Assembly: GCA_009691245.1 (NCBI GenBank)
Contig: SHUM01000001.1
Span: 124,001 to 188,000, forward strand
Direction: 5' to 3'
Length of the DNA: 64,000 bases
Origin: Acidobacteriota bacterium
GTDB lineage: Bacteria > Acidobacteriota > Terriglobia > 2-12-FULL-54-10
The notes under the pieces are model-generated. The model worked only from the letters and a program-made list of their open reading frames with translations, was not told the DNA's origin and searched no databases. Each line of letters opens with the position of its first letter. The stretch's first letter is position 1. Position numbers and translations under genes: made by a program. This document shows, one piece after another, positions 1 to 64,000 of this stretch.

Positions 1-2
1 TC

Positions 3-242
3 GTCAGAGGCATCGCGCAAGTGCTGTCGCATCCGCAAACACTTGCACGCCATATGATCCAGCAGGTCGCCTCGCCAGTCGGCGAAGTGCCGGTGATCGC
101 CAGCGCGCTACGCATGTCGGACAGCCCGCCGCGCCTCGATCCCGTGCCGGACCTCGGAGCGGACACTGAAGCCATCCTCAATGAACTAGGTTTCTCAAGC
201 GAAGAGATTGCCGCAATGAAGGCCGATCAAACCATTTCCTGA
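3..242 (+). CDS. CaiB/BaiF-type CoA-transferase (family III), C-terminal end only
   Basis: This is the last 79 codons of a gene that begins before the window; the open frame runs in from base 3 and ends in TGA. The visible tail has a stretch reading P-V-G-E-V-P-V-I-A-S-A-L-R-M-S and then D-T-E-A-I-L-N-E-L-G-F-S-S-E-E-I-A. This matches the usual end of family III CoA-transferases, where the last helix carries a 'G-x-S-x-E-E-I' signature. Such enzymes move CoA between an acyl-CoA and a free acid in the cytoplasm. The substrate cannot be told from this fragment. A convergent MFS carrier gene follows, separated by a palindromic repeat that could also end transcription. Confidence 0.6.
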   Translation, partial: VRGIAQVLSHPQTLARHMIQQVASPVGEVPVIASALRMSDSPPRLDPVPDLGADTEAILNELGFSSEEIAAMKADQTIS

Positions 243-249
243 TTGTGCG

Positions 250-335
250 ACAGAGCCGCGACCGGGCGGGAGCGGTTTCTCAGTGGAGCCGCCAGGCGGC
301 ATCGCATGACCGCTCTCTCCCGGTCGCGGCTCTGT
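250..335. repeat. Dispersed palindrome, copy 1 (GAGCCGCGACCGG family)
   Basis: Left arm 250-276 and right arm 309-335 are near-perfect inverted copies (27 nt, core ACAGAGCCGCGACCGGG) around a 32-nt spacer. The element sits between two convergent genes. Related palindromes occur at 10848, 27987, 32731, 37765 and 48204. The structure resembles REP/REPIN-type elements. A role as a bidirectional terminator is also possible. Confidence 0.85.
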
Positions 336-342
336 TTAGAGA

Positions 343-1680
343 TTAATCCGCCCCGCTTGCTGACATCTGCACGGCCACCAGTGCGGACTCGCGGTCGCGC
401 ATGGCGACGCGGTGCAGCGTGAAGTAGCAGATGGCACCGAGGACATTCATCATCAACAAGAACAGGAAACCGCCCCAGTACGCTCCACCAAGCGCACCGA
501 TCAGCTTGCCGAAGGCCCACGGGCCGATTGCGGACACGAGACTGCCCACGCACATATAGATTCCTGTTCCTCGAGCGATGGCCTCGGGACGGACCAGTGT
601 ATGCAGCAGCGCACCATTCAGTGCGGCGATGCTGCAGGGCACGGCGGTCAGCGCGGCCAGCAGCACGGCGCTCAAGGCGGCAGGCCCCCAGTGCGCCGCG
701 GGCAGAACTACGATCACAAAGACCAGGCAGGTGGCCATCGCGGTCAGGGCGCGCTTCATGGTGCGGTCGGCGATAATGCCCACCAGCACCGTCAGCGGTA
801 CGGCGAGCAGGTAGCCGATGGTGAGCCACGTGCTCATCTCCCCGCGCGTAAGTCCGCGCTGCGAGAGGACGAAGCTGGGCGTCCACTGAATCATCGTAAA
901 GATGGTGGTCACGGAGATGATGGTGCACAGCGTGATGATCCAGAATGAGCCGCTGCGCAGCAAGTCGCCAAAGGTCATCTTGACCACCGCGCGTTCCTGC
1001 TTGCGATCCGCCTCAATGTCGGCCAGCTCGCGCGAGTCGAGGCCCTTCTGATCCTGCGGCGTGCTGGAGATGAAGAAAAAATTGATGAGAGGGATGAGCG
1101 AGATGCCCGCCAGCGCGAGGATCATGCCGCGCCAATTGCTGCTGACGATTAGCGCGCTGATGAGAGGCACGCCCAGCGCGGTGCCGAGGCTCGGTCCGGT
1201 GAGCCAAAACGTCTGTGCGCGGGAATGCTCGCGCGAGGGGAACCAGCGGTTGGTGAGCGAGTTGCTCACCGGCCACATGTTTCCTTCGGCCACGCCCAGC
1301 AGAAAACGGGCCACGTACAGTTCCTGCAAGCTGGTGGCCCGCGACATCAGAACCATTACCGCGGCCCAACCCAGCGTTCCGGCAATCAGGCAGGCGCGCG
1401 CGCCGAAACGATCCACCAGCAGGCCCCAGAAAAAAATGGAGACGCCATAGCCGACGAAGAAAAGCGACATCAGCCCACCGAGTTCGCCGAAGCGGCCATC
1501 CATCTGTAGTTCGTCGAGGAATCCTTTGTCGGCGATGACCAGAGAGATGTTGATCTTGTCGAACTGGCCGATGGTCCACCACAGCAACATGCTGGTGGCC
1601 ACCAGCAACCAGCGCTTGGTGCCCAGCATTTGGCCAATCGATACCTTACTGCCCGACCCCGCAGCCATTGGTCCCGCCAT
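343..1680 (-). CDS. MFS transporter, anion:cation symporter-like
   Basis: A 445-residue major facilitator protein with about 12 hydrophobic segments. The loop after the second helix reads G-L-L-V-D-R-F-G-A-R, the classic MFS loop 2-3 motif (G-x-x-x-D-R-x-G-x-R). The segment F-L-L-G-V-A-E-G-N-M-W-P, followed by N-R-W-F-P-S-R-E, is typical of the anion:cation symporter family, which imports sugar acids and other organic anions with H+ or Na+. The actual substrate cannot be read from sequence. The protein acts in the inner membrane. ATG at 1680 gives the full first helix; a later ATG at residue 5 is also possible. No operon partner is evident. Confidence 0.82.
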   Translation of the reverse strand: MAGPMAAGSGSKVSIGQMLGTKRWLLVATSMLLWWTIGQFDKINISLVIADKGFLDELQMDGRFGELGGLMSLFFVGYGVSIFFWGLLVDRFGARACLIAGTLGWAAVMVLMSRATSLQELYVARFLLGVAEGNMWPVSNSLTNRWFPSREHSRAQTFWLTGPSLGTALGVPLISALIVSSNWRGMILALAGISLIPLINFFFISSTPQDQKGLDSRELADIEADRKQERAVVKMTFGDLLRSGSFWIITLCTIISVTTIFTMIQWTPSFVLSQRGLTRGEMSTWLTIGYLLAVPLTVLVGIIADRTMKRALTAMATCLVFVIVVLPAAHWGPAALSAVLLAALTAVPCSIAALNGALLHTLVRPEAIARGTGIYMCVGSLVSAIGPWAFGKLIGALGGAYWGGFLFLLMMNVLGAICYFTLHRVAMRDRESALVAVQMSASGAD

Positions 1681-1767
1681 CGCTTAATTCTCCTCAGGTT
1701 CCATGAGACGTTCAATAAGAATCTCTGACGCCGCCAACAGTATATATGAACAGCGAATCCTGAAGGG

Positions 1768-3657
1768 TTAGTTGATGGCCACGGTTACACCGGGCTGGCT
1801 GGCAAAACCGCCGATCTGTAGTTCAACGGGTACCGAACTGCCTATGGTAATATTCGCGGGCACGACTACATTAATTTGCAAGAGGCCGGCAAATCCGGGC
1901 GCGGCTCCAGCGAAGCGAACCGTGGCCGGAGCGCCGCCAATGCGCACGGCGACGGGAAGCACTGGGGCGGGGAAGGGGGACTGCGCCAGCACTCCCTCCA
2001 CACTTGCGGGCTGTGTCTGCCCCTCGCCGGTGGCGTAGAGGACAATCTCCGAGCCGCGCGCCGCCGGACGCGCCGCGGAGTTTACGGACAAGTCGGAGTT
2101 TAGAATCGCGCCGGGACCGCGTCCCTCGGTGAGCGTAAACAAACCGGGCGCGGCGGCTGCCACTTTGGCGGTGAAGGGATTGGAAAGCGCATTCTGATAT
2201 TCGGTCTGGACCATTACGCGCACGCGGCCAGAGATGCCGTAGGGTACTTGTGCATTCACCTGATCCGACTGCGTGTAGTAGAGCGGCGCGGCGAATTCAT
2301 CGAACCAGATGCGCGACTCGGCGACCACTCTGCTGATGCGCCCTTGTCCGTCCAGTTGCGCGCCCAGCCCTTGCGCGGGGCCCAGCCCAGAGCCAAACAG
2401 GGTAAGGATCTCGCCCGGAGCGATGTCGCCGAGGAGGAAACTCGCCGCGTTCACCGGTCCCACCGCGTTCATGCGCGGCTCGCGTCCATCGCTGATGATT
2501 TGGCGGACTGTGCCGCTGTAATCGTTGAGATAAAGCTCACCCTGGTCGTCCTCGCCGAATGAGCTGATGTTCAGGCCGCTGCGAAGCAGCTCTTCGTTAC
2601 GCCAAGCGCCGGTCGAGAGTTCGCTCAGCGCCCAGATGCGACCCGTCACGAAATCAGCAAAGACATACTTGCCGAAAAGGGAAGGCACGGAAGCGCCACG
2701 GTAAACATAGCCGCCGGTGACGGATGCGCCGTCGCTGCGACCGTATTCATGAATTGGTAGCGCCAAGCCGTCGCGATTGCAGTTCGTGGAGGGGCTGTAG
2801 CAGCGTCTGCCCTCCATCCGATTCCAACCGTAGTTGCCGCCTTTGACGATGATGTCGATCTCCTCCAGCGCGTCCTGCCCCACATCGCCTGCGAACAACC
2901 GTCCGCCCGCACGGTCGCCTCCTGCGCGGTCAAAGGAGAATCGCCAGGGATTGCGCAAGCCGTAGGCAAAAATTTCATCGCGGCCCGGCGACGCGGCGAA
3001 GGGATTATCCGGCGGAATGCCGTAGGGTGTCGCGGAGTCGATGTCGATGCGCAGAGTCTTGCCGAGCAGCGATGAGAGATTTTGTCCGTTGCCCTGCGGG
3101 TCGCCGCCAGCGCCTCCGTCGCCGCTGGCGATGTAGAGAAATCCGTCGGGACCAAACGCCACCATGCCTCCGTTGTGATTTTCAAAGGGCTGCGAGTAGG
3201 TAAGCAGGATGCGTTCTGAATCAGTCGCGGCCATGTTGGCGTTACCGGCGGAAACGGCGTATTCGGCGATGACCGTTTCAAGGCCGGCCGCGCCGGTGCG
3301 TGTGTAATTGACGAAAAACCGGCCGTTTTCACCGTAGCGGGGATGGAAGGCCAGGCCGAGTAAACCCATCTCGCCGCCGAATCGCACGCGGCTGCGGATG
3401 TCGAGGAACGGCGTCGCCACAAGCGTGCTGCCGACGAGAATGCGAATGCGTCCGGCCTGCTCGACGATGAACAAGCGCCCGCTGCTATCACCCGCTCCGG
3501 TTGCGTAGATGGGCGCGCTCAGGCCCGTGGCGACAGTCCGCAACTGAATCGCTGCCTGTGTGCTGATGCCTGCGATAAGAATGGTGACGCACAGCGGAAT
3601 CAGCAGCAGCCGTCTTGGCCGCGCAGCGAAACGGTCAAAGAAGTATTTCATCCTCAT
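1768..3657 (-). CDS. Secreted PQQ-type glucose/sorbosone dehydrogenase with TIGR03437 C-terminal domain
   Basis: The protein is about 629 residues. A signal peptide (L-L-L-I-P-L-C-V-T-I-L-I-A) is followed by a six-bladed propeller of the glucose/sorbosone dehydrogenase family. Its hallmarks are H-N-G-G-M-V-A-F-G-P-D-G-F-L-Y-I-A-S-G-D-G-G, R-N-P-W-R-F-S-F-D, D-V-G-Q-D-A-L-E-E-I-D and G-G-N-Y-G-W. Members oxidise aldose sugars with PQQ in the periplasm. The last ~220 residues, from N-A-A-S-F-L-L-G-D-I-A-P-G-E-I-L, form the TIGR03437 domain of unknown function that is common in Solibacter-type genomes. The open frame extends upstream to 3843, but ATG 3657 has GAGG 6 nt ahead and starts directly before the signal peptide, so it is preferred. 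The gene is divergent from polA. Confidence 0.85.
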   Translation of the reverse strand: MRMKYFFDRFAARPRRLLLIPLCVTILIAGISTQAAIQLRTVATGLSAPIYATGAGDSSGRLFIVEQAGRIRILVGSTLVATPFLDIRSRVRFGGEMGLLGLAFHPRYGENGRFFVNYTRTGAAGLETVIAEYAVSAGNANMAATDSERILLTYSQPFENHNGGMVAFGPDGFLYIASGDGGAGGDPQGNGQNLSSLLGKTLRIDIDSATPYGIPPDNPFAASPGRDEIFAYGLRNPWRFSFDRAGGDRAGGRLFAGDVGQDALEEIDIIVKGGNYGWNRMEGRRCYSPSTNCNRDGLALPIHEYGRSDGASVTGGYVYRGASVPSLFGKYVFADFVTGRIWALSELSTGAWRNEELLRSGLNISSFGEDDQGELYLNDYSGTVRQIISDGREPRMNAVGPVNAASFLLGDIAPGEILTLFGSGLGPAQGLGAQLDGQGRISRVVAESRIWFDEFAAPLYYTQSDQVNAQVPYGISGRVRVMVQTEYQNALSNPFTAKVAAAAPGLFTLTEGRGPGAILNSDLSVNSAARPAARGSEIVLYATGEGQTQPASVEGVLAQSPFPAPVLPVAVRIGGAPATVRFAGAAPGFAGLLQINVVVPANITIGSSVPVELQIGGFASQPGVTVAIN

Positions 3658-3846
3658 GCTGCACCTCATCCAGACGCACGGAGACTTTACCACATAGTAT
3701 GCCACGCTCGCGGCGTGGCCAGAATCACCGGGCCTTGTTAAGATAGGCGCTGCCACAACTAAGGCACCAAATTCGGGGCACCAAATTCCGGCTATGAAAT
3801 ACGGGGCATGAAGATTGGGCACGCAGAATATCGTGGGGGTCATCCA

Positions 3847-6570
3847 GTGAGCGACATATCTTCAAATGAGCAGGCCGGCGCGGCACCCGTAAAGGCGACC
3901 GGGGCGCGCTCCTCATCGCACCCACGATTGTTCCTGATCGATACGATGGGTTATATCTTCCGCGCCTATCATGCGTTGCCGCGGCTGACTAATCGCGAGG
4001 GGCATCCCACGCAGGCCGTTTACGGTATGTACACCATGCTGCGCAAGCTGCTCGAAGATTATCAGCCGGAGTACATCACCGCCGTCTATGACCTGGAAGG
4101 CCCCACCTTTCGCCACGAGGAGTTCACCGACTACAAGGCCAATCGCGAGGAGATGCCAGCGGATCTGGCCGAGCAGTTGCCGCACATCCGCCGCTTGCTT
4201 GCGGCGCTGCGTATTCCGATTCTGGCGGAGAAGGGTTACGAGGCCGATGACGTCATCGGCGCGCTGGCGCGGCAGGCGGCGCAGCTCGGCACAGAAGTGC
4301 TCATCATCACCAGCGACAAGGACATGCTGCAACTGGTGGGTGGCACGGTGCGCGTGATCAATCCGATGAAGGACAACCGCGTTTACGAGTCCGCGCAGGT
4401 GTTTGAGCAGATGGGCGTTTTGCCCGCGCAGGTGCCTGATCTGCTGGCGTTGCTGGGCGATGCGGTCGACAATATCCCCGGTGCGCCGGGCATCGGCGAC
4501 AAGGGAGCGCGCGAGCTGATTCAGAAATATGGAAGCGTGGAAGGTTGCCTGGAGCACGCCTCCGAGGTGACTAAAAAAACGTACCGTGAATCTCTGGAAA
4601 ATAACCGCGAGCAGATACTCTTAAGCAAGCGGTTGGCGACGATCGACTGCTCCGCGCCGGTCCCGCTCCATCTCGACCATCTGGTGCGTGCCGAACAGGA
4701 TCCCAGCCTGCTGCGCGAGCTGTTCCGCGACATGAACTTTACAACGTTCCTGAAGGAACTTCCCTCCACGGAGCACGAGGCGCCGAAGGACTACGCCACG
4801 CTGTCGACCGCGGCGAGCGTCCGCGAATTTTTGGCAGCGCTGCCGCAAGGCGCGCCCGTCTCGCTGGCGGTGATTGATGCCGCGCAGGGCGGACTGCCCG
4901 ATGACGACTCGGGAGATGCCGCCCCGCTGCTGGATCTACACGCGAATCCGCTCGGGCTGGTTATTGAAACCGCTGATACCTCTCCACGAATTGGACTCGC
5001 AACCGACGCGGATCGCGCGCGCGCAATTGCGCCGGAGGCCTTCGCCGCCATCCGCAATTGGTTATCTGATGCGGACGCGCGCAAGGCAGTGCATGATTCC
5101 AAGACGGCGCGGCTGGTGCTGGCGCGATCCGGCGTGGAGCTGCGTGGTGTTGAGCATGACACGTTTCTCTATTCCGCTTTGCTCGACGCATCCGACAGTC
5201 GGCATGATCTGGCCACCATCGCCGACCGGCGGCTGGGCGTGAGACCTGATAAAGACGCGCCGGAGGCCGCTGCCGAGGCTGCTGACCTGACCGCTCAGCT
5301 TGTCGCGCTGCTGATCCCGGAGATTCGTGAGTGGAAGCTGGAGAAAGTCTATTCCGAAGTGGAGCTGCCGGTCGCAGCCATCCTTGCGAGGATGGAATCG
5401 GCGGGAATATTGATCGACGCGGAGCAGCTCAAGCGATTGTCGAAGCGCTTTGAAGGTGAGATCGAAACACTGCGCAAGGAAATCTTCCGGCTCACTGGCG
5501 CGGAGTTCAATATCAATTCGCCGAAGCAGCTTGGCGAAGTGCTCTTTGAAAAAATGGGCCTGCCCGCGCCGCGCAAACGCGGCAAGAGCAAGTCGGTCTC
5601 GACGGCGGTGGATGTGCTCGAAGAACTGGCGCAGACGCATGATGCGCCGCGGCGGGTGCTGGAGTATCGGCAACTATCGAAGCTCAAGTCTACTTATGTG
5701 GACGTGTTGCCTGCGTTGCGCAATCCGGTTACCGGACGTTTGCACACCAGCTTCAATCAAGCGGGCGCGGCCACTGGCCGGCTGTCGTCGCACAACCCCA
5801 ATTTGCAGAACATTCCCATCCGCACCGAGCTGGGCAGGGAGATCCGCGCGGCATTTATCGCCGAGCCGGGCCATGTCCTGCTGGCGGCGGACTATTCGCA
5901 GATTGAGCTGCGGTTGCTGGCGCACTTCAGTGAAGACCCGCTGCTGCTGGAGGCATTCCAACGTGGTGATGACATTCACTCGCTGACGGCGTCCGCCGTG
6001 TTCGGCGTGTCCGCTTCGGACCAGACCGACGAGCATCGCCGCCGCGCCAAGGCCATCAACTACGGCGTCGTGTATGGCATCAGCGCGTTTGGGCTGGCGC
6101 AGCAGACGGGAGTATCGCAAGGGGAAGCGCAGCAGTACATCGATGAATACTTCCGTCGTTACGAAGGCGTGAGCCGCTTCCGCGATGCGACGCTGGAAGA
6201 AGTTCGCAAGTCGGGCGTCGTACGCACGTTGAGCGGAAGGATGCGGCGCATTCCAGACATCAACGCCAAGGACTCCACCGCGCGACACTTCGCCGAACGC
6301 ACGGCGGTGAATACGCCGCTGCAGGGCAGTGCCTCCGACCTGATCAAGCTGGCCATGATTGGCGTGGACCATGAGTTGCACGAGCGCGGCTCCGGTGCGC
6401 GGATGCTGCTGCAAGTCCACGACGAGTTGGTGCTGGAGGTTCCTGAGAAAGACGTGCAGGCAACCGCTGCGCTGCTACGCGAGTGCATGGAGAAGGCTTA
6501 CGCGCTCCGCGTGCCACTGCTCACCAGCGTCTTCGCCGGCCGTAACTGGCGCGACATGGACGATGTATGA
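3847..6570 (+). CDS. polA: DNA polymerase I
   Basis: The product is about 907 residues and acts in Okazaki fragment processing and repair. The N-terminal 5'-3' exonuclease shows Y-E-A-D-D-V-I-G, I-T-S-D-K-D-M-L-Q-L-V and the helix-hairpin-helix G-D-A-V-D-N-I-P-G-A-P-G-I-G. The polymerase domain has motif A (D-Y-S-Q-I-E-L-R), the O-helix (R-R-R-A-K-A-I-N-Y-G) and motif C (V-H-D-E-L-V). The central 3'-5' exonuclease-like domain is present, but its first acidic motif (D-x-E) is not recognisable (A-V-I-D-A-A-Q), so proofreading is probably lost, as in many PolA enzymes. GTG at 3847 is preferred because GGGGGT lies 7 nt upstream; an in-frame ATG at 3808 would add 13 residues. Confidence 0.96.
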   Translation: MSDISSNEQAGAAPVKATGARSSSHPRLFLIDTMGYIFRAYHALPRLTNREGHPTQAVYGMYTMLRKLLEDYQPEYITAVYDLEGPTFRHEEFTDYKANREEMPADLAEQLPHIRRLLAALRIPILAEKGYEADDVIGALARQAAQLGTEVLIITSDKDMLQLVGGTVRVINPMKDNRVYESAQVFEQMGVLPAQVPDLLALLGDAVDNIPGAPGIGDKGARELIQKYGSVEGCLEHASEVTKKTYRESLENNREQILLSKRLATIDCSAPVPLHLDHLVRAEQDPSLLRELFRDMNFTTFLKELPSTEHEAPKDYATLSTAASVREFLAALPQGAPVSLAVIDAAQGGLPDDDSGDAAPLLDLHANPLGLVIETADTSPRIGLATDADRARAIAPEAFAAIRNWLSDADARKAVHDSKTARLVLARSGVELRGVEHDTFLYSALLDASDSRHDLATIADRRLGVRPDKDAPEAAAEAADLTAQLVALLIPEIREWKLEKVYSEVELPVAAILARMESAGILIDAEQLKRLSKRFEGEIETLRKEIFRLTGAEFNINSPKQLGEVLFEKMGLPAPRKRGKSKSVSTAVDVLEELAQTHDAPRRVLEYRQLSKLKSTYVDVLPALRNPVTGRLHTSFNQAGAATGRLSSHNPNLQNIPIRTELGREIRAAFIAEPGHVLLAADYSQIELRLLAHFSEDPLLLEAFQRGDDIHSLTASAVFGVSASDQTDEHRRRAKAINYGVVYGISAFGLAQQTGVSQGEAQQYIDEYFRRYEGVSRFRDATLEEVRKSGVVRTLSGRMRRIPDINAKDSTARHFAERTAVNTPLQGSASDLIKLAMIGVDHELHERGSGARMLLQVHDELVLEVPEKDVQATAALLRECMEKAYALRVPLLTSVFAGRNWRDMDDV

Positions 6571-6600
6571 CCTCGTTGATGTAAGTCTCGATTCGGGCGA

Positions 6601-7356
6601 TTAATGCTTGGTGGTTTTCACTTTGCCGCGCAGCGGAAGCTGCAGGCTCTTGGCGGGAATCTTCGCGTTCAGCTTCACGCCGCGGTAGCGCGCGATCAGG
6701 TAGTCTTTGCTGGGCTCGTAGAACTTCTGCTGAATGGGTTGCCAGGTCTGAGGAGAGAGCCACAGCTCAATGCGCGTGAGCTTGTTTGCGACGCCCTGCG
6801 ACTTGGGCGTGAGGTCCAGACGAATCGCCTCTTCCTTGTCGGCTGGCTTACCCGCTGGGCCGTCCACGGCCTCGCGGCCCTTGAAACTCACTTGATAGGA
6901 TTTCTGCAACTCCGAGCCTGACGTCCCGAAGCCAAGCAGCAGAAACTGCTCCAGCATGTTTTGATTCTTGCCGAGCGAGAACTCTTGCACCTCCGCTATC
7001 TTCGGCTGATAGAGCTGGACCTTGCCGTCGGAGAACAGCACGAACTTCTCAGCCGGGTGGGTGAAGTTCAGCATCACGCGCAGCTTGCCCTTGGACTTCT
7101 CGAAGAATATCTTGCCACGCTCGGTGGAGAAATCGTTCACGATCACAGTTACCTTGGTGTACTCGATGTCGCCGGTAACGGAGGCGAACTGCGCGGAGGC
7201 CTGATCCATGCCCGCCAGTGTTGAGGCCAGGTCGTCACTCTGCGCATGTCCGACTGAACCCCACGAAAGCGCTATGAACAGGGCTGTTGAGAGCATCCCG
7301 CACGCCGCGCGAAGAGCGGATGCCGGGAACCCCATTCCACTTGTGTCGCTACTCAT
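6601..7356 (-). CDS. LolA-like outer-membrane lipoprotein carrier/sorting protein
   Basis: The product is about 251 residues: an N-terminal signal peptide (C-G-M-L-S-T-A-L-F-I-A-L-S-W-G), then a LolA/LolB-type half-barrel. The pattern A-S-V-T-G-D-I-E-Y-T-K, G-K-I-F-F-E-K-S-K-G-K-L-R-V and L-Y-Q-P-K-I-A-E-V-Q-E-F is characteristic of this superfamily. Members bind lipid or acylated chains in the periplasm. The start is uncertain. ATG 7356 overlaps the stop of the upstream gene (ATGAGTAG) and suggests translational coupling, while ATG 7371 lies five codons earlier. The gene forms a two-gene unit with the small membrane protein upstream and ends 30 bp from the convergent polA. Confidence 0.72.
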   Translation of the reverse strand: MSSDTSGMGFPASALRAACGMLSTALFIALSWGSVGHAQSDDLASTLAGMDQASAQFASVTGDIEYTKVTVIVNDFSTERGKIFFEKSKGKLRVMLNFTHPAEKFVLFSDGKVQLYQPKIAEVQEFSLGKNQNMLEQFLLLGFGTSGSELQKSYQVSFKGREAVDGPAGKPADKEEAIRLDLTPKSQGVANKLTRIELWLSPQTWQPIQQKFYEPSKDYLIARYRGVKLNAKIPAKSLQLPLRGKVKTTKH

Positions 7357-7723
7357 GCACGGAAACCGCATAGCTTGTAACCTGCCCGAAGGCGTCTTTA
7401 TTGGGGACGATGCGCATGATGCGGATCGGCTTGCCGGTATGCTTGGCGAGCACGCGGCGCGCCACTTGCTCCACTTTCGATGAGGCCTCGGCCTCGATCA
7501 CCGCGGCGCTCAGTTGATAGGTGATCTCGCCCTGCGCGCTCGGGACCATCACCACCTCGCCGCTCGCCGCCTCGACGGGCTGGTCGTTGAACCACGCGCG
7601 CGGAGAGAGGAAGATGAAGGCTAGGATCAGCGCCACCATGACGTCGTACTGCCAGGTCGCGCGCTCGTAGGTCCAGAAGACTACTCGGTAAATGGCCAGC
7701 CCTAACTTGCGAAACATACTCAT
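7349..7723 (-). CDS. Small membrane protein of unknown function
   Basis: A protein of about 124 residues with one clear transmembrane segment (V-M-V-A-L-I-L-A-F-I-F-L-S). After it comes a roughly 80-residue extracytoplasmic part rich in short beta-like stretches (G-E-I-T-Y-Q-L-S-A-A-V-I and I-R-I-M-R-I-V-P). I do not recognise a named family. The reading frame is open up to a GTG at 7759; ATG at 7723 or 7717 is the likelier start, and none has a strong ribosome site. The stop overlaps the start of the LolA-like gene by 8 nt, so the pair is probably one operon with a linked envelope role. Confidence 0.55.
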   Translation of the reverse strand: MSMFRKLGLAIYRVVFWTYERATWQYDVMVALILAFIFLSPRAWFNDQPVEAASGEVVMVPSAQGEITYQLSAAVIEAEASSKVEQVARRVLAKHTGKPIRIMRIVPNKDAFGQVTSYAVSVHE

Positions 7724-8502
7724 GAGTGTACGCCAATAAGATGCACTTTTGTAGCTCACCGATGCCTGCCGCCGCCCCGCCCCCTCCCTGCTAACGCCCT
7801 GACAGATTATCCAAAGAATCCAACTTTCCCAAAGTGCACACGTTCACGGTTCTGACCACTCTGACCAAATTCGCGGTCGCCCATTGACGGCGCTGTCCGC
7901 CCGCCGCTCTCCGCAGAAAATTTCTTCCGCGACTTGCGTCTGATTCGCCAACGTTGCGGAATCGTCGGCAGGTTCGGAATTTCCCAAAGAAATTAGTGGA
8001 TAAGTTCCTGAATAATTGCGTTGAGACTCCGCCGCTGCCGCAACCCGGCCCGTCAGTTCCACAACTCCGACCAAGACCGCCCGCGCCGCGAGCACCGCGA
8101 TTTTTGAGTTGTGTTTCCGGTTGGCGCTCCAGGTAGGGACAGGTCTCCAGACCTGTCCTCCGGAGAGCAGGCAGGAATGCCTGCCCCACTTATAGCCCCA
8201 TCGTCCATCCAAGCGAACTGAGACACTCGCCCTTCGCGTGGAGGTCGTATCCGGCAGCGCCCGCCGGGTGCCACTCGGTGTATGCTGATGGCGAGTGCGA
8301 CGAGCGCGGAGTCTGGGAATACTTCTCCGGGAAGGCCGAGCAAAATGGCATGGGCCTTGCGGAACTGTTGAGCGAAGTCCTCCAGCGCGAGTTCGAGATC
8401 AATTGGGCGCGAAAGTAATTCAGGTTCCGGCCACATCCTACAATTGGCCGTGAACGTCCCGTCCGTCCCCCCGATTTTCACTCCAAAGGCTGTCCCCCTC
8501 CC
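7724..8502. other. Long intergenic region with dispersed hairpins and a possible gene remnant
   Basis: No convincing gene is seen in about 780 bp. Bases 8278-8418 on the plus strand hold a 46-codon open stretch starting V-Y-A-D-G-E-C-D-E-R-G and ending in TAA. It looks protein-like but has no ribosome site or recognised family, so it may be a gene remnant. A pair of short perfect hairpins lies at 8137-8185. Confidence 0.5.
8137..8185. repeat. Pair of short perfect hairpins (dispersed-repeat type)
   Basis: The first hairpin has 10-bp arms GGACAGGTCT/AGACCTGTCC (8137-8158). The second has 6-bp arms GGCAGG/CCTGCC (8170-8185). They lie in a gene-poor stretch and are not followed by a T-run on either strand, so they look like a dispersed non-coding repeat rather than a terminator. 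Confidence 0.6.
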
Positions 8503-9054
8503 TTACTTTTTCGAAATTGCTTCGGCCATCGCAAAGAGACGGTCCGCCTCATCAAACTGACCCAGTAAAAGATATAACAATCCAATTGCTATTTGGCCTT
8601 CACCTTCCGACGCACCGCCATCGAGTTCCACGTTGTGAATAGTTTCCAGCGCCAGCTTGCTCTTCCCTTCTGCCACATATGCAAATGCAAGCGAGACATT
8701 GTTTTCGAGGTCTCTAGGAGCGCTGAGGAGAGCAGCTTGGACGGATTTTAAATCCGGGATGTTGTCACGAACCAAGGGATTGGATCTGCCAAACAACGCA
8801 CCTACGCTCCGCGCATAGACCGTACCAGAGATTCCCTCTCTACGGATGAATGCAACGAACTTCCTCATCGACGCAGCACTGTTTGCATAGTCCTCGCCGG
8901 AAGCCCACTTACAAAGCCCATCACCGAGCAATCCTATCGAAGCTTCTGGGTCCAGCATTAAACTGGTGCTGAGTTGCTTGCATCCTTCGTCCGGATTCTC
9001 GCTGAGTAAAGACAACCCGAGGATGGAGCGGGCCGCCGCGTTATTCGGGCTCAA
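8503..9054 (-). CDS. C-terminal part of a frameshifted TPR protein
   Basis: This open frame reads M/L-S-P-N-N-A-A-A-R-S-I-L-G-L-S-L-L and continues the tetratricopeptide pattern of the neighbouring frame at 9069-10121. The frame is already open upstream of the nominal TTG start, reading F-Y-L-A-V-G-R-P-K-E-A-S-L-H-L-A-E-A-V-K. It joins the upstream frame if one G is added to the run of eight G (plus-strand C) at 9116-9123. So it is most likely not an independent gene but the end of one TPR protein of about 540 residues. The last ~180 residues have weaker TPR-like helices. Confidence 0.7.
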   Translation of the reverse strand: MSPNNAAARSILGLSLLSENPDEGCKQLSTSLMLDPEASIGLLGDGLCKWASGEDYANSAASMRKFVAFIRREGISGTVYARSVGALFGRSNPLVRDNIPDLKSVQAALLSAPRDLENNVSLAFAYVAEGKSKLALETIHNVELDGGASEGEGQIAIGLLYLLLGQFDEADRLFAMAEAISKK

Positions 9055-9068
9055 TTTTACTGCTTCGG

Positions 9069-10121
9069 CTAAATGCAGACTTGCTTCCTTCGGTCTGCCA
9101 ACCGCAAGGTAGAAGCCCCCCCCACGTCTTCTAGGACTTGTGTGTCTCGCGGCGCCAGCTGGAGAGCTGTCTCGATATAAACACCGCCGAGTTCCGCATT
9201 GCCGGTCAAAGCTTCCGCGAATGCTAGAGCAGTGTAGGATTCACTCGATGGTGGCTGACCGGTGGCAGCCTTTCTGTATTCGCTAATTGCATTGTCAAAC
9301 TCGCCGCGCTTTTGGAGCACACCGGCGATCCTCATGTGGGCTAGAGCGGAAATTGGCGAGATTTCAGATGCCTTTCGATACAATGCGATGGCTTCATCCA
9401 ATTTCCCCTGGCTTTCGAGTAAGTACCCCAAGCTCAGCCGTTCATACACAGCAGTAGTAGGATTTAGCTCGATGCTGGTTTTAAGGTCCGTCATGGCGAG
9501 ATTCCGTTTACCAGCCACTCTACGCGAACCCCCTCGAATTTCATACAGCCAAGCGTTTCTGGGGTCTAGCACGATTGCACGCCTGAATACATCTTCTGCG
9601 GCATCGTATTGTCCGAGTTTTGTAAGGTAGATACCTCTATAGCCCAATGCCGTGATATTCGTTGGGTCTAGCCGCAGCACTTGGTCGATTGCTCGGCCAG
9701 CCTCAATTACACTGCTACGTTCTACCTCGTCGTTGGCAAGCGAGAGAGTCCCCAATTCGGCACCTCTCTTTCCCTCCAGCTTATCCCAGGCATCGTGAAG
9801 TAAATCCGACACTGTAATAAGTACCTGTTTTTTTTCCCGTTGCCGCGCCGCGCGTAAGTCCCACAACGAGATGGCACCAAGAGTTATTCCAACTATGAGC
9901 CCGCTAACAGCGGCCCAGTTCGCTACCTCCTTTCGACGCATTAATGTCAATAGCCAAGTCCCAGTCTTAGGAACGCGCGCGGGCGTTAGGTTATTTATGA
10001 GGCTGCGACTAGCCTTCCCTTCCACGTGAGGGACGACTTCGTCTATGTCGGCAATGAGGCGTTTTCCCGGGGAGGTGCGTCGCACCTTCTTACGTGACCC
10101 CGTCTGTCGTTTTCTATTCAC
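9069..10121 (-). CDS. Membrane-anchored TPR protein, N-terminal part (truncated by frameshift)
   Basis: The frame is 350 codons long. A basic N-terminus leads into one transmembrane segment (W-A-A-V-S-G-L-I-V-G-I-T-L-G-A-I-S-L), followed by at least five tetratricopeptide repeats. Typical units are A-L-G-Y-R-G-I-Y-L-T-K-L-G-Q-Y-D-A-A and L-S-L-G-Y-L-L-E-S-Q-G-K-L-D-E-A. TPR proteins are protein-protein scaffolds; no specific partner can be named. The frame breaks at a G8 run (9116-9123) and then reads 14 unrelated residues to a stop. The start codon overlaps the end of brnA by 8 nt, so it may be read from the same transcript. By eye the region is more AT-rich than its neighbours. Confidence 0.72.
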   Translation of the reverse strand: MNRKRQTGSRKKVRRTSPGKRLIADIDEVVPHVEGKASRSLINNLTPARVPKTGTWLLTLMRRKEVANWAAVSGLIVGITLGAISLWDLRAARQREKKQVLITVSDLLHDAWDKLEGKRGAELGTLSLANDEVERSSVIEAGRAIDQVLRLDPTNITALGYRGIYLTKLGQYDAAEDVFRRAIVLDPRNAWLYEIRGGSRRVAGKRNLAMTDLKTSIELNPTTAVYERLSLGYLLESQGKLDEAIALYRKASEISPISALAHMRIAGVLQKRGEFDNAISEYRKAATGQPPSSESYTALAFAEALTGNAELGGVYIETALQLAPRDTQVLEDVGGASTLRLADRRKQVCI

Positions 10122-10482
10122 TGGCCGTCCTTGTCACTTTTCTCACATTAGAAAACCGGGGACGGGACGTAACCCCTGAGACCGTCCCTACCGGCGGGTG
10201 CTGGGTTTGGGCCTGCATGTAAGAGCGCAAAATGGCGTTGATGCGCGTCTGGTAGCCCTTGCCGTTCTTTTTTAGCCATTTCACCACATCATGGTCCAGG
10301 CGGATGGTCAGGCGGTCTTTCGGCTCCGGCATCACCAGCTTGGCGGTCTTCCAGAACGATTTGTCCAGTTTGGGAATATCGGAATAGTCTATGTCTCCAT
10401 CGCGCATATTGCGCAGGCGTTTGAAGTCACTCTGACCTTTTGCCAGTGGCTTCGAGGTGGTCTTGATAATCCTGTCTTTCAT
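10114..10482 (-). CDS. brnA: BrnA-type antitoxin
   Basis: The product is about 122 residues. The core D-R-L-T-I-R-L-D-H-D-V-V-K-W-L-K-K-N-G-K, then Y-Q-T-R-I-N-A-I-L-R-S-Y-M, is the ribbon-helix-helix DNA-binding signature of BrnA. BrnA neutralises the BrnT ribonuclease and represses its own operon. ATG 10482 is chosen because AGGAGA lies about 9 nt upstream and because it overlaps the end of the brnT remnant, as usual in brnTA; the frame itself is open to 10524. The C-terminal tail after residue 95 is longer than the core family. The partner toxin appears broken, leaving this as an orphan antitoxin. Confidence 0.85.
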   Translation of the reverse strand: MKDRIIKTTSKPLAKGQSDFKRLRNMRDGDIDYSDIPKLDKSFWKTAKLVMPEPKDRLTIRLDHDVVKWLKKNGKGYQTRINAILRSYMQAQTQHPPVGTVSGVTSRPRFSNVRKVTRTASE

Positions 10483-10714
10483 CGCGATTCGCTCTCCTTG
10501 CCGAAATAATTCGTCGCCGTTCACCGCGCATCACATAGACGACCACGATTTCAATGCCGCCATGAGACCGACAGCGAGTATGCGGTCTTCACCGCGACGG
10601 CTGTCAACTTTCTCGAATACCGGCCCCCCGGAAAATCCGCCTGACATCCCGAAAATCAATCTGATGCTTTGCGAGGTTTGCCTTCCTTTTGTTTTCGTCC
10701 CACTCGAAAAGCAT
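10427..10714 (-). pseudogene. brnT: BrnT toxin, frameshifted remnant
   Basis: The start is perfect for BrnT: ATG 10714, then L-F-E-W-D-E-N-K-R-K-A-N-L-A-K-H-Q-I-D-F. The frame then hits a stop after 36 codons. Removing one G from the G6 run near 10623-10628 restores K-V-D-S-R-R-G-E-D-R-I-L-A-V-G. A second single-base shift around 10550 restores V-V-V-Y-V-M-R-G-E-R-R-R-I-I-S-A-R-R-A-N, the conserved BrnT end. The corrected frame ends at 10427, inside brnA. Intact BrnT is a RelE-fold ribonuclease of about 90 residues; here two frame breaks make it inactive unless the assembly has errors. Confidence 0.8.
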
Positions 10715-10746
10715 CCACGTCCCTTGACAGCATGTTCTCAGCAGGT

Positions 10747-10783
10747 ATGTACAATTTGTACATCTAATTGCGCAGATTGTCAA
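10747..10783 (-). promoter_or_regulatory. brnTA promoter with overlapping palindromic operator
   Basis: On the minus strand TTGACA (10778-10783) and TACAAA (10755-10760) are spaced by exactly 17 nt, a strong sigma-70 type promoter. A 17-nt perfect palindrome ATGTACAATTTGTACAT (10747-10763) covers the -10 box. Its position fits autorepression by the ribbon-helix-helix antitoxin BrnA encoded downstream. Binding is inferred, not shown. Confidence 0.75.
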
Positions 10784-10847
10784 GGCTAGCCGAAAAAACA
10801 AAGGGGGCGGGAAGTGCGGGGAATGGGGAGTAGGTAAAAGGGAGTGG

Positions 10848-11012
10848 GGTTCGATCCGAGCCGCGACAGTTATGGAGTGGCCACCATCTTCGTAAACACC
10901 ACCGCGCTTGACGTAAACAAACGCTTAAGAACTGAGATTTTCGGACATCCTCGCATCAGGGTGTCCATCTAATCGGTGGGCGCTCCATAACTGTCGCGGC
11001 TCGGATCGAACC
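10848..11012. repeat. Dispersed palindrome, long-spacer copy with 30-bp perfect inverted ends
   Basis: Arms 10848-10877 and 10983-11012 are perfect 30-nt inverted copies containing the GAGCCGCGAC core. They enclose about 105 bp with no open frame. With looser matching the arms extend about 13 nt inward. The architecture resembles a MITE. The remainder of the 10802-11422 gap holds no gene that I can support. Confidence 0.85.
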
Positions 11013-11336
11013 GCCTACTCCCTATTGCCCACTCCGTTTCCCCCGTTCGCGCTTGCTTTTCTCCGCTATCACCCATAGAATATACAATTCGGAGTTGTCC
11101 GCTCCCGTTGGCTGACTGGTCTGTGCAGACCGGCCCGCGATGTTGGACTAGCGCGGGCGGGGCAGGCGCCGTTGGCGATTCCTCTTCTGACTGATACTTG
11201 GAAGATACGAGGCAGATTCGGCAGGGATTTTGCGGCCTGTGGCGGGCCTGTCGGAATTGCTATCTGCGCGGGTTTTCGCGGGCCGCGCGGCGGCGATAGC
11301 GCTGGACTGTGGGAAAGCAGGTCCCTCGCTGCGCTC

Positions 11337-11411
11337 GGGATGACGACCGTATAAGGTGGGATGACCACCGTAAAAAGTGGGATGACGACGGTGTAAGGCA
11401 GGTTGACGGCG
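11337..11411. repeat. Tandem 21-bp repeat upstream of prs
   Basis: Three back-to-back 21-nt units start at 11337, 11358 and 11379, each beginning GGGATGAC followed by a [GC]AC[CG]GT core and an A-rich end. A fourth, partial unit (AGGTTGACGGCG) runs to 11411. The array ends 12 bp before the prs start codon. The 21-bp period equals two helical turns, so the units face the same side of the DNA. Confidence 0.85.
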
Positions 11412-11422
11412 TTCTGTTAAAT

Positions 11423-12385
11423 ATGGACCGAGAGCGCATCAAGATATTCTTCGGCAACTCCAACCCGGCGCTGGCGCGGGAGATTTGTCATGTGCTGCAA
11501 CTGCCCGAGGGGCAGTGCAAGATTTCGCGCTTCTCCGACGGCGAGGTGCGCGTCCAGATTGACGAGAACGTGCGCGGCATGGATGTCTTCGTGGTGCAGC
11601 CCACCTGCCAGCCGGTGAATCGCAGCTTGATGGAGCTGCTGTTGATGATTGATGCGCTGAAGCGCGCGTCGGCGCGGCGCATCACGGCGGTGGTGCCCTA
11701 TTACGGTTACTCGCGGCAGGATCGCAAGGACCGTCCGCGCGTGCCCATCTCGGCGAAGCTGGTGGCCGATTTGCTGGAGGCCGCCGGCGCGCATCGCGTG
11801 CTGACCATGGACTTGCACGCGCCGCAGATTCAGGGCTATTTTAATTTGCCGGTGGATAATCTGCTGGCAGTGCCGGTGCTGGTCGAGTATTTTCGCAAGC
11901 TGAACCTGCCCGACCTGACCGTGGTTTCGCCCGACGCGGGTGGCGTGGAGCGGGCGCGGTTTTTGGCCAAGAACATGCGCGCAGCGCTGGCCATTGTCGA
12001 TAAGCGGCGCCCGGACGCCAACGTCAGCGAAGTGATGAACGTGATCGGCGATGTGGAAGGCCGCACCGCGCTGGTGGTGGACGACATGATCGACACGGCC
12101 GGAACGCTGGTGAAGACTTCCCAGGCGATTCTGGACCACGGGGCCAAGGCGGTCTATGCGTGCTGCACGCATGCGGTGCTGAGCGGACCGGCGGTGGAGC
12201 GCATTGTGGGATCGCAATTGACGCAGGTGGTGGTTACCAACACCATCCCGCTGAGCGAAGAGGCCGAGGCCTGCGGACGGATTGTGATGTTGAGCGTGGG
12301 GCCGTTGCTGGCGCGCGCGGTGCAGTCGATTCACGAGGAGACCTCGGTGAGCGACCTGTTCCTGCAAGTGAATAATGGAAGTTAG
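11423..12385 (+). CDS. prs: Ribose-phosphate pyrophosphokinase
   Basis: The product is 320 residues. It makes PRPP from ribose 5-phosphate and ATP for nucleotide, His and Trp synthesis. Landmarks are [10 protein letters not shown] near the N-terminus, [11 protein letters not shown] (ATP loop), [11 protein letters not shown] (metal site), [11 protein letters not shown] and the PRPP loop [11 protein letters not shown]. Length fits the class I bacterial enzyme. ATG 11423 begins [11 protein letters not shown]; the frame is open to 11309, but that extension is encoded by repeat DNA. The gene heads a likely prs-rplY-pth-rpsF-rpsR-rplI transcription unit. Confidence 0.96.
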
Positions 12386-12437
12386 CGGTGCCCAGTAAAC
12401 GCCGCGAGAATTTTGAGACAGAACGAGAAGGTGGTTC

Positions 12438-13166
12438 ATGGAACGCGTAACGATTGAAGCAGAGATCAGAACTACAGGCACCTATGACGATGTGCGCAAA
12501 GTGCGCAAGGCGGGCAAAGTTGCCGGAGTCCTTTATGGCGGCAAGGGCGGCAGCGTAGCGGTACAAGTGGTGTCGCGCTCGCTGGTGCCGGTGCTGGGAG
12601 TTCAGCGCAAGCACAACCGATTATTCCAATTGACCGTGAAGGGCGGCGAAAGCACGCTGGCCATGGTGGTGGAGGAGCAGTGGCATCCGCTGAAGTCCAC
12701 GCTGACCCACATTGATTTCAAGCGCGTGAGCATGGATCAGAAAATCCACGTTCCGCTCTCCGTGTTGCACACCGGGCTGCCGGAAGGCGTGAAGTTGCAG
12801 GGCGGCGTGTTTGAAGTGGTCATGCACGAGGTCAACATCGAGTGCCTGCCCGCCGATCTGCCCGATGAGCTGACAGTGGACGTTACCTCGCTCGGCCTGA
12901 ATCAGGCTCTGCGCATCGCCGATATTCAGAAACTGGTGGGCGATAAAGTAAAGCTGCTGCACGACGCGCACGCCGTGGTCTTCCACATTGTTTCGCCGCG
13001 CGCTGAAGAGGTTGCCGCGGTGGTGGCTCCCGTGGAGGGCGCTGTCGAGCCGGAAGTCCTCAAGAAGGGCAAGGGTGAGGCGGAGGGTGCGGAAGGTGGC
13101 GACGCCAAGGCTAAGGGCGGAGACGCCAAGGCTGGAGACGCCAAGAAGGATACGAAGAAGAAATAG
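12438..13166 (+). CDS. rplY: 50S ribosomal protein L25, Ctc form
   Basis: The product is 242 residues. The N-terminal L25 domain binds 5S rRNA (M-E-R-V-T-I-E-A-E-I-R, R-K-A-G-K-V-A-G-V-L-Y-G-G). It is followed by the Ctc/TL5 C-terminal beta domain (V-P-L-S-V-L-H-T-G-L-P-E-G-V-K and C-L-P-A-D-L-P-D-E-L-T-V-D-V). The last ~40 residues are a low-complexity Lys/Ala/Gly/Asp tail with repeated G-D-A-K-A units, common in GC-rich phyla. The gene is placed between prs and pth as in many bacteria. The ribosome-binding site is the GAAGG shortly before the ATG. Confidence 0.94.
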   Translation: MERVTIEAEIRTTGTYDDVRKVRKAGKVAGVLYGGKGGSVAVQVVSRSLVPVLGVQRKHNRLFQLTVKGGESTLAMVVEEQWHPLKSTLTHIDFKRVSMDQKIHVPLSVLHTGLPEGVKLQGGVFEVVMHEVNIECLPADLPDELTVDVTSLGLNQALRIADIQKLVGDKVKLLHDAHAVVFHIVSPRAEEVAAVVAPVEGAVEPEVLKKGKGEAEGAEGGDAKAKGGDAKAGDAKKDTKKK

Positions 13167-13280
13167 TGCCGTAAGGCTCTGGGTGCTGCTGAATATTGTT
13201 CCCCGATTTTTATTGAGGCGCCCCGTGCTGGCGAAATTCAGGAGTTCTGAAGTCCGGTGCGGCGTTAGGGGAAACTGGCC

Positions 13281-13862
13281 GTGAAACTTGTGGTTGGGCT
13301 GGGCAATCCCGGTGCGGAGTACCGGCACTCGCCGCATAACATGGGCTTCGCGGTAGTCGAGCAGATGGCCCGTCGGCTGGGCGTCGAGTTGAGTCGCCAC
13401 CGTGCTCACGCGATGTGTGGCTCGGCGTCGATCGGCGAAATAAAAGTTTGGCTGATCGAGCCGCATACTTTCATGAACCTGAGCGGCAAGTCCGTACGTC
13501 AGTGGTTTGAGATTGAAGAGTGCGGGCCGGGGGATTTGATCGTCATTCACGACGAGTTGGACCTGCCTTGGGGCCGTTTGCAGATTCGGCTGCAGGGCGG
13601 CTCGGCGGGACACAATGGAATCGAGTCGATTATCGACTCCATCGGCACGAAAGAGTTTGTCAGGTTGCGAGTGGGAGTGGGCAGCGACTATCGGCTTGGC
13701 GACCCTGTAGAGTACCTGCTGAAACCGGTATCGCTGGCGCGGCGCAAGGAAGTGGAAGTGATCGCCGACCGGGCTGCCGAGGCCGTGGAAGAGATGATTC
13801 GCGAGGGCGTGGCCACGGCCATGAATCGCGTGAACCGCCGAACCGAGGCAGAGGAAGCATAG
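13281..13862 (+). CDS. pth: Peptidyl-tRNA hydrolase
   Basis: The product is 193 residues and cleaves peptidyl-tRNAs released from stalled ribosomes. Family motifs are V-G-L-G-N-P-G-A-E-Y-R-H-S-P-H-N-M-G-F (with the catalytic His), P-H-T-F-M-N-L-S-G-K-S-V, V-I-H-D-E-L-D-L-P-W-G and G-G-S-A-G-H-N-G-I-E-S-I. All expected active-site residues are present. The start is GTG 13281, shown by the conserved K-L-V-V-G-L-G-N-P beginning right after it. It lies 115 bp after rplY and 84 bp before rpsF, probably in the same operon. Confidence 0.95.
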   Translation: MKLVVGLGNPGAEYRHSPHNMGFAVVEQMARRLGVELSRHRAHAMCGSASIGEIKVWLIEPHTFMNLSGKSVRQWFEIEECGPGDLIVIHDELDLPWGRLQIRLQGGSAGHNGIESIIDSIGTKEFVRLRVGVGSDYRLGDPVEYLLKPVSLARRKEVEVIADRAAEAVEEMIREGVATAMNRVNRRTEAEEA

Positions 13863-13946
13863 GAAGCAAACGAGGCAGAGGATTCCATCGCTAGCTGCCG
13901 AGCGGGAAATTTGATCGAGCAACGAGAGTTGAGAAGGAACCTGAAC

Positions 13947-14405
13947 ATGAGAACTTATGAAGTGATCTTCATCATCCGCCCGGATATGGTCGAGGAGGAT
14001 GCGGACAAGCTGGTCGCGCTGATGGAAGCCGTGGTGACGAATGGCGGGGGCAAGGTGCGCAAGACGGATCGCATGGGCCGCCGTCGTCTGGCTTACATGG
14101 TGGGCCGGTTCCGCGAAGGCATCTATGTGCTGCTGGACATCGAGTGCGACGCCGCGACCATTATGGAACTGGAGCGCCGGTTGAAAGTGACCGAGCCGGT
14201 GATCAAGTATCAGTCGGTGCGCACGGATGAAGAGATGAAGCGCGCGGCCAAGCTGGCCGCAATTCGCGCCAAGCGTCCGCCCTCGCGCCGTTCGCGCGCC
14301 GCCGCGCCGCATGCTGCTCCGGCTGCTGCTGCGCCATCCGCGCCACAGGCCCCGCCGCCTCCAGCCGCTCCGCCTGCGCCCGCTGCTCCGGTCGCCGGCG
14401 CGTAA
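13947..14405 (+). CDS. rpsF: 30S ribosomal protein S6 with Ala/Pro tail
   Basis: The product is 152 residues. The core M-R-T-Y-E-V-I-F-I-I-R-P-D to about residue 110 is standard S6 and binds S18 on the 30S platform. The last ~40 residues (after R-S-R-A-A-A-P-H-A-A-P) form an Ala/Pro-rich disordered tail not found in E. coli S6 in this form. ATG 13947 has AAGGAAC upstream and gives the conserved N-terminus; an in-frame upstream start at 13911 is not used. It is followed by rpsR and rplI. Confidence 0.95.
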   Translation: MRTYEVIFIIRPDMVEEDADKLVALMEAVVTNGGGKVRKTDRMGRRRLAYMVGRFREGIYVLLDIECDAATIMELERRLKVTEPVIKYQSVRTDEEMKRAAKLAAIRAKRPPSRRSRAAAPHAAPAAAAPSAPQAPPPPAAPPAPAAPVAGA

Positions 14406-14515
14406 GTTGGGCATGAAGTAAGGATGCAGAAGAAGTTTTGAGGCAGATGAAAGCGCCTCGACCAGAGATTTGAAATTTAACTGATTGGTATTGCCAATAG
14501 GAACTGGAGTTAGCT

Positions 14516-14872
14516 ATGGGATCGCAACCAACATCACCACGACCGTCAGGACCCGGCGGGGGTTACGGTGGACCACGCCCCGGTGGCAGCGGACCTCGTC
14601 CAGGCGGGGGGAGCGGCGGACCGCGCCCCGGCGGCCGGCCCGGTGGTGGCCGCGGATTCTCGCGCCGCCGCAAAGTCTGCAAGTTCTGCGTCGAGCGCAT
14701 CGACTATATTGATTACAAGGACGCGCGCATGCTCGGACAGTTTGTCCCCGAGCGCGGCAAGATTCTGCCCATGCGCACCTCGGGCGTCTGCGCGCCGCAC
14801 CAGCGCCGCCTGATGCGCGCAATCAAGCAGGCCCGCAACATCGCGCTGCTGCCGTTCACCACTGAGGCCTAA
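14516..14872 (+). CDS. rpsR: 30S ribosomal protein S18 with Gly/Pro/Arg-rich N-terminal extension
   Basis: The product is 118 residues. The C-terminal ~70 residues are canonical S18: [20 protein letters not shown], then [19 protein letters not shown]. The first ~45 residues are a low-complexity extension of Gly, Pro, Arg and Ser. The start at ATG 14516 is supported by GGAG about 8 nt upstream. S18 and S6 form a heterodimer on the ribosome, and in this organism both partners carry long flexible additions. Confidence 0.95.
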
Positions 14873-15101
14873 AGGCAGGGAGTGGGGAACCGCGATTCCG
14901 AATGCCGAATTCCGGATGGAGCATTCTCCCTTCGTTCGCTTCAGTAGTGTGAGGGCGCGGATTCTGCGCATGGATAATGAAAAAGTTCGAGTGGCGATGC
15001 CGGAAAAACTGCAAGGCTCGCATTGGAAAACAAACTAAGGGAGTAAGCGGTTTAACCAACCCCTATTCCCTAACACCTAATCCCTGGTTTTGAGGTTTGC
15101 T

Positions 15102-15563
15102 ATGGCGAAGATTATGGAATTGATTTTGCGCGAGGAAGTGGCCCATCTCGGCGGGCGCGGCGACATCGTTAGCGTGAAGGCCGGCTACGGCCGCAATTTT
15201 CTGCTGCCGCGCAAGATGGCGGTGCCGCTTACCGAAGGCAACAAGAAAGTAGTGGCGCAACAGAAGATCGCCGGACTGAAGCGCGACGCCAAGGACAAGG
15301 CCGAGATGGAGGCGCTGGCCGCCATTCTGGGCCAGGTCTCGCTGTCGTTCACGCGCAAGGCAGGCGAGGCCGGCGTGCTGTTTGGCTCGGTAACTTCCAT
15401 CGACATCGCCGAGGCCCTGAACCAGAAGGGGTACAAGCTGGATCGCCGCAAGATCCATCTGGAAGAGCCGATCAAGCAGCTCGGCGATTTCCAGGTCCCG
15501 GTGAAACTGCACAAGGAAGTAACCGTGCAGATTGCCGTGATCGTGGCTGGAGAAGCCGCCTAG
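15102..15563 (+). CDS. rplI: 50S ribosomal protein L9
   Basis: The product is 153 residues. The N-terminal rRNA-binding domain reads M-E-L-I-L-R-E-E-V-A-H-L-G-G-R-G-D-I-V-S-V, then G-Y-G-R-N-F-L-L-P-R-K-M-A. It is joined by a long charged helix to a C-terminal domain with G-V-L-F-G-S-V-T. ATG 15102 is preferred because GAGG lies 7-10 nt upstream; the frame also has an ATG at 15090. A 229-bp spacer separates it from rpsR. A strong terminator follows at 15616. Confidence 0.95.
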   Translation: MAKIMELILREEVAHLGGRGDIVSVKAGYGRNFLLPRKMAVPLTEGNKKVVAQQKIAGLKRDAKDKAEMEALAAILGQVSLSFTRKAGEAGVLFGSVTSIDIAEALNQKGYKLDRRKIHLEEPIKQLGDFQVPVKLHKEVTVQIAVIVAGEAA

Positions 15564-15615
15564 GCCCTGCCGTTGATCCATCGGCTCCGCCGTTTAACGA
15601 ATTCAGTCGCAAATT

Positions 15616-15656
15616 AAATCCTGCGCCACGTCTTACGATGCGGCGCAGGATTTTTT
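15616..15656 (+). terminator. Intrinsic terminator after rplI
   Basis: A 12-bp perfect stem AAATCCTGCGCC / GGCGCAGGATTT with a 14-nt loop runs into T6. It lies 53 bp after the rplI stop and closes the ribosomal protein operon. Confidence 0.93.
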
Positions 15657-16043
15657 ATTGCGACTCGGTTATGCCACGGCGGAAAATCGTGCCGTGTCTG
15701 CTAATCCACTTCTGCAAATCTACTGGTGAATAGTGATGCTGCCCTTGCTCAGCGGCGTCGCCAGCGTAAACCTTCCCGTGTATGGGCAGGAGCCGGCACC
15801 GAGCCGCGCGCGGCAGCAAGCGGACCCACTGGCGCAGGCACGATGGTCGGTTTCACGAGCAACAAATATGGCACACGCGTGTGAGTTCCAGGACCGTGCT
15901 GGACCGACAACCGTGTCCGCTCGCTGACGCGCGCGGCTCTGTGACGCGCAACACCGTAGCGCGACTAAAGCCGTGCAACTAAAGCCGCACAACCGGGTGT
16001 GCCTGCTTGCGCACTCCTCTACCGCGCTTTTTTGCACGCGACC
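15657..16043. other. Intergenic region between rplI terminator and tRNA-Val promoter
   Basis: About 390 bp with no supportable gene. Open frames on both strands are short and of ordinary GC-rich noise type, without ribosome sites. The tRNA-Val promoter begins right after it. Confidence 0.5.
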
Positions 16044-16072
16044 TTGGCATTCGCCGCGCGCTTCGCTAAAAT
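16044..16072 (+). promoter_or_regulatory. Promoter of tRNA-Val
   Basis: TTGGCA (16044-16049) and TAAAAT (16067-16072) are spaced by exactly 17 nt. The expected transcription start is about 14 nt before the tRNA 5' end. Confidence 0.75.
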
Positions 16073-16092
16073 GATTTGATGGCTGATTTTTC

Positions 16093-16168
16093 GGGCGATT
16101 AACTCAGTTGGTAGAGTGCCACCTTCACACGGTGGAAGTCACAGGTTCGAGTCCTGTATCGCCCACCA
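16093..16168 (+). tRNA. tRNA-Val (anticodon CAC)
   Basis: A complete cloverleaf is present. The acceptor stem GGGCGAT/ATCGCCC is perfect. The D-arm is ACTC...GAGT, the anticodon stem CCACC/GGTGG encloses the loop TTCACAC (anticodon CAC), and the T-arm ACAGG/CCTGT has the loop TTCGAGT. The 3' CCA is encoded in the gene. It decodes GUG valine codons. Confidence 0.97.
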
Positions 16169-16276
16169 TGATCGTCGCGCGGGCTGGAGGCGACGGCAAC
16201 ATGGGGATATCGAAACCAGGTAGTTGATCGGCAGTTGATTGGTAGTTGATCGCCGGGCAGGGAGCCGCACAGGATC

Positions 16277-17362
16277 ATGACCAGAGCCGCCGCCGGTCCA
16301 TCCATCGTTCACACTTCTTCCCCTATATCGGGCGGCGCCGCGACGTCGATCCACCAACATTTGCTGGAGCTGGAGCGGGCACTGGGCGTGGTGATCCGCG
16401 GCAATGGCGAAGCTGTACACATGGCCCTGGTGGCGCTGCTCTCCGAGGGCCACCTGCTGATTGAAGACGTGCCCGGCGTGGGCAAGACCACCATGGCGCA
16501 CGCGCTGGCCAATTCCATCGCCTGCCAATTCCATCGCGTGCAGTTCACTTCCGACCTGCTGCCCAGCGACGTTGTGGGCGTCTCCATCTACAACCAGGCG
16601 AAGGCGTCGTTCGAGTTCAAGCCCGGCCCGGTCTTCACCAACATCCTGCTGGCCGATGAGATCAACCGCACCACGCCAAAGACGCAGAGCGCGCTGCTGG
16701 AGGCCATGAACGAGCGCCAGGTTACGGTGGATAATCAGACCTATCCGCTGCCTGATCCGTTCATGGTGATCGCCACGCAGAATCCCGTCGAGCATCACGG
16801 CACGTATCCGCTGCCGGAGTCGCAGCTCGACCGCTTCGTGATGCGTATCCGCATGGGCTATCCCACGGCGCAGGGCGAGCGCGAGATTCTGCGCGCCACC
16901 CAAGTGCGGAATGATTCGCGCAACGGGGCGAATGGTTCGCCGGGCGGCGCGGGCGGGTCAAATGGCGCAGGTGGCGCAGGCGGCACCATGCTCTCCGGCC
17001 TGAAGGGGCCGATCGCGGACGCCGCGCAGATTCACGAATGGCAGAATGCCGCGCGCCAAGTTGCCGTGGAAGACACTCTGCTCGACTACGCGCTGAAGAT
17101 GGTGGCACGTACCCGCGAGCACGAGCACATCGCGCTGGGCGTCTCGCCGCGCGGCTCGCAAGCGCTGTTTCGCGCCGCGCAGTCGCTGGCACTGCTGGAA
17201 GGCCGCGCCTACTGCATCCCGGACGACTTCAAGCGCCTGGCCATCCCGGTCTTCTCGCACCGCATCGTGATCAGCCCGCGCTACGTGTCAGCACAGAAAA
17301 AATCCGACCAGGCCGAGTCATTGGTCCGCGAAATCCTGGACTCGACCGAAGTCCCACTGTAA
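16277..17362 (+). CDS. MoxR-family AAA+ ATPase
   Basis: The product is about 361 residues. Walker A is E-D-V-P-G-V-G-K-T-T (near residues 64-72), Walker B is L-L-A-D-E-I-N-R, sensor 1 is V-I-A-T-Q-N-P-V-E-H-H-G-T-Y-P-L-P-E, and the arginine finger region is Q-L-D-R-F. MoxR proteins act as chaperones in cofactor insertion or assembly of envelope complexes, usually with DUF58 and VWA-domain partners encoded next door. Here no such partner is adjacent. A ~30-residue Gly/Ala/Asn-rich insertion (about residues 212-241) sits between the ATPase core and the helical lid. The start is uncertain since no clear ribosome site precedes ATG 16277. Confidence 0.88.
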   Translation: MTRAAAGPSIVHTSSPISGGAATSIHQHLLELERALGVVIRGNGEAVHMALVALLSEGHLLIEDVPGVGKTTMAHALANSIACQFHRVQFTSDLLPSDVVGVSIYNQAKASFEFKPGPVFTNILLADEINRTTPKTQSALLEAMNERQVTVDNQTYPLPDPFMVIATQNPVEHHGTYPLPESQLDRFVMRIRMGYPTAQGEREILRATQVRNDSRNGANGSPGGAGGSNGAGGAGGTMLSGLKGPIADAAQIHEWQNAARQVAVEDTLLDYALKMVARTREHEHIALGVSPRGSQALFRAAQSLALLEGRAYCIPDDFKRLAIPVFSHRIVISPRYVSAQKKSDQAESLVREILDSTEVPL

Positions 17363-17441
17363 TTTTTTGCGTTGACCGAGCGTTCTGTCGCCCCTGCCGG
17401 GGCTGGTCAATAAGGAAGGATTGTTCTAAATGTCCCGTGAA

Positions 17442-17461
17442 CCCACGGCTCGCGCCGTGGG
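17442..17461. repeat. Short perfect hairpin
   Basis: CCCACGGC and GCCGTGGG flank the loop TCGC in the gap between the MoxR and DUF488 genes. There is no T-run after it; it looks like a dispersed repeat rather than a terminator. Confidence 0.55.
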
Positions 17462-17556
17462 CTACTTTCTTGTCGCCGCTGCCGCGGCTCCGCGTGGATG
17501 CGGAATCGTCATTACGGAAACACGAAGCGATTGTGTGGATTGTATAGAGGTGTGAA

Positions 17557-17952
17557 TTGCCGATTCTAGTCAAGCGAATTTACGAAGCGCCGGGGCGCGA
17601 TGATGGCCACCGGGTGTTGGTGGATCGGCTGTGGCCGCGCGGGGTGGCCAAGGAGAAGGCGGCGCTGGATGAGTGGGTGTCGGCGCTGGCGCCGTCGGAT
17701 GAGCTTCGCAAGTGGTTCGCGCATGATCGCGGGAAGTGGGCTGAGTTCAAGCGGCGTTACTTCGCGGAGTTGAATGAAGCCGGAAGTGATTCCGAAGAAG
17801 TTTGCGAGGCATTGATCGACCTGCGCGGAGCGGCCAAGCGTGGGCGTGTTACTTTGTTGTTTGGGGCTTCCGAGACGGAGTGCAACAACGCTGTGGCGCT
17901 GGCCGAATATCTGGCAAAGACCAAGGCGCGGGCTAAGGTGGCGCGCAAGTAA
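17557..17952 (+). CDS. DUF488-family protein
   Basis: The product is about 131 residues. The family signature I-Y-E-A-P, then H-R-V-L-V-D-R-L-W-P-R-G-V, is followed by W-F-A-H-D-R-G-K-W-A-E-F and the end T-L-L-F-G-A-S-E-T-E-C-N-N-A. DUF488 proteins are small soluble cytoplasmic proteins whose biochemical role is not established. The start is TTG at 17557 (P-I-L-V-K-R-I-Y-E-A-P follows), preceded by GAGGTG. The gene stands alone between two gaps. Confidence 0.85.
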   Translation: MPILVKRIYEAPGRDDGHRVLVDRLWPRGVAKEKAALDEWVSALAPSDELRKWFAHDRGKWAEFKRRYFAELNEAGSDSEEVCEALIDLRGAAKRGRVTLLFGASETECNNAVALAEYLAKTKARAKVARK

Positions 17953-18095
17953 TCATTGCCGGATCGTGGATTCTGATGCTCTCATGTAGGAAAGCGCCAA
18001 AGCAGATTCCTCGCCCTTCGGCTTCGCTCAGGACAAACTGCTGCGCTCGGAATGACCATCACTAAGAGGAATTGGGTTTGGAGGAATGGAGAAAC

Positions 18096-18407
18096 ATGGC
18101 GAGCAGGCTGGAACAGTTGGCGGGGATTGTGGCGCAGAGTCCGGGGAACGTGCTGGCGCGCTACGGCCTGGCGATGGAGTATGCGACGCAGGGCGCGCAC
18201 GCCGAGGCGATCGAGAATTTCCGCACGCTGATGGCGGCCAGTCCCAACTACGTTGCCGCGTACTATCAGGCCGGGCGCGTGTTGCAGAAGATGAATGAGA
18301 CGGCGCAGGCGCGCACCGTGCTCGAGCAGGGCATCGAAGCCAGCATCCGCGCCGGCGATAGCCACGCGCGCGGCGAGATCGAAGCATTGCTGGCGGAGTT
18401 AAATTGA
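18096..18407 (+). CDS. Small TPR-repeat protein
   Basis: The product is about 103 residues with two to three tetratricopeptide units (A-R-Y-G-L-A-M-E-Y-A-T-Q-G-A-H-A-E-A-I and A-A-Y-Y-Q-A-G-R-V-L-Q-K-M-N). It has no signal peptide, so it is probably a cytoplasmic adaptor. ATG 18096 has GGAG about 6 nt and GGAGG further upstream; a TTG at 18072 in frame is less likely. Upstream, 18001-18060 carries one arm of a dispersed repeat of the type found at 50577-50657. Confidence 0.75.
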   Translation: MASRLEQLAGIVAQSPGNVLARYGLAMEYATQGAHAEAIENFRTLMAASPNYVAAYYQAGRVLQKMNETAQARTVLEQGIEASIRAGDSHARGEIEALLAELN

Positions 18408-18549
18408 TTGGAGTACTATGAGGCCGAATATAGTTATGTGAATTCCGCTTATATAAGTCTGCGCATAGCGTGGTATGTATCGTGTCAGGTGGAGTCACAA
18501 ATGAGTCACTTGAGATAACCCTAACTGTGTGTCCAGTGAAGGAGGCAGA

Positions 18550-19893
18550 ATGCCGATGACCAGGGGAGTCACTTGCCGTCGCAATAGAAAAATGGTTGCA
18601 GGAGCAATTCTGGCCGTGTTCTATTTGTTCGCCGTGCACCCGGTTTCTTCCTATGCGCAGGGATTTGCCAATTTTTCCAAGGGGCACGGCAAAGTCGTTT
18701 TGAAGGTGCTGCAGGGTGAGCTGGAGAAGAACTATTACGATCCGTCGATTCGCGGGGCCGCGCTGGATGAGCATTTTAAGAAGGCAGAAGCGAAGATTGA
18801 CGCCGCCGCATCCACGGGGCAGGTTTTCGGCATCATCGCACAGGCGCTGATTGAAATGGATGACTCCCACACATTCTTTGTTCCGCCCGAGCGAGCCAAC
18901 GAAATTGAATACGGATGGCAGATGCAGGCGATCGGGGATCAGTGTTTCATCATCGCGGTAAAGCCAGGCAGTGATGCCGAATTAAAGGGGATGAAAGTTG
19001 GCGATCAGGTTGTAACTCTTGATGGATTTGCTCCTACTCGTGAGTTGATGTGGCAGATACATTACGCATATTACTCGGTGCGCCCCGTGCCTGTGGTTCA
19101 CCTGGAATTACAAAGCCCGGATGGGCAACAGCGCGAATTGGATGTAGCGGCGAAGACGACTCAGGGCAAGCGCGTGTTCGACCTTCGTTCAGATGATATC
19201 TGGAAGCTGATCCGCGACTCGGAAAGTAAGTCGCGCATCCATCGGCATCGCTTTCACGAGGTGAAGGAAGAATTGCTGATCTGGAAGATGCCGCAGTTTG
19301 ATCTGAACGCGCAGGAAGTGGACCGGTACATGGATCGGGCGCGCAAGTTCAAGGCTCTGATCATTGACATGCGCAGCAATGGCGGTGGCGCAGTCAGTAC
19401 ACTGGAGCGGCTCGCCGGTTTCTTTGTGGAGCAAGATACAAAGATTGCTGATCTGAAGGGCCGGAAGAAAATGGATCCTCAGGAGACCAAGACGCGGGGC
19501 GACGATATATTCAAAGGAAAGTTGATCATGCTGGTTGACAGCGCATCGGGATCGGCCTCGGAAGTGTTTTCACGATTCACGCAATTGCAGAACCGCGGGA
19601 CGGTGTTGGGGGATCAATCGGCGGGCGCGGTGATGCAGTCCAGATACCACCCGTTCCAGTTAGGCACGGACACCGTATTTTTTTACGGCGCCAGCATTAC
19701 CAACGCGGACGTCATCATGGGCGATGGGGAAAGTTTGGAGAAGCGCGGCGTGGCTCCCGACGAACTCCTGTTGCCGGGCGCCGAAGATTTGGCCAAGAGT
19801 CACGATCCCGTGCTGGCGCGCGCGGCGTCGCTGGCGGGAGTGGAGATGAGTGCGGAAGAGGCGGGCAAGCTCTTCCCTATTGAGTGGCGTTAG
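18550..19893 (+). CDS. Secreted S41-family peptidase-like protein (PDZ + TSPc)
   Basis: The product is about 447 residues. It has a signal peptide (A-I-L-A-V-F-Y-L-F-A-V-H-P ending S-Y-A-Q), a helical N-terminal domain (E-L-E-K-N-Y-Y-D-P), a PDZ domain (I-I-A-V-K-P-G-S-D-A-E-L-K-G-M-K-V-G-D-Q-V) and a tail-specific protease fold. The nucleophile region D-S-A-S-G-S-A-S-E-V-F is present. The lysine expected in CtpA-type enzymes (G-K motif) is replaced in G-D-Q-S-A-G-A-V-M-Q. Activity may therefore follow another S41 subtype or be lost. GAAGGAGG precedes ATG 18550, which decides the start. The gene converges on trkA. Confidence 0.8.
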   Translation: MPMTRGVTCRRNRKMVAGAILAVFYLFAVHPVSSYAQGFANFSKGHGKVVLKVLQGELEKNYYDPSIRGAALDEHFKKAEAKIDAAASTGQVFGIIAQALIEMDDSHTFFVPPERANEIEYGWQMQAIGDQCFIIAVKPGSDAELKGMKVGDQVVTLDGFAPTRELMWQIHYAYYSVRPVPVVHLELQSPDGQQRELDVAAKTTQGKRVFDLRSDDIWKLIRDSESKSRIHRHRFHEVKEELLIWKMPQFDLNAQEVDRYMDRARKFKALIIDMRSNGGGAVSTLERLAGFFVEQDTKIADLKGRKKMDPQETKTRGDDIFKGKLIMLVDSASGSASEVFSRFTQLQNRGTVLGDQSAGAVMQSRYHPFQLGTDTVFFYGASITNADVIMGDGESLEKRGVAPDELLLPGAEDLAKSHDPVLARAASLAGVEMSAEEAGKLFPIEWR

Positions 19894-19931
19894 CAGCTCG
19901 CGCCGTTGTTTATCTGAATCTGAAGTCGCCT

Positions 19932-21077
19932 CTAGCCCAATAACAGCTTGCGCAGGGCGGGTTCGTCGGCCATGTCGGTCAGGGTCAGGACCATGTCGCC
20001 GGACTCAAACGCCGTGTCGCCGCGCGGGACTACGGCGGTGTTGCCGCGCAGGATGGTGACGATGCTGCAGTTGGGCGGCATGGTCAGTTCTTTCAATTGA
20101 TGGCCGACGGCGGGCGATGTGGCGTCCAGCGCGTACTCCATGATCTCGAGGCCGCCCACGCGTAGGTTCAAAAGCGTGCGAATTTTGTGGATGGGCAGCT
20201 CGCTCTCGATCAGGTTGCTGATGATGGCGGTTGAGCTGACGGTTACGTCGACGCCGAGCTGCTGCATGATCCACTCGTTCTTGGGGTTCTTCACGCGCGA
20301 GATGGTCTTGGGGACGCCGAACTCGCGTTTGGCCACCTCGCAGCCGATCAAGTTGTCCTGGTCGTGGTTGGTAACCGCGATGAACAGATCGGCACGAGCG
20401 GCGCCGGCTTTTTCCAGTATGTGATAGCTCGATCCGTCGCCTTGCAGAATGGGACATTCGAGCTGGGTGGAGACCAGCGTGAACGTCTCGGGATTATTTT
20501 CGAGCATGCAGATCTCGTGACCTTCTTCGAGCAGCGTGCGCCCCAGGAAATAGCCGACGCGCCCGCCGCCCATGATGATCGCGTAGTAAGGACCCTTGGC
20601 GCGCAACTGGCGCAGCGGCTTGGAGGGCGGCAGCTCTTCCAGCGAATCGCCCCAGGCCTGGACCACGGCGGGCGGCGCGAAGACGCCCATCTGCGAGGCC
20701 AGCAACTCGGCGCCCTCCTCGGCGATCTTCAGCGTGGTGATACCGGCGGCCTTGAAGCTGTGGTCGCGCGACGGGTCATAGACCATGGCGACGACCTTCG
20801 GCACCTTGAAGTTCATCTTGGCGATCTGCGTGACCATCAGATTGGTGTTCTCGTCGCGCGTGAGCGCGACCACCGCGTCGGCATTTTCCGCGCCCGCACG
20901 GCCGAGGATATCTGGATCGACGGAATCGCCGGTCAGGAATGTAACATTGTTGCCGTACTGCGCGCGCTCCAGCGCGGCGCGGCTTTTGTCAATCACCACC
21001 ACCGAGTGCCCCTGACTGGCGAATAGCTTGACCACCTGCGTGCCCACACGCCCGTAACCTACCACGATGATCTTCAT
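19932..21077 (-). CDS. trkA: TrkA-like K+ transport regulator with two NAD-binding domains
   Basis: The product is 381 residues. Two Rossmann RCK_N domains are visible: V-V-G-Y-G-R-V-G-T-Q-V-V at residue ~4 and I-M-G-G-G-R-V-G-Y-F-L-G near 168. A single C-terminal RCK_C domain follows (A-V-G-H-Q-L-K-E-L-T-M-P to the end). Such proteins gate TrkH/KtrB potassium channels in response to NAD(H) or nucleotides on the cytoplasmic face. Classical TrkA has two N and two C domains, so this is a shortened form. No trkH is in the window. ATG 21077 follows GGGATCCCGGAG. Confidence 0.85.
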   Translation of the reverse strand: MKIIVVGYGRVGTQVVKLFASQGHSVVVIDKSRAALERAQYGNNVTFLTGDSVDPDILGRAGAENADAVVALTRDENTNLMVTQIAKMNFKVPKVVAMVYDPSRDHSFKAAGITTLKIAEEGAELLASQMGVFAPPAVVQAWGDSLEELPPSKPLRQLRAKGPYYAIIMGGGRVGYFLGRTLLEEGHEICMLENNPETFTLVSTQLECPILQGDGSSYHILEKAGAARADLFIAVTNHDQDNLIGCEVAKREFGVPKTISRVKNPKNEWIMQQLGVDVTVSSTAIISNLIESELPIHKIRTLLNLRVGGLEIMEYALDATSPAVGHQLKELTMPPNCSIVTILRGNTAVVPRGDTAFESGDMVLTLTDMADEPALRKLLLG

Positions 21078-21138
21078 CTCCGGGATCCCTTCTCATTGGT
21101 TCTTATTTCCATTGTAATCCGCTGCGCGCGATCTCGCT

Positions 21139-21663
21139 TCATCTCCGATTGCGTTGCTTCATTTCCTGGCGCGCTTCGCGATCGGCTTCCTTGCGCTTAA
21201 TGGTCTCGCGGCGGTCCCAGAGTTTCTTGCCCTTGGCGATGGCGATCTCGCACTTGATGCGCCCGCCTTTCAGATACATCTTGGTCGGAATCAGGGTGAG
21301 GCCCTTCTCGACGGTCTTGCCGATGAGCTTGCGTATCTCCTGCTTGTGCAGCAGCAGTTTGCGCTTGCGGGTGGCCTCGTGATTATCGCGGTTGCCATAC
21401 TCATAGGGGCTGACATGGACGTTCATCAGCCAGACCTCGCCCGCCTTCACCTGCCCGAATCCGTCCTTCAGATTGGCCTTGCCGGTGCGGATGGCCTTCA
21501 CCTCGGTACCGGTTAATTCCATGCCGGCCTCGAAGCGCTCCAGCAAAAAATAGAGATGCTCGGCGACGCGGTTCTGCGCCAGAATTTGCTGGACCTCCGC
21601 CTTCGGTTGTGGCTTCGGTTTCGAGCGGTCGTGCGCCGTAGGCTGTGGAATCTTAGGAGACAT
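21139..21663 (-). CDS. smpB: SsrA-binding protein SmpB
   Basis: The product is 174 residues. Conserved blocks are [30 protein letters not shown] in two stretches, [18 protein letters not shown] and the basic C-terminal tail [16 protein letters not shown]. SmpB brings tmRNA to stalled ribosomes. The ~25-residue N-terminal extension is Lys/Pro/Gln-rich. The tmRNA gene itself is not in the window. It is 61 bp upstream of trkA in the same direction. Confidence 0.95.
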
Positions 21664-21875
21664 TGCAATGCCAATCGGGGTGCTAATCGGGTGGCCTAGC
21701 AGGAATTGCCGACTGTCTCAGCGATGATAACACATCGTCTGTTGGCTGACGGCCGCGGCGCACTGCTGATCCGCTTGGATTGCCGGGCGGAAGGTTGTAG
21801 AGTGTTCTCAGCGATTCCGGGTCGCGGTCGTCGTGAGCATGCGGCGTGAGCCGCGGAAAAGCCCGGGGAGGTAGC

Positions 21876-23579
21876 ATGGTTCGTGCGACACGAGGGCTCG
21901 GCATAGTTTTCCCTTTCGGCTTGCTGCTGGCCATTTCTCTGGCGGGTTGCCAGAAGCAGGAGACTGAATATTTCGGGACCGTCGAGCCGCCCGTGGGCAA
22001 TGTCTTCCGTTTCAGCAACGGAGCCGAGCCCGAGTATCTTGATCCCAATCTGATGACCGGCCAGCCCGACGGCCGCGTGGCTCGTCTGACGTTTGAGGGG
22101 CTTACCAATCTGGAGCAGCCGTCGCTGCGCGTGAAGCCCGCCGCCGCGGAGAGCTGGGAGATTTCGCCCGATCAACTCCTCTACACTTTTCACCTCCGCC
22201 GCGCCGCGCAGTGGGCTGATGGCGAGCCGGTTACGGCGCATGATTTTGTGTTTTCCTGGACGCGCATCCTGAATCCAGAAACTGCCTCGCGCTATGCCAG
22301 CCATCTGTACCATCTGGTAAATGGGCAGGCTTACAACGAGGGAAAGATCGGCGACGCGGCGCAGGTGGGAGTGCGGGCGCTCGATGATTACACGCTCGAG
22401 GTGCGCCTTGCGAATCCCGTGCCGTTCTTCCTGCAACTAACCGCCTTCTATACGCTGCTCCCCATTCCACAGCACCTGGTGGAGAAGCACGGGTCCAAGT
22501 GGAGCGAGCCGCCTAACGTCGCAGGCAATGGCCCATTCTGGCTGGTGGAGCACCGGGCGCAGGCCAAGTTTGAGTTTGTGAAGAACCCCCGCTATTGGAA
22601 TGCCGCCAACGTGAAACTGGAGCGCGTTACCGCCTACTCGATTGACGACAACTACACCACGGCCAACCTGTACAAGGCCGGCGTGCTGGACTTTGTTCCT
22701 TCGCGCTATTTTCCCAGCGAGTTTGTGCCGGAGATGCGCGGGCGCTTCCGCGACATTCAGTCCACTCCATTCCTGGCGAACTATTTTTATTTGGTGAATG
22801 TTACGCGCCCGCCGCTCAATGACCCGCGTGTGCGGCGCGCGCTGTCCATGGCGATCAATCGCAAGGCCATCACCGATGAACTGCTGCGCGGCGGCGAAAC
22901 ACCCGGCGCCAACTTTGTTCCCATCGGTTTTCCCGGTTATCAATCACCGCCCGGCCCGGAATTTGATCCCGAGCAGGCTCGCCGCCTGCTGGCCGAAGCG
23001 GGTTTCCCCGGCGGCCAGGGCTTCCGCGAGATCACCATTCTGTTCAACTCCAACGATCGCCATCGCAAAGTCGCCGAGGCCATTCAGCAGATGTGGATGC
23101 AGAATCTCAACATCCAGGTAGCGCTGCGCAATGAGGAATGGGCCTCGTATCTGAAGTCCGCGAATGAGCTGAATTTCGATGTGGCCCGCCGCGGCTGGAT
23201 CACCGATTATCCCGACCCCAGCAATTTCAACGATCTGCTCGAAAGCACCAACGGCAACAACAACACCGGCTGGGTCAACAAAGACTATGACCAAATGATG
23301 GCGGCGGCACGCATCGAGCTGAACCCGCTGCGGCGCTTCAATATCCTGCAACAGAGCGAAGCCTTGCTGCTGCGGGAGATGCCGGTGCTGCCCATCTTCA
23401 GCGACGTCAGCAACAATCTGGTGAAGCCCTACGTGCGCGGCTTTCGCCATAGCCCGACGGAAGAGTTGACCATCGACGAATATTGGATTGACCACAATTG
23501 GCGCGCCAACTCGCCGAGCGGGCCTATTGAGCAGTCCCGCAACGAAACTCCTGCCGAAGCCCGTCGAGGCCGCCGGTGA
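21876..23579 (+). CDS. Oligopeptide ABC transporter substrate-binding lipoprotein (OppA family)
   Basis: The product is about 567 residues. A lipoprotein signal ends in S-L-A-G-C with the lipidated Cys at residue 25. The mature part is an SBP_bac_5 domain: E-P-E-Y-L-D-P-N-L, T-F-E-G-L-T-N-L, W-A-D-G-E-P-V-T-A-H-D-F-V-F-S-W and the peptide-binder pattern P-L-N-D-P-R-V-R-R-A-L-S-M-A-I-N-R-K. It binds peptides in the periplasm for the permeases encoded directly downstream. GGGGAGG before ATG 21876 sets the start. The stop overlaps the oppB start. No ATPase genes (oppD/F) follow, so they must be elsewhere. Confidence 0.92.
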   Translation: MVRATRGLGIVFPFGLLLAISLAGCQKQETEYFGTVEPPVGNVFRFSNGAEPEYLDPNLMTGQPDGRVARLTFEGLTNLEQPSLRVKPAAAESWEISPDQLLYTFHLRRAAQWADGEPVTAHDFVFSWTRILNPETASRYASHLYHLVNGQAYNEGKIGDAAQVGVRALDDYTLEVRLANPVPFFLQLTAFYTLLPIPQHLVEKHGSKWSEPPNVAGNGPFWLVEHRAQAKFEFVKNPRYWNAANVKLERVTAYSIDDNYTTANLYKAGVLDFVPSRYFPSEFVPEMRGRFRDIQSTPFLANYFYLVNVTRPPLNDPRVRRALSMAINRKAITDELLRGGETPGANFVPIGFPGYQSPPGPEFDPEQARRLLAEAGFPGGQGFREITILFNSNDRHRKVAEAIQQMWMQNLNIQVALRNEEWASYLKSANELNFDVARRGWITDYPDPSNFNDLLESTNGNNNTGWVNKDYDQMMAAARIELNPLRRFNILQQSEALLLREMPVLPIFSDVSNNLVKPYVRGFRHSPTEELTIDEYWIDHNWRANSPSGPIEQSRNETPAEARRGRR

Positions 23580-24493
23580 TTAAATTCATCCTGCGCCGCT
23601 GCCTGATCTCCATTCCGGTAATGTTTCTGGTGGCTTCCACCACGTTCTTCATCATGCGTTTCGCGCCGGGCGGGCCGTTCGTCTCCGAGCGCGCTATCCC
23701 GCCGGCGATTCAGGCCAGCCTCCAGGCCAAGTACGGACTGAACCAGCCGCTGCTGGTTCAGTACGGGAAATATCTCTATAATCTAGCGCACTTCGATCTG
23801 GGGCCGTCGTACAAATATCCTGACCGCACCGTGAATGAGATCATCGCCACCGCGTTTCCCGTTAGCCTCCAATTAGGCCTCGCCGCGCTGTGCTTCGCGC
23901 TGCTGCTGGGCTTGCCCGCCGGCGTGCTCGCTGCCGTCAAGCAGGGCCGCGCGGCGGATCATCTGACGATGGGGCTCATTCTTTTCGGCGTCTCCGTGCC
24001 CACCTTCGTCATGGGGCCGCTGCTTGTCTTCGTGTTTTCGTTGACGCTTTACTGGCTGCCGCCGGCGCTGTGGGGTTCGTGGGATCAGATGATCCTGCCC
24101 GGCGTAACCCTGGGCCTGCCGTATTCGGTTTATATCGCGCGGCTCACGCGCAGTGAGTTGATCGACGTGCTCAAGCAGGACTACATTCGCACGGCGCGAG
24201 CCAAAGGCGTCAGCGAATTTCGCATCCTGTGGAAACACGCGCGCAATTCCACGCTGATGCCGGTCGTTTCGTTCCTCGGCCCCGCGCTGGCTGACTTGGT
24301 AACGGGTTCGATTGTGGTCGAGAAAGTTTTCGCCATCCCCGGCCTGGGCCGCTATTTCGTCGAGAGCGCCTTCAGCCGCGATTACACTACGGTGCTGGGC
24401 ACGGTGGTGTTTTACGCTGGCCTCTTGATTGCCGCCAATCTGGTGGTGGACGTGGCCTATAAGTTTTTGGACCCGCGCATCGAGTATTCGTAA
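23576..24493 (+). CDS. oppB: Oligopeptide ABC transporter permease OppB
   Basis: The product is 305 residues with six transmembrane segments. The start M-I-K-F-I-L-R-R-C-L-I-S-I-P-V is typical of DppB/OppB. The coupling motif is Y-I-R-T-A-R-A-K-G-V-S-E-F-R-I-L-W-K-H, and the end A-Y-K-F-L-D-P-R-I is characteristic. The GTG start overlaps the oppA stop by 4 nt (GTGA), indicating translational coupling. It works as a heterodimer with the next gene product in the inner membrane. Confidence 0.94.
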   Translation: MIKFILRRCLISIPVMFLVASTTFFIMRFAPGGPFVSERAIPPAIQASLQAKYGLNQPLLVQYGKYLYNLAHFDLGPSYKYPDRTVNEIIATAFPVSLQLGLAALCFALLLGLPAGVLAAVKQGRAADHLTMGLILFGVSVPTFVMGPLLVFVFSLTLYWLPPALWGSWDQMILPGVTLGLPYSVYIARLTRSELIDVLKQDYIRTARAKGVSEFRILWKHARNSTLMPVVSFLGPALADLVTGSIVVEKVFAIPGLGRYFVESAFSRDYTTVLGTVVFYAGLLIAANLVVDVAYKFLDPRIEYS

Positions 24494-24496
24494 GGC

Positions 24497-25405
24497 GTGA
24501 CAGCGATTAGAGTGAGAAAGAGTGAATCAGCAATGGCGACACTAGCCACCACGCCCGTTGACTCACTTCCCGCGCCGACCCTCAGCACCTCGCTGCGGCG
24601 CGTGATTCGCCGCCCGTTAATGGCGTCTTGCGCGGCAGTGATCTTACTCGTCAGCGCGGCGTCGCTGCTGGCGCCGTGGATCGCGCCCTATCCCTACGAC
24701 GCCATCGATCTGAAGCTGGCCGCTACCGCGCCCAGCGCCGCGCACTGGTTTGGAACCGATGTGCTGGGCCGCGATCTGTACAGCCGCACGCTGCACGGCG
24801 GACGCATCTCGCTGGCCGTGGGCATCGTCGGCACGCTGGTCAGTTTGATTGTGGGCGTGCTCTACGGGGCCATCGCGGGCTACAAGGGCGGCCGTGTGGA
24901 TGAGCTGATGATGAGGGTCGTTGACCTGCTCTACTCGCTGCCCTATCTGTTTCTGGTGATCATTCTGCTGGTGTTTTTCTCAAACAGCATCCTGATGTTA
25001 TTTGTCGCACTGGGGCTGGTGCAGTGGCTGACCATGGCCCGCATCGTGCGCGGCCAGGTTCTATCGCTGCGCAACGCGGAGTTCGTGCAGGCCGCGCGCC
25101 TGTTCGGCACGCGCACGCCGGGAATCATCTTTCGTCATCTGCTGCCGAACATGGCCGGCCCGATTGTGGTCTACGGCACGCTGACTGTGCCCACGGTGAT
25201 ATTGCAGGAGGCCTTTCTGAGTTTTCTGGGGCTGGGCGTGCAGCCGCCGCGCGCCAGTTGGGGTACTCTGATCAGCGACGGCGCGGGAGTGATGTCGCTG
25301 TTTCCGTGGCTGGCCTTTTTTCCAGCGGCGATCCTGGCGGCGGTGCTGTTCTCACTGAATTTCCTGGGAGACGGTCTGCGCGAAGCGCTTGATCCACGCT
25401 CGTGA
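24497..25405 (+). CDS. oppC: Oligopeptide ABC transporter permease OppC
   Basis: The product is about 302 residues from GTG 24497, or 290 from ATG 24533; neither has a strong ribosome site. The N-terminal OppC segment is followed by A-P-S-A-A-H-W-F-G-T-D-V-L-G-R-D, the family signature. The coupling loop is F-V-Q-A-A-R-L-F-G-T-R-T-P-G-I-I-F-R-H. The end G-D-G-L-R-E-A-L-D-P-R is classical. The gene starts 3 nt after oppB ends. It completes a binder-permease-permease set without its ATPases. Confidence 0.93.
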   Translation: MTAIRVRKSESAMATLATTPVDSLPAPTLSTSLRRVIRRPLMASCAAVILLVSAASLLAPWIAPYPYDAIDLKLAATAPSAAHWFGTDVLGRDLYSRTLHGGRISLAVGIVGTLVSLIVGVLYGAIAGYKGGRVDELMMRVVDLLYSLPYLFLVIILLVFFSNSILMLFVALGLVQWLTMARIVRGQVLSLRNAEFVQAARLFGTRTPGIIFRHLLPNMAGPIVVYGTLTVPTVILQEAFLSFLGLGVQPPRASWGTLISDGAGVMSLFPWLAFFPAAILAAVLFSLNFLGDGLREALDPRS

Positions 25406-25424
25406 CTGCGCGGCTCTGTCGCGA

Positions 25425-26267
25425 TTACCGCGCGGCGTCCTCGCGCTCGATGGCGGCGATGGTGGCGGTGATGGTGCCCACGCCGATCTGGGCGCGCAAC
25501 TGGATGGGCACGCGCTGGGCGTCCTTGCTGAACCAAACATGCATGCGCCCTTTGCCGGTGAAGAGTTTTCCGTCGAACACCGCAGGCTCCACACGCACCG
25601 CGCGCATCACGCCCAGCTCGGTCTTGATGTCTTCCTCCGCCTGAACTTCCACGCGCAAGTTGATGGTCTTCGACCCGTCATTGATGGGCACGTCAATGAA
25701 CTGCCCCACGGTCAGCGGACGCGTGCGGACGAAGTACAGCGCGGAAAGAATGTCATGGACGCAGGCCGGAGTGGGGAACTGCTCGCTGCGCACGACTGCG
25801 CCGTTGGAGCCACTCTGCAAGTTTTTCTCCTCAACGCGCGCGACGCGACGCTGCGCGTCAAAGTCGAGCTTTACGTCGCGGTGCCGTCCGCCTTCATGAA
25901 TCACCTTATGCATCCCGTTGGAGCACAGCGGTGGATTGCGGAAGCTGGACTGATACTCATCGTCGACCTTGTAGATGTTGGAGACATAACCAACGCTCTG
26001 CGCCTTGCCCACCACGCGCCAGCGACCGGGAGAACCTTGTCCGGAACGATCCTGCGATAGCACGATCTCGGCGTGTCCGGCCGGCAGCAGCCGCCAGCTC
26101 ACGTTGTAGCGTAGCTTCTCGCCGGCGGTGAACGGCAGGCGCTGGTCCTGCGCGATCACCGAGCGCCCAGCCAGCATGACTGCAAGTGTCAGCAGAGTAA
26201 TCGGCAGCGCCAGGCGAGGGCGACCCGACCGCCGGAAATATTTTGATGGAAGTATTTTTTCTGTCAT
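25425..26267 (-). CDS. DUF3108 domain protein, exported
   Basis: The product is about 280 residues. A signal peptide (L-P-I-T-L-L-T-L-A-V-M-L-A-G-R-S-V-I-A) is followed by a DUF3108 domain: F-T-A-G-E-K-L-R-Y-N-V-S-W, A-G-H-A-E-I, Y-K-V-D-D-E-Y-Q-S and the end H-V-W-F-S-K-D-A-Q-R-V-P-I-Q-L-R. The family is periplasmic and common beside envelope genes; its function is unknown. ATG 26267 is preferred over the longer open frame (to 26381) because it lies 11 nt after the upstream gene's stop and directly before the signal peptide. It is the last gene of the LPS-core operon. Confidence 0.78.
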   Translation of the reverse strand: MTEKILPSKYFRRSGRPRLALPITLLTLAVMLAGRSVIAQDQRLPFTAGEKLRYNVSWRLLPAGHAEIVLSQDRSGQGSPGRWRVVGKAQSVGYVSNIYKVDDEYQSSFRNPPLCSNGMHKVIHEGGRHRDVKLDFDAQRRVARVEEKNLQSGSNGAVVRSEQFPTPACVHDILSALYFVRTRPLTVGQFIDVPINDGSKTINLRVEVQAEEDIKTELGVMRAVRVEPAVFDGKLFTGKGRMHVWFSKDAQRVPIQLRAQIGVGTITATIAAIEREDAAR

Positions 26268-26278
26268 TGGAAATTTCT

Positions 26279-26836
26279 CTAACGGTGTTCCAGCCAGAAC
26301 AATTTGGCGATCAGAAACAGGATAATCAGGACGAACGCTGTTGCGGCGCGGTACTCGTGATTGTTCCGGTAGCGCTGCCAATCAAACGAAACGGAGGCCG
26401 TACCCGCTGGCCGCCAGGGTGTCAGGCGCGGAATCAGCAGCGGGACTTTTTCTGAATACTCCGCGTATTCCTTTCCGAACAACTCTCGCATGCGGCCCGC
26501 TTCCTTGCGCATCACCGGCACGTAAACGGCGGCGAAGAATCCCACCAGAAGCACCAGCAGCCACCACTTGCCCGCGGCCAGCGAAAATCCCAGCGCGGCG
26601 GTGGCCGAACCCAGATACAACGGATTGCGCGTATGCGCGTAAGGCCCGCTGACGGCCAGCCGCGCGTTCTTTTCAATCACTCCCGCCGCGGCGGCGCGCA
26701 ACGCCAGTCCCAGAAGCGCCACTGCGCATCCCAGCAGCAGAGTCAGCGGCTGCGGCTCGGCGGCAAACAGATATAGCGCCGCAATTACAAAGCCTGCCGG
26801 CACGCGAATTCGGGATACCCACTGCGAATAGTTCAC
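26279..26836 (-). CDS. Isoprenylcysteine carboxyl methyltransferase-like membrane protein
   Basis: A membrane protein with three to four transmembrane segments. The hallmark is V-S-G-P-Y-A-H-T-R-N-P-L-Y-L-G, followed by the C-terminal E-A-G-R-M-R-E-L-F-G-K-E-Y-A-E-Y, the ICMT/PEMT fold signature. These bind S-adenosylmethionine and methylate thiols, lipids or unknown acceptors. The frame is open up to 27055, but the upstream part is built of 15-bp direct repeats and overlaps waaC. GTG 26836, just before the first membrane helix, is my choice; the start is uncertain. It lies between waaC and the DUF3108 gene. Confidence 0.75.
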   Translation of the reverse strand: MNYSQWVSRIRVPAGFVIAALYLFAAEPQPLTLLLGCAVALLGLALRAAAAGVIEKNARLAVSGPYAHTRNPLYLGSATAALGFSLAAGKWWLLVLLVGFFAAVYVPVMRKEAGRMRELFGKEYAEYSEKVPLLIPRLTPWRPAGTASVSFDWQRYRNNHEYRAATAFVLIILFLIAKLFWLEHR

Positions 26837-26899
26837 GGCGTTGCAACTCTGAACATGAATCTCCAGTTGAATCTCTCGCTCGGCTGAACATGGATGGTG

Positions 26900-26939
26900 C
26901 ACTGGACTGGCCTGCACTGGACTGACCTGGACTGGCTGG
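26900..26939. repeat. 15-bp direct repeats
   Basis: CACTGGACTGGCCTG (26900-26914) and CACTGGACTGACCTG (26915-26929) are tandem copies differing at one base. They are followed by a shortened third unit GACTGGCTGG. They lie in the gap between waaC and the methyltransferase gene, or in its 5' extension if a longer start is used. Confidence 0.7.
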
Positions 26940-27030
26940 AAATCACGTACTCCACGATTCTGCATAATCCAGCGGACAATCTCCAACTGAAATCGGCAGC
27001 GGGCCAAAGTCATCAGGTAGGACGGGAATA

Positions 27031-28245
27031 TCACGGACGAGGTTGCACGGTGCAACTGGCATCGTCCAACTCCTGAATTGCCGCCAGCACCATCGCCGGA
27101 GTGATCGCGTCCATGGACCCATCGGGCGGCTCGCCGTGCTTATACGAAGTGCGCGCCTCCGCCACGCGCAGGCAGTGCACGCTCATGCCGTAAGGGCCGT
27201 TGCGCGCCGGATCAGTAGGGCCATAAAGTCCCACCGTGGGTACTCCGAGCGCGGCGGCCAGATGCAGCGGCCCGGTATCGGGGCCGATCATCAGCCGGGC
27301 GCGGCGCAGCAGCGCGATCAGCGCGGGAATCTCACCGCGAAAAATAATGGGCCGCGCAGTTGCGCAGGCAGCCTGCACTTGTTCGGATAACTCTCGCTCG
27401 CCCGGCCCGCAGTTCAGCACGGTGGGGATGTCCCGTTGAGAAATGAGCGCATCGCACACCGCGGCAAACGATGCGGCGGACCACTGCTTGCTGCGCCAGC
27501 CCGCTCCGGGATTCATCACCGCGAATCCGGAGGTGGAAATCTCCGGCGGCAGGAGGTCCGTGTCCCCGAGCGGCAACGGGAATACCACGCGGCGCGGCGG
27601 CGCGTCGAAGGCGTTGCTTTCTGGTCGTCCGGGCTGAACCGCTTGAGTGCGATGGCTGGAAGCGATGACGGCTTCGGCCAGATCGAGATTGGCGTCCACG
27701 ATGTGGCGGGCACCGCTCTCCACATCGCGTGTGTAGAAGAAGCTCGCGGCCTGCTCGCGCAACCACGGCTGCGCGAAGCCCCCGTTGCGGGCGAAGCCAA
27801 AGACACGCGCCGCGCCGCTTAGTTTGCAGGCCAGCGCGGACTTGATCGCGCCTTGCAGATCCACGGCCATGTCGTAGCGCGCGTTTCGCAATTGTTTGAC
27901 GAGCGCGCAGAGTGTGCTCCAGGAATCCATGGAAGAAAAATTCCTGCGCAGGGCGAAGGTGTCGAGCGAGATGACGTGGTCCAAGGGAGCCGCGACCGGG
28001 AGGGAGCGGTCGTTTGATTCAGGCTGCGGTGCTCGTGTGGAAACCGCTCCCTCCCCGTCCACGGCAGGCCGGGATGTTCCATCGCGGCCCGATTCGAGCA
28101 GCGCGCGCCAGCGCGTCTCGACGAGCCAGTCGAGGCGCGCGTGCGGATACGCCAGGCGCAACGCTGCTGCGGCGGGCAGCGCGTGGATGATGTCTCCCAT
28201 CGCGCCGAAGCGCACCAGCAGAATTCGCAGTGGCAGCTTACTCAC
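27031..28245 (-). CDS. waaC: Lipopolysaccharide heptosyltransferase I (carries a repeat insertion)
   Basis: The product is about 404 residues, a GT-B fold family 9 glycosyltransferase that adds the first heptose to Kdo in the LPS inner core. It has the N-terminal L-L-V-R-F-G-A-M-G-D-I-I-H-A-L-P and, near the C-terminus, I-G-P-D-T-G-P-L-H-L-A-A-A-L-G-V-P-T-V-G-L-Y-G-P in two stretches, the ADP-heptose site. About 30 residues (G-R-D-G-T-S-R-P-A-V... to ...S-L-P-V-A-A-P) interrupt the N-terminal domain. They are encoded by a dispersed palindrome at 27987-28065. GTG 28245 is taken as start because conserved sequence begins there. It follows gmhB. Confidence 0.88.
   Translation of the reverse strand: MSKLPLRILLVRFGAMGDIIHALPAAAALRLAYPHARLDWLVETRWRALLESGRDGTSRPAVDGEGAVSTRAPQPESNDRSLPVAAPLDHVISLDTFALRRNFSSMDSWSTLCALVKQLRNARYDMAVDLQGAIKSALACKLSGAARVFGFARNGGFAQPWLREQAASFFYTRDVESGARHIVDANLDLAEAVIASSHRTQAVQPGRPESNAFDAPPRRVVFPLPLGDTDLLPPEISTSGFAVMNPGAGWRSKQWSAASFAAVCDALISQRDIPTVLNCGPGERELSEQVQAACATARPIIFRGEIPALIALLRRARLMIGPDTGPLHLAAALGVPTVGLYGPTDPARNGPYGMSVHCLRVAEARTSYKHGEPPDGSMDAITPAMVLAAIQELDDASCTVQPRP
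27987..28065. repeat. Dispersed palindrome inside waaC
   Basis: The left arm GAGCCGCGACCGGGAGGGAG (27987-28006, continuing CGGT) and the imperfect right arm starting ACCGCTCCCTCCC (28043-28065) form the same palindrome as the intergenic copies. It lies in frame within the heptosyltransferase reading frame and adds about 30 codons without a stop. Confidence 0.82.
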
Positions 28246-28277
28246 ATGCGCGGAGGTTTCGTTTATAGAGGCGTCGT

Positions 28278-28892
28278 TTATAAGTGTGCGAGAATCCACG
28301 CGACGGCCTCCTCGGCGTTGCCCGCCACGTGATGCGGTTGGCGGACATTTGGATAGGCGGCCAATTCCTCTCCGCCCGCGCCGGTCAGCACCAGCACGCT
28401 GGAAGCGCCCACGCGATGCGCTGCTTCGATATCCACGAAGCGGTCGCCCACCACGAACGATTGATTGAGTTGAATGCCAAACTCCGCTGCGGCTTGCTCC
28501 AGCATCCCCGGCGCGGGCTTGCGGCAATGGCACGTCATCATGAATTTTTCGACCGGGCCTTCCGGATGATGCGGGCAGTAATAGATGCGGTCGATGCGCG
28601 CGCCAGCATCCTCAATATGCCGGACGAGCTGTGCGTTGGCGGTGTGGACGTGCTGCTCGGGGAAGAAGCCGCGCGCCACGCCGGACTGGTTGGTGATGAC
28701 GATGGCTAGGAGCCCCGCATCGTTCACCTGCTTCACGGCGCGGCTGGCGAATGGATACATTTCGAAATGGTTGAGGCGAATCATATGTCCGACCTCGACG
28801 TTCAGCGTGCCGTCGCGGTCAAAGAACACGGCGCGCCGCACGCGCGTGCTGGTGGCGGCAGTCGTCTTTGGATTGTCGTTGCTGCTGCTCAT
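28278..28892 (-). CDS. gmhB: D-glycero-D-manno-heptose 1,7-bisphosphate 7-phosphatase
   Basis: The product is about 204 residues, a HAD-family phosphatase. The nucleophile motif is V-F-F-D-R-D-G-T-L-N, motif II is V-I-T-N-Q-S-G-V-A-R-G, and motif IV is V-V-G-D-R-F-V-D-I-E-A-A. The zinc site C-P-H-H-P-E-G ... C-H-C-R-K-P is typical of GmhB. It removes the 7-phosphate in ADP-heptose synthesis, matching the two heptosyltransferases beside it. ATG 28892 is preferred to a TTG at 28904. It lies between waaF and waaC. Confidence 0.93.
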   Translation of the reverse strand: MSSSNDNPKTTAATSTRVRRAVFFDRDGTLNVEVGHMIRLNHFEMYPFASRAVKQVNDAGLLAIVITNQSGVARGFFPEQHVHTANAQLVRHIEDAGARIDRIYYCPHHPEGPVEKFMMTCHCRKPAPGMLEQAAAEFGIQLNQSFVVGDRFVDIEAAHRVGASSVLVLTGAGGEELAAYPNVRQPHHVAGNAEEAVAWILAHL

Positions 28893-28963
28893 CGCGGCTG
28901 TCAAATCCTTAGGGCCAAATCCTTACGGAAAGTCCCGTCCTCAAACTCAATTGTGCCACCAGT

Positions 28964-30058
28964 CTATCGTTGCAATACGCCGCGAATCCGCTCCAGCACC
29001 GCGTCAGGCGTGATGGAGGTCATGCAGCGATGGTCGATGGGGCAGTGGCGGAGTTTGCAGGGGCGGCAATGCGCGACGCCGACGACCATCTCGACGCGGG
29101 GCCCAAGCGGCGCGGTCTCCTGCTCATTGGTGGGCCCAAAGATGGCGATGGTGGGCACGCCCAGCGCGGCGGCGACGTGCATGGTTCCGGTGTCGTTGGT
29201 GAGGTACGCGTCGCAGCCGGAGACCAGTTCCATGAATTCGGTCAGCGATGTTTTGCCTGCCAGCGAGATCACCGGAGCCATTGATGACGATACGACTTCA
29301 TCGGCGAGCGGCGCTTCCTGGGATGATCCAAATAGAACGCATTGCGCGCCAAGATCCTCGTGCAGCGATCGCGCCAGCGTGGCGAAGCGCTCGGCGGGCC
29401 AGCGTTTGGCGGTGCCGAACGACGCGCCGGGGCTGATACCGATCAGCGGGACATCCGACGAAAGGGTGGAAGGATTCACGCCCAGCTCGCCCAGTTTTCC
29501 CAGCAACCGCGCGCGGCCCGACGCGACGAATGAAGCGGGACGCAAGGCGATCTCCTTCGCTTCGGCGTATTCGGCAATGAGCTGAAGCCGCTTCAGCAGT
29601 TCGAGGTAGTAGTGAGCTTCATGCGCCGGCGTCTCACCGCGAGTGGGCGGCTCGACCGGGTGAGTGAGCAGCAAGCGACGCGCGTCGCGGGCGTATCCTG
29701 CCCGCAGGGGGATGCGTCCCAGCCAAGCGACCAGCGTCGCGTCAAAGGCATTTTGGAACAGCAGAGCCAGGTCAAACTGTTCTCGACGCAACAGCTTTGC
29801 GATGGCCAGACGCCCGCGAACGCCGCGATGGGTGGATTGCGTGTCGTAGTCGATTAACCGGAAGCGCAACTCGTCCAGCGGATATACATCCCGCACCCAG
29901 GGCCGGGCGAGCAAAGTGATGCGAGCTTCGGGCAGGGCTGCGCGCAAGGCGCGCAGTGCGGGAAGGGACATCACCGCGTCACCGACCCAGTTCGGCACGC
30001 GCACCATGATGCTGCTTCGCGCGAGGTCGCCGGGCCGCAGTGTCTTTCCGAGTGCCAT
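28964..30058 (-). CDS. waaF: ADP-heptose:LPS heptosyltransferase II
   Basis: The product is 364 residues, glycosyltransferase family 9. The N-terminus shows V-R-V-P-N-W-V-G-D-A-V-M-S-L-P-A-L-R-A-L. The acceptor region has I-G-I-S-P-G-A-S-F-G-T-A-K-R-W-P. The donor region has L-T-N-D-T-G-T-M-H-V-A-A-A-L-G-V-P and F-G-P-T-N-E. These are WaaF (not WaaC) features, notably G-A-x-F-G-x-A-K-R-W. It adds the second heptose of the LPS core at the inner face of the inner membrane. It starts 4 nt after lpxK ends. Confidence 0.94.
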   Translation of the reverse strand: MALGKTLRPGDLARSSIMVRVPNWVGDAVMSLPALRALRAALPEARITLLARPWVRDVYPLDELRFRLIDYDTQSTHRGVRGRLAIAKLLRREQFDLALLFQNAFDATLVAWLGRIPLRAGYARDARRLLLTHPVEPPTRGETPAHEAHYYLELLKRLQLIAEYAEAKEIALRPASFVASGRARLLGKLGELGVNPSTLSSDVPLIGISPGASFGTAKRWPAERFATLARSLHEDLGAQCVLFGSSQEAPLADEVVSSSMAPVISLAGKTSLTEFMELVSGCDAYLTNDTGTMHVAAALGVPTIAIFGPTNEQETAPLGPRVEMVVGVAHCRPCKLRHCPIDHRCMTSITPDAVLERIRGVLQR

Positions 30059-30062
30059 GCAG

Positions 30063-31169
30063 TTAGTGTCGCCCGGAACCGCCGGCTAGCGGGCCAATAT
30101 TTTGCGCCAGCAGGTTCACCAACATCTCTTCTTCAGGGATGGCTAGCGCAATCTCCGCCCAATAGGCCGGGACAATAAAGTTATCGGCAAAGCGTGCCGG
30201 GTGCGGCAGATTCACTACATCCTTCTCCGTGGTAATCAGGTAGTCGGCCGAGTGCGAGCGCAGCAGGTCATTGATCTGGTCCACGTCCTGATCGTTGTAG
30301 TGATGATGATCGGGGAATACGCGGGTGGCCGCGAGAGTTATGCCCGCGGCGCGCAGGAGAGCGAAGAAACTCTCCGGGTTGCCCACGCCGCACACCGCTA
30401 CGGCCTGCCTGCCGGCGAATGAATCAACCGGCGTGAGCGGCGTTTCCAGGCTGTTGCGAAATCCGGCCAGGCGGGTTTCCGAGCGAAAAATGGCGGCATC
30501 GCCGCGGAGCGCGCGTAGCTGGAATTCCAGGGAGTCAAGCGTCGTGTCTCCCACCTGTTCACAGCGCGTCAGCAGCAGAATGTGTGCGCGGCGGAGCGCG
30601 GACACAGGCTCGCGAAGGGCGCGTGGCAGGCCGTCGCGCGCGCCCCACGGATTGGTTGCGTCGATCAGGACGAGGTCGCAGACGCGCGCCAGCGGGAGAT
30701 GCTGGAAGCCGTCATCAAGCAAGTGGACATCGACGCGTGACTGCTTCTCCAGCAAGCTGCCTGCCGCATAGCGCTGCACCGCGATTCCAACCGCCGCGTG
30801 AGGCAGATGGCGGAGGTATAACTGAACTTCATCTCCATCGTGCGAACTGGAAGGACTCGTAACAGAGCTTGCGCGCTGGCTGCCCGGCGGATAGGTGCGT
30901 ACACCCTTGGATTGGCGACGATACCCGCGTGTAAGAATGGCGACACGGTAGCCGCGCTCATGCAGTTTTTCCGCCAGCCAGATGGTGAACGGCGTTTTGC
31001 CTGTGCCGCCGAAGGTAATGTTCCCGACGCTGATCACCGGCGCGCGCAGGCGCTGCTGCCGCCGCAGTCCGCTACGGTAGGCCCAGGCGCGAACCGATGC
31101 CGCCAAAAACCATAGGGCACTGACCATGCGCCAGAAAACACTCTCGTTTTGTGTTGCAGCGTCAGTCAT
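30063..31169 (-). CDS. lpxK: Tetraacyldisaccharide 4'-kinase
   Basis: The product is 368 residues. The P-loop is S-V-G-N-I-T-F-G-G-T-G-K-T-P, and the family block L-L-D-D-G-F-Q-H-L-P-L-A-R follows; both are diagnostic for LpxK. It phosphorylates the lipid A precursor at the 4' position on the cytoplasmic face of the inner membrane. The start overlaps the waaA stop (ATGA), so the two are translationally coupled. Its presence means the organism makes a true hexosamine-based lipid A. Confidence 0.95.
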   Translation of the reverse strand: MTDAATQNESVFWRMVSALWFLAASVRAWAYRSGLRRQQRLRAPVISVGNITFGGTGKTPFTIWLAEKLHERGYRVAILTRGYRRQSKGVRTYPPGSQRASSVTSPSSSHDGDEVQLYLRHLPHAAVGIAVQRYAAGSLLEKQSRVDVHLLDDGFQHLPLARVCDLVLIDATNPWGARDGLPRALREPVSALRRAHILLLTRCEQVGDTTLDSLEFQLRALRGDAAIFRSETRLAGFRNSLETPLTPVDSFAGRQAVAVCGVGNPESFFALLRAAGITLAATRVFPDHHHYNDQDVDQINDLLRSHSADYLITTEKDVVNLPHPARFADNFIVPAYWAEIALAIPEEEMLVNLLAQNIGPLAGGSGRH

Positions 31170-32527
31170 TTGGCCTTCGAGTGGGTTTTCCCCAATAGCG
31201 AAACAATATCTTCCAGCACACTAGAATAACTTTCCTGGCTCCGTTCAAGCACCTGTCGTGCGAGGTTGCCGATTAGCTCCGCTGCAATGGGTGAGGCCAG
31301 CAAGTAGCGGATTACAGGGGCTAGTGATCCGGCATCGCGTATCTGGATGATGCCGCCGACGGCAACCTCCGTTGCCAGCGGAATTTGAAGTTGGGTCGCG
31401 TCACGGAGAAAGCGATCCGCGATCTCGCTGAAGTTTTCCATCGACGGTCCAATGACGATGGGCTTGCCAAACATGGCCGGCTCAAGAATGTTGTGGCCGC
31501 CGGCGTTTACTAACGTCCCGCCAACAAAGGCGACCGTGGCAAGCTGATAGACGGACGCCAGCTCGCCGATGGTATCGAGCAATAGTGCGCCGGTCATCTG
31601 GATAGACTGATCGGCCTGCCACGCACTTCGGCGAGTAACGGGTATCCTCGCGTTCGCCAGCAGGGCGGCCACTTCGCCGAATCGTTCAGGATGGCGTGGC
31701 GCAAGTATCAGCCACAAATCAGGGAACTCCTGACGCAAAACGCGATAGGCATCGATGAGCAGTAGTTCCTCACCGGGCATCGTGCTACCCGCAACCAGGA
31801 CTTTCGTTTCAGGCGAACCCAACAACTGTGCTGCTGCTTTCCGTACAAACTCTCCTGACTGGGTCCGTCCGCGATGAATACGGAACTTTAGGTTTTCGGC
31901 CGTTGTCAGCTTCTCCAGGGAAACCACTAATGCCAGAAATCGCTCGGCATCGGCCTGACCGGATGCGTATACGTGATCCACATTGTCGAGCACGTTGCGC
32001 CAGAACCAGAGCGTCGAGCGGTAGCGCGGCCAGGAGCGGTCCGAGATGCGGCCATTGACGATCCGCAGCGGCAGGCAGGCGCGGCGTGCCTGCCTGAAAA
32101 GGTTTGGCCACAACTCCGTTTCCACGATGAGCAGCGCGTCTGCTTGGATGTACTTCAGGAAGCGCCGGCAGACCCAGGCAAAGTCGAGCGGAGGAAACAA
32201 CACCACATCACGTGGGCCAGCGGCGCGCAACGCTTCCTGTTGGCCGGTCTTGGTGGATGTGGTGAAGATGACTTCCAGGTTAGACAGGTTAGGCAGGTCT
32301 GCCACGCGCTCGCGCAATTCGGCCGCCAGCCCGGTGGCCACCTTCACCTCACCCAACGATACTGCATGGAGCCAGAGGCGCGGACCGGTTTTGGGGCGGG
32401 GCGGTTTCGGGAAGAATCCCAGCCGCTGGCCGATCCCCGGCATGCGACCGGCGAGTACGCGAACGAGCATCCACACAGCGAACAACGGACTCGCCAGCAG
32501 CAGGATCAATTGATAGATGAAGTACAT
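31166..32527 (-). CDS. waaA: 3-deoxy-D-manno-octulosonic acid (Kdo) transferase
   Basis: The product is 453 residues. An N-terminal membrane anchor (M-Y-F-I-Y-Q-L-I-L-L-L-A-S-P) is followed by the WaaA pattern L-W-L-H-A-V-S-L-G-E-V-K-V-A, then I-V-E-T-E-L-W-P-N-L, V-N-G-R-I-S-D-R-S-W and V-G-G-T-L-V-N-A-G-G-H-N-I-L-E-P-A in the nucleotide-sugar site. It transfers Kdo to lipid IVA. It is the first gene of the waaA-lpxK-waaF-gmhB-waaC operon. Confidence 0.95.
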   Translation of the reverse strand: MYFIYQLILLLASPLFAVWMLVRVLAGRMPGIGQRLGFFPKPPRPKTGPRLWLHAVSLGEVKVATGLAAELRERVADLPNLSNLEVIFTTSTKTGQQEALRAAGPRDVVLFPPLDFAWVCRRFLKYIQADALLIVETELWPNLFRQARRACLPLRIVNGRISDRSWPRYRSTLWFWRNVLDNVDHVYASGQADAERFLALVVSLEKLTTAENLKFRIHRGRTQSGEFVRKAAAQLLGSPETKVLVAGSTMPGEELLLIDAYRVLRQEFPDLWLILAPRHPERFGEVAALLANARIPVTRRSAWQADQSIQMTGALLLDTIGELASVYQLATVAFVGGTLVNAGGHNILEPAMFGKPIVIGPSMENFSEIADRFLRDATQLQIPLATEVAVGGIIQIRDAGSLAPVIRYLLASPIAAELIGNLARQVLERSQESYSSVLEDIVSLLGKTHSKAK

Positions 32528-32835
32528 GCCTTGTCTGCGCCGGAATCAGTCAGCCGTCCAACAAAGGATCGCGGCGGATCGCGGCGTGGAACGATCTCCC
32601 TTAATTTTCCCCTCAATGTCTACAGATTGGTACTTCATCACATCAACGCTATTGCAGGCAATTTCTTTCTTGGGGGAAGGGGGAGGGAAAGTTGGGGTCG
32701 TTGTACGGAAGATGTCCTCAGCGATGCGAATCGAACCGCGACCGGAAGGGAGGGTCGCCTCCGACGGCAATTTACAATCGTCGGAGATGACCACTCCCTT
32801 CCGGTCGCGGCTCGGTTAAGAAAAAAAGAAATCGA
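32528..32835. other. Intergenic region upstream of waaA
   Basis: About 300 bp with no gene. It must hold the waaA operon promoter, though no clear -35/-10 pair stands out. Its left half holds the dispersed palindrome at 32731-32817. Confidence 0.5.
32731..32817. repeat. Dispersed palindrome (GAGCCGCGACCGG family)
   Basis: The arms contain CGCGACCGGAAGGGAG on the left and its complement ending GGTCGCGGCTCGGTT on the right. An inner stem, TCCGACG with CGTCGGA, also pairs. It sits 19 bp after the convergent small gene ends. Confidence 0.8.
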
Positions 32836-33138
32836 CTAGCGCTTGCGTTCCTGCTTGTCGTTCTTCTGTTTGGCGATATTGTGGCTGGCCTGGTTCTGTT
32901 CGCGCTGAATCTTGGCGCGCTCCGCCGCGGTAACCTTGCCATCGGCCTTGGCCTTGAGCTTGTCGGCCTCGCGGCGAGTGAGGTCGTCATCCTTGATTCC
33001 CTCTTTGATGCGGTCTTTCTGGTTCTCCTGTCGTTCCCGGGCCACTGGCGTCTTGGTCTGCGCCTGTGCCGTGATGGGTGTAACCGCGGGCATGACGGCC
33101 AGCAGAGCGGCAGCCATGCAAAATGTGATTCGCTTCAT
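32836..33138 (-). CDS. Small secreted charged protein of unknown function
   Basis: The product is 100 residues. A clear signal peptide (M-K-R-I-T-F-C-M-A-A-A-L-L-A-V-M-P ending A-Q-A-Q) is followed by about 70 residues made almost entirely of Lys, Arg, Asp, Glu, Gln and Ala, predicted helical (L-T-R-R-E-A-D-K-L-K-A-K-A-D-G-K). GAGGACGAGGAAC precedes the ATG. The residue pattern suggests a soluble helical periplasmic protein. I do not recognise a named family. Confidence 0.72.
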   Translation of the reverse strand: MKRITFCMAAALLAVMPAVTPITAQAQTKTPVARERQENQKDRIKEGIKDDDLTRREADKLKAKADGKVTAAERAKIQREQNQASHNIAKQKNDKQERKR

Positions 33139-33501
33139 GTTCCTCGTCCTCCATTTTCCTCGGCCAGCGGGCAGCGGCGTTAATTCCGCAAACCGGGCCG
33201 TGGTTATTCCCGGACCGGGCGGAGATACTGGCCGCCCTCAGCCGGGTGATCGTGAATAAGATACGCCGGATTGAACCCGTCCGTAGCAGGGAAAGTTTCG
33301 GAGAAAAGACCGGGTTCATTTGGTGGACCCATCGGGAGCCCAGGGGAGTTGTGCTTGAAAATGTCGCTGTGAGTGCGCCTGGAGTGCGCCGTGGCAGCGC
33401 CGTCCCTGCGATGTGTATAATTGGAGTACCCTTCGCAGAAGGAGCAGAAAAATTGCAGCGCGGCGGAGATGAGCAGCCGCGGATCAATTAGGGAGGATTG
33501 C
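33139..33501. other. Intergenic region between divergent genes
   Basis: About 360 bp separating the small secreted protein gene and the dienelactone hydrolase gene. Open frames here are short and lack ribosome sites. It should hold both promoters; no strong box pair is obvious. Confidence 0.45.
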
Positions 33502-34308
33502 ATGAAATCATTTGTCGCAGGAATGGTATTGCTGCTGGCCACGTGGGTGTTTGTCCCCGTTGCCGGGGCGCAACAGTGGGCGCGGGACAGCGTGGAGAAA
33601 TCGCCGCGGCACCGCGAGTGGGTGCAGGTGAAATACGGCAATCGCACGGTGGACACTTTTGTCGTCTATCCGGAGCGCAAGGACAAGGCGCCAGTAATCG
33701 TGATGATTCACACTATCGCGGGATTCATCGACTGGATCGAGAGCGCAGCGGACCAGCTCGCGGCGGAAGGCTACATCGTGGTGGCTCCCGACCTGCTTTC
33801 TCAGATGAGTCCCACTGGCGGGCGCAGCAACACGTACCCGGAGGGCGGCGCGCGCGAGGGCATGGGCAAGTTGTCGAAGGACCAGGTAACCGCGGACCTG
33901 AACGCCGTGGCCGACTACGGACTGAAGCTGCCCGCCTCGAACGGCAAACTGATGGTGACGGGCTTCTGCTCGGGCGGCAATGAGACGTTCCGCTTCGCCA
34001 CGAATCGCCCCGATCTGCAGGCCGCGTTTGTGTTCTACGGGACGCAGCCCGACAAGGAAGCAATCGCCCGCATCAAGGCTCCCATTTACGCGTTTTATGG
34101 TGGCGCGGATGCGCGCGTGAACGCCACCATCCCGTCGACGATTGAGAATATGAAAGAGGCTGGCAAGGTCTACGAGCCGATGACCTATGACGGCGCAGGG
34201 CACGGCTTCATGCAAGGCGGCGAAGACCCGGCCGGCACCGATCCCAACAAGAAAGCTCGCCTGGATGCCTGGGCGCGCTGGAGGACATTGCTGAAGAAAC
34301 ACCAGTAG
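33502..34308 (+). CDS. Exported dienelactone hydrolase-family protein
   Basis: The product is 268 residues. A signal peptide (A-G-M-V-L-L-L-A-T-W-V-F-V-P-V-A-G-A-Q) is followed by an alpha/beta hydrolase of the dienelactone hydrolase family. The nucleophile is Cys156 in G-F-C-S-G-G, the acid Asp203 in Y-G-G-A-D-A-R-V, and the base His234 in G-A-G-H-G-F. A Cys nucleophile is characteristic of this family. The substrate is unknown; the signal peptide implies a periplasmic one. GGGAGG ahead of ATG 33502 decides the start. A strong terminator follows. Confidence 0.9.
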   Translation: MKSFVAGMVLLLATWVFVPVAGAQQWARDSVEKSPRHREWVQVKYGNRTVDTFVVYPERKDKAPVIVMIHTIAGFIDWIESAADQLAAEGYIVVAPDLLSQMSPTGGRSNTYPEGGAREGMGKLSKDQVTADLNAVADYGLKLPASNGKLMVTGFCSGGNETFRFATNRPDLQAAFVFYGTQPDKEAIARIKAPIYAFYGGADARVNATIPSTIENMKEAGKVYEPMTYDGAGHGFMQGGEDPAGTDPNKKARLDAWARWRTLLKKHQ

Positions 34309-34341
34309 TCTTCCGACTTAACTAATTGACAATATTACCTG

Positions 34342-34373
34342 GGACAGAGCCGATTCTGGCTCTGTCCTTTTTT
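34342..34373 (+). terminator. Intrinsic terminator after the dienelactone hydrolase gene
   Basis: Stem GGACAGAGCC/GGCTCTGTCC with loop GATTCT, followed by T6. Its design is strikingly like the terminator at 37907, with changed but still paired bases. Confidence 0.93.
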
Positions 34374-34544
34374 GTGCCATCGTAGGGAACCCCCTCGAAT
34401 TGACGATTGACTGTGGCTGTGCTAATTTCAAATTAATGCTTGGCCGATGTGAGTACATTGGGCTGAGACGTGAATAGTAGGGTCGATAGTCGAGTCAACG
34501 GCGGTCGGTATCGTTCAAAAGTGATCGTTTTTGAGGAGGAAATA

Positions 34545-37500
34545 ATGAAGAATACCCGTGTCTATAGGACGCGTCAATCGGTGCTTGGGCTAGTAATCGC
34601 AATGATCGCCGGAATCGTCATGATAAACGATGCGCCATTGCAGGCGCAGTTGCCCACGGCAACTATCTCGGGACAAGTGAAGGACTCGAGCGCGGCGGCG
34701 ATTCCCGGCGCGATGGTTACCTCCACGAACCGCGAAACCGGCGCTGTGCGCAGCACTCAGAGCGGCCAGGACGGCCGCTTCATTCTGCCTGCCATGATGG
34801 TGGGCATCTATGACATCAGGGCCGAAGCGGCGGCGTTTCGCCCTGAGGTTCAACAAAATTTGACACTCACGGTTGGGCAGGAAGCGGTTTTGAATTTCGC
34901 GCTGCAGGTCGGCTCGGTTACGGAGACTGTAACAATCATGGCCGAAGCGCCACTGGTCGAAACGACGAGCGGTGCGCTCGGCGGACTGGTTGGCGCGCAG
35001 CAGGTCTCTGACTTGCCGCTCAACGGACGCAACTTCAACGACCTCGTGCTATTGCAGACCGGCATCACGGTGCATAAGCCGACCTCGCTGACCAGCACCA
35101 CGGCCACCGGCCTGGCATACAGCAGCAACGGCGCGCCGATTCGCTCGAACAGCATTATGATGGACGGCGCGAACATCGTCGCCGGCGGCGGCATCAATGG
35201 CGTCAGCGTGAGCGGCTCGATGCTGGGCATTGAAGCCATCCGCGAATTCCGCGTCATCACCAACTCGTTCCCCGCCGAATACGGCATGACCATGGGCAGC
35301 CAGACGACCGTGGTCACCAAGAGCGGCACCAATACGATACACGGTTCCGCTTTCGAGTTTATGCGCAACAGCAGCATGGACGCGCGCGACTTCTTCGACC
35401 GCCAGACAACGCCTGCTTCGCCGCGCCTGCCCGATTTCCGCCGCAACAACTTCGGTGGATCGGTCGGCGGCCCCATCGTTACCGACAAGCAGTTCTTCCA
35501 CGCTTCCTATGAAGGCGTGCGCGAGTCCAAGGGCCTTACGCAAAGGCTTACGGTGCCCGGCACAGTGGCCCGGCAGGGAACCATTAACCCCGCCATCCGG
35601 CCTTACCTGGAGCAGTTCCCGTTGCAGACGGAGAACATCTTCAATCAAGACGGATCGATCAGCGCAACGTCTGGCATCTACTCCTACATCTTCAAGCGTC
35701 CCACGCGCGAAGACTTTGTCCAGGGGCGTTGGGACTACAATATTTCGGAGTCGGATATGACGTTTTTCCGCTACACCCTCGTGGACAGCGAACGGACCAA
35801 CACCGCCGGCTACCCGCAATTCCAGGATATCGCCACCAGCCGCGGACAATATGCCACGTTCTCCGAGAACCACACCTTCTCCCAGTCGGTTCTGAATATG
35901 TTCCGGCTCTCGCTCCTGCGCTCGTTCCAGACCTACGATTCACCGTCCGAGGTTTCACTTGGATTTCAGCCGGGAACTCAGATGGGATCAATCGCGATTC
36001 AGGGCGGCATCACCTCGCTGGGGCCGGTCGGCTCCCGCTTGCTGGTGCTGAATCAGAACCAGTATTCGCTCGGCGATGACGTGCTGTTGACTCGCGGCAA
36101 CCACAATCTGAAATTTGGAACCCTGATCAACCGGTTCCACGTTTATACCAACGTGGGCACCAACAAGCGCGGCTCGTGGCAATTCGCCACCGTCGCCAAT
36201 TTTCTCGCCGGCATCCCGCAGCAGCTCACCATGCTGACTCCCGGCTCGATAACCGACCGCACCTACCGCTGGGATACCTATGGTTTCTACGCGCAGGATG
36301 ACTGGCGTGTGCGACCGACGCTGACCCTGAATATTGGACTGCGCTACGAGTTCACTTCCAGCGTGAATGAGACCAGTGGCCGCGGCTCGGCGCTGCTGGA
36401 TGTGGTCAAGGACACGGCCTTCGTGTTGCAGTCGGAGCTGTTTGACAATCCATCGCGCAAGAACCTCTCGCCCCGCTTCGGCTTCGCCTGGGATGTGCGT
36501 GGCGATGCCTCGACTTCGGTTCGCGGCGGCTTCGGGCTGCTCTACGATGTATCCAACATCACCGGCGCGGCTCAGATCAATGCCACCGCGACGCCGCCGT
36601 TCTCCTCGAGCAACACCATCACCACCGGACTGGTTTTCCCCATTCATCCGATTCCGGCGCGCGTGAACGCCATCGACTTCCAGGGCTCGTCGCTGCGCAT
36701 GATCGACTACCATCTGCAGCAGCCGCATATGCTGCAATACAACCTGACGGTGGAGCGCAAACTCCCCGGCAACATGGTGATCTCCACCGCCTATGCCGGT
36801 TCTCGCGGACTGAATTTGTACGGGACCAAGGAAGGCAATCCTGCTCCTCCCACCGCGGTGATTAACGGCCAGGATTTCTGGGCGGTCAACGCGCCGCGCG
36901 TGAATCAATTCTGGAATGACATGGAGTTCATCACCGCCGGAATGAATTCCTGGTACAACTCATTCCAGTTCAGCCTGGAAAAGCGGCTAAGCCGCGGCAT
37001 TCAATTCAAGAGCGCCTACACCTGGAGCAAGTCGCTCGATACCACCCAGGGTCAGCATGGCGGCGAGTCCGGCGGAGCCTCCAACTCCGGAGTTGCGCCG
37101 CACAATCCCAGCCAGGATAAAGGACCGTCTGATTTCGATACGCGGCAATCCTGGACAGTGAATGCGCTGTATCAAATCCCGTCGCTCATCGATAGCGAAG
37201 GCGTGGCGGGCAAGCTGGTCAACGGCTGGCGTGTCAGCACCATCTTCACGGCCAAGAACGGCCTGCCGTTCACGCCGACTATCAGCGGCAACCGCTCGCG
37301 CTCACGCGCCAACAATAACAACGCCGATCACCCGGATGCGGTGTTAGGCCGGAGCAAGGATGACATCATTCTGGGTGGTCCCGACCGCTACTTCGATCCT
37401 CTGGCGTTTACCATTCCGGCCATTGGATTCCTGGGCTCATCGGGCCGCAACCAGCTTCAGGGGCCCAACCAGGTGAACGTGGATATGTCGCTCACCAAGG

Positions 37501-37745
37501 AAGCAGCCATGGGCTGGCTGGGAGAGACCGGAAAGATGGAGTTCCGCGCCGAGATGTTCAACATGCTCAACCACTCCAACTTCAATATCCCCGTCGGCGG
37601 GCGCTCGCTCTATACGGCCACTCCCACGGCTCCCACGGATGCCTTGGCTGCCAGCGCAGTTCCGCTGGATACCGCGGGCCGTATTGACCGGACCATCAAT
37701 CAGTCCGGGCGCAACTTCCAACTCGCGCTGAAGCTGATCTTCTAG
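34545..37745 (+). CDS. Oar-like TonB-dependent receptor with carboxypeptidase-regulatory domain
   Basis: The product is about 1066 residues. A signal peptide ends near A-P-L-Q-A-Q. Residues ~35-120 form a carboxypeptidase-regulatory-like beta-sandwich (A-T-I-S-G-Q-V-K-D-S-S-A-A-A-I-P-G-A). A plug domain follows (L-P-L-N-G-R-N-F-N-D-L-V-L-L), then a beta-barrel with alternating strands and the aromatic C-terminal end N-F-Q-L-A-L-K-L-I-F. This architecture is greatly expanded in Acidobacteriota and thought to take up large substrates such as carbohydrates or peptides across the outer membrane. GAGGAGG before ATG 34545 fixes the start. It is monocistronic, flanked by terminators and a palindrome. 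Confidence 0.92.
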   Translation: MKNTRVYRTRQSVLGLVIAMIAGIVMINDAPLQAQLPTATISGQVKDSSAAAIPGAMVTSTNRETGAVRSTQSGQDGRFILPAMMVGIYDIRAEAAAFRPEVQQNLTLTVGQEAVLNFALQVGSVTETVTIMAEAPLVETTSGALGGLVGAQQVSDLPLNGRNFNDLVLLQTGITVHKPTSLTSTTATGLAYSSNGAPIRSNSIMMDGANIVAGGGINGVSVSGSMLGIEAIREFRVITNSFPAEYGMTMGSQTTVVTKSGTNTIHGSAFEFMRNSSMDARDFFDRQTTPASPRLPDFRRNNFGGSVGGPIVTDKQFFHASYEGVRESKGLTQRLTVPGTVARQGTINPAIRPYLEQFPLQTENIFNQDGSISATSGIYSYIFKRPTREDFVQGRWDYNISESDMTFFRYTLVDSERTNTAGYPQFQDIATSRGQYATFSENHTFSQSVLNMFRLSLLRSFQTYDSPSEVSLGFQPGTQMGSIAIQGGITSLGPVGSRLLVLNQNQYSLGDDVLLTRGNHNLKFGTLINRFHVYTNVGTNKRGSWQFATVANFLAGIPQQLTMLTPGSITDRTYRWDTYGFYAQDDWRVRPTLTLNIGLRYEFTSSVNETSGRGSALLDVVKDTAFVLQSELFDNPSRKNLSPRFGFAWDVRGDASTSVRGGFGLLYDVSNITGAAQINATATPPFSSSNTITTGLVFPIHPIPARVNAIDFQGSSLRMIDYHLQQPHMLQYNLTVERKLPGNMVISTAYAGSRGLNLYGTKEGNPAPPTAVINGQDFWAVNAPRVNQFWNDMEFITAGMNSWYNSFQFSLEKRLSRGIQFKSAYTWSKSLDTTQGQHGGESGGASNSGVAPHNPSQDKGPSDFDTRQSWTVNALYQIPSLIDSEGVAGKLVNGWRVSTIFTAKNGLPFTPTISGNRSRSRANNNNADHPDAVLGRSKDDIILGGPDRYFDPLAFTIPAIGFLGSSGRNQLQGPNQVNVDMSLTKEAAMGWLGETGKMEFRAEMFNMLNHSNFNIPVGGRSLYTATPTAPTDALAASAVPLDTAGRIDRTINQSGRNFQLALKLIF

Positions 37746-37764
37746 CGCATTGTTACAGTTGCTG

Positions 37765-37858
37765 TATCAGAGCCTCGACCGCCAGGGAGGGGGCACGCTT
37801 GCCGGATACAACAGCCCGTTGAATGTGCCCCCTCCCTGGCGGTCGGGGCTCTGATACG
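37765..37858. repeat. Dispersed palindrome with 33-nt arms
   Basis: Arms 37765-37797 and 37826-37858 match over 33 nt with a single mismatch, giving a very stable hairpin around 28 nt. The arm contains GAGCCTCGACCG, a variant of the family core. It starts 20 bp after the TonB receptor gene stop. Confidence 0.88.
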
Positions 37859-37906
37859 CCATAAGTCAAAATGGTCTAATTGTTAAAATGGTCTGGGATG
37901 CGAACG

Positions 37907-37940
37907 GGGACCAAGCCGATGCTGGCTTGGTCCCTTTTTT
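37907..37940 (+). terminator. Intrinsic terminator downstream of the TonB receptor gene
   Basis: Stem GGGACCAAGCC/GGCTTGGTCCC around a short loop, followed by T6. It shares loop and frame with the terminator at 34342 (GGGACNNAGCCGATNCTGGC). Confidence 0.92.
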
Positions 37941-38328
37941 GTGCTGACGCGGGCCTTTTTGTGCTGGCGCGGGAAAGTCCGGCAGTTGGTCAGTTGGAAT
38001 CGCAGGTCGAATTGTTACCTGCACGGCTGGTAGACACTACCCCGTCACTCACGGGTAATCCCGTTCAGCTTCCCAGAAGGGGACTTCTTGGGAGTTTTTG
38101 CTTCTCTTGCGATGACTCTACACTAGCCGACTAGGCAGGATCTATTTCTCCAAAGGACTGCTTCGGAGTGCATGTGCCGGAATGGTTATTTGTCGCTTTT
38201 GATCCTGCCAGACTCTTGTCTTACAATCCCAATCGACAGACATGGGCATTTGAACCGAAAGGAAATCTTTCCGGCGCAACTGCTGTTAGAAATTATCTGA
38301 GAGATAGAACACTCACAACGGTTTTGGT

Positions 38329-39069
38329 TTACGGAGCGACCGGAATGGTGACCGGACTGCTCTGTTTTCCGCCGATGCTGAACACCACGACGATGTTGGG
38401 AGCGGTACGCGTGCCGGGAGGAACCCGCACGTTGATCTGATTCAGTCCCACGAATCCCGGTGCGGTGCCGGAAAAAGTGACGGCGGCTGGGATGCCATCC
38501 ACGGTAGCGGTTGCGACCGTAGCGGTCTGGTTTCCGGTGGACGGCGCGCCGGTGGCCAGCGGGGGCGTTACCACGCCCAGTCCGGTTGCGAAAAAGACCA
38601 GAACTTCATCGGGGCGAGCAGGGTTCCCCGGCGAGACTGGAATGAAATTCTGGTGCAGGACCGCTGCAGTTCCAGTGCCCTGCTGATTCAGCGTGAAGAC
38701 GCCTGGCGCAAATGCATCTATAGGGACTGCTTGCTGCGCGCTGCTTTGCCCTCCCGCCGCGACCACGATAGACGCGGACGTCTGCCCCGCCATCTCAAAA
38801 GGAATCTGGATGCCCAACTGGCCCGGCGTCGAGTAGAACATCGGCGCGGCAATTCCGTTGAGAGTAACGCTCGCTCCTCCCAGCGTCGTTACCAGTCTGC
38901 CGTTCGGGCCGAAGCTTGAGGAAAGCACCGTGGACCCGTCGTTCAGATTCGTACCGAACACGGCGGCAATGGATCCCGGCGCAACCGGCGCGGGACTGGG
39001 AGCAAAGCTGCCGTTGTTGACCACTCCGCCGGGAAAGACGGCGGGAGCTGCTGTCGGCGGCACCGTCAA
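38329..39069 (-). pseudogene. TIGR03437 domain, 3' part of an interrupted SBBP-repeat gene
   Basis: The frame encodes V-V-N-N-G-S-F-A-P-S-P-A-P-V-A-P-G-S-I-A-A-V-F-G-T and continues to P-G-F-V-G-L-N-Q-I-N-V-R-V-P-P-G, the full TIGR03437 C-terminal domain. It is in the same frame as the SBBP-repeat frame upstream and is separated from it only by a TGA at 39082-39084. It has no ribosome site or signal peptide of its own. It is best read as the C-terminal half of one secreted protein cut by a nonsense codon. A sequencing error is possible. Confidence 0.75.
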
Positions 39070-39081
39070 CTGGGACAGAAA

Positions 39082-40278
39082 TCAGTCGAAATCTCCCGTC
39101 GGCGAACCGCTGCGCCCAGCTACGTACAGCCCCGTGGAGTTTGACGCCATACCGGCCGTCAAGTCGTCGTTGGTGGAGCCGAATTGCAGCGTCCAAATCA
39201 CGCTGCCGCTGCCGGAATACCTGCGTACAAACGGGTCGCTTAGCCCCGCCCGTGTCTGGCCTGGCAGCGTGGCGAATGTCGATCCTGCCACGTAGACGCC
39301 CGCTGCATCCGCGACCGCCGCCGACAGGGTCTCGGAAATCGTGAACGACTGCGTCCAGAGTTGGTTGCCGCCGCTGTCATATTTGCGAACCAAGCCGATG
39401 TTTTCGTTTCCCACGACATATACGTCGGTCCCATCGACGGCAACGGCTGCGGCGATATCGCCGCCCGCGGTGCCAGTCTGTTTCGTCCAGCCGGCATCCC
39501 CATTGGCGGCGTACTGACGAACGAATGCATCGTCCACTCCAAGGAAGGCTTGCGGCTGCCCCGGCAAGGTGCCGCGAACGGATCCGCAAACATGGACAAA
39601 CGTAGAGTTGGCGGCAACGCATACCGGCTGATCCATGCCTGGGGAGCCGAATTGGCGGGTCCAAAGCAGGTCGCCGTTGGCGTCAAACTTGCTTACGAAA
39701 GCATCACCGCCTCCGGCGGCGGTTTGACCTGGCAGGGTTCCCTGTGTGGTGCCGGCTATGTAGATCCAGCCGGCGCCGTCCAGCGCCACGGCTGTGGAGT
39801 AATCGGCCATTGTAGTGCCGAATTGGCGGGTCCATATCGGTACTAGGTTTAGGTCATACTTCCGAAGGAAAATGTCGCGGCCTCCCACGCCAACACCACC
39901 AGGAAAGATGGCATCCGCGGCGCCCGTGACGTAAACAGACGTACCGTCCGTGGCCACCCCGTACGCAAAACCAGCGCCCAACTGGTCCGTCCAAAGCGGA
40001 GCGCCGCTGCCGCCGGGCCCATACTTTTGGACGAACGCATCAATTCCTCCGGAACTGGTCTGACCGAGCAGGCCACTCGTGCGTCCCGCGACGTAAACGC
40101 CCGTGGCGTCGGCCGCGACTTCAAATATCTCATCGAAACTGCTGGTGCCGATCCGTTGCAGCGGGCCTGCTGTCTGAGCACTGGCCGGCGTGGCCAAAAC
40201 AAGGCCCAACAAGCTTCCAGCCAGACCTGCCAGAAAAATCTTCTTTAAGTATCTTGCGGGAAAGATGCCTGCCTCCAT
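39082..40278 (-). CDS. Secreted SBBP-repeat beta-propeller protein, truncated by in-frame stop
   Basis: The product is about 398 residues. A signal peptide (I-F-L-A-G-L-A-G-S-L-L-G-L-V-L-A-T-P-A-S-A) is followed by about six SBBP-type repeats of ~50 residues, each with a pattern like G-D-A-F-V-S-K-F-D-A-N-G-D-L-L-W-T-R-Q-F-G. Such secreted repeat proteins are common in Acidobacteriota and their role is unknown. The frame stops at TGA in G-D-F-D-stop-F-L-S-Q-L, right where the TIGR03437 domain should follow. AGGAGA 6 nt before ATG 40278 sets the start; the open frame goes up to 40362. Confidence 0.78.
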   Translation of the reverse strand: MEAGIFPARYLKKIFLAGLAGSLLGLVLATPASAQTAGPLQRIGTSSFDEIFEVAADATGVYVAGRTSGLLGQTSSGGIDAFVQKYGPGGSGAPLWTDQLGAGFAYGVATDGTSVYVTGAADAIFPGGVGVGGRDIFLRKYDLNLVPIWTRQFGTTMADYSTAVALDGAGWIYIAGTTQGTLPGQTAAGGGDAFVSKFDANGDLLWTRQFGSPGMDQPVCVAANSTFVHVCGSVRGTLPGQPQAFLGVDDAFVRQYAANGDAGWTKQTGTAGGDIAAAVAVDGTDVYVVGNENIGLVRKYDSGGNQLWTQSFTISETLSAAVADAAGVYVAGSTFATLPGQTRAGLSDPFVRRYSGSGSVIWTLQFGSTNDDLTAGMASNSTGLYVAGRSGSPTGDFD

Positions 40279-40964
40279 GATGTTCTCCTGAATGGCAAGT
40301 CTACATGCACTTTTCGCTGTCTCGAAGATACCAAATACTGCGGCGTGGGTCCACCTTTTCACTTCCAGGGGAAACAGGGTTCAGTCCTGCAAAGGTTAGA
40401 AAAGATGATTCGGAAACCATGTGGTTTTGACACGGGTAGGCTCGGCTCCGCCCGAATTGAAATGGAAGAGATTCCTGCCAAAGTTTTCCACCGGAGTTTC
40501 GGCACAGGGTGAACCAAAGTTGTGCGTTCAAAGATTACCCGCGAATGACGGCGCAGCGTTTACCTATCTGCCGTTTCAATTCCCGAGTAGTGCATCATAC
40601 GAAACTATCCCGAAACGGCGTTCTGGAAAATGGATCCTTCTTAGTTGGCTAGGGTTTGGAGAACCCATGGCTCGCGATTCAAACTGACTCACTATCCGAT
40701 GATTCCGATGCGGTGGCGGACTTGAGCGCGGAGGGTATGATTCCTGGCGCGCCGACCGTCCCGGCGTGCCGGGACGGCTACTCACGGTGGTGCCCTCCGG
40801 GCAACCGCGGAAGTCCCCCACGCTAAATTCTCTGTCCGCAAACAAGACCGCAAACAAGACTTGACACGCGGATTCCAATCGGTCATTCTCACACCATTCG
40901 GTGGAAATTTCTTTTGCCGTTCCAGGGTTCCTGATTCATTCGTTCCGAGGAGGAATTGTTTTCC
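40279..40964. other. Intergenic region, no gene recognised
   Basis: About 690 bp between divergent genes. Short open frames on both strands lack ribosome sites and family resemblance. A perfect hairpin lies at 40756-40777. It separates the SBBP gene from the cytochrome/TPP-enzyme cluster and should hold that cluster's promoter. Confidence 0.45.
40756..40777. repeat. Perfect 9-bp hairpin
   Basis: CCGTCCCGG and CCGGGACGG flank the tetraloop CGTG. There is no T-run after it, so it is not a classical terminator; probably a dispersed repeat. Confidence 0.6.
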
Positions 40965-41480
40965 ATGCGCACTCTGATGAGGTGGGTAAGCCAGCCGCGG
41001 TTGAGTACGGCTATAAAGTTGCGCCCGGCTATCATGTTGAGCGCGGCGATCATGTTCGCTGCGGCGTTGCCTGCGCAGGCTCAGGGCCTGCCTGATGGCG
41101 CCGGAAAGGAAACGGTAGCCGGCATCTGCACGCAGTGCCATAGCCTGGCCTTTGTAACCGAGTCGCGGTTGAGCAAGGCCGATTGGGAGTATATCGTCAC
41201 GGACATGATCGGACGCGGCGCGCCGCTGATGGAGGACGAGATTCAGCCGGTGATCGATTACCTCGCGGCCAACTTCGGCAAGGCCGTCGGCAAGATAAAC
41301 ATCAACACGGCCAAGGCGATTGACCTGCAAAAGAACCTGTCCTTCACGCCGCTCGAAGCCGAGGCGATTGTCAACCACCGCGAGAAGAACGGCAAGTTCA
41401 CCGTCTTGGCGGATGTGCAGAAGGTAGCCGGAGTCGACGCGAAGAAGGTGGAGACGGCCAGGGATCGAATCGAATTTTAG
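40965..41480 (+). CDS. Exported cytochrome c-like protein with helix-hairpin-helix domain
   Basis: The product is about 171 residues. A basic N-terminus and signal sequence ending A-L-P-A-Q-A-Q is followed by a single haem c site C-T-Q-C-H and then W-E-Y-I-V-T-D-M-I-G-R-G-A-P-L, a cytochrome pattern seen in periplasmic quinoprotein partners. The C-terminal half is a ComEA-like helix-hairpin-helix (I-N-I-N-T-A-K-A-I-D-L, T-P-L-E-A-E-A-I-V-N-H-R-E-K-N-G-K-F). GAGGAGG precedes ATG 40965. It lies 56 bp before the thiamine-diphosphate enzyme gene and could serve as its electron carrier (inference). Confidence 0.82.
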   Translation: MRTLMRWVSQPRLSTAIKLRPAIMLSAAIMFAAALPAQAQGLPDGAGKETVAGICTQCHSLAFVTESRLSKADWEYIVTDMIGRGAPLMEDEIQPVIDYLAANFGKAVGKININTAKAIDLQKNLSFTPLEAEAIVNHREKNGKFTVLADVQKVAGVDAKKVETARDRIEF

Positions 41481-41536
41481 GTTTGTGAGCGGGGGAATCT
41501 CGGCTGGGGATGGATCGCTCAAGGAGGCTTGAACAT

Positions 41537-43426
41537 ATGATGCGACGGCTAGTTGGAGAACTGTTGACCGAGAAAATCTCGCGGCGCGGGTTTGTCGCCG
41601 GGATGCTGGCGGCGGGCTACTCTGCTTCGGCAGCGCAATCCGCGGCGCAGTCCATCGCGCCACTGCAGGCAGGCGCCAAGGCGGCGGAGGAGTTTACGCG
41701 CACGGTGAAAGGCACGGGCGGCGAGCTGATGGCCGATCAGATTGTCGAGACCGGCGCCAAGTATATCTTCGTCAGCAACGGCTCGGGCCTCGGGCCGCTG
41801 TGCGACGCGTTTGTCTCCCGCCCGCAGTTGCAGTCGATCCAGGCTACGCACGAAGGCCAAGTGGTGGCGCAGGCGGCGGGCTATGCGATGGCGTCGGGCA
41901 AAGTGGGCTACTGCATGCACAGCCGCGTGGGTCTGCCGCACTCCACTTCCAACATGTACAACGCGCACAAGGATCGCACCCCGCTGATCATCCTGTCCGA
42001 CCACGCCGATACGGCGCGCGAAGGCACCGACAGCCATGAAGATGTGGACAGTTGGATCGAGGCTGTGGCGCAATACACCAAGCTGCGCTGGGTCGTCGAG
42101 CAACCGGATCGCATCCCGGAGTGGATTCGCAACGCCTACAAGATGGCTACGGTGATGCCCTGCGGTCCCACCTCTCTGCGCATCCCGCGCGACCTGCTGT
42201 ATAAGGAAAATGTAACCAGCACCATCTATTCCGGCAAGGCTTTCAATATCCCCATGAACCTGCGGCCCGATACTGCGGAGGTGGAGCGCGTCGCCAGAAT
42301 GCTGATCGAGTCCACCTCGCCCATGCTGCTGGTGGGCCCGGAGGCCACGCAGTGCAAGGCCGAGCAGCCGCTGATCGAGCTGGCTGAAATGCTGGCGATG
42401 CCTGTAACGCAGGCGCGCAGCTTCCACGCTGATTTTCCGAACTTCCACCCGCTGCACCTCGGCGAATTAAACAACCGAATGCGCTTTCCCAAGGAGATTG
42501 ACCTGCTGTTCAACTTCGGCGCGCGCTCACCCTTTGGCGGCGCGTTCTCGCGGCGCGCAGCGTTGATCCAGGCCAGCGTTGATCCAGGGGCCATCGGGCG
42601 GCAGACGCCGTTGCGCGGAGCGCTGGTGGGCGATCTGAAGAAGGTGGCCGAGGACCTCGTCGCGGCGGTGAAGAGCATGGCCACCAAGCAGGACTTGGAG
42701 AAGCGCACGGCGCAGCGTCGCGCGGATTGCACGGCCTACACCGGCAAACTGCACGCCTCGCAAGCCGCGGCGGCCCGACGCGCTAACGGCAGTCCGGTTC
42801 CCTGGCAGCGCATGATGATTGAGTTTGCGGACCAGTTGGAAAAGGATGCGGTCATCGTGGACGAAGTGGGCACGGAAGCGAAGGTTCTCACTTACTTCAA
42901 CTACGCCGAAAAGGGCGGGATGCACAAGATCGGCCGTACCGAGGGCCGCGCGCTGGGCTGGGGCGTGGGTGCTTCAGTCGGCGTGAAGCTGGCGATGCCT
43001 GATCGTCAGGTGGTCTCCTTCCAGGGCGACGGTGGATTCTTGTTTGGCCAGACCGACTCGCTGTGGACGATGTCGAAATACGACATCCCCGTGCTCACGG
43101 TGATTCTGGACAACCGCACCTACGAGGAAACACGCTGGCAGATCATGGGCCACATGGGCCCAGCCGGCAAGAACAACCGCGACTACATCTCGCAGTTAAC
43201 TCGTCCCGTCGTGGCCTATACCAAACTGGCCGAGGCCTATGGCATCAAGGGCGAACTGGTCGAGAACTCCGAGGACCTCAAACCTGCGATCGCCCGCGCA
43301 CTGAAAACGTTGAAGGACGGACGTCCGTATATGCTGGACGTACACCTGAAGACCTTCGGCGTGGGAGCGGAAAACCCGTGGTCGCCGCATTACTCCCTGG
43401 CCGCCACGCGCACCAGAAACGTATAG
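41537..43426 (+). CDS. Tat-exported thiamine-diphosphate-dependent enzyme (acetolactate synthase-like)
   Basis: The product is about 629 residues. The N-terminus has a twin-arginine signal (I-S-R-R-G-F-V-A-G-M-L, Arg16-Arg17), so the folded enzyme goes to the periplasm. The body is a TPP enzyme of the acetolactate synthase/benzoylformate decarboxylase group. It has the cofactor-activating Glu in A-T-H-E-G-Q-V-V-A-Q-A and the TPP/Mg motif G-D-G-G-F-L-F-G-Q ... L-D-N-R-T-Y-E-E-T-R. These enzymes cleave or join 2-oxo acids; the substrate here is unknown. AGGAGG just upstream supports ATG 41537. Its partner upstream is a c-type cytochrome protein. A terminator-like hairpin follows. Confidence 0.87.
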   Translation: MMRRLVGELLTEKISRRGFVAGMLAAGYSASAAQSAAQSIAPLQAGAKAAEEFTRTVKGTGGELMADQIVETGAKYIFVSNGSGLGPLCDAFVSRPQLQSIQATHEGQVVAQAAGYAMASGKVGYCMHSRVGLPHSTSNMYNAHKDRTPLIILSDHADTAREGTDSHEDVDSWIEAVAQYTKLRWVVEQPDRIPEWIRNAYKMATVMPCGPTSLRIPRDLLYKENVTSTIYSGKAFNIPMNLRPDTAEVERVARMLIESTSPMLLVGPEATQCKAEQPLIELAEMLAMPVTQARSFHADFPNFHPLHLGELNNRMRFPKEIDLLFNFGARSPFGGAFSRRAALIQASVDPGAIGRQTPLRGALVGDLKKVAEDLVAAVKSMATKQDLEKRTAQRRADCTAYTGKLHASQAAAARRANGSPVPWQRMMIEFADQLEKDAVIVDEVGTEAKVLTYFNYAEKGGMHKIGRTEGRALGWGVGASVGVKLAMPDRQVVSFQGDGGFLFGQTDSLWTMSKYDIPVLTVILDNRTYEETRWQIMGHMGPAGKNNRDYISQLTRPVVAYTKLAEAYGIKGELVENSEDLKPAIARALKTLKDGRPYMLDVHLKTFGVGAENPWSPHYSLAATRTRNV

Positions 43427-43446
43427 CTAAAATTGACGCTGGCAGC

Positions 43447-43513
43447 GAACACCGGGCAGGTTGGACGACTCCCGCAAGGGAATCGTTCAGACCCACCCGG
43501 TGTTCCTGTTTTT
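43447..43513 (+). terminator. Terminator after the TPP-enzyme gene
   Basis: GAACACCGGG (43447-43456) pairs with CCCGGTGTTC (43496-43505), followed by CTGTTTTT. The long branched loop contains a second small stem. It lies 20 bp after the stop codon. Confidence 0.75.
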
Positions 43514-43731
43514 AGGCTTGGAATACGTGTTGCAATTCAATCTGGGGTTTTGTAGCATACGTGCATCGTGCAGAATCGCGGTTTGCGGAATCAGGGCCCT
43601 ATTGAGATCTGAATCGTCCAAAACAATGGGTCAGTTGGCTTTGTCGACAAGGCTGGTGGTCCTGCTTGCTGCGCTGCAAACTTATGAGTTTTTTTACACT
43701 AGATCGATTGCTTGAAAGGAGTAGTCTCCAC

Positions 43732-45669
43732 ATGAAGCATGGAATGGGTCGATGGTTGCTAGGGCTGGTGTTAGTTCTTTCGGGTGGGATCGGCGCGATG
43801 GCGCAGCAGACGTTGAACGGGGTGCCTGCTCAGTTGGTTTCCTATCCGGACACAATTATCCACAATGGCAAGATCGTCATCATGAGCGACATGTCGCTCT
43901 CAAATTCACTGGGCCGCACGGTGCAGGCCATGGCTATCAAGGGCGACCGCGTCCTGGCCATCGGCTCCGACGCTGAGATGATGAGTCTCTCTGGTCCCCA
44001 GACGAAGAAGATTGACGTCAAGGGCCACTTCGTTTCGCCTGGGATCATCAACACCCACACCCATCTTCACGATGCCGCCGTCAACACCTGGGCGCGCAAC
44101 CATCCGGAGAAGACGGAGGCCATCCGCAAGAATTTCACCGTTACCGGCAAAACCTTCGATGACATCACCAAGGGCATCGAGTTGGTCATCAAGGAACAGA
44201 TGGCGCGACCGATCCCCGGCCAATGGGCCTGGATCGATCTGCCGACTGGGCAGTCCGGGTCGGGTCTTGGCATCGACTATCTGATGAAGAAGACGATGAG
44301 CCGCGATCAGTTGGATAAGCTGGCTCCCAAGCTCCCCGTTTTTGTCGGCGCGCACCCGGCGTTTTTGTGGAACACCGCTGCGCGCAATGCGTTCCTCGAC
44401 TGGTATGAGGTCGAACCGACCGACGCCAATGAGAAGAAAGCCATCACCATCGACACCACCATGGGCCGCTCGCTGGTGGCGGACTTCTACTTCGATAAGC
44501 ACATGGGCGAGCTTGCCAACGTCATCCGCGACTATCTGGAATATCAGACTGTCGTGGGCATGACCACGTTCAGCTCGCACATCGTCGGCCTGCGCAAGAT
44601 GCCCGCCTATACCCAACTGGTGCAGGAAGGCCGCATGCCGGTGCGCTTCGCATTCTCCAACCGCTATTGCCAGCAGATCGAAGTGGACATCCCTGGCTGC
44701 TTCCTGCGCGCCGGTGATTACGCTGGTCTGGGTGATCGCACCAATTACTTCTGGAACGTTGGCATCACGCTGGGCGGCATCGATAACGGCCCGCCGGCTG
44801 TCTGCACGACGATGGAAGCCCCAGCCGAGTTCAAGGCCAAGGAAGAGTGCATCATTCAGCCTGGCAATGAATATTGGAAGGCCGTCTACGCGGCGATCCG
44901 CTCGCGCTACCGCTATGTGGTCAACCACTCCTGGGGCGACAAGGGTGTCGATTACGTTCTCGACATCATGGACGAGTTGATCAAGGACAACCCGGAGAGC
45001 TTCAGCAATGAGTTCTTCAAGTCCCGCCGCTTCACTAGCGACCACTGTGGATTCTATCCCACCCCCAGCCAGCTTCCCCGCATGGCGAAGTTCGGATGGA
45101 TGGTCAGTTGCACCACCAACGCGCTCACGCGTAGCGCTCCGTACCTGCAAATCTACGGCATGAAGTACGAGAACCGCCTGGCACCCATCGCCAGTACCAT
45201 CAAGGCCGGCGTTTACGCGACGTTTGAAGCCGAGCTGGGTGTGGACATGTCCAGGCCCGAAAACACCGTCGAGCCGATGCATCTCGACGCCAAACCTTTC
45301 ATCACCCGCATCAACCGCTGGGGCGACACCATCTCCAAGGTGGACGCAGTGGATCGTGAAACGCTGCTCAAGATGAGCACCATCTGGGCCGCCTTATACG
45401 TTCTGCGCGAGAAGGAACTGGGATCGCTCGAGCCGGGCAAGTTCGCCGACTATGTGGTCTGGAACAAGGACTACCTCACCGTGCCGATCGACGAGTTCCA
45501 GACGATCTATCCGCTGATGACCGTGGTGGGCAACAAGACCATGGTTCTGCGCGAAGAGTTCGCCAGGGTTCTGGGTCAGCCCGCGGTTGGCCCTCAGGCC
45601 AAGTGGGACTTTATAGACGACAAACCCGAGGCGGTCGATTTGCTGAACCCCGGGGGCAGCGGCGAATAG
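43732..45669 (+). CDS. Exported amidohydrolase (Amidohydro_3 type), metal motif intact
   Basis: The product is about 645 residues with a signal peptide (L-L-G-L-V-L-V-L-S-G-G-I-G-A-M-A-Q). The amidohydrolase fold starts at P-D-T-I-I-H-N-G-K-I-V. The metal motif is P-G-I-I-N-T-H-T-H-L-H with His109, His111 and His113. Further His are in V-V-N-H-S-W-G-D-K-G and T-S-D-H-C-G-F-Y, and the end has L-G-S-L-E-P-G-K-F-A-D-Y-V-V. Members hydrolyse C-N or C-O bonds in rings or amides. GAAAGGAG precedes ATG 43732. It resembles the two minus-strand amidohydrolases but keeps the His motif they lack. It is followed by the propeller gene with the in-frame UGA. Confidence 0.88.
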   Translation: MKHGMGRWLLGLVLVLSGGIGAMAQQTLNGVPAQLVSYPDTIIHNGKIVIMSDMSLSNSLGRTVQAMAIKGDRVLAIGSDAEMMSLSGPQTKKIDVKGHFVSPGIINTHTHLHDAAVNTWARNHPEKTEAIRKNFTVTGKTFDDITKGIELVIKEQMARPIPGQWAWIDLPTGQSGSGLGIDYLMKKTMSRDQLDKLAPKLPVFVGAHPAFLWNTAARNAFLDWYEVEPTDANEKKAITIDTTMGRSLVADFYFDKHMGELANVIRDYLEYQTVVGMTTFSSHIVGLRKMPAYTQLVQEGRMPVRFAFSNRYCQQIEVDIPGCFLRAGDYAGLGDRTNYFWNVGITLGGIDNGPPAVCTTMEAPAEFKAKEECIIQPGNEYWKAVYAAIRSRYRYVVNHSWGDKGVDYVLDIMDELIKDNPESFSNEFFKSRRFTSDHCGFYPTPSQLPRMAKFGWMVSCTTNALTRSAPYLQIYGMKYENRLAPIASTIKAGVYATFEAELGVDMSRPENTVEPMHLDAKPFITRINRWGDTISKVDAVDRETLLKMSTIWAALYVLREKELGSLEPGKFADYVVWNKDYLTVPIDEFQTIYPLMTVVGNKTMVLREEFARVLGQPAVGPQAKWDFIDDKPEAVDLLNPGGSGE

Positions 45670-45730
45670 TTGGCTCGATATCAGCTTGACGCTGATTCGT
45701 TAACCCTCGATTTGTCGTAATCACCAATCT

Positions 45731-45775
45731 GGGGCTGGTGGCGTTTCCCTGATAGAGACGCCTTGCCAGCCCCTT
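45731..45775 (+). terminator. Intrinsic terminator after the amidohydrolase gene
   Basis: GGGGCTGG plus GGCGT pair with ACGCC plus CCAGCCCC across a small bulge, followed by TTTCTTT. About 190 bp then separate it from the next start, so the propeller gene may have its own promoter. Confidence 0.85.
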
Positions 45776-45965
45776 TCTTTCTGTTATTTTGTTCATTTCA
45801 TTTGGTGTTAATATTGTTTAAGACGGGGTAATTGGTCTACTCACGCCGTGGGCGTGAGGTGCTGGATGCTGTCCCAAGGCGACGGATATCAGCGAGCTGT
45901 CTTAACGTGTTGCGCAGGCAGCGCGATGAAATCAAAGTTCATATTATCCAAGGAGGCATCTTACG

Positions 45966-48146
45966 ATGTCAGCTAGATTGCACACGGCCCCACTTGCTGT
46001 AACGGCGGCGATTCTCGCCACACTGGCTTTCGCTACGTTCTGGGTGATTCGTGGCGGGTCCGTACAAAATTCAGAATTAGCCAAGAACTCCGAAGTCGCG
46101 CGCCGCGGTGGCTCAACGCAGTTGGTGGGCGTTACACCCATGCAGACGACGGGTGGAGAAATGTGTGAATGGATGCCGGCCAGCGCCAGCGCTTCCATGT
46201 CGGCAGCGATGCTGCAGTCCGCTCCGGCGGCTGGCGGCGCCGCTTCCGTTCATCTGGACCGCGCGCCGGTTCGCGAATTGAAGGACACCTACCCAACTTA
46301 CAGCGCCATCGCGCAGGACGCCCGCACCGGCGACATCTTCATGCAGGACGAAAATCTGTTCGGCATCCGTGTGTTCGACCGCAATACCAACACACCTCCC
46401 AACGCCGCGTTCTCCGAGCCCAAGCGTTATTTGGGCGGACACAACACCAAGCTGGAGTTCAATTGTGGTCTGTACATTGACCCCAAGACCGGCGACATCT
46501 ATTCGGTGAACAACGACACCACGGATTTGCTGGTGATCTTCGAGGCCAAGGCCGAGGGCGATGTCAAGCCCAACCGCGAGTTGAAGACACCGCACGGCAC
46601 CTACGGCATCGCCGTCGATGAGGAAAAGGGCGAGATGTACATGACGGTGGAGCACACCAACTCGATCGTCGCCTATCCCAAAGCCGCCAAGGGAACCGAC
46701 AAGTTCCTGCGCGAAATTCGCGGCCTGAACACCAAGCTGGCCGATCCGCACGGCATTTCGCTGCACACCAAAAAGAACTTGATGCTGGTTACCAACCACG
46801 GCAACACGCTCGAGGGAACCGCGCCCACCTACGGAAAATTCCTCCCGCCCTCCATCACGTTCTATCCGATGGACGGCGTCGGCAACATCGCGCCGGTCAG
46901 GACCATTGCCGGTCCCAAGACGCGCTTGAACTGGCCCGCGCACATCTGGATTGATGAGGCGCGCGAGGAGTTTTACGTGGCCAACGACGCCGATCATTCC
47001 ATCCTGGTGTTCGGCATGGACGATGATGGCGACGTGGCACCGCGCCGCATGATTCGCGGACCCAAGACGCAGATCCGCAATCCCATGGGCGTCTTCGTCG
47101 ATTTGAAGAACGATGAGCTGTGGGTCTCCAACATGGGCAACCACCGCGCCACGGTTTACGCGCGCACGGCCAACGGCGATGCCGAGCCCAAGCGCGTGAT
47201 CCGCAGCGCCCCGACCGAGAAGATCGCGCAAGCCATCGGCAATCCCGGCGCCGTGGGTTATGACAGCAAGCGCGAAGAAATTCTCGTGCCCAACTGAGTG
47301 GCTCACCCGCAAATTGCGGTTTTCGCCAGGCTGGCGAAAGAAAACTCCCCAACCACCCGTTTGCTGGCAGGCCAGAAGACTTATCTGAGCCGCACCATGC
47401 ATGACGTACGCTACGATCCCGTCAATGACGAGATGCTGGTTACCAATCCGTTTGCCCGCGCGATTCTGGTTTTCCGCGGCGGAGCCGATGGCGAGGAAGC
47501 TCCCGTGCGCATCATTCAGGGCTCCAACACCATGCTCGGCGATCCCAAGCGTTACGCCGGCGGTCCCGATCGCGTCGAGGTTAATCCTGTTCACAACGAA
47601 ATCTACGTTCCTGACGGCTCGCGCGTATTGGTTTATGATCGCCGGGCGACCGGCAACGTCGCGCCCATCCGCGTGCTCGAAGGCCCTGATACGCTGCTGG
47701 ACGATGAAGGCACATTGGCCATTGATCCAATCAACAACATCTTTGCCGTCGCGCAGGATACGGTCCTGGCCGGCGCCACGAAGATGGCCCACATCCTCAC
47801 CTTTGCCCGTATGGCGGCGGGCAACACCAAGCCGCTCGGTGAAATCGCCGGTCCAAAAACGGAGATCATCCGCATCAATCAGTTGCAGATGCATCCGCCG
47901 AAGGGCTGGATTATTGCAGCGCAGCCTGGATTCATTGATGTTCAGAAGCCGGAAGGCGTATTCATCGGCGTCTGGCACATCAAGGACAAAGGCGATGTCG
48001 CTCCCCGCTTCAAGATCGGCGGCACAGCCAAGGGCGTAATGTTAAAGCCTCGCGGCGTGGCCATCAACGTCAAACATAAAGAGCTGCTGGTGGCGGACAT
48101 GCGCTTGAACGCCATCCTCACCTACTCGGTTCCTGAACTTTTCTAA
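45966..48146 (+). CDS. Periplasmic NHL-type beta-propeller, probable selenoprotein (copy 1, Sec444)
   Basis: Two abutting open frames in the same phase (45966-47294 and 47298-48146) are separated only by TGA at 47295-47297. Read through, they give one protein of 726 residues. It has an N-terminal signal anchor (A-A-I-L-A-T-L-A-F-A-T-F-W-V-I), the conserved M-C-E-W-M-P-A-S-A (Cys67) and E-F-N-C-G-L-Y-I-D-P (Cys167). About ten NHL-like blades follow, with units such as E-F-Y-V-A-N-D-A-D-H-S-I-L-V-F. The UGA falls in the blade I-L-V-P-N-U-V-A-H-P-Q-I-A-V-F, at the loop position after the Asn. A hairpin with loop AGGCT follows at 47321-47339. AAGGAGG precedes ATG 45966. Without read-through the propeller would be cut in the middle. 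Selenocysteine is inferred; no sel genes are in the window. Confidence 0.82.
47295..47339 (+). promoter_or_regulatory. In-frame UGA with bSECIS-like hairpin, copy 1
   Basis: After TGA (47295-47297) a 24-nt spacer leads to TTCGCC-AGGCT-GGCGAA, extended by another T-A pair and a G-T pair (47321-47339). The small apical loop with two G fits the bacterial SECIS consensus that binds SelB. A weaker hairpin (CCGC/GCGG) lies at 47307-47319. Copy 2 has the same arrangement. Confidence 0.75.
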
Positions 48147-48164
48147 CCTGATTCGATAAACATT

Positions 48165-48198
48165 AAAGGCCCGCGGATGATTCCGCGGGCCTTTGTGT
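48165..48198 (+). terminator. Terminator after the propeller gene
   Basis: Perfect 13-bp stem AAAGGCCCGCGGA / TCCGCGGGCCTTT with loop TGAT, 18 bp after the stop codon. The following T-run is interrupted (GTGTTTT). Confidence 0.88.
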
Positions 48199-48203
48199 TT
48201 TAT

Positions 48204-48285
48204 CAGAGCCGCGACCGGAGGGGAGCGATGGCCCCGGTAGCTCGTGATGTTCGCGCGACCTCTCCCTTCCCGTCGCGGCTCGATC
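48204..48285. repeat. Dispersed palindrome between convergent genes
   Basis: The left arm CAGAGCCGCGACCGGAGGGG and the right arm with its complement (CCCTTCCCGTCGCGGCTCG) place a family member directly after the propeller terminator. It is just 3 bp beyond the ispF stop, so it may also end the ispD-ispF transcript. Confidence 0.82.
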
Positions 48286-48288
48286 AGA

Positions 48289-48783
48289 TCATCGCAGATC
48301 GCTGGCTCGCTCCACCAGCGCGACGGCGTGCGCGGAAGCAAGATTCGGTGTTACGCCCTCACTGGTCTTGGCCTTCACACTGACCCGGGCGGGATCAATG
48401 CCCAGCGCGAAAGCGATCCGCCGGATGATTTCTTCCATGTGCGGCGCGAGCTTTGGTTCGTCCAGCACCACCACTGAGTCGATATTGCCAATACTCCAGC
48501 CGGCGTTGGTGATCAGTCGCCGCGTGTGTTCCAGAAATGTCAGGCCCGGCGTGTTCTTCCATTGCGGATCGTTGTCTGGAAAGTGTCGGCCAATATCCCC
48601 GAGCGCGACGGCACCCAGCAGTGCATCGACGATGGCATGGCAGAGCACATCGCCATCGGAGTGTGCGATGGGCCCACGCGGCGCAGGCAGCGCGCAACCG
48701 GCCAGAACCAGCGGCAAGCCCTCGGCTAGCCGATGAGTGTCATATCCGATCCCGCAACGCGTGTGAGTAGTTGGGTTGTTCAT
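48289..48783 (-). CDS. ispF: 2-C-methyl-D-erythritol 2,4-cyclodiphosphate synthase
   Basis: The product is 164 residues. R-C-G-I-G-Y-D-T-H-R-L-A-E-G (zinc ligands Asp and His) and A-H-S-D-G-D-V-L-C-H-A-I-V-D-A-L-L-G-A are the family signatures, with D-I-G-R-H-F-P-D-N-D-P-Q-W-K following. It catalyses the fifth step of the MEP isoprenoid pathway in the cytoplasm. ATG overlaps the ispD stop (ATGA, 48780-48783), so translation is coupled. Both enzymes are close to standard length. Confidence 0.96.
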   Translation of the reverse strand: MNNPTTHTRCGIGYDTHRLAEGLPLVLAGCALPAPRGPIAHSDGDVLCHAIVDALLGAVALGDIGRHFPDNDPQWKNTPGLTFLEHTRRLITNAGWSIGNIDSVVVLDEPKLAPHMEEIIRRIAFALGIDPARVSVKAKTSEGVTPNLASAHAVALVERASDLR

Positions 48784-49514
48784 GATTTCCAGGCGCCCTT
48801 TTCGTCGCTTTCTTTCGCCGCCGCTCTCTCTTGATCGAGGTAGAAGCGCGCCAGTTCCAGATCAGGCGGCGCGGTGATCTTGATGTTGCGTGGCGAGCCG
48901 ACTACCACGGTGACTTCGGCCCCCAGTCGCTCCACCAGGCTGGCCTCATCGGTACCTGTGTACTGGTCCGAGCGGGCGCTATCGAAGGCTTCCATTAACA
49001 GTCGGTAGTGGAACACCTGTGGCGTCTGCGCCAGCACAATCCGCTCGCGGGGAATGGTCGCCGTGATCCGAGTGCGCTCCACCTGTTTGACGGTATCCAC
49101 GCACAGCACGCCGAGAATGCTCGCCTTCGTGCGCGCGGCCTCGGCGATCACCGAGGATATTTCACTGACCGAAACAAACGGGCGCACGGCATCATGTATG
49201 GCGACCAGCGCGGTGTCGGCGGGCAGAGCGCGCAGAGCATTTTCCACCGACTGCTGCCGGCTGTCGCCGCCCTTCACGATGGTGATCTGCTTGCTGATTT
49301 TCGCCAGGCGGACCATCTCAGCGATCGCCGCCTGATCCTCCTCGCGAGCCGCGAGGTAGATGGCGTCCACGTCGGCGCAGGCATCAAACTTCCGCAGCGT
49401 GAGCGTCAGGATGGGTTCGCCATCGAGGCGTAGGAACTGCTTCCGCGTGTGCCCCATGCGCACGCCTAGCCCAGCCGCCGGAATGATGGCGATCACTTTT
49501 CCGTATGCGCTCAT
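48780..49514 (-). CDS. ispD: 2-C-methyl-D-erythritol 4-phosphate cytidylyltransferase
   Basis: The product is 244 residues. The nucleotide-binding start I-I-P-A-A-G-L-G-V-R-M-G, the K-Q-F-L-R-L-D-G-E-P-I-L block, I-H-D-A-V-R-P-F-V and D-E-A-S-L-V-E-R-L-G are diagnostic. It forms CDP-methylerythritol in the MEP pathway and precedes ispF, its near neighbour in the pathway. It starts 12 nt after the binding-protein gene ends, so it may be read through from the selenoprotein cluster. Confidence 0.96.
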   Translation of the reverse strand: MSAYGKVIAIIPAAGLGVRMGHTRKQFLRLDGEPILTLTLRKFDACADVDAIYLAAREEDQAAIAEMVRLAKISKQITIVKGGDSRQQSVENALRALPADTALVAIHDAVRPFVSVSEISSVIAEAARTKASILGVLCVDTVKQVERTRITATIPRERIVLAQTPQVFHYRLLMEAFDSARSDQYTGTDEASLVERLGAEVTVVVGSPRNIKITAPPDLELARFYLDQERAAAKESDEKGAWKS

Positions 49515-49526
49515 CTCAGTAATTCA

Positions 49527-50546
49527 TCACTTGTACAGGCTGTCGATGTAGCCGCTCGTGTCCAGCTCCTTGATGAAGCTGTCGTCGTAGAAGTCCTCCA
49601 CCTTGAACCGGCGCATTCCGGCGGTGTTGTAGAGCTCCATCACCTTCTTGATTCCCGGCACGTGTGGATAAGGCTTGCGCGGCAACTTGGTCATGTCGCG
49701 GAACAGTAATTCCTGCTGCTCGCGGTCATTGATGCCGTACCACTTGTTGATGGAGCTGAAGACCACCGTCTTATTCTGCTTGAGCATGGCGATGGCCTCC
49801 ACCGTGGCGCGCAGGAAGCGGCGAACGGTGTCGGGGTTTTCCTGCACCCACTTGCGCGAGGCCGTAACGCCGGAGCCAGGAATGGGGATGTTGTATTGAC
49901 TCAGGTCCACCAACGCGCGATGGCCCTTCGACAGCGCCATGGTGTAGACCAGCTCATCGGCGACGAAGGCGTCGACGGTGCGGTTCTCAAAGGTGTCCAG
50001 AGCCAGCGCATTTTCCATCAGGGCGAGATCCTGATCCGGGTTCCAGCCCATGATCTGCGCGAAGGCCAGCGCCTCAAAGTGGGTCATCGCGCCGAAGCCG
50101 GAGTAGCCGAGGCGCTTGCCCTTGAGCTGCTCGATGGAGGTGATGTCCTTGTGTGCCACGATGTGCCAGCGAACAATATGGTCGGTGGAGGCGAGGATGA
50201 TGCGGTCGCCGGCGGTGGCGTCGGTGGCGCGACTCACGGTCATGGGCGAGCCGCCGCCGATGGAGAAATGCACTTGGTTACTTTGCCCGATGCGGTCCTT
50301 GGGGATCATCACTCCCGCACGCGCGGCGCGCGCCGCCGCGCTGGCGGTGATGAACTGCTCGACCTCCAGACCGTGCTTCTTGAAAATCCCAGCATCCTGC
50401 GCTACCGTGAAGATCAGTTTATTCAGCGAGACATCGCCCAGGCTTACGCGTACCTTGATCAGCTCCTGAGCGTGCGCGGGCGGGGACATTACAGCCAGGG
50501 CAAGCATGGCTCCCAAAAATAAAATGGCCAACCGTTTGATCGACAT
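49527..50546 (-). CDS. NitT/TauT-type periplasmic substrate-binding protein
   Basis: The product is 339 residues. A signal peptide (L-A-I-L-F-L-G-A-M-L-A-L-A-V-M-S-P-P-A-H-A) is followed by the SsuA/THI5-like fold: A-Q-D-A-G-I-F-K-K-H-G-L-E-V-E, L-K-G-K-R-L-G-Y-S-G-F-G-A-M-T-H and A-V-A/D-A-F-V-A-D-E-L-V-Y type lobes. Relatives bind sulfonates, nitrate, pyrimidine precursors or aromatic acids. No permease or ATPase genes lie nearby. GGGAG ahead of ATG 50546 sets the start (the frame is open to 50615). It follows a cohesin-like gene on the same strand and probably delivers or senses that system's small molecule (inference). Confidence 0.8.
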   Translation of the reverse strand: MSIKRLAILFLGAMLALAVMSPPAHAQELIKVRVSLGDVSLNKLIFTVAQDAGIFKKHGLEVEQFITASAAARAARAGVMIPKDRIGQSNQVHFSIGGGSPMTVSRATDATAGDRIILASTDHIVRWHIVAHKDITSIEQLKGKRLGYSGFGAMTHFEALAFAQIMGWNPDQDLALMENALALDTFENRTVDAFVADELVYTMALSKGHRALVDLSQYNIPIPGSGVTASRKWVQENPDTVRRFLRATVEAIAMLKQNKTVVFSSINKWYGINDREQQELLFRDMTKLPRKPYPHVPGIKKVMELYNTAGMRRFKVEDFYDDSFIKELDTSGYIDSLYK

Positions 50547-50576
50547 AGTGGCATCTCCCTTATTGATACTTTTGGT

Positions 50577-50657
50577 TGTCATTCTGAGCGTAACGAAGAA
50601 TCTGCTTTTTCCCAACGCCCAAAGTAAAACAGATCCTTCGCTATGCTCAGGATGACA
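50577..50657. repeat. Dispersed imperfect inverted repeat (TGTCATTCTGAGCG family)
   Basis: The left arm TGTCATTCTGAGCGTAACGA (continuing to 50604) and the right arm 50630-50657 pair over 28 nt with a few mismatches. A single arm of the same kind is seen at about 18001-18056 and another just before prs at 11310-11345. Confidence 0.8.
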
Positions 50658-50669
50658 GCGATTGTGTAA

Positions 50670-50711
50670 CGTAAAAGGGCGGGCTGGCCAGCTTATGCCG
50701 GACAGCCCGCC
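50670..50711 (-). terminator. Terminator after the cohesin-like gene
   Basis: On the minus strand GGCGGGCTG pairs with CAGCCCGCC (50678-50711) and is followed by CTTTTAC. It lies between the cohesin-like gene and the binding-protein gene, so those two may be separate transcripts or partly read through. Confidence 0.75.
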
Positions 50712-50767
50712 TTATTATTACACAGGGTTGAAATCAATGCTTAGCCTTCGCCGCCCAGCTTGAACTC

Positions 50768-51403
50768 CTAGTGGGTGAAGAAGAAGCAGGTGGCTTCCGG
50801 CATCATGTCCATGAGTTCCATGACCACCAGGCCGTTTTGCGCATTCACCTTCACGGGCTTGGACGCTGGATCTTTAGCGGAGGTCACAATGGTGTTCATG
50901 CGTACGGCGTAGGGCTTGGCTTCGAGCGTGACCTGAAACAGGAGGTATGCAACCAAGCCGTCCGGCAGCCCTGCTGCCGCTTTGGCATCAGGCAAAGCGG
51001 CGGTAACGGTGAGCTTAGAACGGGTAACGCCTTTGTCGTCGGTCTTGCCTTCCGTTACGACTCCCTTTACGTCGGCGCCGGATTCCTCCGCAGCCACGCC
51101 GGGCGAGAGCTTTTGAAACTTCAGCGTGTTGCTGACGAAGTCGATGTCTACCGTGATCTCCTTCACCGGCATCTTGGGGTCCGGCGTGTAGTAGAGAGGC
51201 AGCATGAGCATCGACCCCGGCGTTCCGGTGATTTCGCCCACGGCGACACGCGGCGCGGGCGGAGGAGGTTCTTCCTTCACCGGCGCAGGTTTCGCTTCCG
51301 GACCGCCCATCTGCATTTGCGCCATGGCCAGAGGCGCGCTCAGCAGCGTTAATGCAATGCTAAGATAAAACCGACTTCTGCAATTAGTGTTTGATCGAAT
51401 CAT
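50768..51403 (-). CDS. Secreted cohesin-like protein ending in CFFFTH (copy 1)
   Basis: The product is 211 residues. A signal peptide (F-Y-L-S-I-A-L-T-L-L-S-A-P-L-A-M-A-Q) and a Pro/Lys/Glu-rich linker lead to a ~130-residue beta-sandwich. The domain resembles cohesin-type modules (P-G-S-M-L-M-L-P-L-Y-Y, V-K-E-I-T-V-D-I-D-F and G-L-V-A-Y-L-L-F-Q-V). The protein ends C-F-F-F-T-H-stop. The homologue at 55761-56360 ends the same way. GAGGAAAGC precedes the ATG. Function is unknown; cohesin-like folds bind other proteins. It lies 40 bp after the probable selenoprotein gene and is likely co-transcribed with it. Confidence 0.78.
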   Translation of the reverse strand: MIRSNTNCRSRFYLSIALTLLSAPLAMAQMQMGGPEAKPAPVKEEPPPPAPRVAVGEITGTPGSMLMLPLYYTPDPKMPVKEITVDIDFVSNTLKFQKLSPGVAAEESGADVKGVVTEGKTDDKGVTRSKLTVTAALPDAKAAAGLPDGLVAYLLFQVTLEAKPYAVRMNTIVTSAKDPASKPVKVNAQNGLVVMELMDMMPEATCFFFTH

Positions 51404-51443
51404 GCTTTCCTCTTTTTAGACAATCTAGTCAAGAATCTCCGGT

Positions 51444-53708
51444 CTAGTTAAACATTTCGGGGAAATAGAAAGTCATCACCGAATTCAAGCGCTTATCGCT
51501 GGCGATGATGCTCTTGTTCTTTTCATCGATGGCCACGCCGCGCGGCATCTGAAAAATGCCGTTCGGTCCGCCGATGGTCCACAGCGGAGGATTGTTGCCG
51601 CCTTCCGCGTAGCTCCAAATGCCCAGGTAGGATTCCGGACCAGTCAATGCCTCACCCGTGGGACGGTTGGTTCCCAAAATCAGTTTCTTCTTGGGATAGA
51701 CCGCAAAAGGACCGCCCAGCGACCGGGGTCCGCCGACCATCATCTTGGGAGCCACGTTGCCGTTGTCGGTGCGGTTGAAGATGCGGAAAGTAGTGCCACC
51801 ACCCCCGCCGCCGCCGCCGAAGCCACCGCCACCGGCCACGATGATCAAGTTATTCAGCGCATCGCCCGCCACGGCGGCCGCGCCGAGGCCGGTGTTCTTG
51901 CCTTCGAGTACGCGGATGGGAGCGGTGTCGCCATTGGCACGCCGGTCGAACACCAGCAGGTAATCGCCCTGTGGGACGTATATCTCGTTGGCCACCGCGT
52001 TCAGGCCCAGACGATCCGGGTCCGTCAGGCGTGTCTTCGAGCCTTGAATCACGCGCACCGGCGGCTCCTGTCCGTTAGCCGCGCCGCGGAACGTGAGAAT
52101 GGCCTGCGCGAATTGCTGCGGCACGATGAACTCGTCGTTGACCTCATCGTAGGAGATGGCGTGCATGGTGCGACCGAGCAGCGTCTTCTGGCCTTCAATC
52201 TTGCGGACGGGCTGAGAGTTCTGGTTCGCCATCCTGGCGAATACCGCGATCTGCGGATGGGCCACTCAGTTAGGCACCAGAATATGTTCGCGCTTGGTGT
52301 CGTAGGCGACCGGATGCGGGTTGCCGATGCCCAGCGCCGGCTCGCCCAGCGGTCCGGAACGAATGATGCGCAGCGGAGCGATGTCGCCGCTGGCGCCGAG
52401 CGGATAGACCGTCGCCGAGTGGTTCATGAAGTTCGCGGCCCAGACTTCCTTGTTCTTGGCATCCACCCAGACGCCGGTGGGATTGCCCAGCATGGTTTTC
52501 GGTCCCTGGATTTTGCGCTTCGGGGCCACGTCTCCGTTGGCGGTTACGTCAAACACCAGCAGCGAGCTGTCCATATCATTGGCCACGTAGAGCTCGCCGT
52601 TCACTTCATCCACAGCCAATCCCGTCGGCCAGTTCATTTGGGTCTTGGGGCCGGTGATAACGCGGAGGGGAGGCACATCGCCCTTGGCCTTCAGGTCGTG
52701 GACGATGATCGAAGGCGGCAGGCTGCGGCCCGAACCGGCGATGGCGTTCTCGCGTTCCAACGGCCAGTTTTCCTTCGGGGCGTTTCCGCGGCCCCTGCCC
52801 AATTCGCCCGCTTCGCGCGGCTTGCGCGAGCTGACCGCGCCGTGGTTGGTGATGAACATCCAATTATTCTTGGTGTCGAGCGCGATTCCGTGCGGGTCGG
52901 CCAATCCCGTCTTCTCGCCCTGTAGAAGTCGGATGGGGGACTCATCCTTGGTAGCGTATTTCTTGAACACGACCATGGAGCTGTCGTGCTGTAGCGTGAG
53001 GAACATCTCTTCGGCGGCCTCATGCACAGCGATGCCGAATGTCCCGTGCGGCGTGTAAAGCTCGCGCGTAGGCGGCACATCGCCCTTGGCCTCGCGGCTG
53101 AAGATGACCAGCGTGTCCACCGTGTCATTGTTGACCGCGTAGATGTCGCCGTTCTTGGGGTCGATGTAGAGTCCGCACTGAAACTCAATCTTGGTGTGAT
53201 CGCCGGCCAGCACACGCTTCGGCTCGGTCATTCTCGCCGACGGCGGGGTATTGGCGGTGCGGTCATATACCAGAATCTGGAAGAGGTTCTCGTCGGTCAG
53301 AACCACTTCGTTGTTGATGGGATCGACAGCCACGGAACTGTAAGCGGCATAAGGATCACGAATCGTGCGAATCGGTTTCAGGTCGCCGCGGTTGATCGCC
53401 TGACGTGCAGTTGTGGAGGCGGTGCGCTGATCGGCGCGTTGCTGCAAAGCCGCGACCAACTTCTCCTCAGCGCTCGCTGGCATCCACTCGCACATGGGCG
53501 CGCCGTCAACACCGGGCATCTGGTCGATTGACACCAGTTGAGCCTGGCCGGTCGCCCGGCGGGCCAGCGCTTTTGCCGGATTAATGGACGCCTGCTGGCT
53601 GCTCAGGAACACTCCGGTTGCCAGGAGCGCCGTTAGGGCCATTGCCCAAAGGGTTGCGACACTGAATCGGATTTCTGGACGAATCATTTCACTTTTACGC
53701 ACGGACAT
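51444..53708 (-). CDS. Periplasmic NHL-type beta-propeller, probable selenoprotein (copy 2, Sec481)
   Basis: Two in-phase frames (to 52269, and from 52265) are separated only by TGA at 52266-52268. Read through, they give 754 residues. It has a signal anchor (L-W-A-M-A-L-T-A-L-L-A-T-G-V-F-L), M-C-E-W-M-P-A-S-A (Cys73), E-F-Q-C-G-L-Y-I-D-P (Cys178) and the same blade order as copy 1. The UGA sits in I-L-V-P-N-U-V-A-H-P-Q-I-A-V-F-A-R, identical to copy 1, although the two proteins are roughly half identical overall. A Gly-rich run (G-G-G-G-F-G-G-G-G) lies in the second half. GGAGG 9 nt before ATG 53708 decides the start. No other Cys occurs after the UGA in either copy. Selenocysteine is inferred. 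Confidence 0.82.
52225..52268 (-). promoter_or_regulatory. In-frame UGA with bSECIS-like hairpin, copy 2
   Basis: On the minus strand TGA (52268-52266) is followed by 24 nt and then TTCGCC-AGGAT-GGCGAA (52241-52225). Spacing, stem and loop pattern AGGNT match copy 1. Silent sites between UGA and hairpin differ at several codons, while stem codons are unchanged. Confidence 0.75.
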
Positions 53709-53961
53709 AAACGGGGGCCTCCATGCCATTAAAAAAAACGAGCAATATGAACAAGCGAAACTCCCGCAATTCTATCAGATACAGCGGGTTGGACGCCAGC
53801 GTTTTGGGGACTAAAAGCGCAAGTCCCGGCAGGCAGTGGGGGAACTGGAGATGCTGCTCCGGCGAGTACGCCGAGCCGTTCCAGTTAGTCATGCCCATTG
53901 TGATGCGACTGGCGTCAAATTGGGTGTCTCGCCAGCACCAGGATGTTAGCGACTGCGTTGG

Positions 53962-55734
53962 CTACAGTCCGCCGTAAACGATCGTGCCGCCTACGATGGT
54001 CGCGGTTACGGTCATCTTGTCGATCTGGCTATCCGGCACGGTCAGGAAATCCGCGCCCAGCACGGCCATGTCGGCGCGCTTGCCTTTTTCGATGGAGCCG
54101 AGCATCTTGTCTTCGTCTATGTAGCGCGCCGCCCACAGTGTCTTCATGCGCAATGCCGTCGGGCGGTCAATGGCCTGGTCGGGGCCCCAGACGCGGCCCT
54201 TGTCATCCTTGCGCGTGATGTAGTGCTGCATTTCTTCCCACGGATCAACGCCCTCGATGTGAACCTTGAAGCCTCGCTTGATCAGCTCCGGCACGGGTTG
54301 GATGTCGTGGATGCGGTCGCCGTAAAGTTCCGCCGCATTCGCCGGGTTCTGCCACATCTTGCCGAGACCCTTGCGGAAGTCGAGCTGCTCCATCTTGGGA
54401 TAGAGCCGCGCGTCCCAGAATAGATTGTGATCGAGGCCGAAGGGGCGGAACGTCTGCTTCATCACCATGTCGGGCTGATTCAGTCCCGCCTCGATGCCGT
54501 CGAGCCATATCTTGGTCGAGAGGTCCCCGACGTTATGGATGCCGATGCTGTTCCATCCATACTTGGTGGCCACCAGCAGGTTGTTCCACTCCGTGAGACT
54601 CTTGTCGATCTTGGGATCGTCAAATTGGTTGTTGTGCGGACCATAGCCGATCCAGGTGTTCTGCCCGTGTCCGGGGAAGGCCAGCCCGCCGGAGCGAAGT
54701 TTAGCGTCCAGAGTAAGCGCGCTGCCCGTGTCGGCGTTGCCGTCCATCGCCGCCAGGCCCGCGCCCACGATCTGCACCATGTCGCCGAGGCCAAAGTCCA
54801 CGATGTTGCCCAGCCGCCGCAGATAGGCTTCCGCGTTGGGGTTCTGGCGCAGGAAGTCATGGGCCGCGTACACGCGCATGGTCAGCTCATTGCGGTGGTA
54901 AAGAATGTTCACTACCGAGAGTGCGAAGCCCTGCGTATGGGCCACCATCGAGGTGATGCCCTTCTTGCTCAGGTTCTCGAACATGTCCTTCTGCTCTTGC
55001 AGCATGGCTTCGTCGATCCTGGGCCACGGTCGCAGGTCCCAGCCCGCCACGCCCATCGCGTGTCCGTAGATCTGCCCGTTGGGACGCCCGCTGGTGTCCT
55101 TGATGATGGATGGGTGGTTCATGCCGCCCGGTGTGGATGCCGCCACTTTGTCGAGCATCAGGGTATTGACCACCATGTCGAACGATGTGGTGTTGATGGC
55201 CACGGGATGGCGCGGCGAGATGGGGTCGAGGTCGGCGCGGGTCATGGCCATGATGTCCGGCGCCTCGTCCGGCGGTCGGATGTAGATGGGCTGCCCGGCC
55301 GGCTGTGTCTCAACATATCGCTTCACGGCGTCGAGCAACTCTTTCTTGGTCTTCAGGTCCCGCATGGTGCCCAGCACCTTGCCGCCGATCAGCGTCTCCT
55401 TGTAGAGATTGCCCGCGATCATGTCGTTGTCGGCGTCGGTGGCGACAAAGCCGGGGATGACCGTGCGCCCCTTCAGATCGAACACCCTCGTCTCGGGCCC
55501 CTTCAAGCGCAGCACGTCGGCGTCGCTTCCCACGGCCAGAAATTTGCCGTCGCGCACCGCCACGGCCTGCGCCTTCGCGAAGCTCTCATTCACGGTGAGA
55601 ATGTTTCCATTATGGAAAATCGCCTGCGGATAGGAGAGCAGCTCCGCCGGCACGCTCTGCGCGGGAGCAGATTCCAAGGCGAGCAGGGAGGCGATCAGGG
55701 CAAAACAAATGGCGAGCGATTGCTTGCGTATCAT
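53962..55734 (-). CDS. Exported amidohydrolase-fold protein lacking the HxH metal motif (copy B)
   Basis: The product is 590 residues. A signal peptide (S-L-A-I-C-F-A-L-I-A-S-L-L-A-L) leads to an Amidohydro_3 fold: S-Y-P-Q-A-I-F-H-N-G-N-I, V-A-V-R-D-G-K-F-L-A-V-G-S-D and the end L-G-S-I-E-K-G-K-R-A-D-M-A-V-L. Where the family has H-x-H, it reads P-G-F-V-A-T-D-A-D-N-D (Asp100, Asp102, Asp104). Later His residues (M-V-A-H-T-Q-G, I-H-N-V-G-D, L-D-H-N-L-F-W) remain. Metal binding may be changed or lost. GGAGG ahead of ATG 55734 sets the start. It lies 26 bp after the cohesin-like gene and 253 bp before the propeller gene. Confidence 0.85.
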   Translation of the reverse strand: MIRKQSLAICFALIASLLALESAPAQSVPAELLSYPQAIFHNGNILTVNESFAKAQAVAVRDGKFLAVGSDADVLRLKGPETRVFDLKGRTVIPGFVATDADNDMIAGNLYKETLIGGKVLGTMRDLKTKKELLDAVKRYVETQPAGQPIYIRPPDEAPDIMAMTRADLDPISPRHPVAINTTSFDMVVNTLMLDKVAASTPGGMNHPSIIKDTSGRPNGQIYGHAMGVAGWDLRPWPRIDEAMLQEQKDMFENLSKKGITSMVAHTQGFALSVVNILYHRNELTMRVYAAHDFLRQNPNAEAYLRRLGNIVDFGLGDMVQIVGAGLAAMDGNADTGSALTLDAKLRSGGLAFPGHGQNTWIGYGPHNNQFDDPKIDKSLTEWNNLLVATKYGWNSIGIHNVGDLSTKIWLDGIEAGLNQPDMVMKQTFRPFGLDHNLFWDARLYPKMEQLDFRKGLGKMWQNPANAAELYGDRIHDIQPVPELIKRGFKVHIEGVDPWEEMQHYITRKDDKGRVWGPDQAIDRPTALRMKTLWAARYIDEDKMLGSIEKGKRADMAVLGADFLTVPDSQIDKMTVTATIVGGTIVYGGL

Positions 55735-55760
55735 GCGATTCCTCCAATGACGTATTGCAA

Positions 55761-56360
55761 CTAATGCGTGAAGAAGAAGCAGCCGACGATGACCGGCTCC
55801 TGCGTGATCTTCACCAAGCCGTACTCCACCTGCGCCTGCGGGCTGTCGGGCAATATCGGCTGATCGTCGATCCACGCCTCGGGGTTAATGCGAATCACCT
55901 GGTCGGGAGCTGGGTCAGCGACTTTGAAAAATAACGTGGCGATCTGGCCGCTGGGAAACGCCGCGTCACTTCCGGCGGGCATCTCGAAATTCATTTCCAG
56001 CATTTGTTCGTCGCCTGCCGCCTGGCTCCCAGCGGCCTTCATCTGGAGCTTCACGCGCCGCGAGAGATAGGCGTCTTCCATGCGCACATAGGACAGCACC
56101 TCGCCGGGAAACGGGAAACGCGCACGCAGCCTCTTCACATTGCCCGTGCCGGACTTCTGCGCGAACAGCACCATGAGACTGACTTCATTGCCGGGTTGGA
56201 CAAACGCCTTGCTAAAGCTAAGCGTGTAATCCGTCTCGCGCGGCGGCGGGGCGTCGTCAGGTGAATACGCATCCTGCCCCCGCGCCACCGCGCAAATCAG
56301 AGCGAACGCAGCGAAGCCATACAGTAGCGCCCGGCCCGAACGAGTAAGAATCTTCTGCAT
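55761..56360 (-). CDS. Secreted cohesin-like protein ending in CFFFTH (copy 2)
   Basis: The product is about 199 residues. A signal peptide (L-L-Y-G-F-A-A-F-A-L-I-C-A-V-A-R-G) is followed by a beta-rich cohesin-like domain (F-V-Q-P-G-N-E-V-S-L-M-V-L-F, F-P-S-G-Q-I-A-T-L-F-F-K-V) that aligns with the protein at 50768. It ends Y-G-L-V-K-I ... V-G-C-F-F-F-T-H-stop. The 14 bases coding C-F-F-F-T are identical to those of the other copy. The start is ATG 56360 or, less likely, 56378, which immediately follows the upstream stop. It sits between two amidohydrolase genes with gaps of 18 and 26 bp, clearly one operon. Confidence 0.78.
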   Translation of the reverse strand: MQKILTRSGRALLYGFAAFALICAVARGQDAYSPDDAPPPRETDYTLSFSKAFVQPGNEVSLMVLFAQKSGTGNVKRLRARFPFPGEVLSYVRMEDAYLSRRVKLQMKAAGSQAAGDEQMLEMNFEMPAGSDAAFPSGQIATLFFKVADPAPDQVIRINPEAWIDDQPILPDSPQAQVEYGLVKITQEPVIVGCFFFTH

Positions 56361-56378
56361 TTCGACCCTGACCCCCAT

Positions 56379-58154
56379 CTACAACGTGCCGTAGACAATC
56401 CTGCCATCCACCACTGCGGCGACCACCGGAATCTTGCCGATCTGATTCTCCGGGATGGTCATGTAGTCCGCGCCAAGTATGGCCAGATCGGCCTTCTTGC
56501 CCTTCTCGATGGAGCCGATAATTTTTTCTTCGCCGATGTAGCGCGCCGCCCACACGGTAACCATCTTGAGCGCGGTAGGCCGGTCAATGGCCTGGTCCGG
56601 TCCCCAGACGCGCCCGGCTTTGTCGCGCCGCGAAATGTAGTTCTGCATCTTCTCGAAGCTGGCGTCCTCCATGTGAACCTTATACCCGCGCGAGATCAGT
56701 TGCGGCACGGGCTGCACATCATGAATCCTGTCGCCGTACAGCTCGACCGCCTTCTCGGGATACTGCCACATCTTCCCCAAGCCGCGGCGCACGTCGTTCT
56801 TCAGCATCAACGCGGTGTTCTTGTCATTCCAAAACATGTTGTGGTCCAGGCCAAACGGGCGGAAGCGCTGCGGCATGACCACGTTGGGATCATTCACCGC
56901 CGCGTCGATGGCCTCCAGCCACACCTGTGTTGCGCCATCGCCGACGTTGTGGATGCCCGTGGTATTCCAGCCATAGCGAACGGCCACCTGCACGTTCTCC
57001 CACTCGGTCAGATTGCTCTTCACGGCGGCATCGTCCCAACTACCGGTATTCTCGCCGAAGCCGATCCACTTGTTCTCGCCGTTTGGCTTGAAGCCGTAGC
57101 CGCCGGAGCGAACTTTCGGGTCCAGCGTCAACGCGCTGCCGATGTCGCCATTGCCGTCGGCGGACGCGAGGCCCGCGCCGACGATCTTCACCATGTCGCC
57201 CAGGCCGAAGTCCACGATGTTGCCCAGCCGCCGCAGATAGGCCTCCGCGAAGGGATTCTGGCGCAGGAAGTCATGAGAGGCGTAGAGGCGCATGTCCAGC
57301 TCGTTGCGATGGTAGATCACGTTCACCACCGAGAGCGCGTAGCCCTGCGTGTGCGCCACCATCGAAGTGATGCCGCGCTTGTGCAGGTTGGTGAACATCT
57401 CTTTCTGTTCCGCGATGGCCTTCTCGTCGATCACCGGCCATGGGCGGATGTCCCAACCCACTACGCCGGTGGCCTGTCCATAGAGCTGCCCGTTGGGCTT
57501 GCCGCTCGCGTCTTTGATGATGCCGGGATGCTTTTCGCCCAGGGGCATGCGCTCAATCACGCGGGCCAGCATCGACGAATTGACGATCATGTCGGAGGAA
57601 GTGATGCTCAGCACCATCCCGTTCTTCTGGCTAACCGCGTCCAGGTCCTTCGCCGTCAGTCGCAGAGAGTCCATGCTCTCTTCCTGTCCGCGCAGGAAAA
57701 TATCCTCGCCCGCCGGACGCTTGGCGACGACGGCGGCAATCTCCTTGAGGACTCCGGCGCGGTCGAGCGACTTCACACCATCGCCAAGCTGGCGATTGAT
57801 GAGCGTGTCTTTATAGAGATTGCCCGCGACCAAGTCGTTATCGGCATCGGTCATAATCATGCCCGGGATAACCGTCTTGCCGCCCAAGTCGATCACCCGG
57901 GTCTCTGGACCGCGCAGCGCAAGCGCTTGCGCGTTAGTGCCCACCGCAAGAAACTTGCCATCGCGGATGGCCACGGCCTGTGCCGTTGTAAACTGCTCGT
58001 CAGCGGTAAGGATTTTGCCATTGGTGAAAATAGTCTGCGGATAGCTGATCAACTCCGCGGGAACGCTCTGCGCCCCGGCGAGCTGACATATCCCCGCCAT
58101 GGAAATAGCCAGTCCAAAAATGACGGCCAATGATTTTGGCATGTTGTTGGTCAT
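56379..58154 (-). CDS. Exported amidohydrolase-fold protein lacking the HxH metal motif (copy A)
   Basis: The product is 591 residues with a signal peptide (A-V-I-F-G-L-A-I-S-M-A-G-I-C-Q-L-A-G-A). The same fold and order as copy B are seen, with P-G-M-I-M-T-D-A-D-N-D (Asp103, Asp105, Asp107) where amidohydrolases carry H-x-H. Later His sites are kept (M-V-A-H-T-Q-G, I-H-N-V-G-D-G, L-D-H-N-M-F-W), as is the end L-A-I-L-G-A-D-Y-M-T-I-P. AAGGAAGG precedes ATG 58154. The similarity to copy B runs the full length, so they arose by duplication. It is the first gene of the minus-strand cluster. Confidence 0.85.
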   Translation of the reverse strand: MTNNMPKSLAVIFGLAISMAGICQLAGAQSVPAELISYPQTIFTNGKILTADEQFTTAQAVAIRDGKFLAVGTNAQALALRGPETRVIDLGGKTVIPGMIMTDADNDLVAGNLYKDTLINRQLGDGVKSLDRAGVLKEIAAVVAKRPAGEDIFLRGQEESMDSLRLTAKDLDAVSQKNGMVLSITSSDMIVNSSMLARVIERMPLGEKHPGIIKDASGKPNGQLYGQATGVVGWDIRPWPVIDEKAIAEQKEMFTNLHKRGITSMVAHTQGYALSVVNVIYHRNELDMRLYASHDFLRQNPFAEAYLRRLGNIVDFGLGDMVKIVGAGLASADGNGDIGSALTLDPKVRSGGYGFKPNGENKWIGFGENTGSWDDAAVKSNLTEWENVQVAVRYGWNTTGIHNVGDGATQVWLEAIDAAVNDPNVVMPQRFRPFGLDHNMFWNDKNTALMLKNDVRRGLGKMWQYPEKAVELYGDRIHDVQPVPQLISRGYKVHMEDASFEKMQNYISRRDKAGRVWGPDQAIDRPTALKMVTVWAARYIGEEKIIGSIEKGKKADLAILGADYMTIPENQIGKIPVVAAVVDGRIVYGTL

Positions 58155-58278
58155 AGTTCCTTCCTTTTGCCGATATAAAGTTTTGCCCCGCTCGCCTCTT
58201 GCCTGCGCCGGGTGAGTCGGGGCGCACCGCAAGAGTATACTCAAGCCCCGCCGTAATTTCCATTTCTGAAGCTGGTAG

Positions 58279-60516
58279 TTAGACGTGGCTTCGCCGCTGT
58301 GCGTTGCGCCGCTTGGAGATCATCTGAAGCAATTGCCGAATTTCCCGCGAGGCGCGAATCTGCTCCAGTGACTTGCGCGTCTTGCGCCGCCAATTGGGCA
58401 CATCGGGAGAACTGGTGCCCGCGCCGGTTCCGGGAATGTTCTGTGGAGCGTCCTCCAGCCACAGGTCTTCCAGATTGATGAGCGCTGTTTTCGCCGGACT
58501 GCTGCCCAGATATTCCAGGCAGTGCGGTAATAGTTTGCCGGCCTCCGATCCGGTTTTGGCGCGAAGGGCGAAGTGGCGCGCCAGCGCGGCCACGGTTTTG
58601 CGCCGTCCCAACTTCTCCGCTGCCGCGCGCTCCCGCGAAAAAACGCCGAGGCGTTCAAAATCATCCACGTCGCGGCCCGCGACGTAGCCCGCGAAGGGCG
58701 GTGTGTCATGCGTGTTGAGGCTGGCCACGTCTGTTTGCGACGGAGCGCTGATCGGCGTGCGCGCGTTGGGCGAAACGGCGAACTGGAAGACGTAAAGCCC
58801 ATGCGTCTGATGCCGTTTCATCGCCCGGTTCACCGCGGTGGGAACGGTGCCGAGATTTTCGCCGGCGATCACGGTGCGGGCGCGATGCGACTCGATGCTC
58901 AACACCGCGTACATCTCTTGGTGCGGATATCCCACGTAAACGCCCTGGCGCGTGTCGATCCCCTCTGGAATCCAATAGAGCCGGTGCAGTCCCATTACGT
59001 GATCGATGCGCAGCAAGCTGGCGTGCCGCATGTGATGTTGCAGGCAGTCGCGCAGATAGCGATACCCGTCGCGCCGGTTGGCCTGCGGGTCGAGCGGAGG
59101 AAACTCCCACTTTTGCCCATTCGGGAAGAGACCGTCGGGCGGTGCGCCCGCCGATGCGCGATGCGCGAACAAGCTCTGATGCCGCCAGACGTCGTATCCC
59201 TCCGGATGAACGCCCAAGGGAAAGTCCAGATACAGACCGTCTGCGCCGAGCGCTGCGTCGGAATTCCTGCGCGCGGCAGAGGACTTCGATATTTTTCCTA
59301 GCTGCCCTTCGGCCAGCCACTGGACATATTGGTGATAGACGACGCGCGCCGCTGCGGCATCGCCCGCCGTGATACATCCACTGCGCGGACGCGTCGGCCA
59401 TTCGGTCCACGGCTCACTCCGCTGTTCCTGCAATGCGCGAAAGCGCGCGTAGTCCTGCAATTGCGGATGGGCTGATACGTAGTCGCGGAAGGCCTTGGAG
59501 CGCGTCGATTGAATGGAATTCCGATGCGTGCCGACATGCTCTGCCATAGCCTCCAACACGGTGCGCTTCAGGGCCATAGCCCGGCGGTAGTCCACCAACG
59601 GGGCGGAGCGAATCTCGCGAATCTGTTGCTGCCATGCCGTGGATTCAACGATCTGCAGCGCCGCACCTCGGTGCGTTGCAGAGGATTCGCTGAATTCCGG
59701 CTCGCTTGTGGGGTCTACATACAGCTCGTTCCAAAACAGGCGACTGATGGGTTTATAGGGGCTGGGCTCACAAGGTTCATCTAAAAAACTGGCGAGCAGG
59801 GGTAAGGTGCCGGTCAGCGCGCCGCCCATCTCGCGCACCCATCTGTGCAGCTTTCCTAGGGAAGAGAAGTTGCCCGTGCCCCAATCCCCCCGCGAACGCA
59901 GTGCGTATAAAGGGAGAAAGGCTCCCCACTTCTGCTGTGGCGTACCGGGTGGCGAATAGCAGCGCACGGGCGCGGCGATCACCAGCGTTTCGAGTGCATC
60001 GCTCCTATGCCCTGAATGCGTAATATCCAGCTTCAAGTGGTGGTAGCCGATGGGCAATCGCAGGCTGGGATTCAGACGTAGGGTACCAGCAGCGGCATGG
60101 GTGGCGGGCGAAGGTGTGAGCGCGGACGGTGGCAAATCCCGTTGCAGTGTCTCGCCGCTTTCCAGATGCAGCGTCAATCGGATTACACCGTGAGTTGCGG
60201 CGGAGGTTCGTTGCGCTGGAAGCTGCAACGCGATGCGCGACAGCCGGCCATCCCAGGAGATTTGCACGGGCGCAAGCGGTTCGCGGACAAGCTCCGCACG
60301 ACGCGCGCGGATCGCCTCACGGGTCTCAGCCACGCCGGATAGCGCTGCGCCCAGCGCTTGCAGCGTGCCAATCAGCGCGTCCGTCGAGGCCGTCTGATGC
60401 TGCCCAAAGCAGTCGCGATAGGAAGTTTGTATATTATACAGCGCGGCCAATTCGCCGAGCGGCGGAAGAACCGAGCGCCGGGCATGGACCCGCGCATGGG
60501 TCGAAGAAGAGGTCAT
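58279..60516 (-). CDS. malQ: 4-alpha-glucanotransferase (amylomaltase)
   Basis: The product is 745 residues, glycoside hydrolase family 77. Signatures are G-D-W-G-T-G-N-F-S-S-L-G, E-P-S-P-Y-K-P-I-S-R, L-R-I-D-H-V-M-G-L-H-R-L-Y-W-I-P-E-G (catalytic Asp), A-G-E-N-L-G-T-V-P and N-T-H-D-T-P-P-F-A-G. It rearranges alpha-1,4-glucans in maltodextrin or glycogen metabolism in the cytoplasm. The ~180-residue N-terminal beta domain before the catalytic barrel makes it the longer bacterial type. It follows the tRNA nucleotidyltransferase gene by 34 bp on the same strand. Confidence 0.94.
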   Translation of the reverse strand: MTSSSTHARVHARRSVLPPLGELAALYNIQTSYRDCFGQHQTASTDALIGTLQALGAALSGVAETREAIRARRAELVREPLAPVQISWDGRLSRIALQLPAQRTSAATHGVIRLTLHLESGETLQRDLPPSALTPSPATHAAAGTLRLNPSLRLPIGYHHLKLDITHSGHRSDALETLVIAAPVRCYSPPGTPQQKWGAFLPLYALRSRGDWGTGNFSSLGKLHRWVREMGGALTGTLPLLASFLDEPCEPSPYKPISRLFWNELYVDPTSEPEFSESSATHRGAALQIVESTAWQQQIREIRSAPLVDYRRAMALKRTVLEAMAEHVGTHRNSIQSTRSKAFRDYVSAHPQLQDYARFRALQEQRSEPWTEWPTRPRSGCITAGDAAAARVVYHQYVQWLAEGQLGKISKSSAARRNSDAALGADGLYLDFPLGVHPEGYDVWRHQSLFAHRASAGAPPDGLFPNGQKWEFPPLDPQANRRDGYRYLRDCLQHHMRHASLLRIDHVMGLHRLYWIPEGIDTRQGVYVGYPHQEMYAVLSIESHRARTVIAGENLGTVPTAVNRAMKRHQTHGLYVFQFAVSPNARTPISAPSQTDVASLNTHDTPPFAGYVAGRDVDDFERLGVFSRERAAAEKLGRRKTVAALARHFALRAKTGSEAGKLLPHCLEYLGSSPAKTALINLEDLWLEDAPQNIPGTGAGTSSPDVPNWRRKTRKSLEQIRASREIRQLLQMISKRRNAQRRSHV

Positions 60517-60550
60517 GGCTGGGCCGCGCTACTGGATCTGCCGGAGCGTG

Positions 60551-61843
60551 CTACTTAATCTGGTGGATCAGTTTTTCCAGAAATTTCTGCTGTTGCAGCG
60601 GCGTGCGCAACTCGCCCTCGATGAGCGCGAAGAAATAGGCGTCGAGAATCTTAGCCATGCGTGGCGAGCCCGGTACTACACCTTTTTCCGCGATCTCCTT
60701 TTCGGGCAGTTGTGAGCGCAACGGGAGATGCTTCTCAATGTAAGTCTTCAGCCGCGCCTGCACCTTGGCCGGCGCCGCCGCGGGATAGCCCGCCAGCAGG
60801 ATCAGTAAATGGTCGGGCGCGGCCTTCGAGAGCAGATGGAAGGCTTTAGTGGGGGAGTTGCCATGCGTCCCTGATAGCTCTTTCGATAACTTCTTGGCCG
60901 CTGCTTCCAGCTTGTCCGGCAGCGCCGCATCCGTCGTGCGGAGTTGCAGGCGCTTCTGCAGTTTGGCCCGCTCCCCCGGTGCCAGCTTGCGCGTCAGTAG
61001 ACGCAGGAACAGTGGGAACGATGGCGCGCGCATGTCATGCAGCGCCAGCATCAGAGCGGCCTTATTGATCTTGGTGATTAGCTGCCAATCGATGGAAGTC
61101 CTGTGCAGTTTGGAGCTCAATGCTGACAGCAGTTTTTCCTTTTCGAGCGTGCGCAGCAATTCCACCGGATGCGGCTCGCGGGCCCACTGGCGTATCTCCA
61201 AGCCCAGGCTTTCTCCGGAGGCTGACTCCAGTGTGTCGGTCGAGCGCGCGTTCTGAAACATCGCATTGGTTTTTGCGTCGAGCGCGAATCCGAGACGAAC
61301 GCGGAAGCGCACGGCGCGAAACAGCCGCACCGGGTCAGCGAGGAAGCAGTAAGGATTCAGCGCGCGAATCTCGCGCTTCTCCACGTCGGCCACGCCGTTG
61401 GTGGGATCGAGTAACAATCCGCGTGAATTGGGAGTCAGCGATACCGCGATGGCGTTCATGGCGAAGTCGCGCCGCTTCAGGTCGGCAACAATAGGAGCGG
61501 GCGAGATGGTCAGCGCCCCGGACTTCGACCGGCTCTCCGTGCGAGACATGCTGATGCTGGCTGGCACGGCGCCGGGCAGCCTCAGTTCAGCCGATTGCAG
61601 CGCGGCATTTTCGCTGACTATCGTCGCGCCCTTCTTTGTCAACTCCTTGGCCAGCTTGAGCGCCTTGCCCTCGACAATGAAGTCGAGATCGTCTATGGGC
61701 AGTCCGGCGACCAGATCGCGAATGGTCCCGCCACCCAGATAGATGTTGATGCCGACGGCCGCAGCCGTCTTCTCAACCAGCCCCATCGCCTGCCATTGCC
61801 GCTGGCTTAATCGGCTTTCCATCAAAAAAAGGTAGTCACTCAT
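60551..61843 (-). CDS. CCA-adding-type tRNA nucleotidyltransferase / poly(A) polymerase family protein
   Basis: The product is 430 residues. The class II nucleotidyltransferase head is present: I-Y-L-G-G-G-T-I-R-D-L-V-A-G, then I-D-D-L-D-F-I-V-E-G with the two catalytic Asp. R-R-D-F-A-M-N-A-I-A-V-S-L follows, and N-P-Y-C-F-L-A-D-P-V-R-L-F-R-A-V-R-F-R-V-R is the RNA-binding head. It could add CCA or A tails. Many tRNA genes (such as the tRNA-Val here) already encode CCA, so the role may be repair. The C-terminal half is helical. Confidence 0.88.
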   Translation of the reverse strand: MSDYLFLMESRLSQRQWQAMGLVEKTAAAVGINIYLGGGTIRDLVAGLPIDDLDFIVEGKALKLAKELTKKGATIVSENAALQSAELRLPGAVPASISMSRTESRSKSGALTISPAPIVADLKRRDFAMNAIAVSLTPNSRGLLLDPTNGVADVEKREIRALNPYCFLADPVRLFRAVRFRVRLGFALDAKTNAMFQNARSTDTLESASGESLGLEIRQWAREPHPVELLRTLEKEKLLSALSSKLHRTSIDWQLITKINKAALMLALHDMRAPSFPLFLRLLTRKLAPGERAKLQKRLQLRTTDAALPDKLEAAAKKLSKELSGTHGNSPTKAFHLLSKAAPDHLLILLAGYPAAAPAKVQARLKTYIEKHLPLRSQLPEKEIAEKGVVPGSPRMAKILDAYFFALIEGELRTPLQQQKFLEKLIHQIK

Positions 61844-61888
61844 TGGCTATCAAACTCCCGCTTCAAATTGTCTTGTCGCATGTACCCA

Positions 61889-62779
61889 CTACGCCCTTGG
61901 ATGGTGCTGCTTGTATATTTCCTGCAGGCGGTCAGTCACCACGTGCGTGTAGATTTGCGTAGTGGTGATGTCGGCGTGGCCGAGCATCATCTGCAAGGAC
62001 CGCAAGTCGGCGCCTCCGGCGAGCATATGCGTCGCAAAGCTGTGCCGCAGCAGGTGCGGCGTAACCGGTATGGTGATTCCGGCCAGCTTGCCCGCGCGCG
62101 TCAAGGTGATCCACACCGCCTGCCGCGTCATGCGATTGCCGCGCGTACTCAGCAATAGCCACGGTGCCTGCTTGCCCTTGCGCAGATGGTCGCGTCCCTC
62201 GGCCTGATATTTTTCTACCGCATCACCAGCCGGCTTACCCATGGGGATGATGCGCTGCTTGTTCCCTTTGCCCGTGGCGCGAATACAGCCGCTGTTCAGG
62301 TCCAGGTCGGCAACCTTCAAATTGATCAGCTCGGAGACGCGCAGGCCACTTCCGTAAAGTAGCTCGATGGTGGCGCGGTTGCGCAGACCCTCGGGCGTTT
62401 TCCTGTCCGCGACTTGCAGCAATGTCGCGACCTCAGCCACGCTCAGGTGCTTCGGCAAGATTTTCCAGCCGCGCGGCGACTGGATATTCTCCGTGGGATT
62501 GTTGGTGACGATCCCTTCCCGTTGGAGGTGCAAATAAAATTGCCGGAGGCTGACGATCTGCCGAGCAACCGTGCGGTTGTCCAGACCACTTTCCTCGAGA
62601 AAACCGAGGAAGCTTCTTACTCCCGCAATGCCGCAAGCTTCGACAGTCACTCGCGACCGTACGAGGAATGCGGCGAACTTTGCGAGGTCGCGTCCGTAGG
62701 CCTCCACGGTGTTAATCGCCAAGCCCTTTTCCACGCGAAGGTGGCTCAGAAAACTTTCGACCTGTGCCGGTATTTCCAC
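61889..62779 (-). CDS. XerC/XerD-type tyrosine recombinase
   Basis: The product is 296 residues. The N-terminal core-binding domain contains V-E-A-Y-G-R-D-L-A-K-F-A-A-F-L. The catalytic domain has the complete set: Arg147 (G-S-G-L-R-V-S-E-L), Lys171 (T-G-K-G-N-K-Q-R), His242 and Arg245 (P-H-L-L-R-H-S-F-A-T-H), His268 (L-G-H-A-D-I) and Tyr277 (Q-I-Y-T-H-V). It probably resolves chromosome dimers at dif. The length and the absence of phage or integron context favour a housekeeping Xer over an integrase. The gene is divergent from lpxD. Confidence 0.93.
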   Translation of the reverse strand: MEIPAQVESFLSHLRVEKGLAINTVEAYGRDLAKFAAFLVRSRVTVEACGIAGVRSFLGFLEESGLDNRTVARQIVSLRQFYLHLQREGIVTNNPTENIQSPRGWKILPKHLSVAEVATLLQVADRKTPEGLRNRATIELLYGSGLRVSELINLKVADLDLNSGCIRATGKGNKQRIIPMGKPAGDAVEKYQAEGRDHLRKGKQAPWLLLSTRGNRMTRQAVWITLTRAGKLAGITIPVTPHLLRHSFATHMLAGGADLRSLQMMLGHADITTTQIYTHVVTDRLQEIYKQHHPRA

Positions 62780-63062
62780 TTGGGTTGCCGTTATTCCGCC
62801 TGCTAACCATATTACAAATCATATAGTTAGAATAAATGTCCTGATTGACAACAGTCGCTGGCCATACTAGCATATTGGGGGTGGCGTGTAAACTGGAAAG
62901 GCAATCTTTGGATGCAAAAATGGCGATAACCTGTTGAATCGACTAGCCGCGGAGGGCCGCACTCGGGCGGATGTAGTTTTGTAAGTTATTGATTATAAAA
63001 TATTAAATTGATTTATCGCCCGCATGGCTGTGGGCTGTGAAGCTCATTTAAGGAGTGGATGC

Positions 63063-64000
63063 ATGAGGCTTAAAGTTATAGCGGAGCGGCTAGGTTGCCA
63101 GCTTGAGGGGGACGGCGAGGTAGAGATCAGCGGAGTCAATAGTTTGGAGCGGGCCACCGCCTCGGAGCTGAGTTTCCTCGCCAATCGGAAGTATACGCCG
63201 CTGCTGAAGACCACGCACGCTGCTGCCGTACTGATTCTCCGGCAGATGGCTCTGGAGCCCCCGCCGCCGTGGGTCGCCCTGCGTTGCGACGACCCCTACA
63301 CGATGTTCGCTCGGGCGTTGGAACTGTTTTACCAGCCGCCGCGCCCGGTTGCCGGAATTCACACCACGGCGGTGATAGCACCATCGGCGCGAGTCGGCGA
63401 GGGCGCCAGTATCGGGCCATACGTGGTCATCGAAGATGGCGTCGCGATCGGCGACCGCTGCACGCTCCACGCGCATGTGGTGATCTACAGCGGCGCGCAG
63501 ATCGGCGACGACTTCACCGCGCACAGCCACGCCGTGGTGCGCGAGCATTGCCGCATCGGCCATCGCGTGATCCTGCAGAACGGCGTGATCGTCGGCGCCG
63601 ACGGCTTCGGCTTCGCCAAGCAGCCCGACGGCACGCACTACAAGATCGTCCAGTCCGGCTCGGTGGTCATCGAGGACGATGCCGAGATACAAGCCAACGC
63701 CTGTATTGACAGGGCTACGGTGGGCGAGACGCGCATCCGCCGCGGCGCCAAGATCGATAATTTGGTTCAAGTCGGCCACGCCTGCGACGTGGGCGAGGAC
63801 TCGATCATCTGCTCGCAGGCGGGACTGGCGGGCAGCACCACGCTGGGCCGCAACGTGCTGCTCGCAGGACAAGTGGGCGTGGCCGGGCACCTCACGCTGG
63901 GCGACAACGTGATCGCCACGGCGCAGGCCGGCATTCCATCAGACGTTCCGGCCAACACGATGGTCTCCGGCTATCCCGCAATCGAGAATCGCCTGTGGCT
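63063..64000 (+). CDS. lpxD: UDP-3-O-acylglucosamine N-acyltransferase (runs off the window)
   Basis: The first ~312 codons are visible; the end lies beyond 64000. An N-terminal uridine-binding domain (L-K-V-I-A-E-R-L-G-C-Q-L-E-G-D-G-E-V) is followed by a left-handed beta-helix of hexapeptide repeats (A-V-I-A-P-S-A-R-V-G-E-G-A-S-I-G-P). The catalytic His region (D-N-L-V-Q-V-G-H-A-C-D-V-G) and G-V-I-V-G-A-D-G-F-G-F are present. It adds the N-linked acyl chain in lipid A synthesis. AAGGAG lies 8-9 nt before ATG 63063. It belongs to the same pathway as lpxK and waaA in this window but in a separate locus. Confidence 0.96.
   Translation, partial: MRLKVIAERLGCQLEGDGEVEISGVNSLERATASELSFLANRKYTPLLKTTHAAAVLILRQMALEPPPPWVALRCDDPYTMFARALELFYQPPRPVAGIHTTAVIAPSARVGEGASIGPYVVIEDGVAIGDRCTLHAHVVIYSGAQIGDDFTAHSHAVVREHCRIGHRVILQNGVIVGADGFGFAKQPDGTHYKIVQSGSVVIEDDAEIQANACIDRATVGETRIRRGAKIDNLVQVGHACDVGEDSIICSQAGLAGSTTLGRNVLLAGQVGVAGHLTLGDNVIATAQAGIPSDVPANTMVSGYPAIENRLW

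Follow-up and report, generated by a model that had tools for sequence, protein, structure and literature searches.

The question raised by this locus is whether a single in-frame TGA breaks a beta-propeller gene in two or is read as an amino acid, and if so, as which one. The gene lies in the window, by which we mean the whole stretch of 64,000 nucleotides of an Acidobacteriota genome that was analysed. It starts with ATG at 45966 and its TAA ends at 48146, and the TGA at 47295-47297 divides the frame into 443 and 282 amino acids. If the TGA is read as a residue, the product has a length of 726 aa and about 12 repeats of a propeller unit (repeat unit motif P-x-R-x-I-x-G-P-x-T ... E-x-x-V-x-N), in which the UGA falls in the context V-P-N-U-V-A-H-P-Q. 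Repeats on both sides of the TGA share the register. The preliminary description, made from the sequence alone, had pointed to two frames abutting at one TGA and to one propeller read across it with its blades in register; both observations hold, and the two frames make up a single propeller gene.

45966-48146, plus strand: putative selenocysteine (Sec) beta-propeller gene; 726 aa with Sec444 and about 12 propeller repeats after an N-terminal helix
47295-47297, plus strand: UGA codon, predicted Sec444; the 86 distinct homologues have UGA (84) or a Cys codon (2)

The TGA is not there by chance, because all 21 homologous loci of the source genome (3.43 Mb in 96 contigs), this one included, carry an in-frame TGA within one common motif, which in translation mostly reads [VA]-[PA]-N-U-V-[AS]-[HQ]-P. 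The preliminary description, which dealt with one gene, understated the extent of the phenomenon: the family comprises 21 genes, and Sec is strictly conserved in it. A second copy, which that description did not mention, is located in the window itself, and a scan of the window for long frames split by a single TGA returned nine cases, two of which are the members of this family.

51444-53729, minus strand: second family member in the window; TGA at 52268-52266, SECIS within 52221-52268

Among 86 distinct Acidobacteriota sequences from 12 genera, the column at the Sec site contains 84 TGA, two Cys and no other residue (the raw tally of 97 TGA was inflated by loci drawn from two collections). 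The homologue alignment proposed in the preliminary description thereby gives a column of UGA or Cys only. Nearly all family matches have one TGA, and those fetched without it are either the two Cys forms or pieces lacking the site. These counts bear directly on the idea of a sequencing error or a decaying pseudogene. It could be argued for from the fact that the in-frame stop is single and that a partial copy at a contig end (C18:2-1924) bears an additional TAG. However, it is refuted by conservation, since 84 distinct sequences belonging to 12 genera share this TGA, and we regard its probability as negligible; the sequence error that the preliminary description had allowed for is ruled against on the same grounds.

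The family was found in seven of 396 sampled genomes of the phylum (E below 1e-60) and in 12 of 61 relatives (E below 1e-30), many of the surveyed genomes being MAGs. Several relatives have 17 or more copies. Tandem pairs are frequent among the family genes (L011, L013, L014 and G000:C66:9938-14824), which suggests ongoing duplication. No relative was detected in the viral contigs searched, and the plasmid search returned one distant propeller (33%) from Paraburkholderia, in which Val next to a gap, and no Cys, stands at the Sec site.

The window also contains a propeller gene of a second kind (38332-40362, minus strand) that is coherent through an in-frame TGA at 39084-39082. It consists of SBBP repeats followed by the Solibacter C-terminal domain TIGR03437, and its UGA is at a site occupied by Ala, Pro or Ile in other repeats. 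The SECIS covariance model described below has no match in this gene, and no homologue with UGA was seen. A broken gene and an error are among the possible explanations.

Residues Asn443, Sec444 and Val445 are invariant in an alignment of 30 sequences, and His479 is present in 99 of the 100 rows covering its position. The codon following the TGA deserves attention, as it is GTG in nearly all copies. Taken by itself, the resulting TGAGTG would fit a real stop next to which translation restarts, with the two chains assembling into one propeller. However, three copies (L007, L022 and L019) have GTA, GTT or CTG instead, and the Val codon is accounted for by the invariant residue. In addition, the Cys homologues have a sense codon at the site and both halves in one frame, and a restart leaves unexplained both the UGA/Cys-only column and the decay of the downstream hairpin in the Cys forms. 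A stop followed by a restart is thus highly improbable.

The hairpin in question is one of two that follow the UGA:

47307-47319, plus strand: second hairpin CCGCA-AAT-TGCGG, between the UGA and the SECIS; 88% of cells paired
47321-47339, plus strand: putative SECIS hairpin TTTCGCC-AGGCT-GGCGAAA, loop 47328-47332; covariation present, broken in Cys homologues

The SECIS hairpin starts 24 nt past the TGA, where the preliminary description had placed a hairpin with loop AGGCT, and its apical loop is spaced 30 nt from the UGA. Its folding energy by itself is unexceptional (z -1.8), and what is exceptional is its conservation. In nearly every family copy, the UGA is followed downstream by TTCGCC-AGGNT-GGCGAA or a similar sequence. 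Each of the six core pairs is formed in 94-100% of the 84 UGA sequences, and all six are formed in 74 of the 84 (88%), the remainder having five. By comparison, when synonymous codons were resampled according to the usage of the family itself, a mean of 16% of sequences, and never more than 29%, had all six pairs. Compensatory changes are observed at three of the six core pairs: the third changes from C-G to U-A in seven rows, the fourth from G-C to C-G in two and the fifth from C-G to A-U in one. Covariation as strong as that observed never arose in 500 shuffles. In the SECIS loop, Arg is encoded by AGG in 48 of 51 cases, compared with 12 of 227 for the corresponding motif of other blades, indicating that it is the RNA and not the protein that selects this codon.

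The published bSECIS limits are a loop of 3-9 nt with G in its first two positions, a stem of 4-16 bp, a spacing of 16-37 nt and an MFE at or below -7.5 (PMC13188914). The hairpin agrees with them: the loop rule (G in the first two positions, then G or U) and the 30-nt spacing hold in 84 of 84 UGA sequences, and 81 of the 84 are within the MFE limit. With a covariance model of the element, 21 strong matches were obtained in the source genome (E at most 2.5e-9), which are exactly the 21 family genes, and then nothing below E 0.48. The hairpin at 47307-47319 shows compensatory changes at three of its five pairs, e.g. from CCGCAGATTGCGG to CCGAGAATCTCGG. Since the published bSECIS model is a single stem-loop (PMC13188914), the tandem of two hairpins may be a feature of the propeller family.

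In the two Cys homologues (L090 and L091, with codons TGC and TGT) the SECIS stem is broken (four of six pairs; MFE -2.4 and -4.1, as opposed to the median of -10.9). In the tree they form a single clade (support 100) that is nested within the Sec forms, beside one with UGA. It looks as if Cys was derived from Sec in this clade and the SECIS decayed alongside, which would make it a ready case of a Sec-to-Cys change.

The source genome contains everything needed for selenocysteine insertion that the preliminary description named for a search (selA, selB, selC and selD). A tRNA-Sec with the anticodon UCA was identified at 73 bits over the full Rfam model, and SelA, SelB and SelD are all present. 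SelD (L147, G000:C9:54052-54990) has its own in-frame UGA at the catalytic position (AGUASKLSPKVL) and is an independent, known selenoprotein. Closely upstream of the tRNA-Sec gene there are two Acido-Lenti-1 RNA matches (54 and 38 bits):

L034 1263-1308, minus strand: Acido-Lenti-1 match (Rfam RF01687)
L034 1409-1455, plus strand: Acido-Lenti-1 match (Rfam RF01687)

Among the other carriers of the family, tRNA-Sec was found in 13 of 17 (E below 1e-9) and SelB in most. The gaps are in family-positive genomes that are 76-98% complete and fragmented, though two are rated 96-98%: G396 (82%) is without SelB and tRNA-Sec, G400 without SelB only, and G427, G234 and G338 without tRNA-Sec only. We also considered co-occurrence with SelB as an argument, yet SelB is so common across the phylum (286 of 396 sampled genomes) that this is weak evidence without discriminating power.

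The fact that 21 genes tolerate an in-frame UGA could also mean that the codon is read as some other amino acid (Trp, Cys or a near-cognate readthrough product) owing to a general or leaky change of the code. Nonetheless, UGA still ends ordinary genes here. TGA terminates five of the 21 family genes themselves, directly after the conserved C-terminal PE-x-F, as well as several annotated genes of the window, including those for IspD and YgbB, and consequently there is no general reassignment of UGA. The substitution at the site by Cys alone, the SECIS hairpin and the full Sec machinery also speak against a changed code, and we consider it about as improbable as the restart.

Taken together, the UGA/Cys-only column, the fit to the bSECIS limits and the presence of selA, selB, selD and tRNA-Sec support the candidate new selenoprotein of the preliminary description. 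The UGA at 47295-47297 is very probably read as selenocysteine, and on comparative evidence it is near certain that 45966-48146 is a member of a new selenoprotein family. SelB with Sec-tRNA(Sec) would bind the hairpin at 47321-47339 and insert selenocysteine at the UGA at 47295, yielding one 726-residue protein. A hydrophobic helix at residues 9-30 is likely an export signal or anchor, through which the protein would be exported.

What the protein does is a more difficult question. In Pfam, NHL repeats (PF01436) score above the cut-off (26.8 versus 20 bits) and nothing else is secure; the SBP56 domain is absent from the result with E up to 1. The match to the 6-phosphogluconolactonase equivalog PRK11028 reaches 25.9 bits compared with a curated cut-off of 370. 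The AlphaFold model is all-beta (pLDDT 86, pTM 0.82) with disorder at residues 57-92, and the best PDB matches in the fold search are generic multi-blade propellers with low TM-scores of about 0.2-0.4, which say nothing about function. The repeat-model match and the modelled fold mark the protein as an NHL/YVTN-type beta-propeller, with about 12 blades predicted from the model and the repeat count.

Sec444 follows the invariant Asn in one blade, and the nearly invariant His479 opens the next. Propellers are usually laid out so that the loop behind strand two of a blade is on the same face as the loop leading into strand one of the following blade, and Sec444 and His479 are accordingly predicted to be able to meet. 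It is plausible that the UGA position lies on the propeller face with functional residues. Whether the two residues on this common face make up a redox or metal-binding active site is a weaker suggestion, which we put forward tentatively. Many family members have an N-terminal CxWxP segment. Most members have Cys167 and many have Cys67, neither being universal. A Cys67-Cys167 disulfide was considered, and it was set aside as the presence of the two residues is not clean and the patterns searched were crude.

These cysteines, together with the absence of a known enzyme domain, might instead indicate a selenoprotein whose Sec is non-catalytic and binds or stores metal or selenium; selenium-binding protein is likewise a propeller. 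However, the SBP56 family is unmatched in Pfam, the conserved His479 and invariant Asn443 suggest an active site, and 21 divergent copies are not readily explained by storage. We therefore consider a non-catalytic Sec unlikely, though far from negligible. Our best guess is that the protein is an exported enzyme, predicted to use Sec together with a conserved His close by on one face of the propeller.

Neighbouring genes provide some further hints. Both copies in the window adjoin an amidohydrolase gene:

43666-45669, plus strand: Amidohydro_3 family protein, directly upstream of the gene at 45966-48146; candidate functional neighbour
53962-55875, minus strand: Amidohydro_3 family protein, adjoining the second copy; candidate functional neighbour

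The 64 flanking genes sampled include 12 Oar-like TonB-type outer-membrane proteins, eight amidohydrolases and a few cytochromes and molybdopterin enzymes. Oar-like TonB-type receptors are numerous in Acidobacteriota. The association of the family with TonB-type receptors or amidohydrolases is only suggestive.

With bacterial bSECIS selenoproteins such as formate dehydrogenase and SelD, the family shares a UGA with a GG/GU-loop hairpin 16-37 nt downstream, as well as the presence of tRNA-Sec, SelA, SelB and SelD; the difference is that here the protein is a beta-propeller with 21 paralogues in one genome. It resembles NHL, YVTN and 6-phosphogluconolactonase-like propellers (PF01436, PRK11028, YncE) in repeat pattern and fold, but the matches are weak and far below the NCBIfam cut-offs. 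Unlike those propellers, it has about 12 blades, Sec, a conserved His and, in many members, the CxWxP segment. To our knowledge, the SBP56 family does not encode Sec. SBP56/methanethiol oxidase is likewise a selenium-linked beta-propeller (PMC10277263), whose Pfam match is lacking here. The FCYXU-type TonB-dependent receptor selenoprotein identified by deep-Sep (PMC12013277) is also a recent non-thioredoxin Sec family of the cell envelope. In that case, however, the receptor itself has Sec, whereas here TonB-type receptors are only neighbours. The same study reported three selenoproteins in one acidobacterium, and its authors noted that Sec proteins without Cys homologues can be missed (PMC12013277).

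The majority of Sec proteins known so far adopt a thioredoxin-like fold (PMC13188914). A 2022 review of 87 selenoprotein families (PMC9312934) lists no propeller, a catalogue of May 2026 with 119 prokaryotic families (PMC13188914) describes none of them as a beta-propeller, and NCBIfam of June 2026 has no matching selenoprotein model. The view of the preliminary description that NHL propellers are outside the known selenoprotein families is borne out by all three, and relative to them the family appears to be new. A 2026 groundwater-MAG survey, cited as reference 66 of PMC13188914, reportedly gives many unvalidated candidates, with 63 selenoproteins in one Methylomirabilota MAG, and may possibly list the family without a name.

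Standard gene calling halves every copy, and a pair-based search needs Cys homologues, which are nearly absent; this would explain why the family has been overlooked. We know of no earlier beta-propeller among Sec proteins, and this family would be the first. It is tempting to speculate, at a strength that falls short of a firm proposal, that it represents a new class of exported beta-propeller selenoenzyme. Expansion to 21 divergent genes would perhaps have given each copy its own substrate, possibly imported by a TonB-type receptor acting as its partner. That a 3.4-Mb genome devotes 21 genes of a single family to Sec, a costly amino acid, is striking and, if the proposal is true, the propeller selenoenzymes would be the principal consumers of selenium in the cell.
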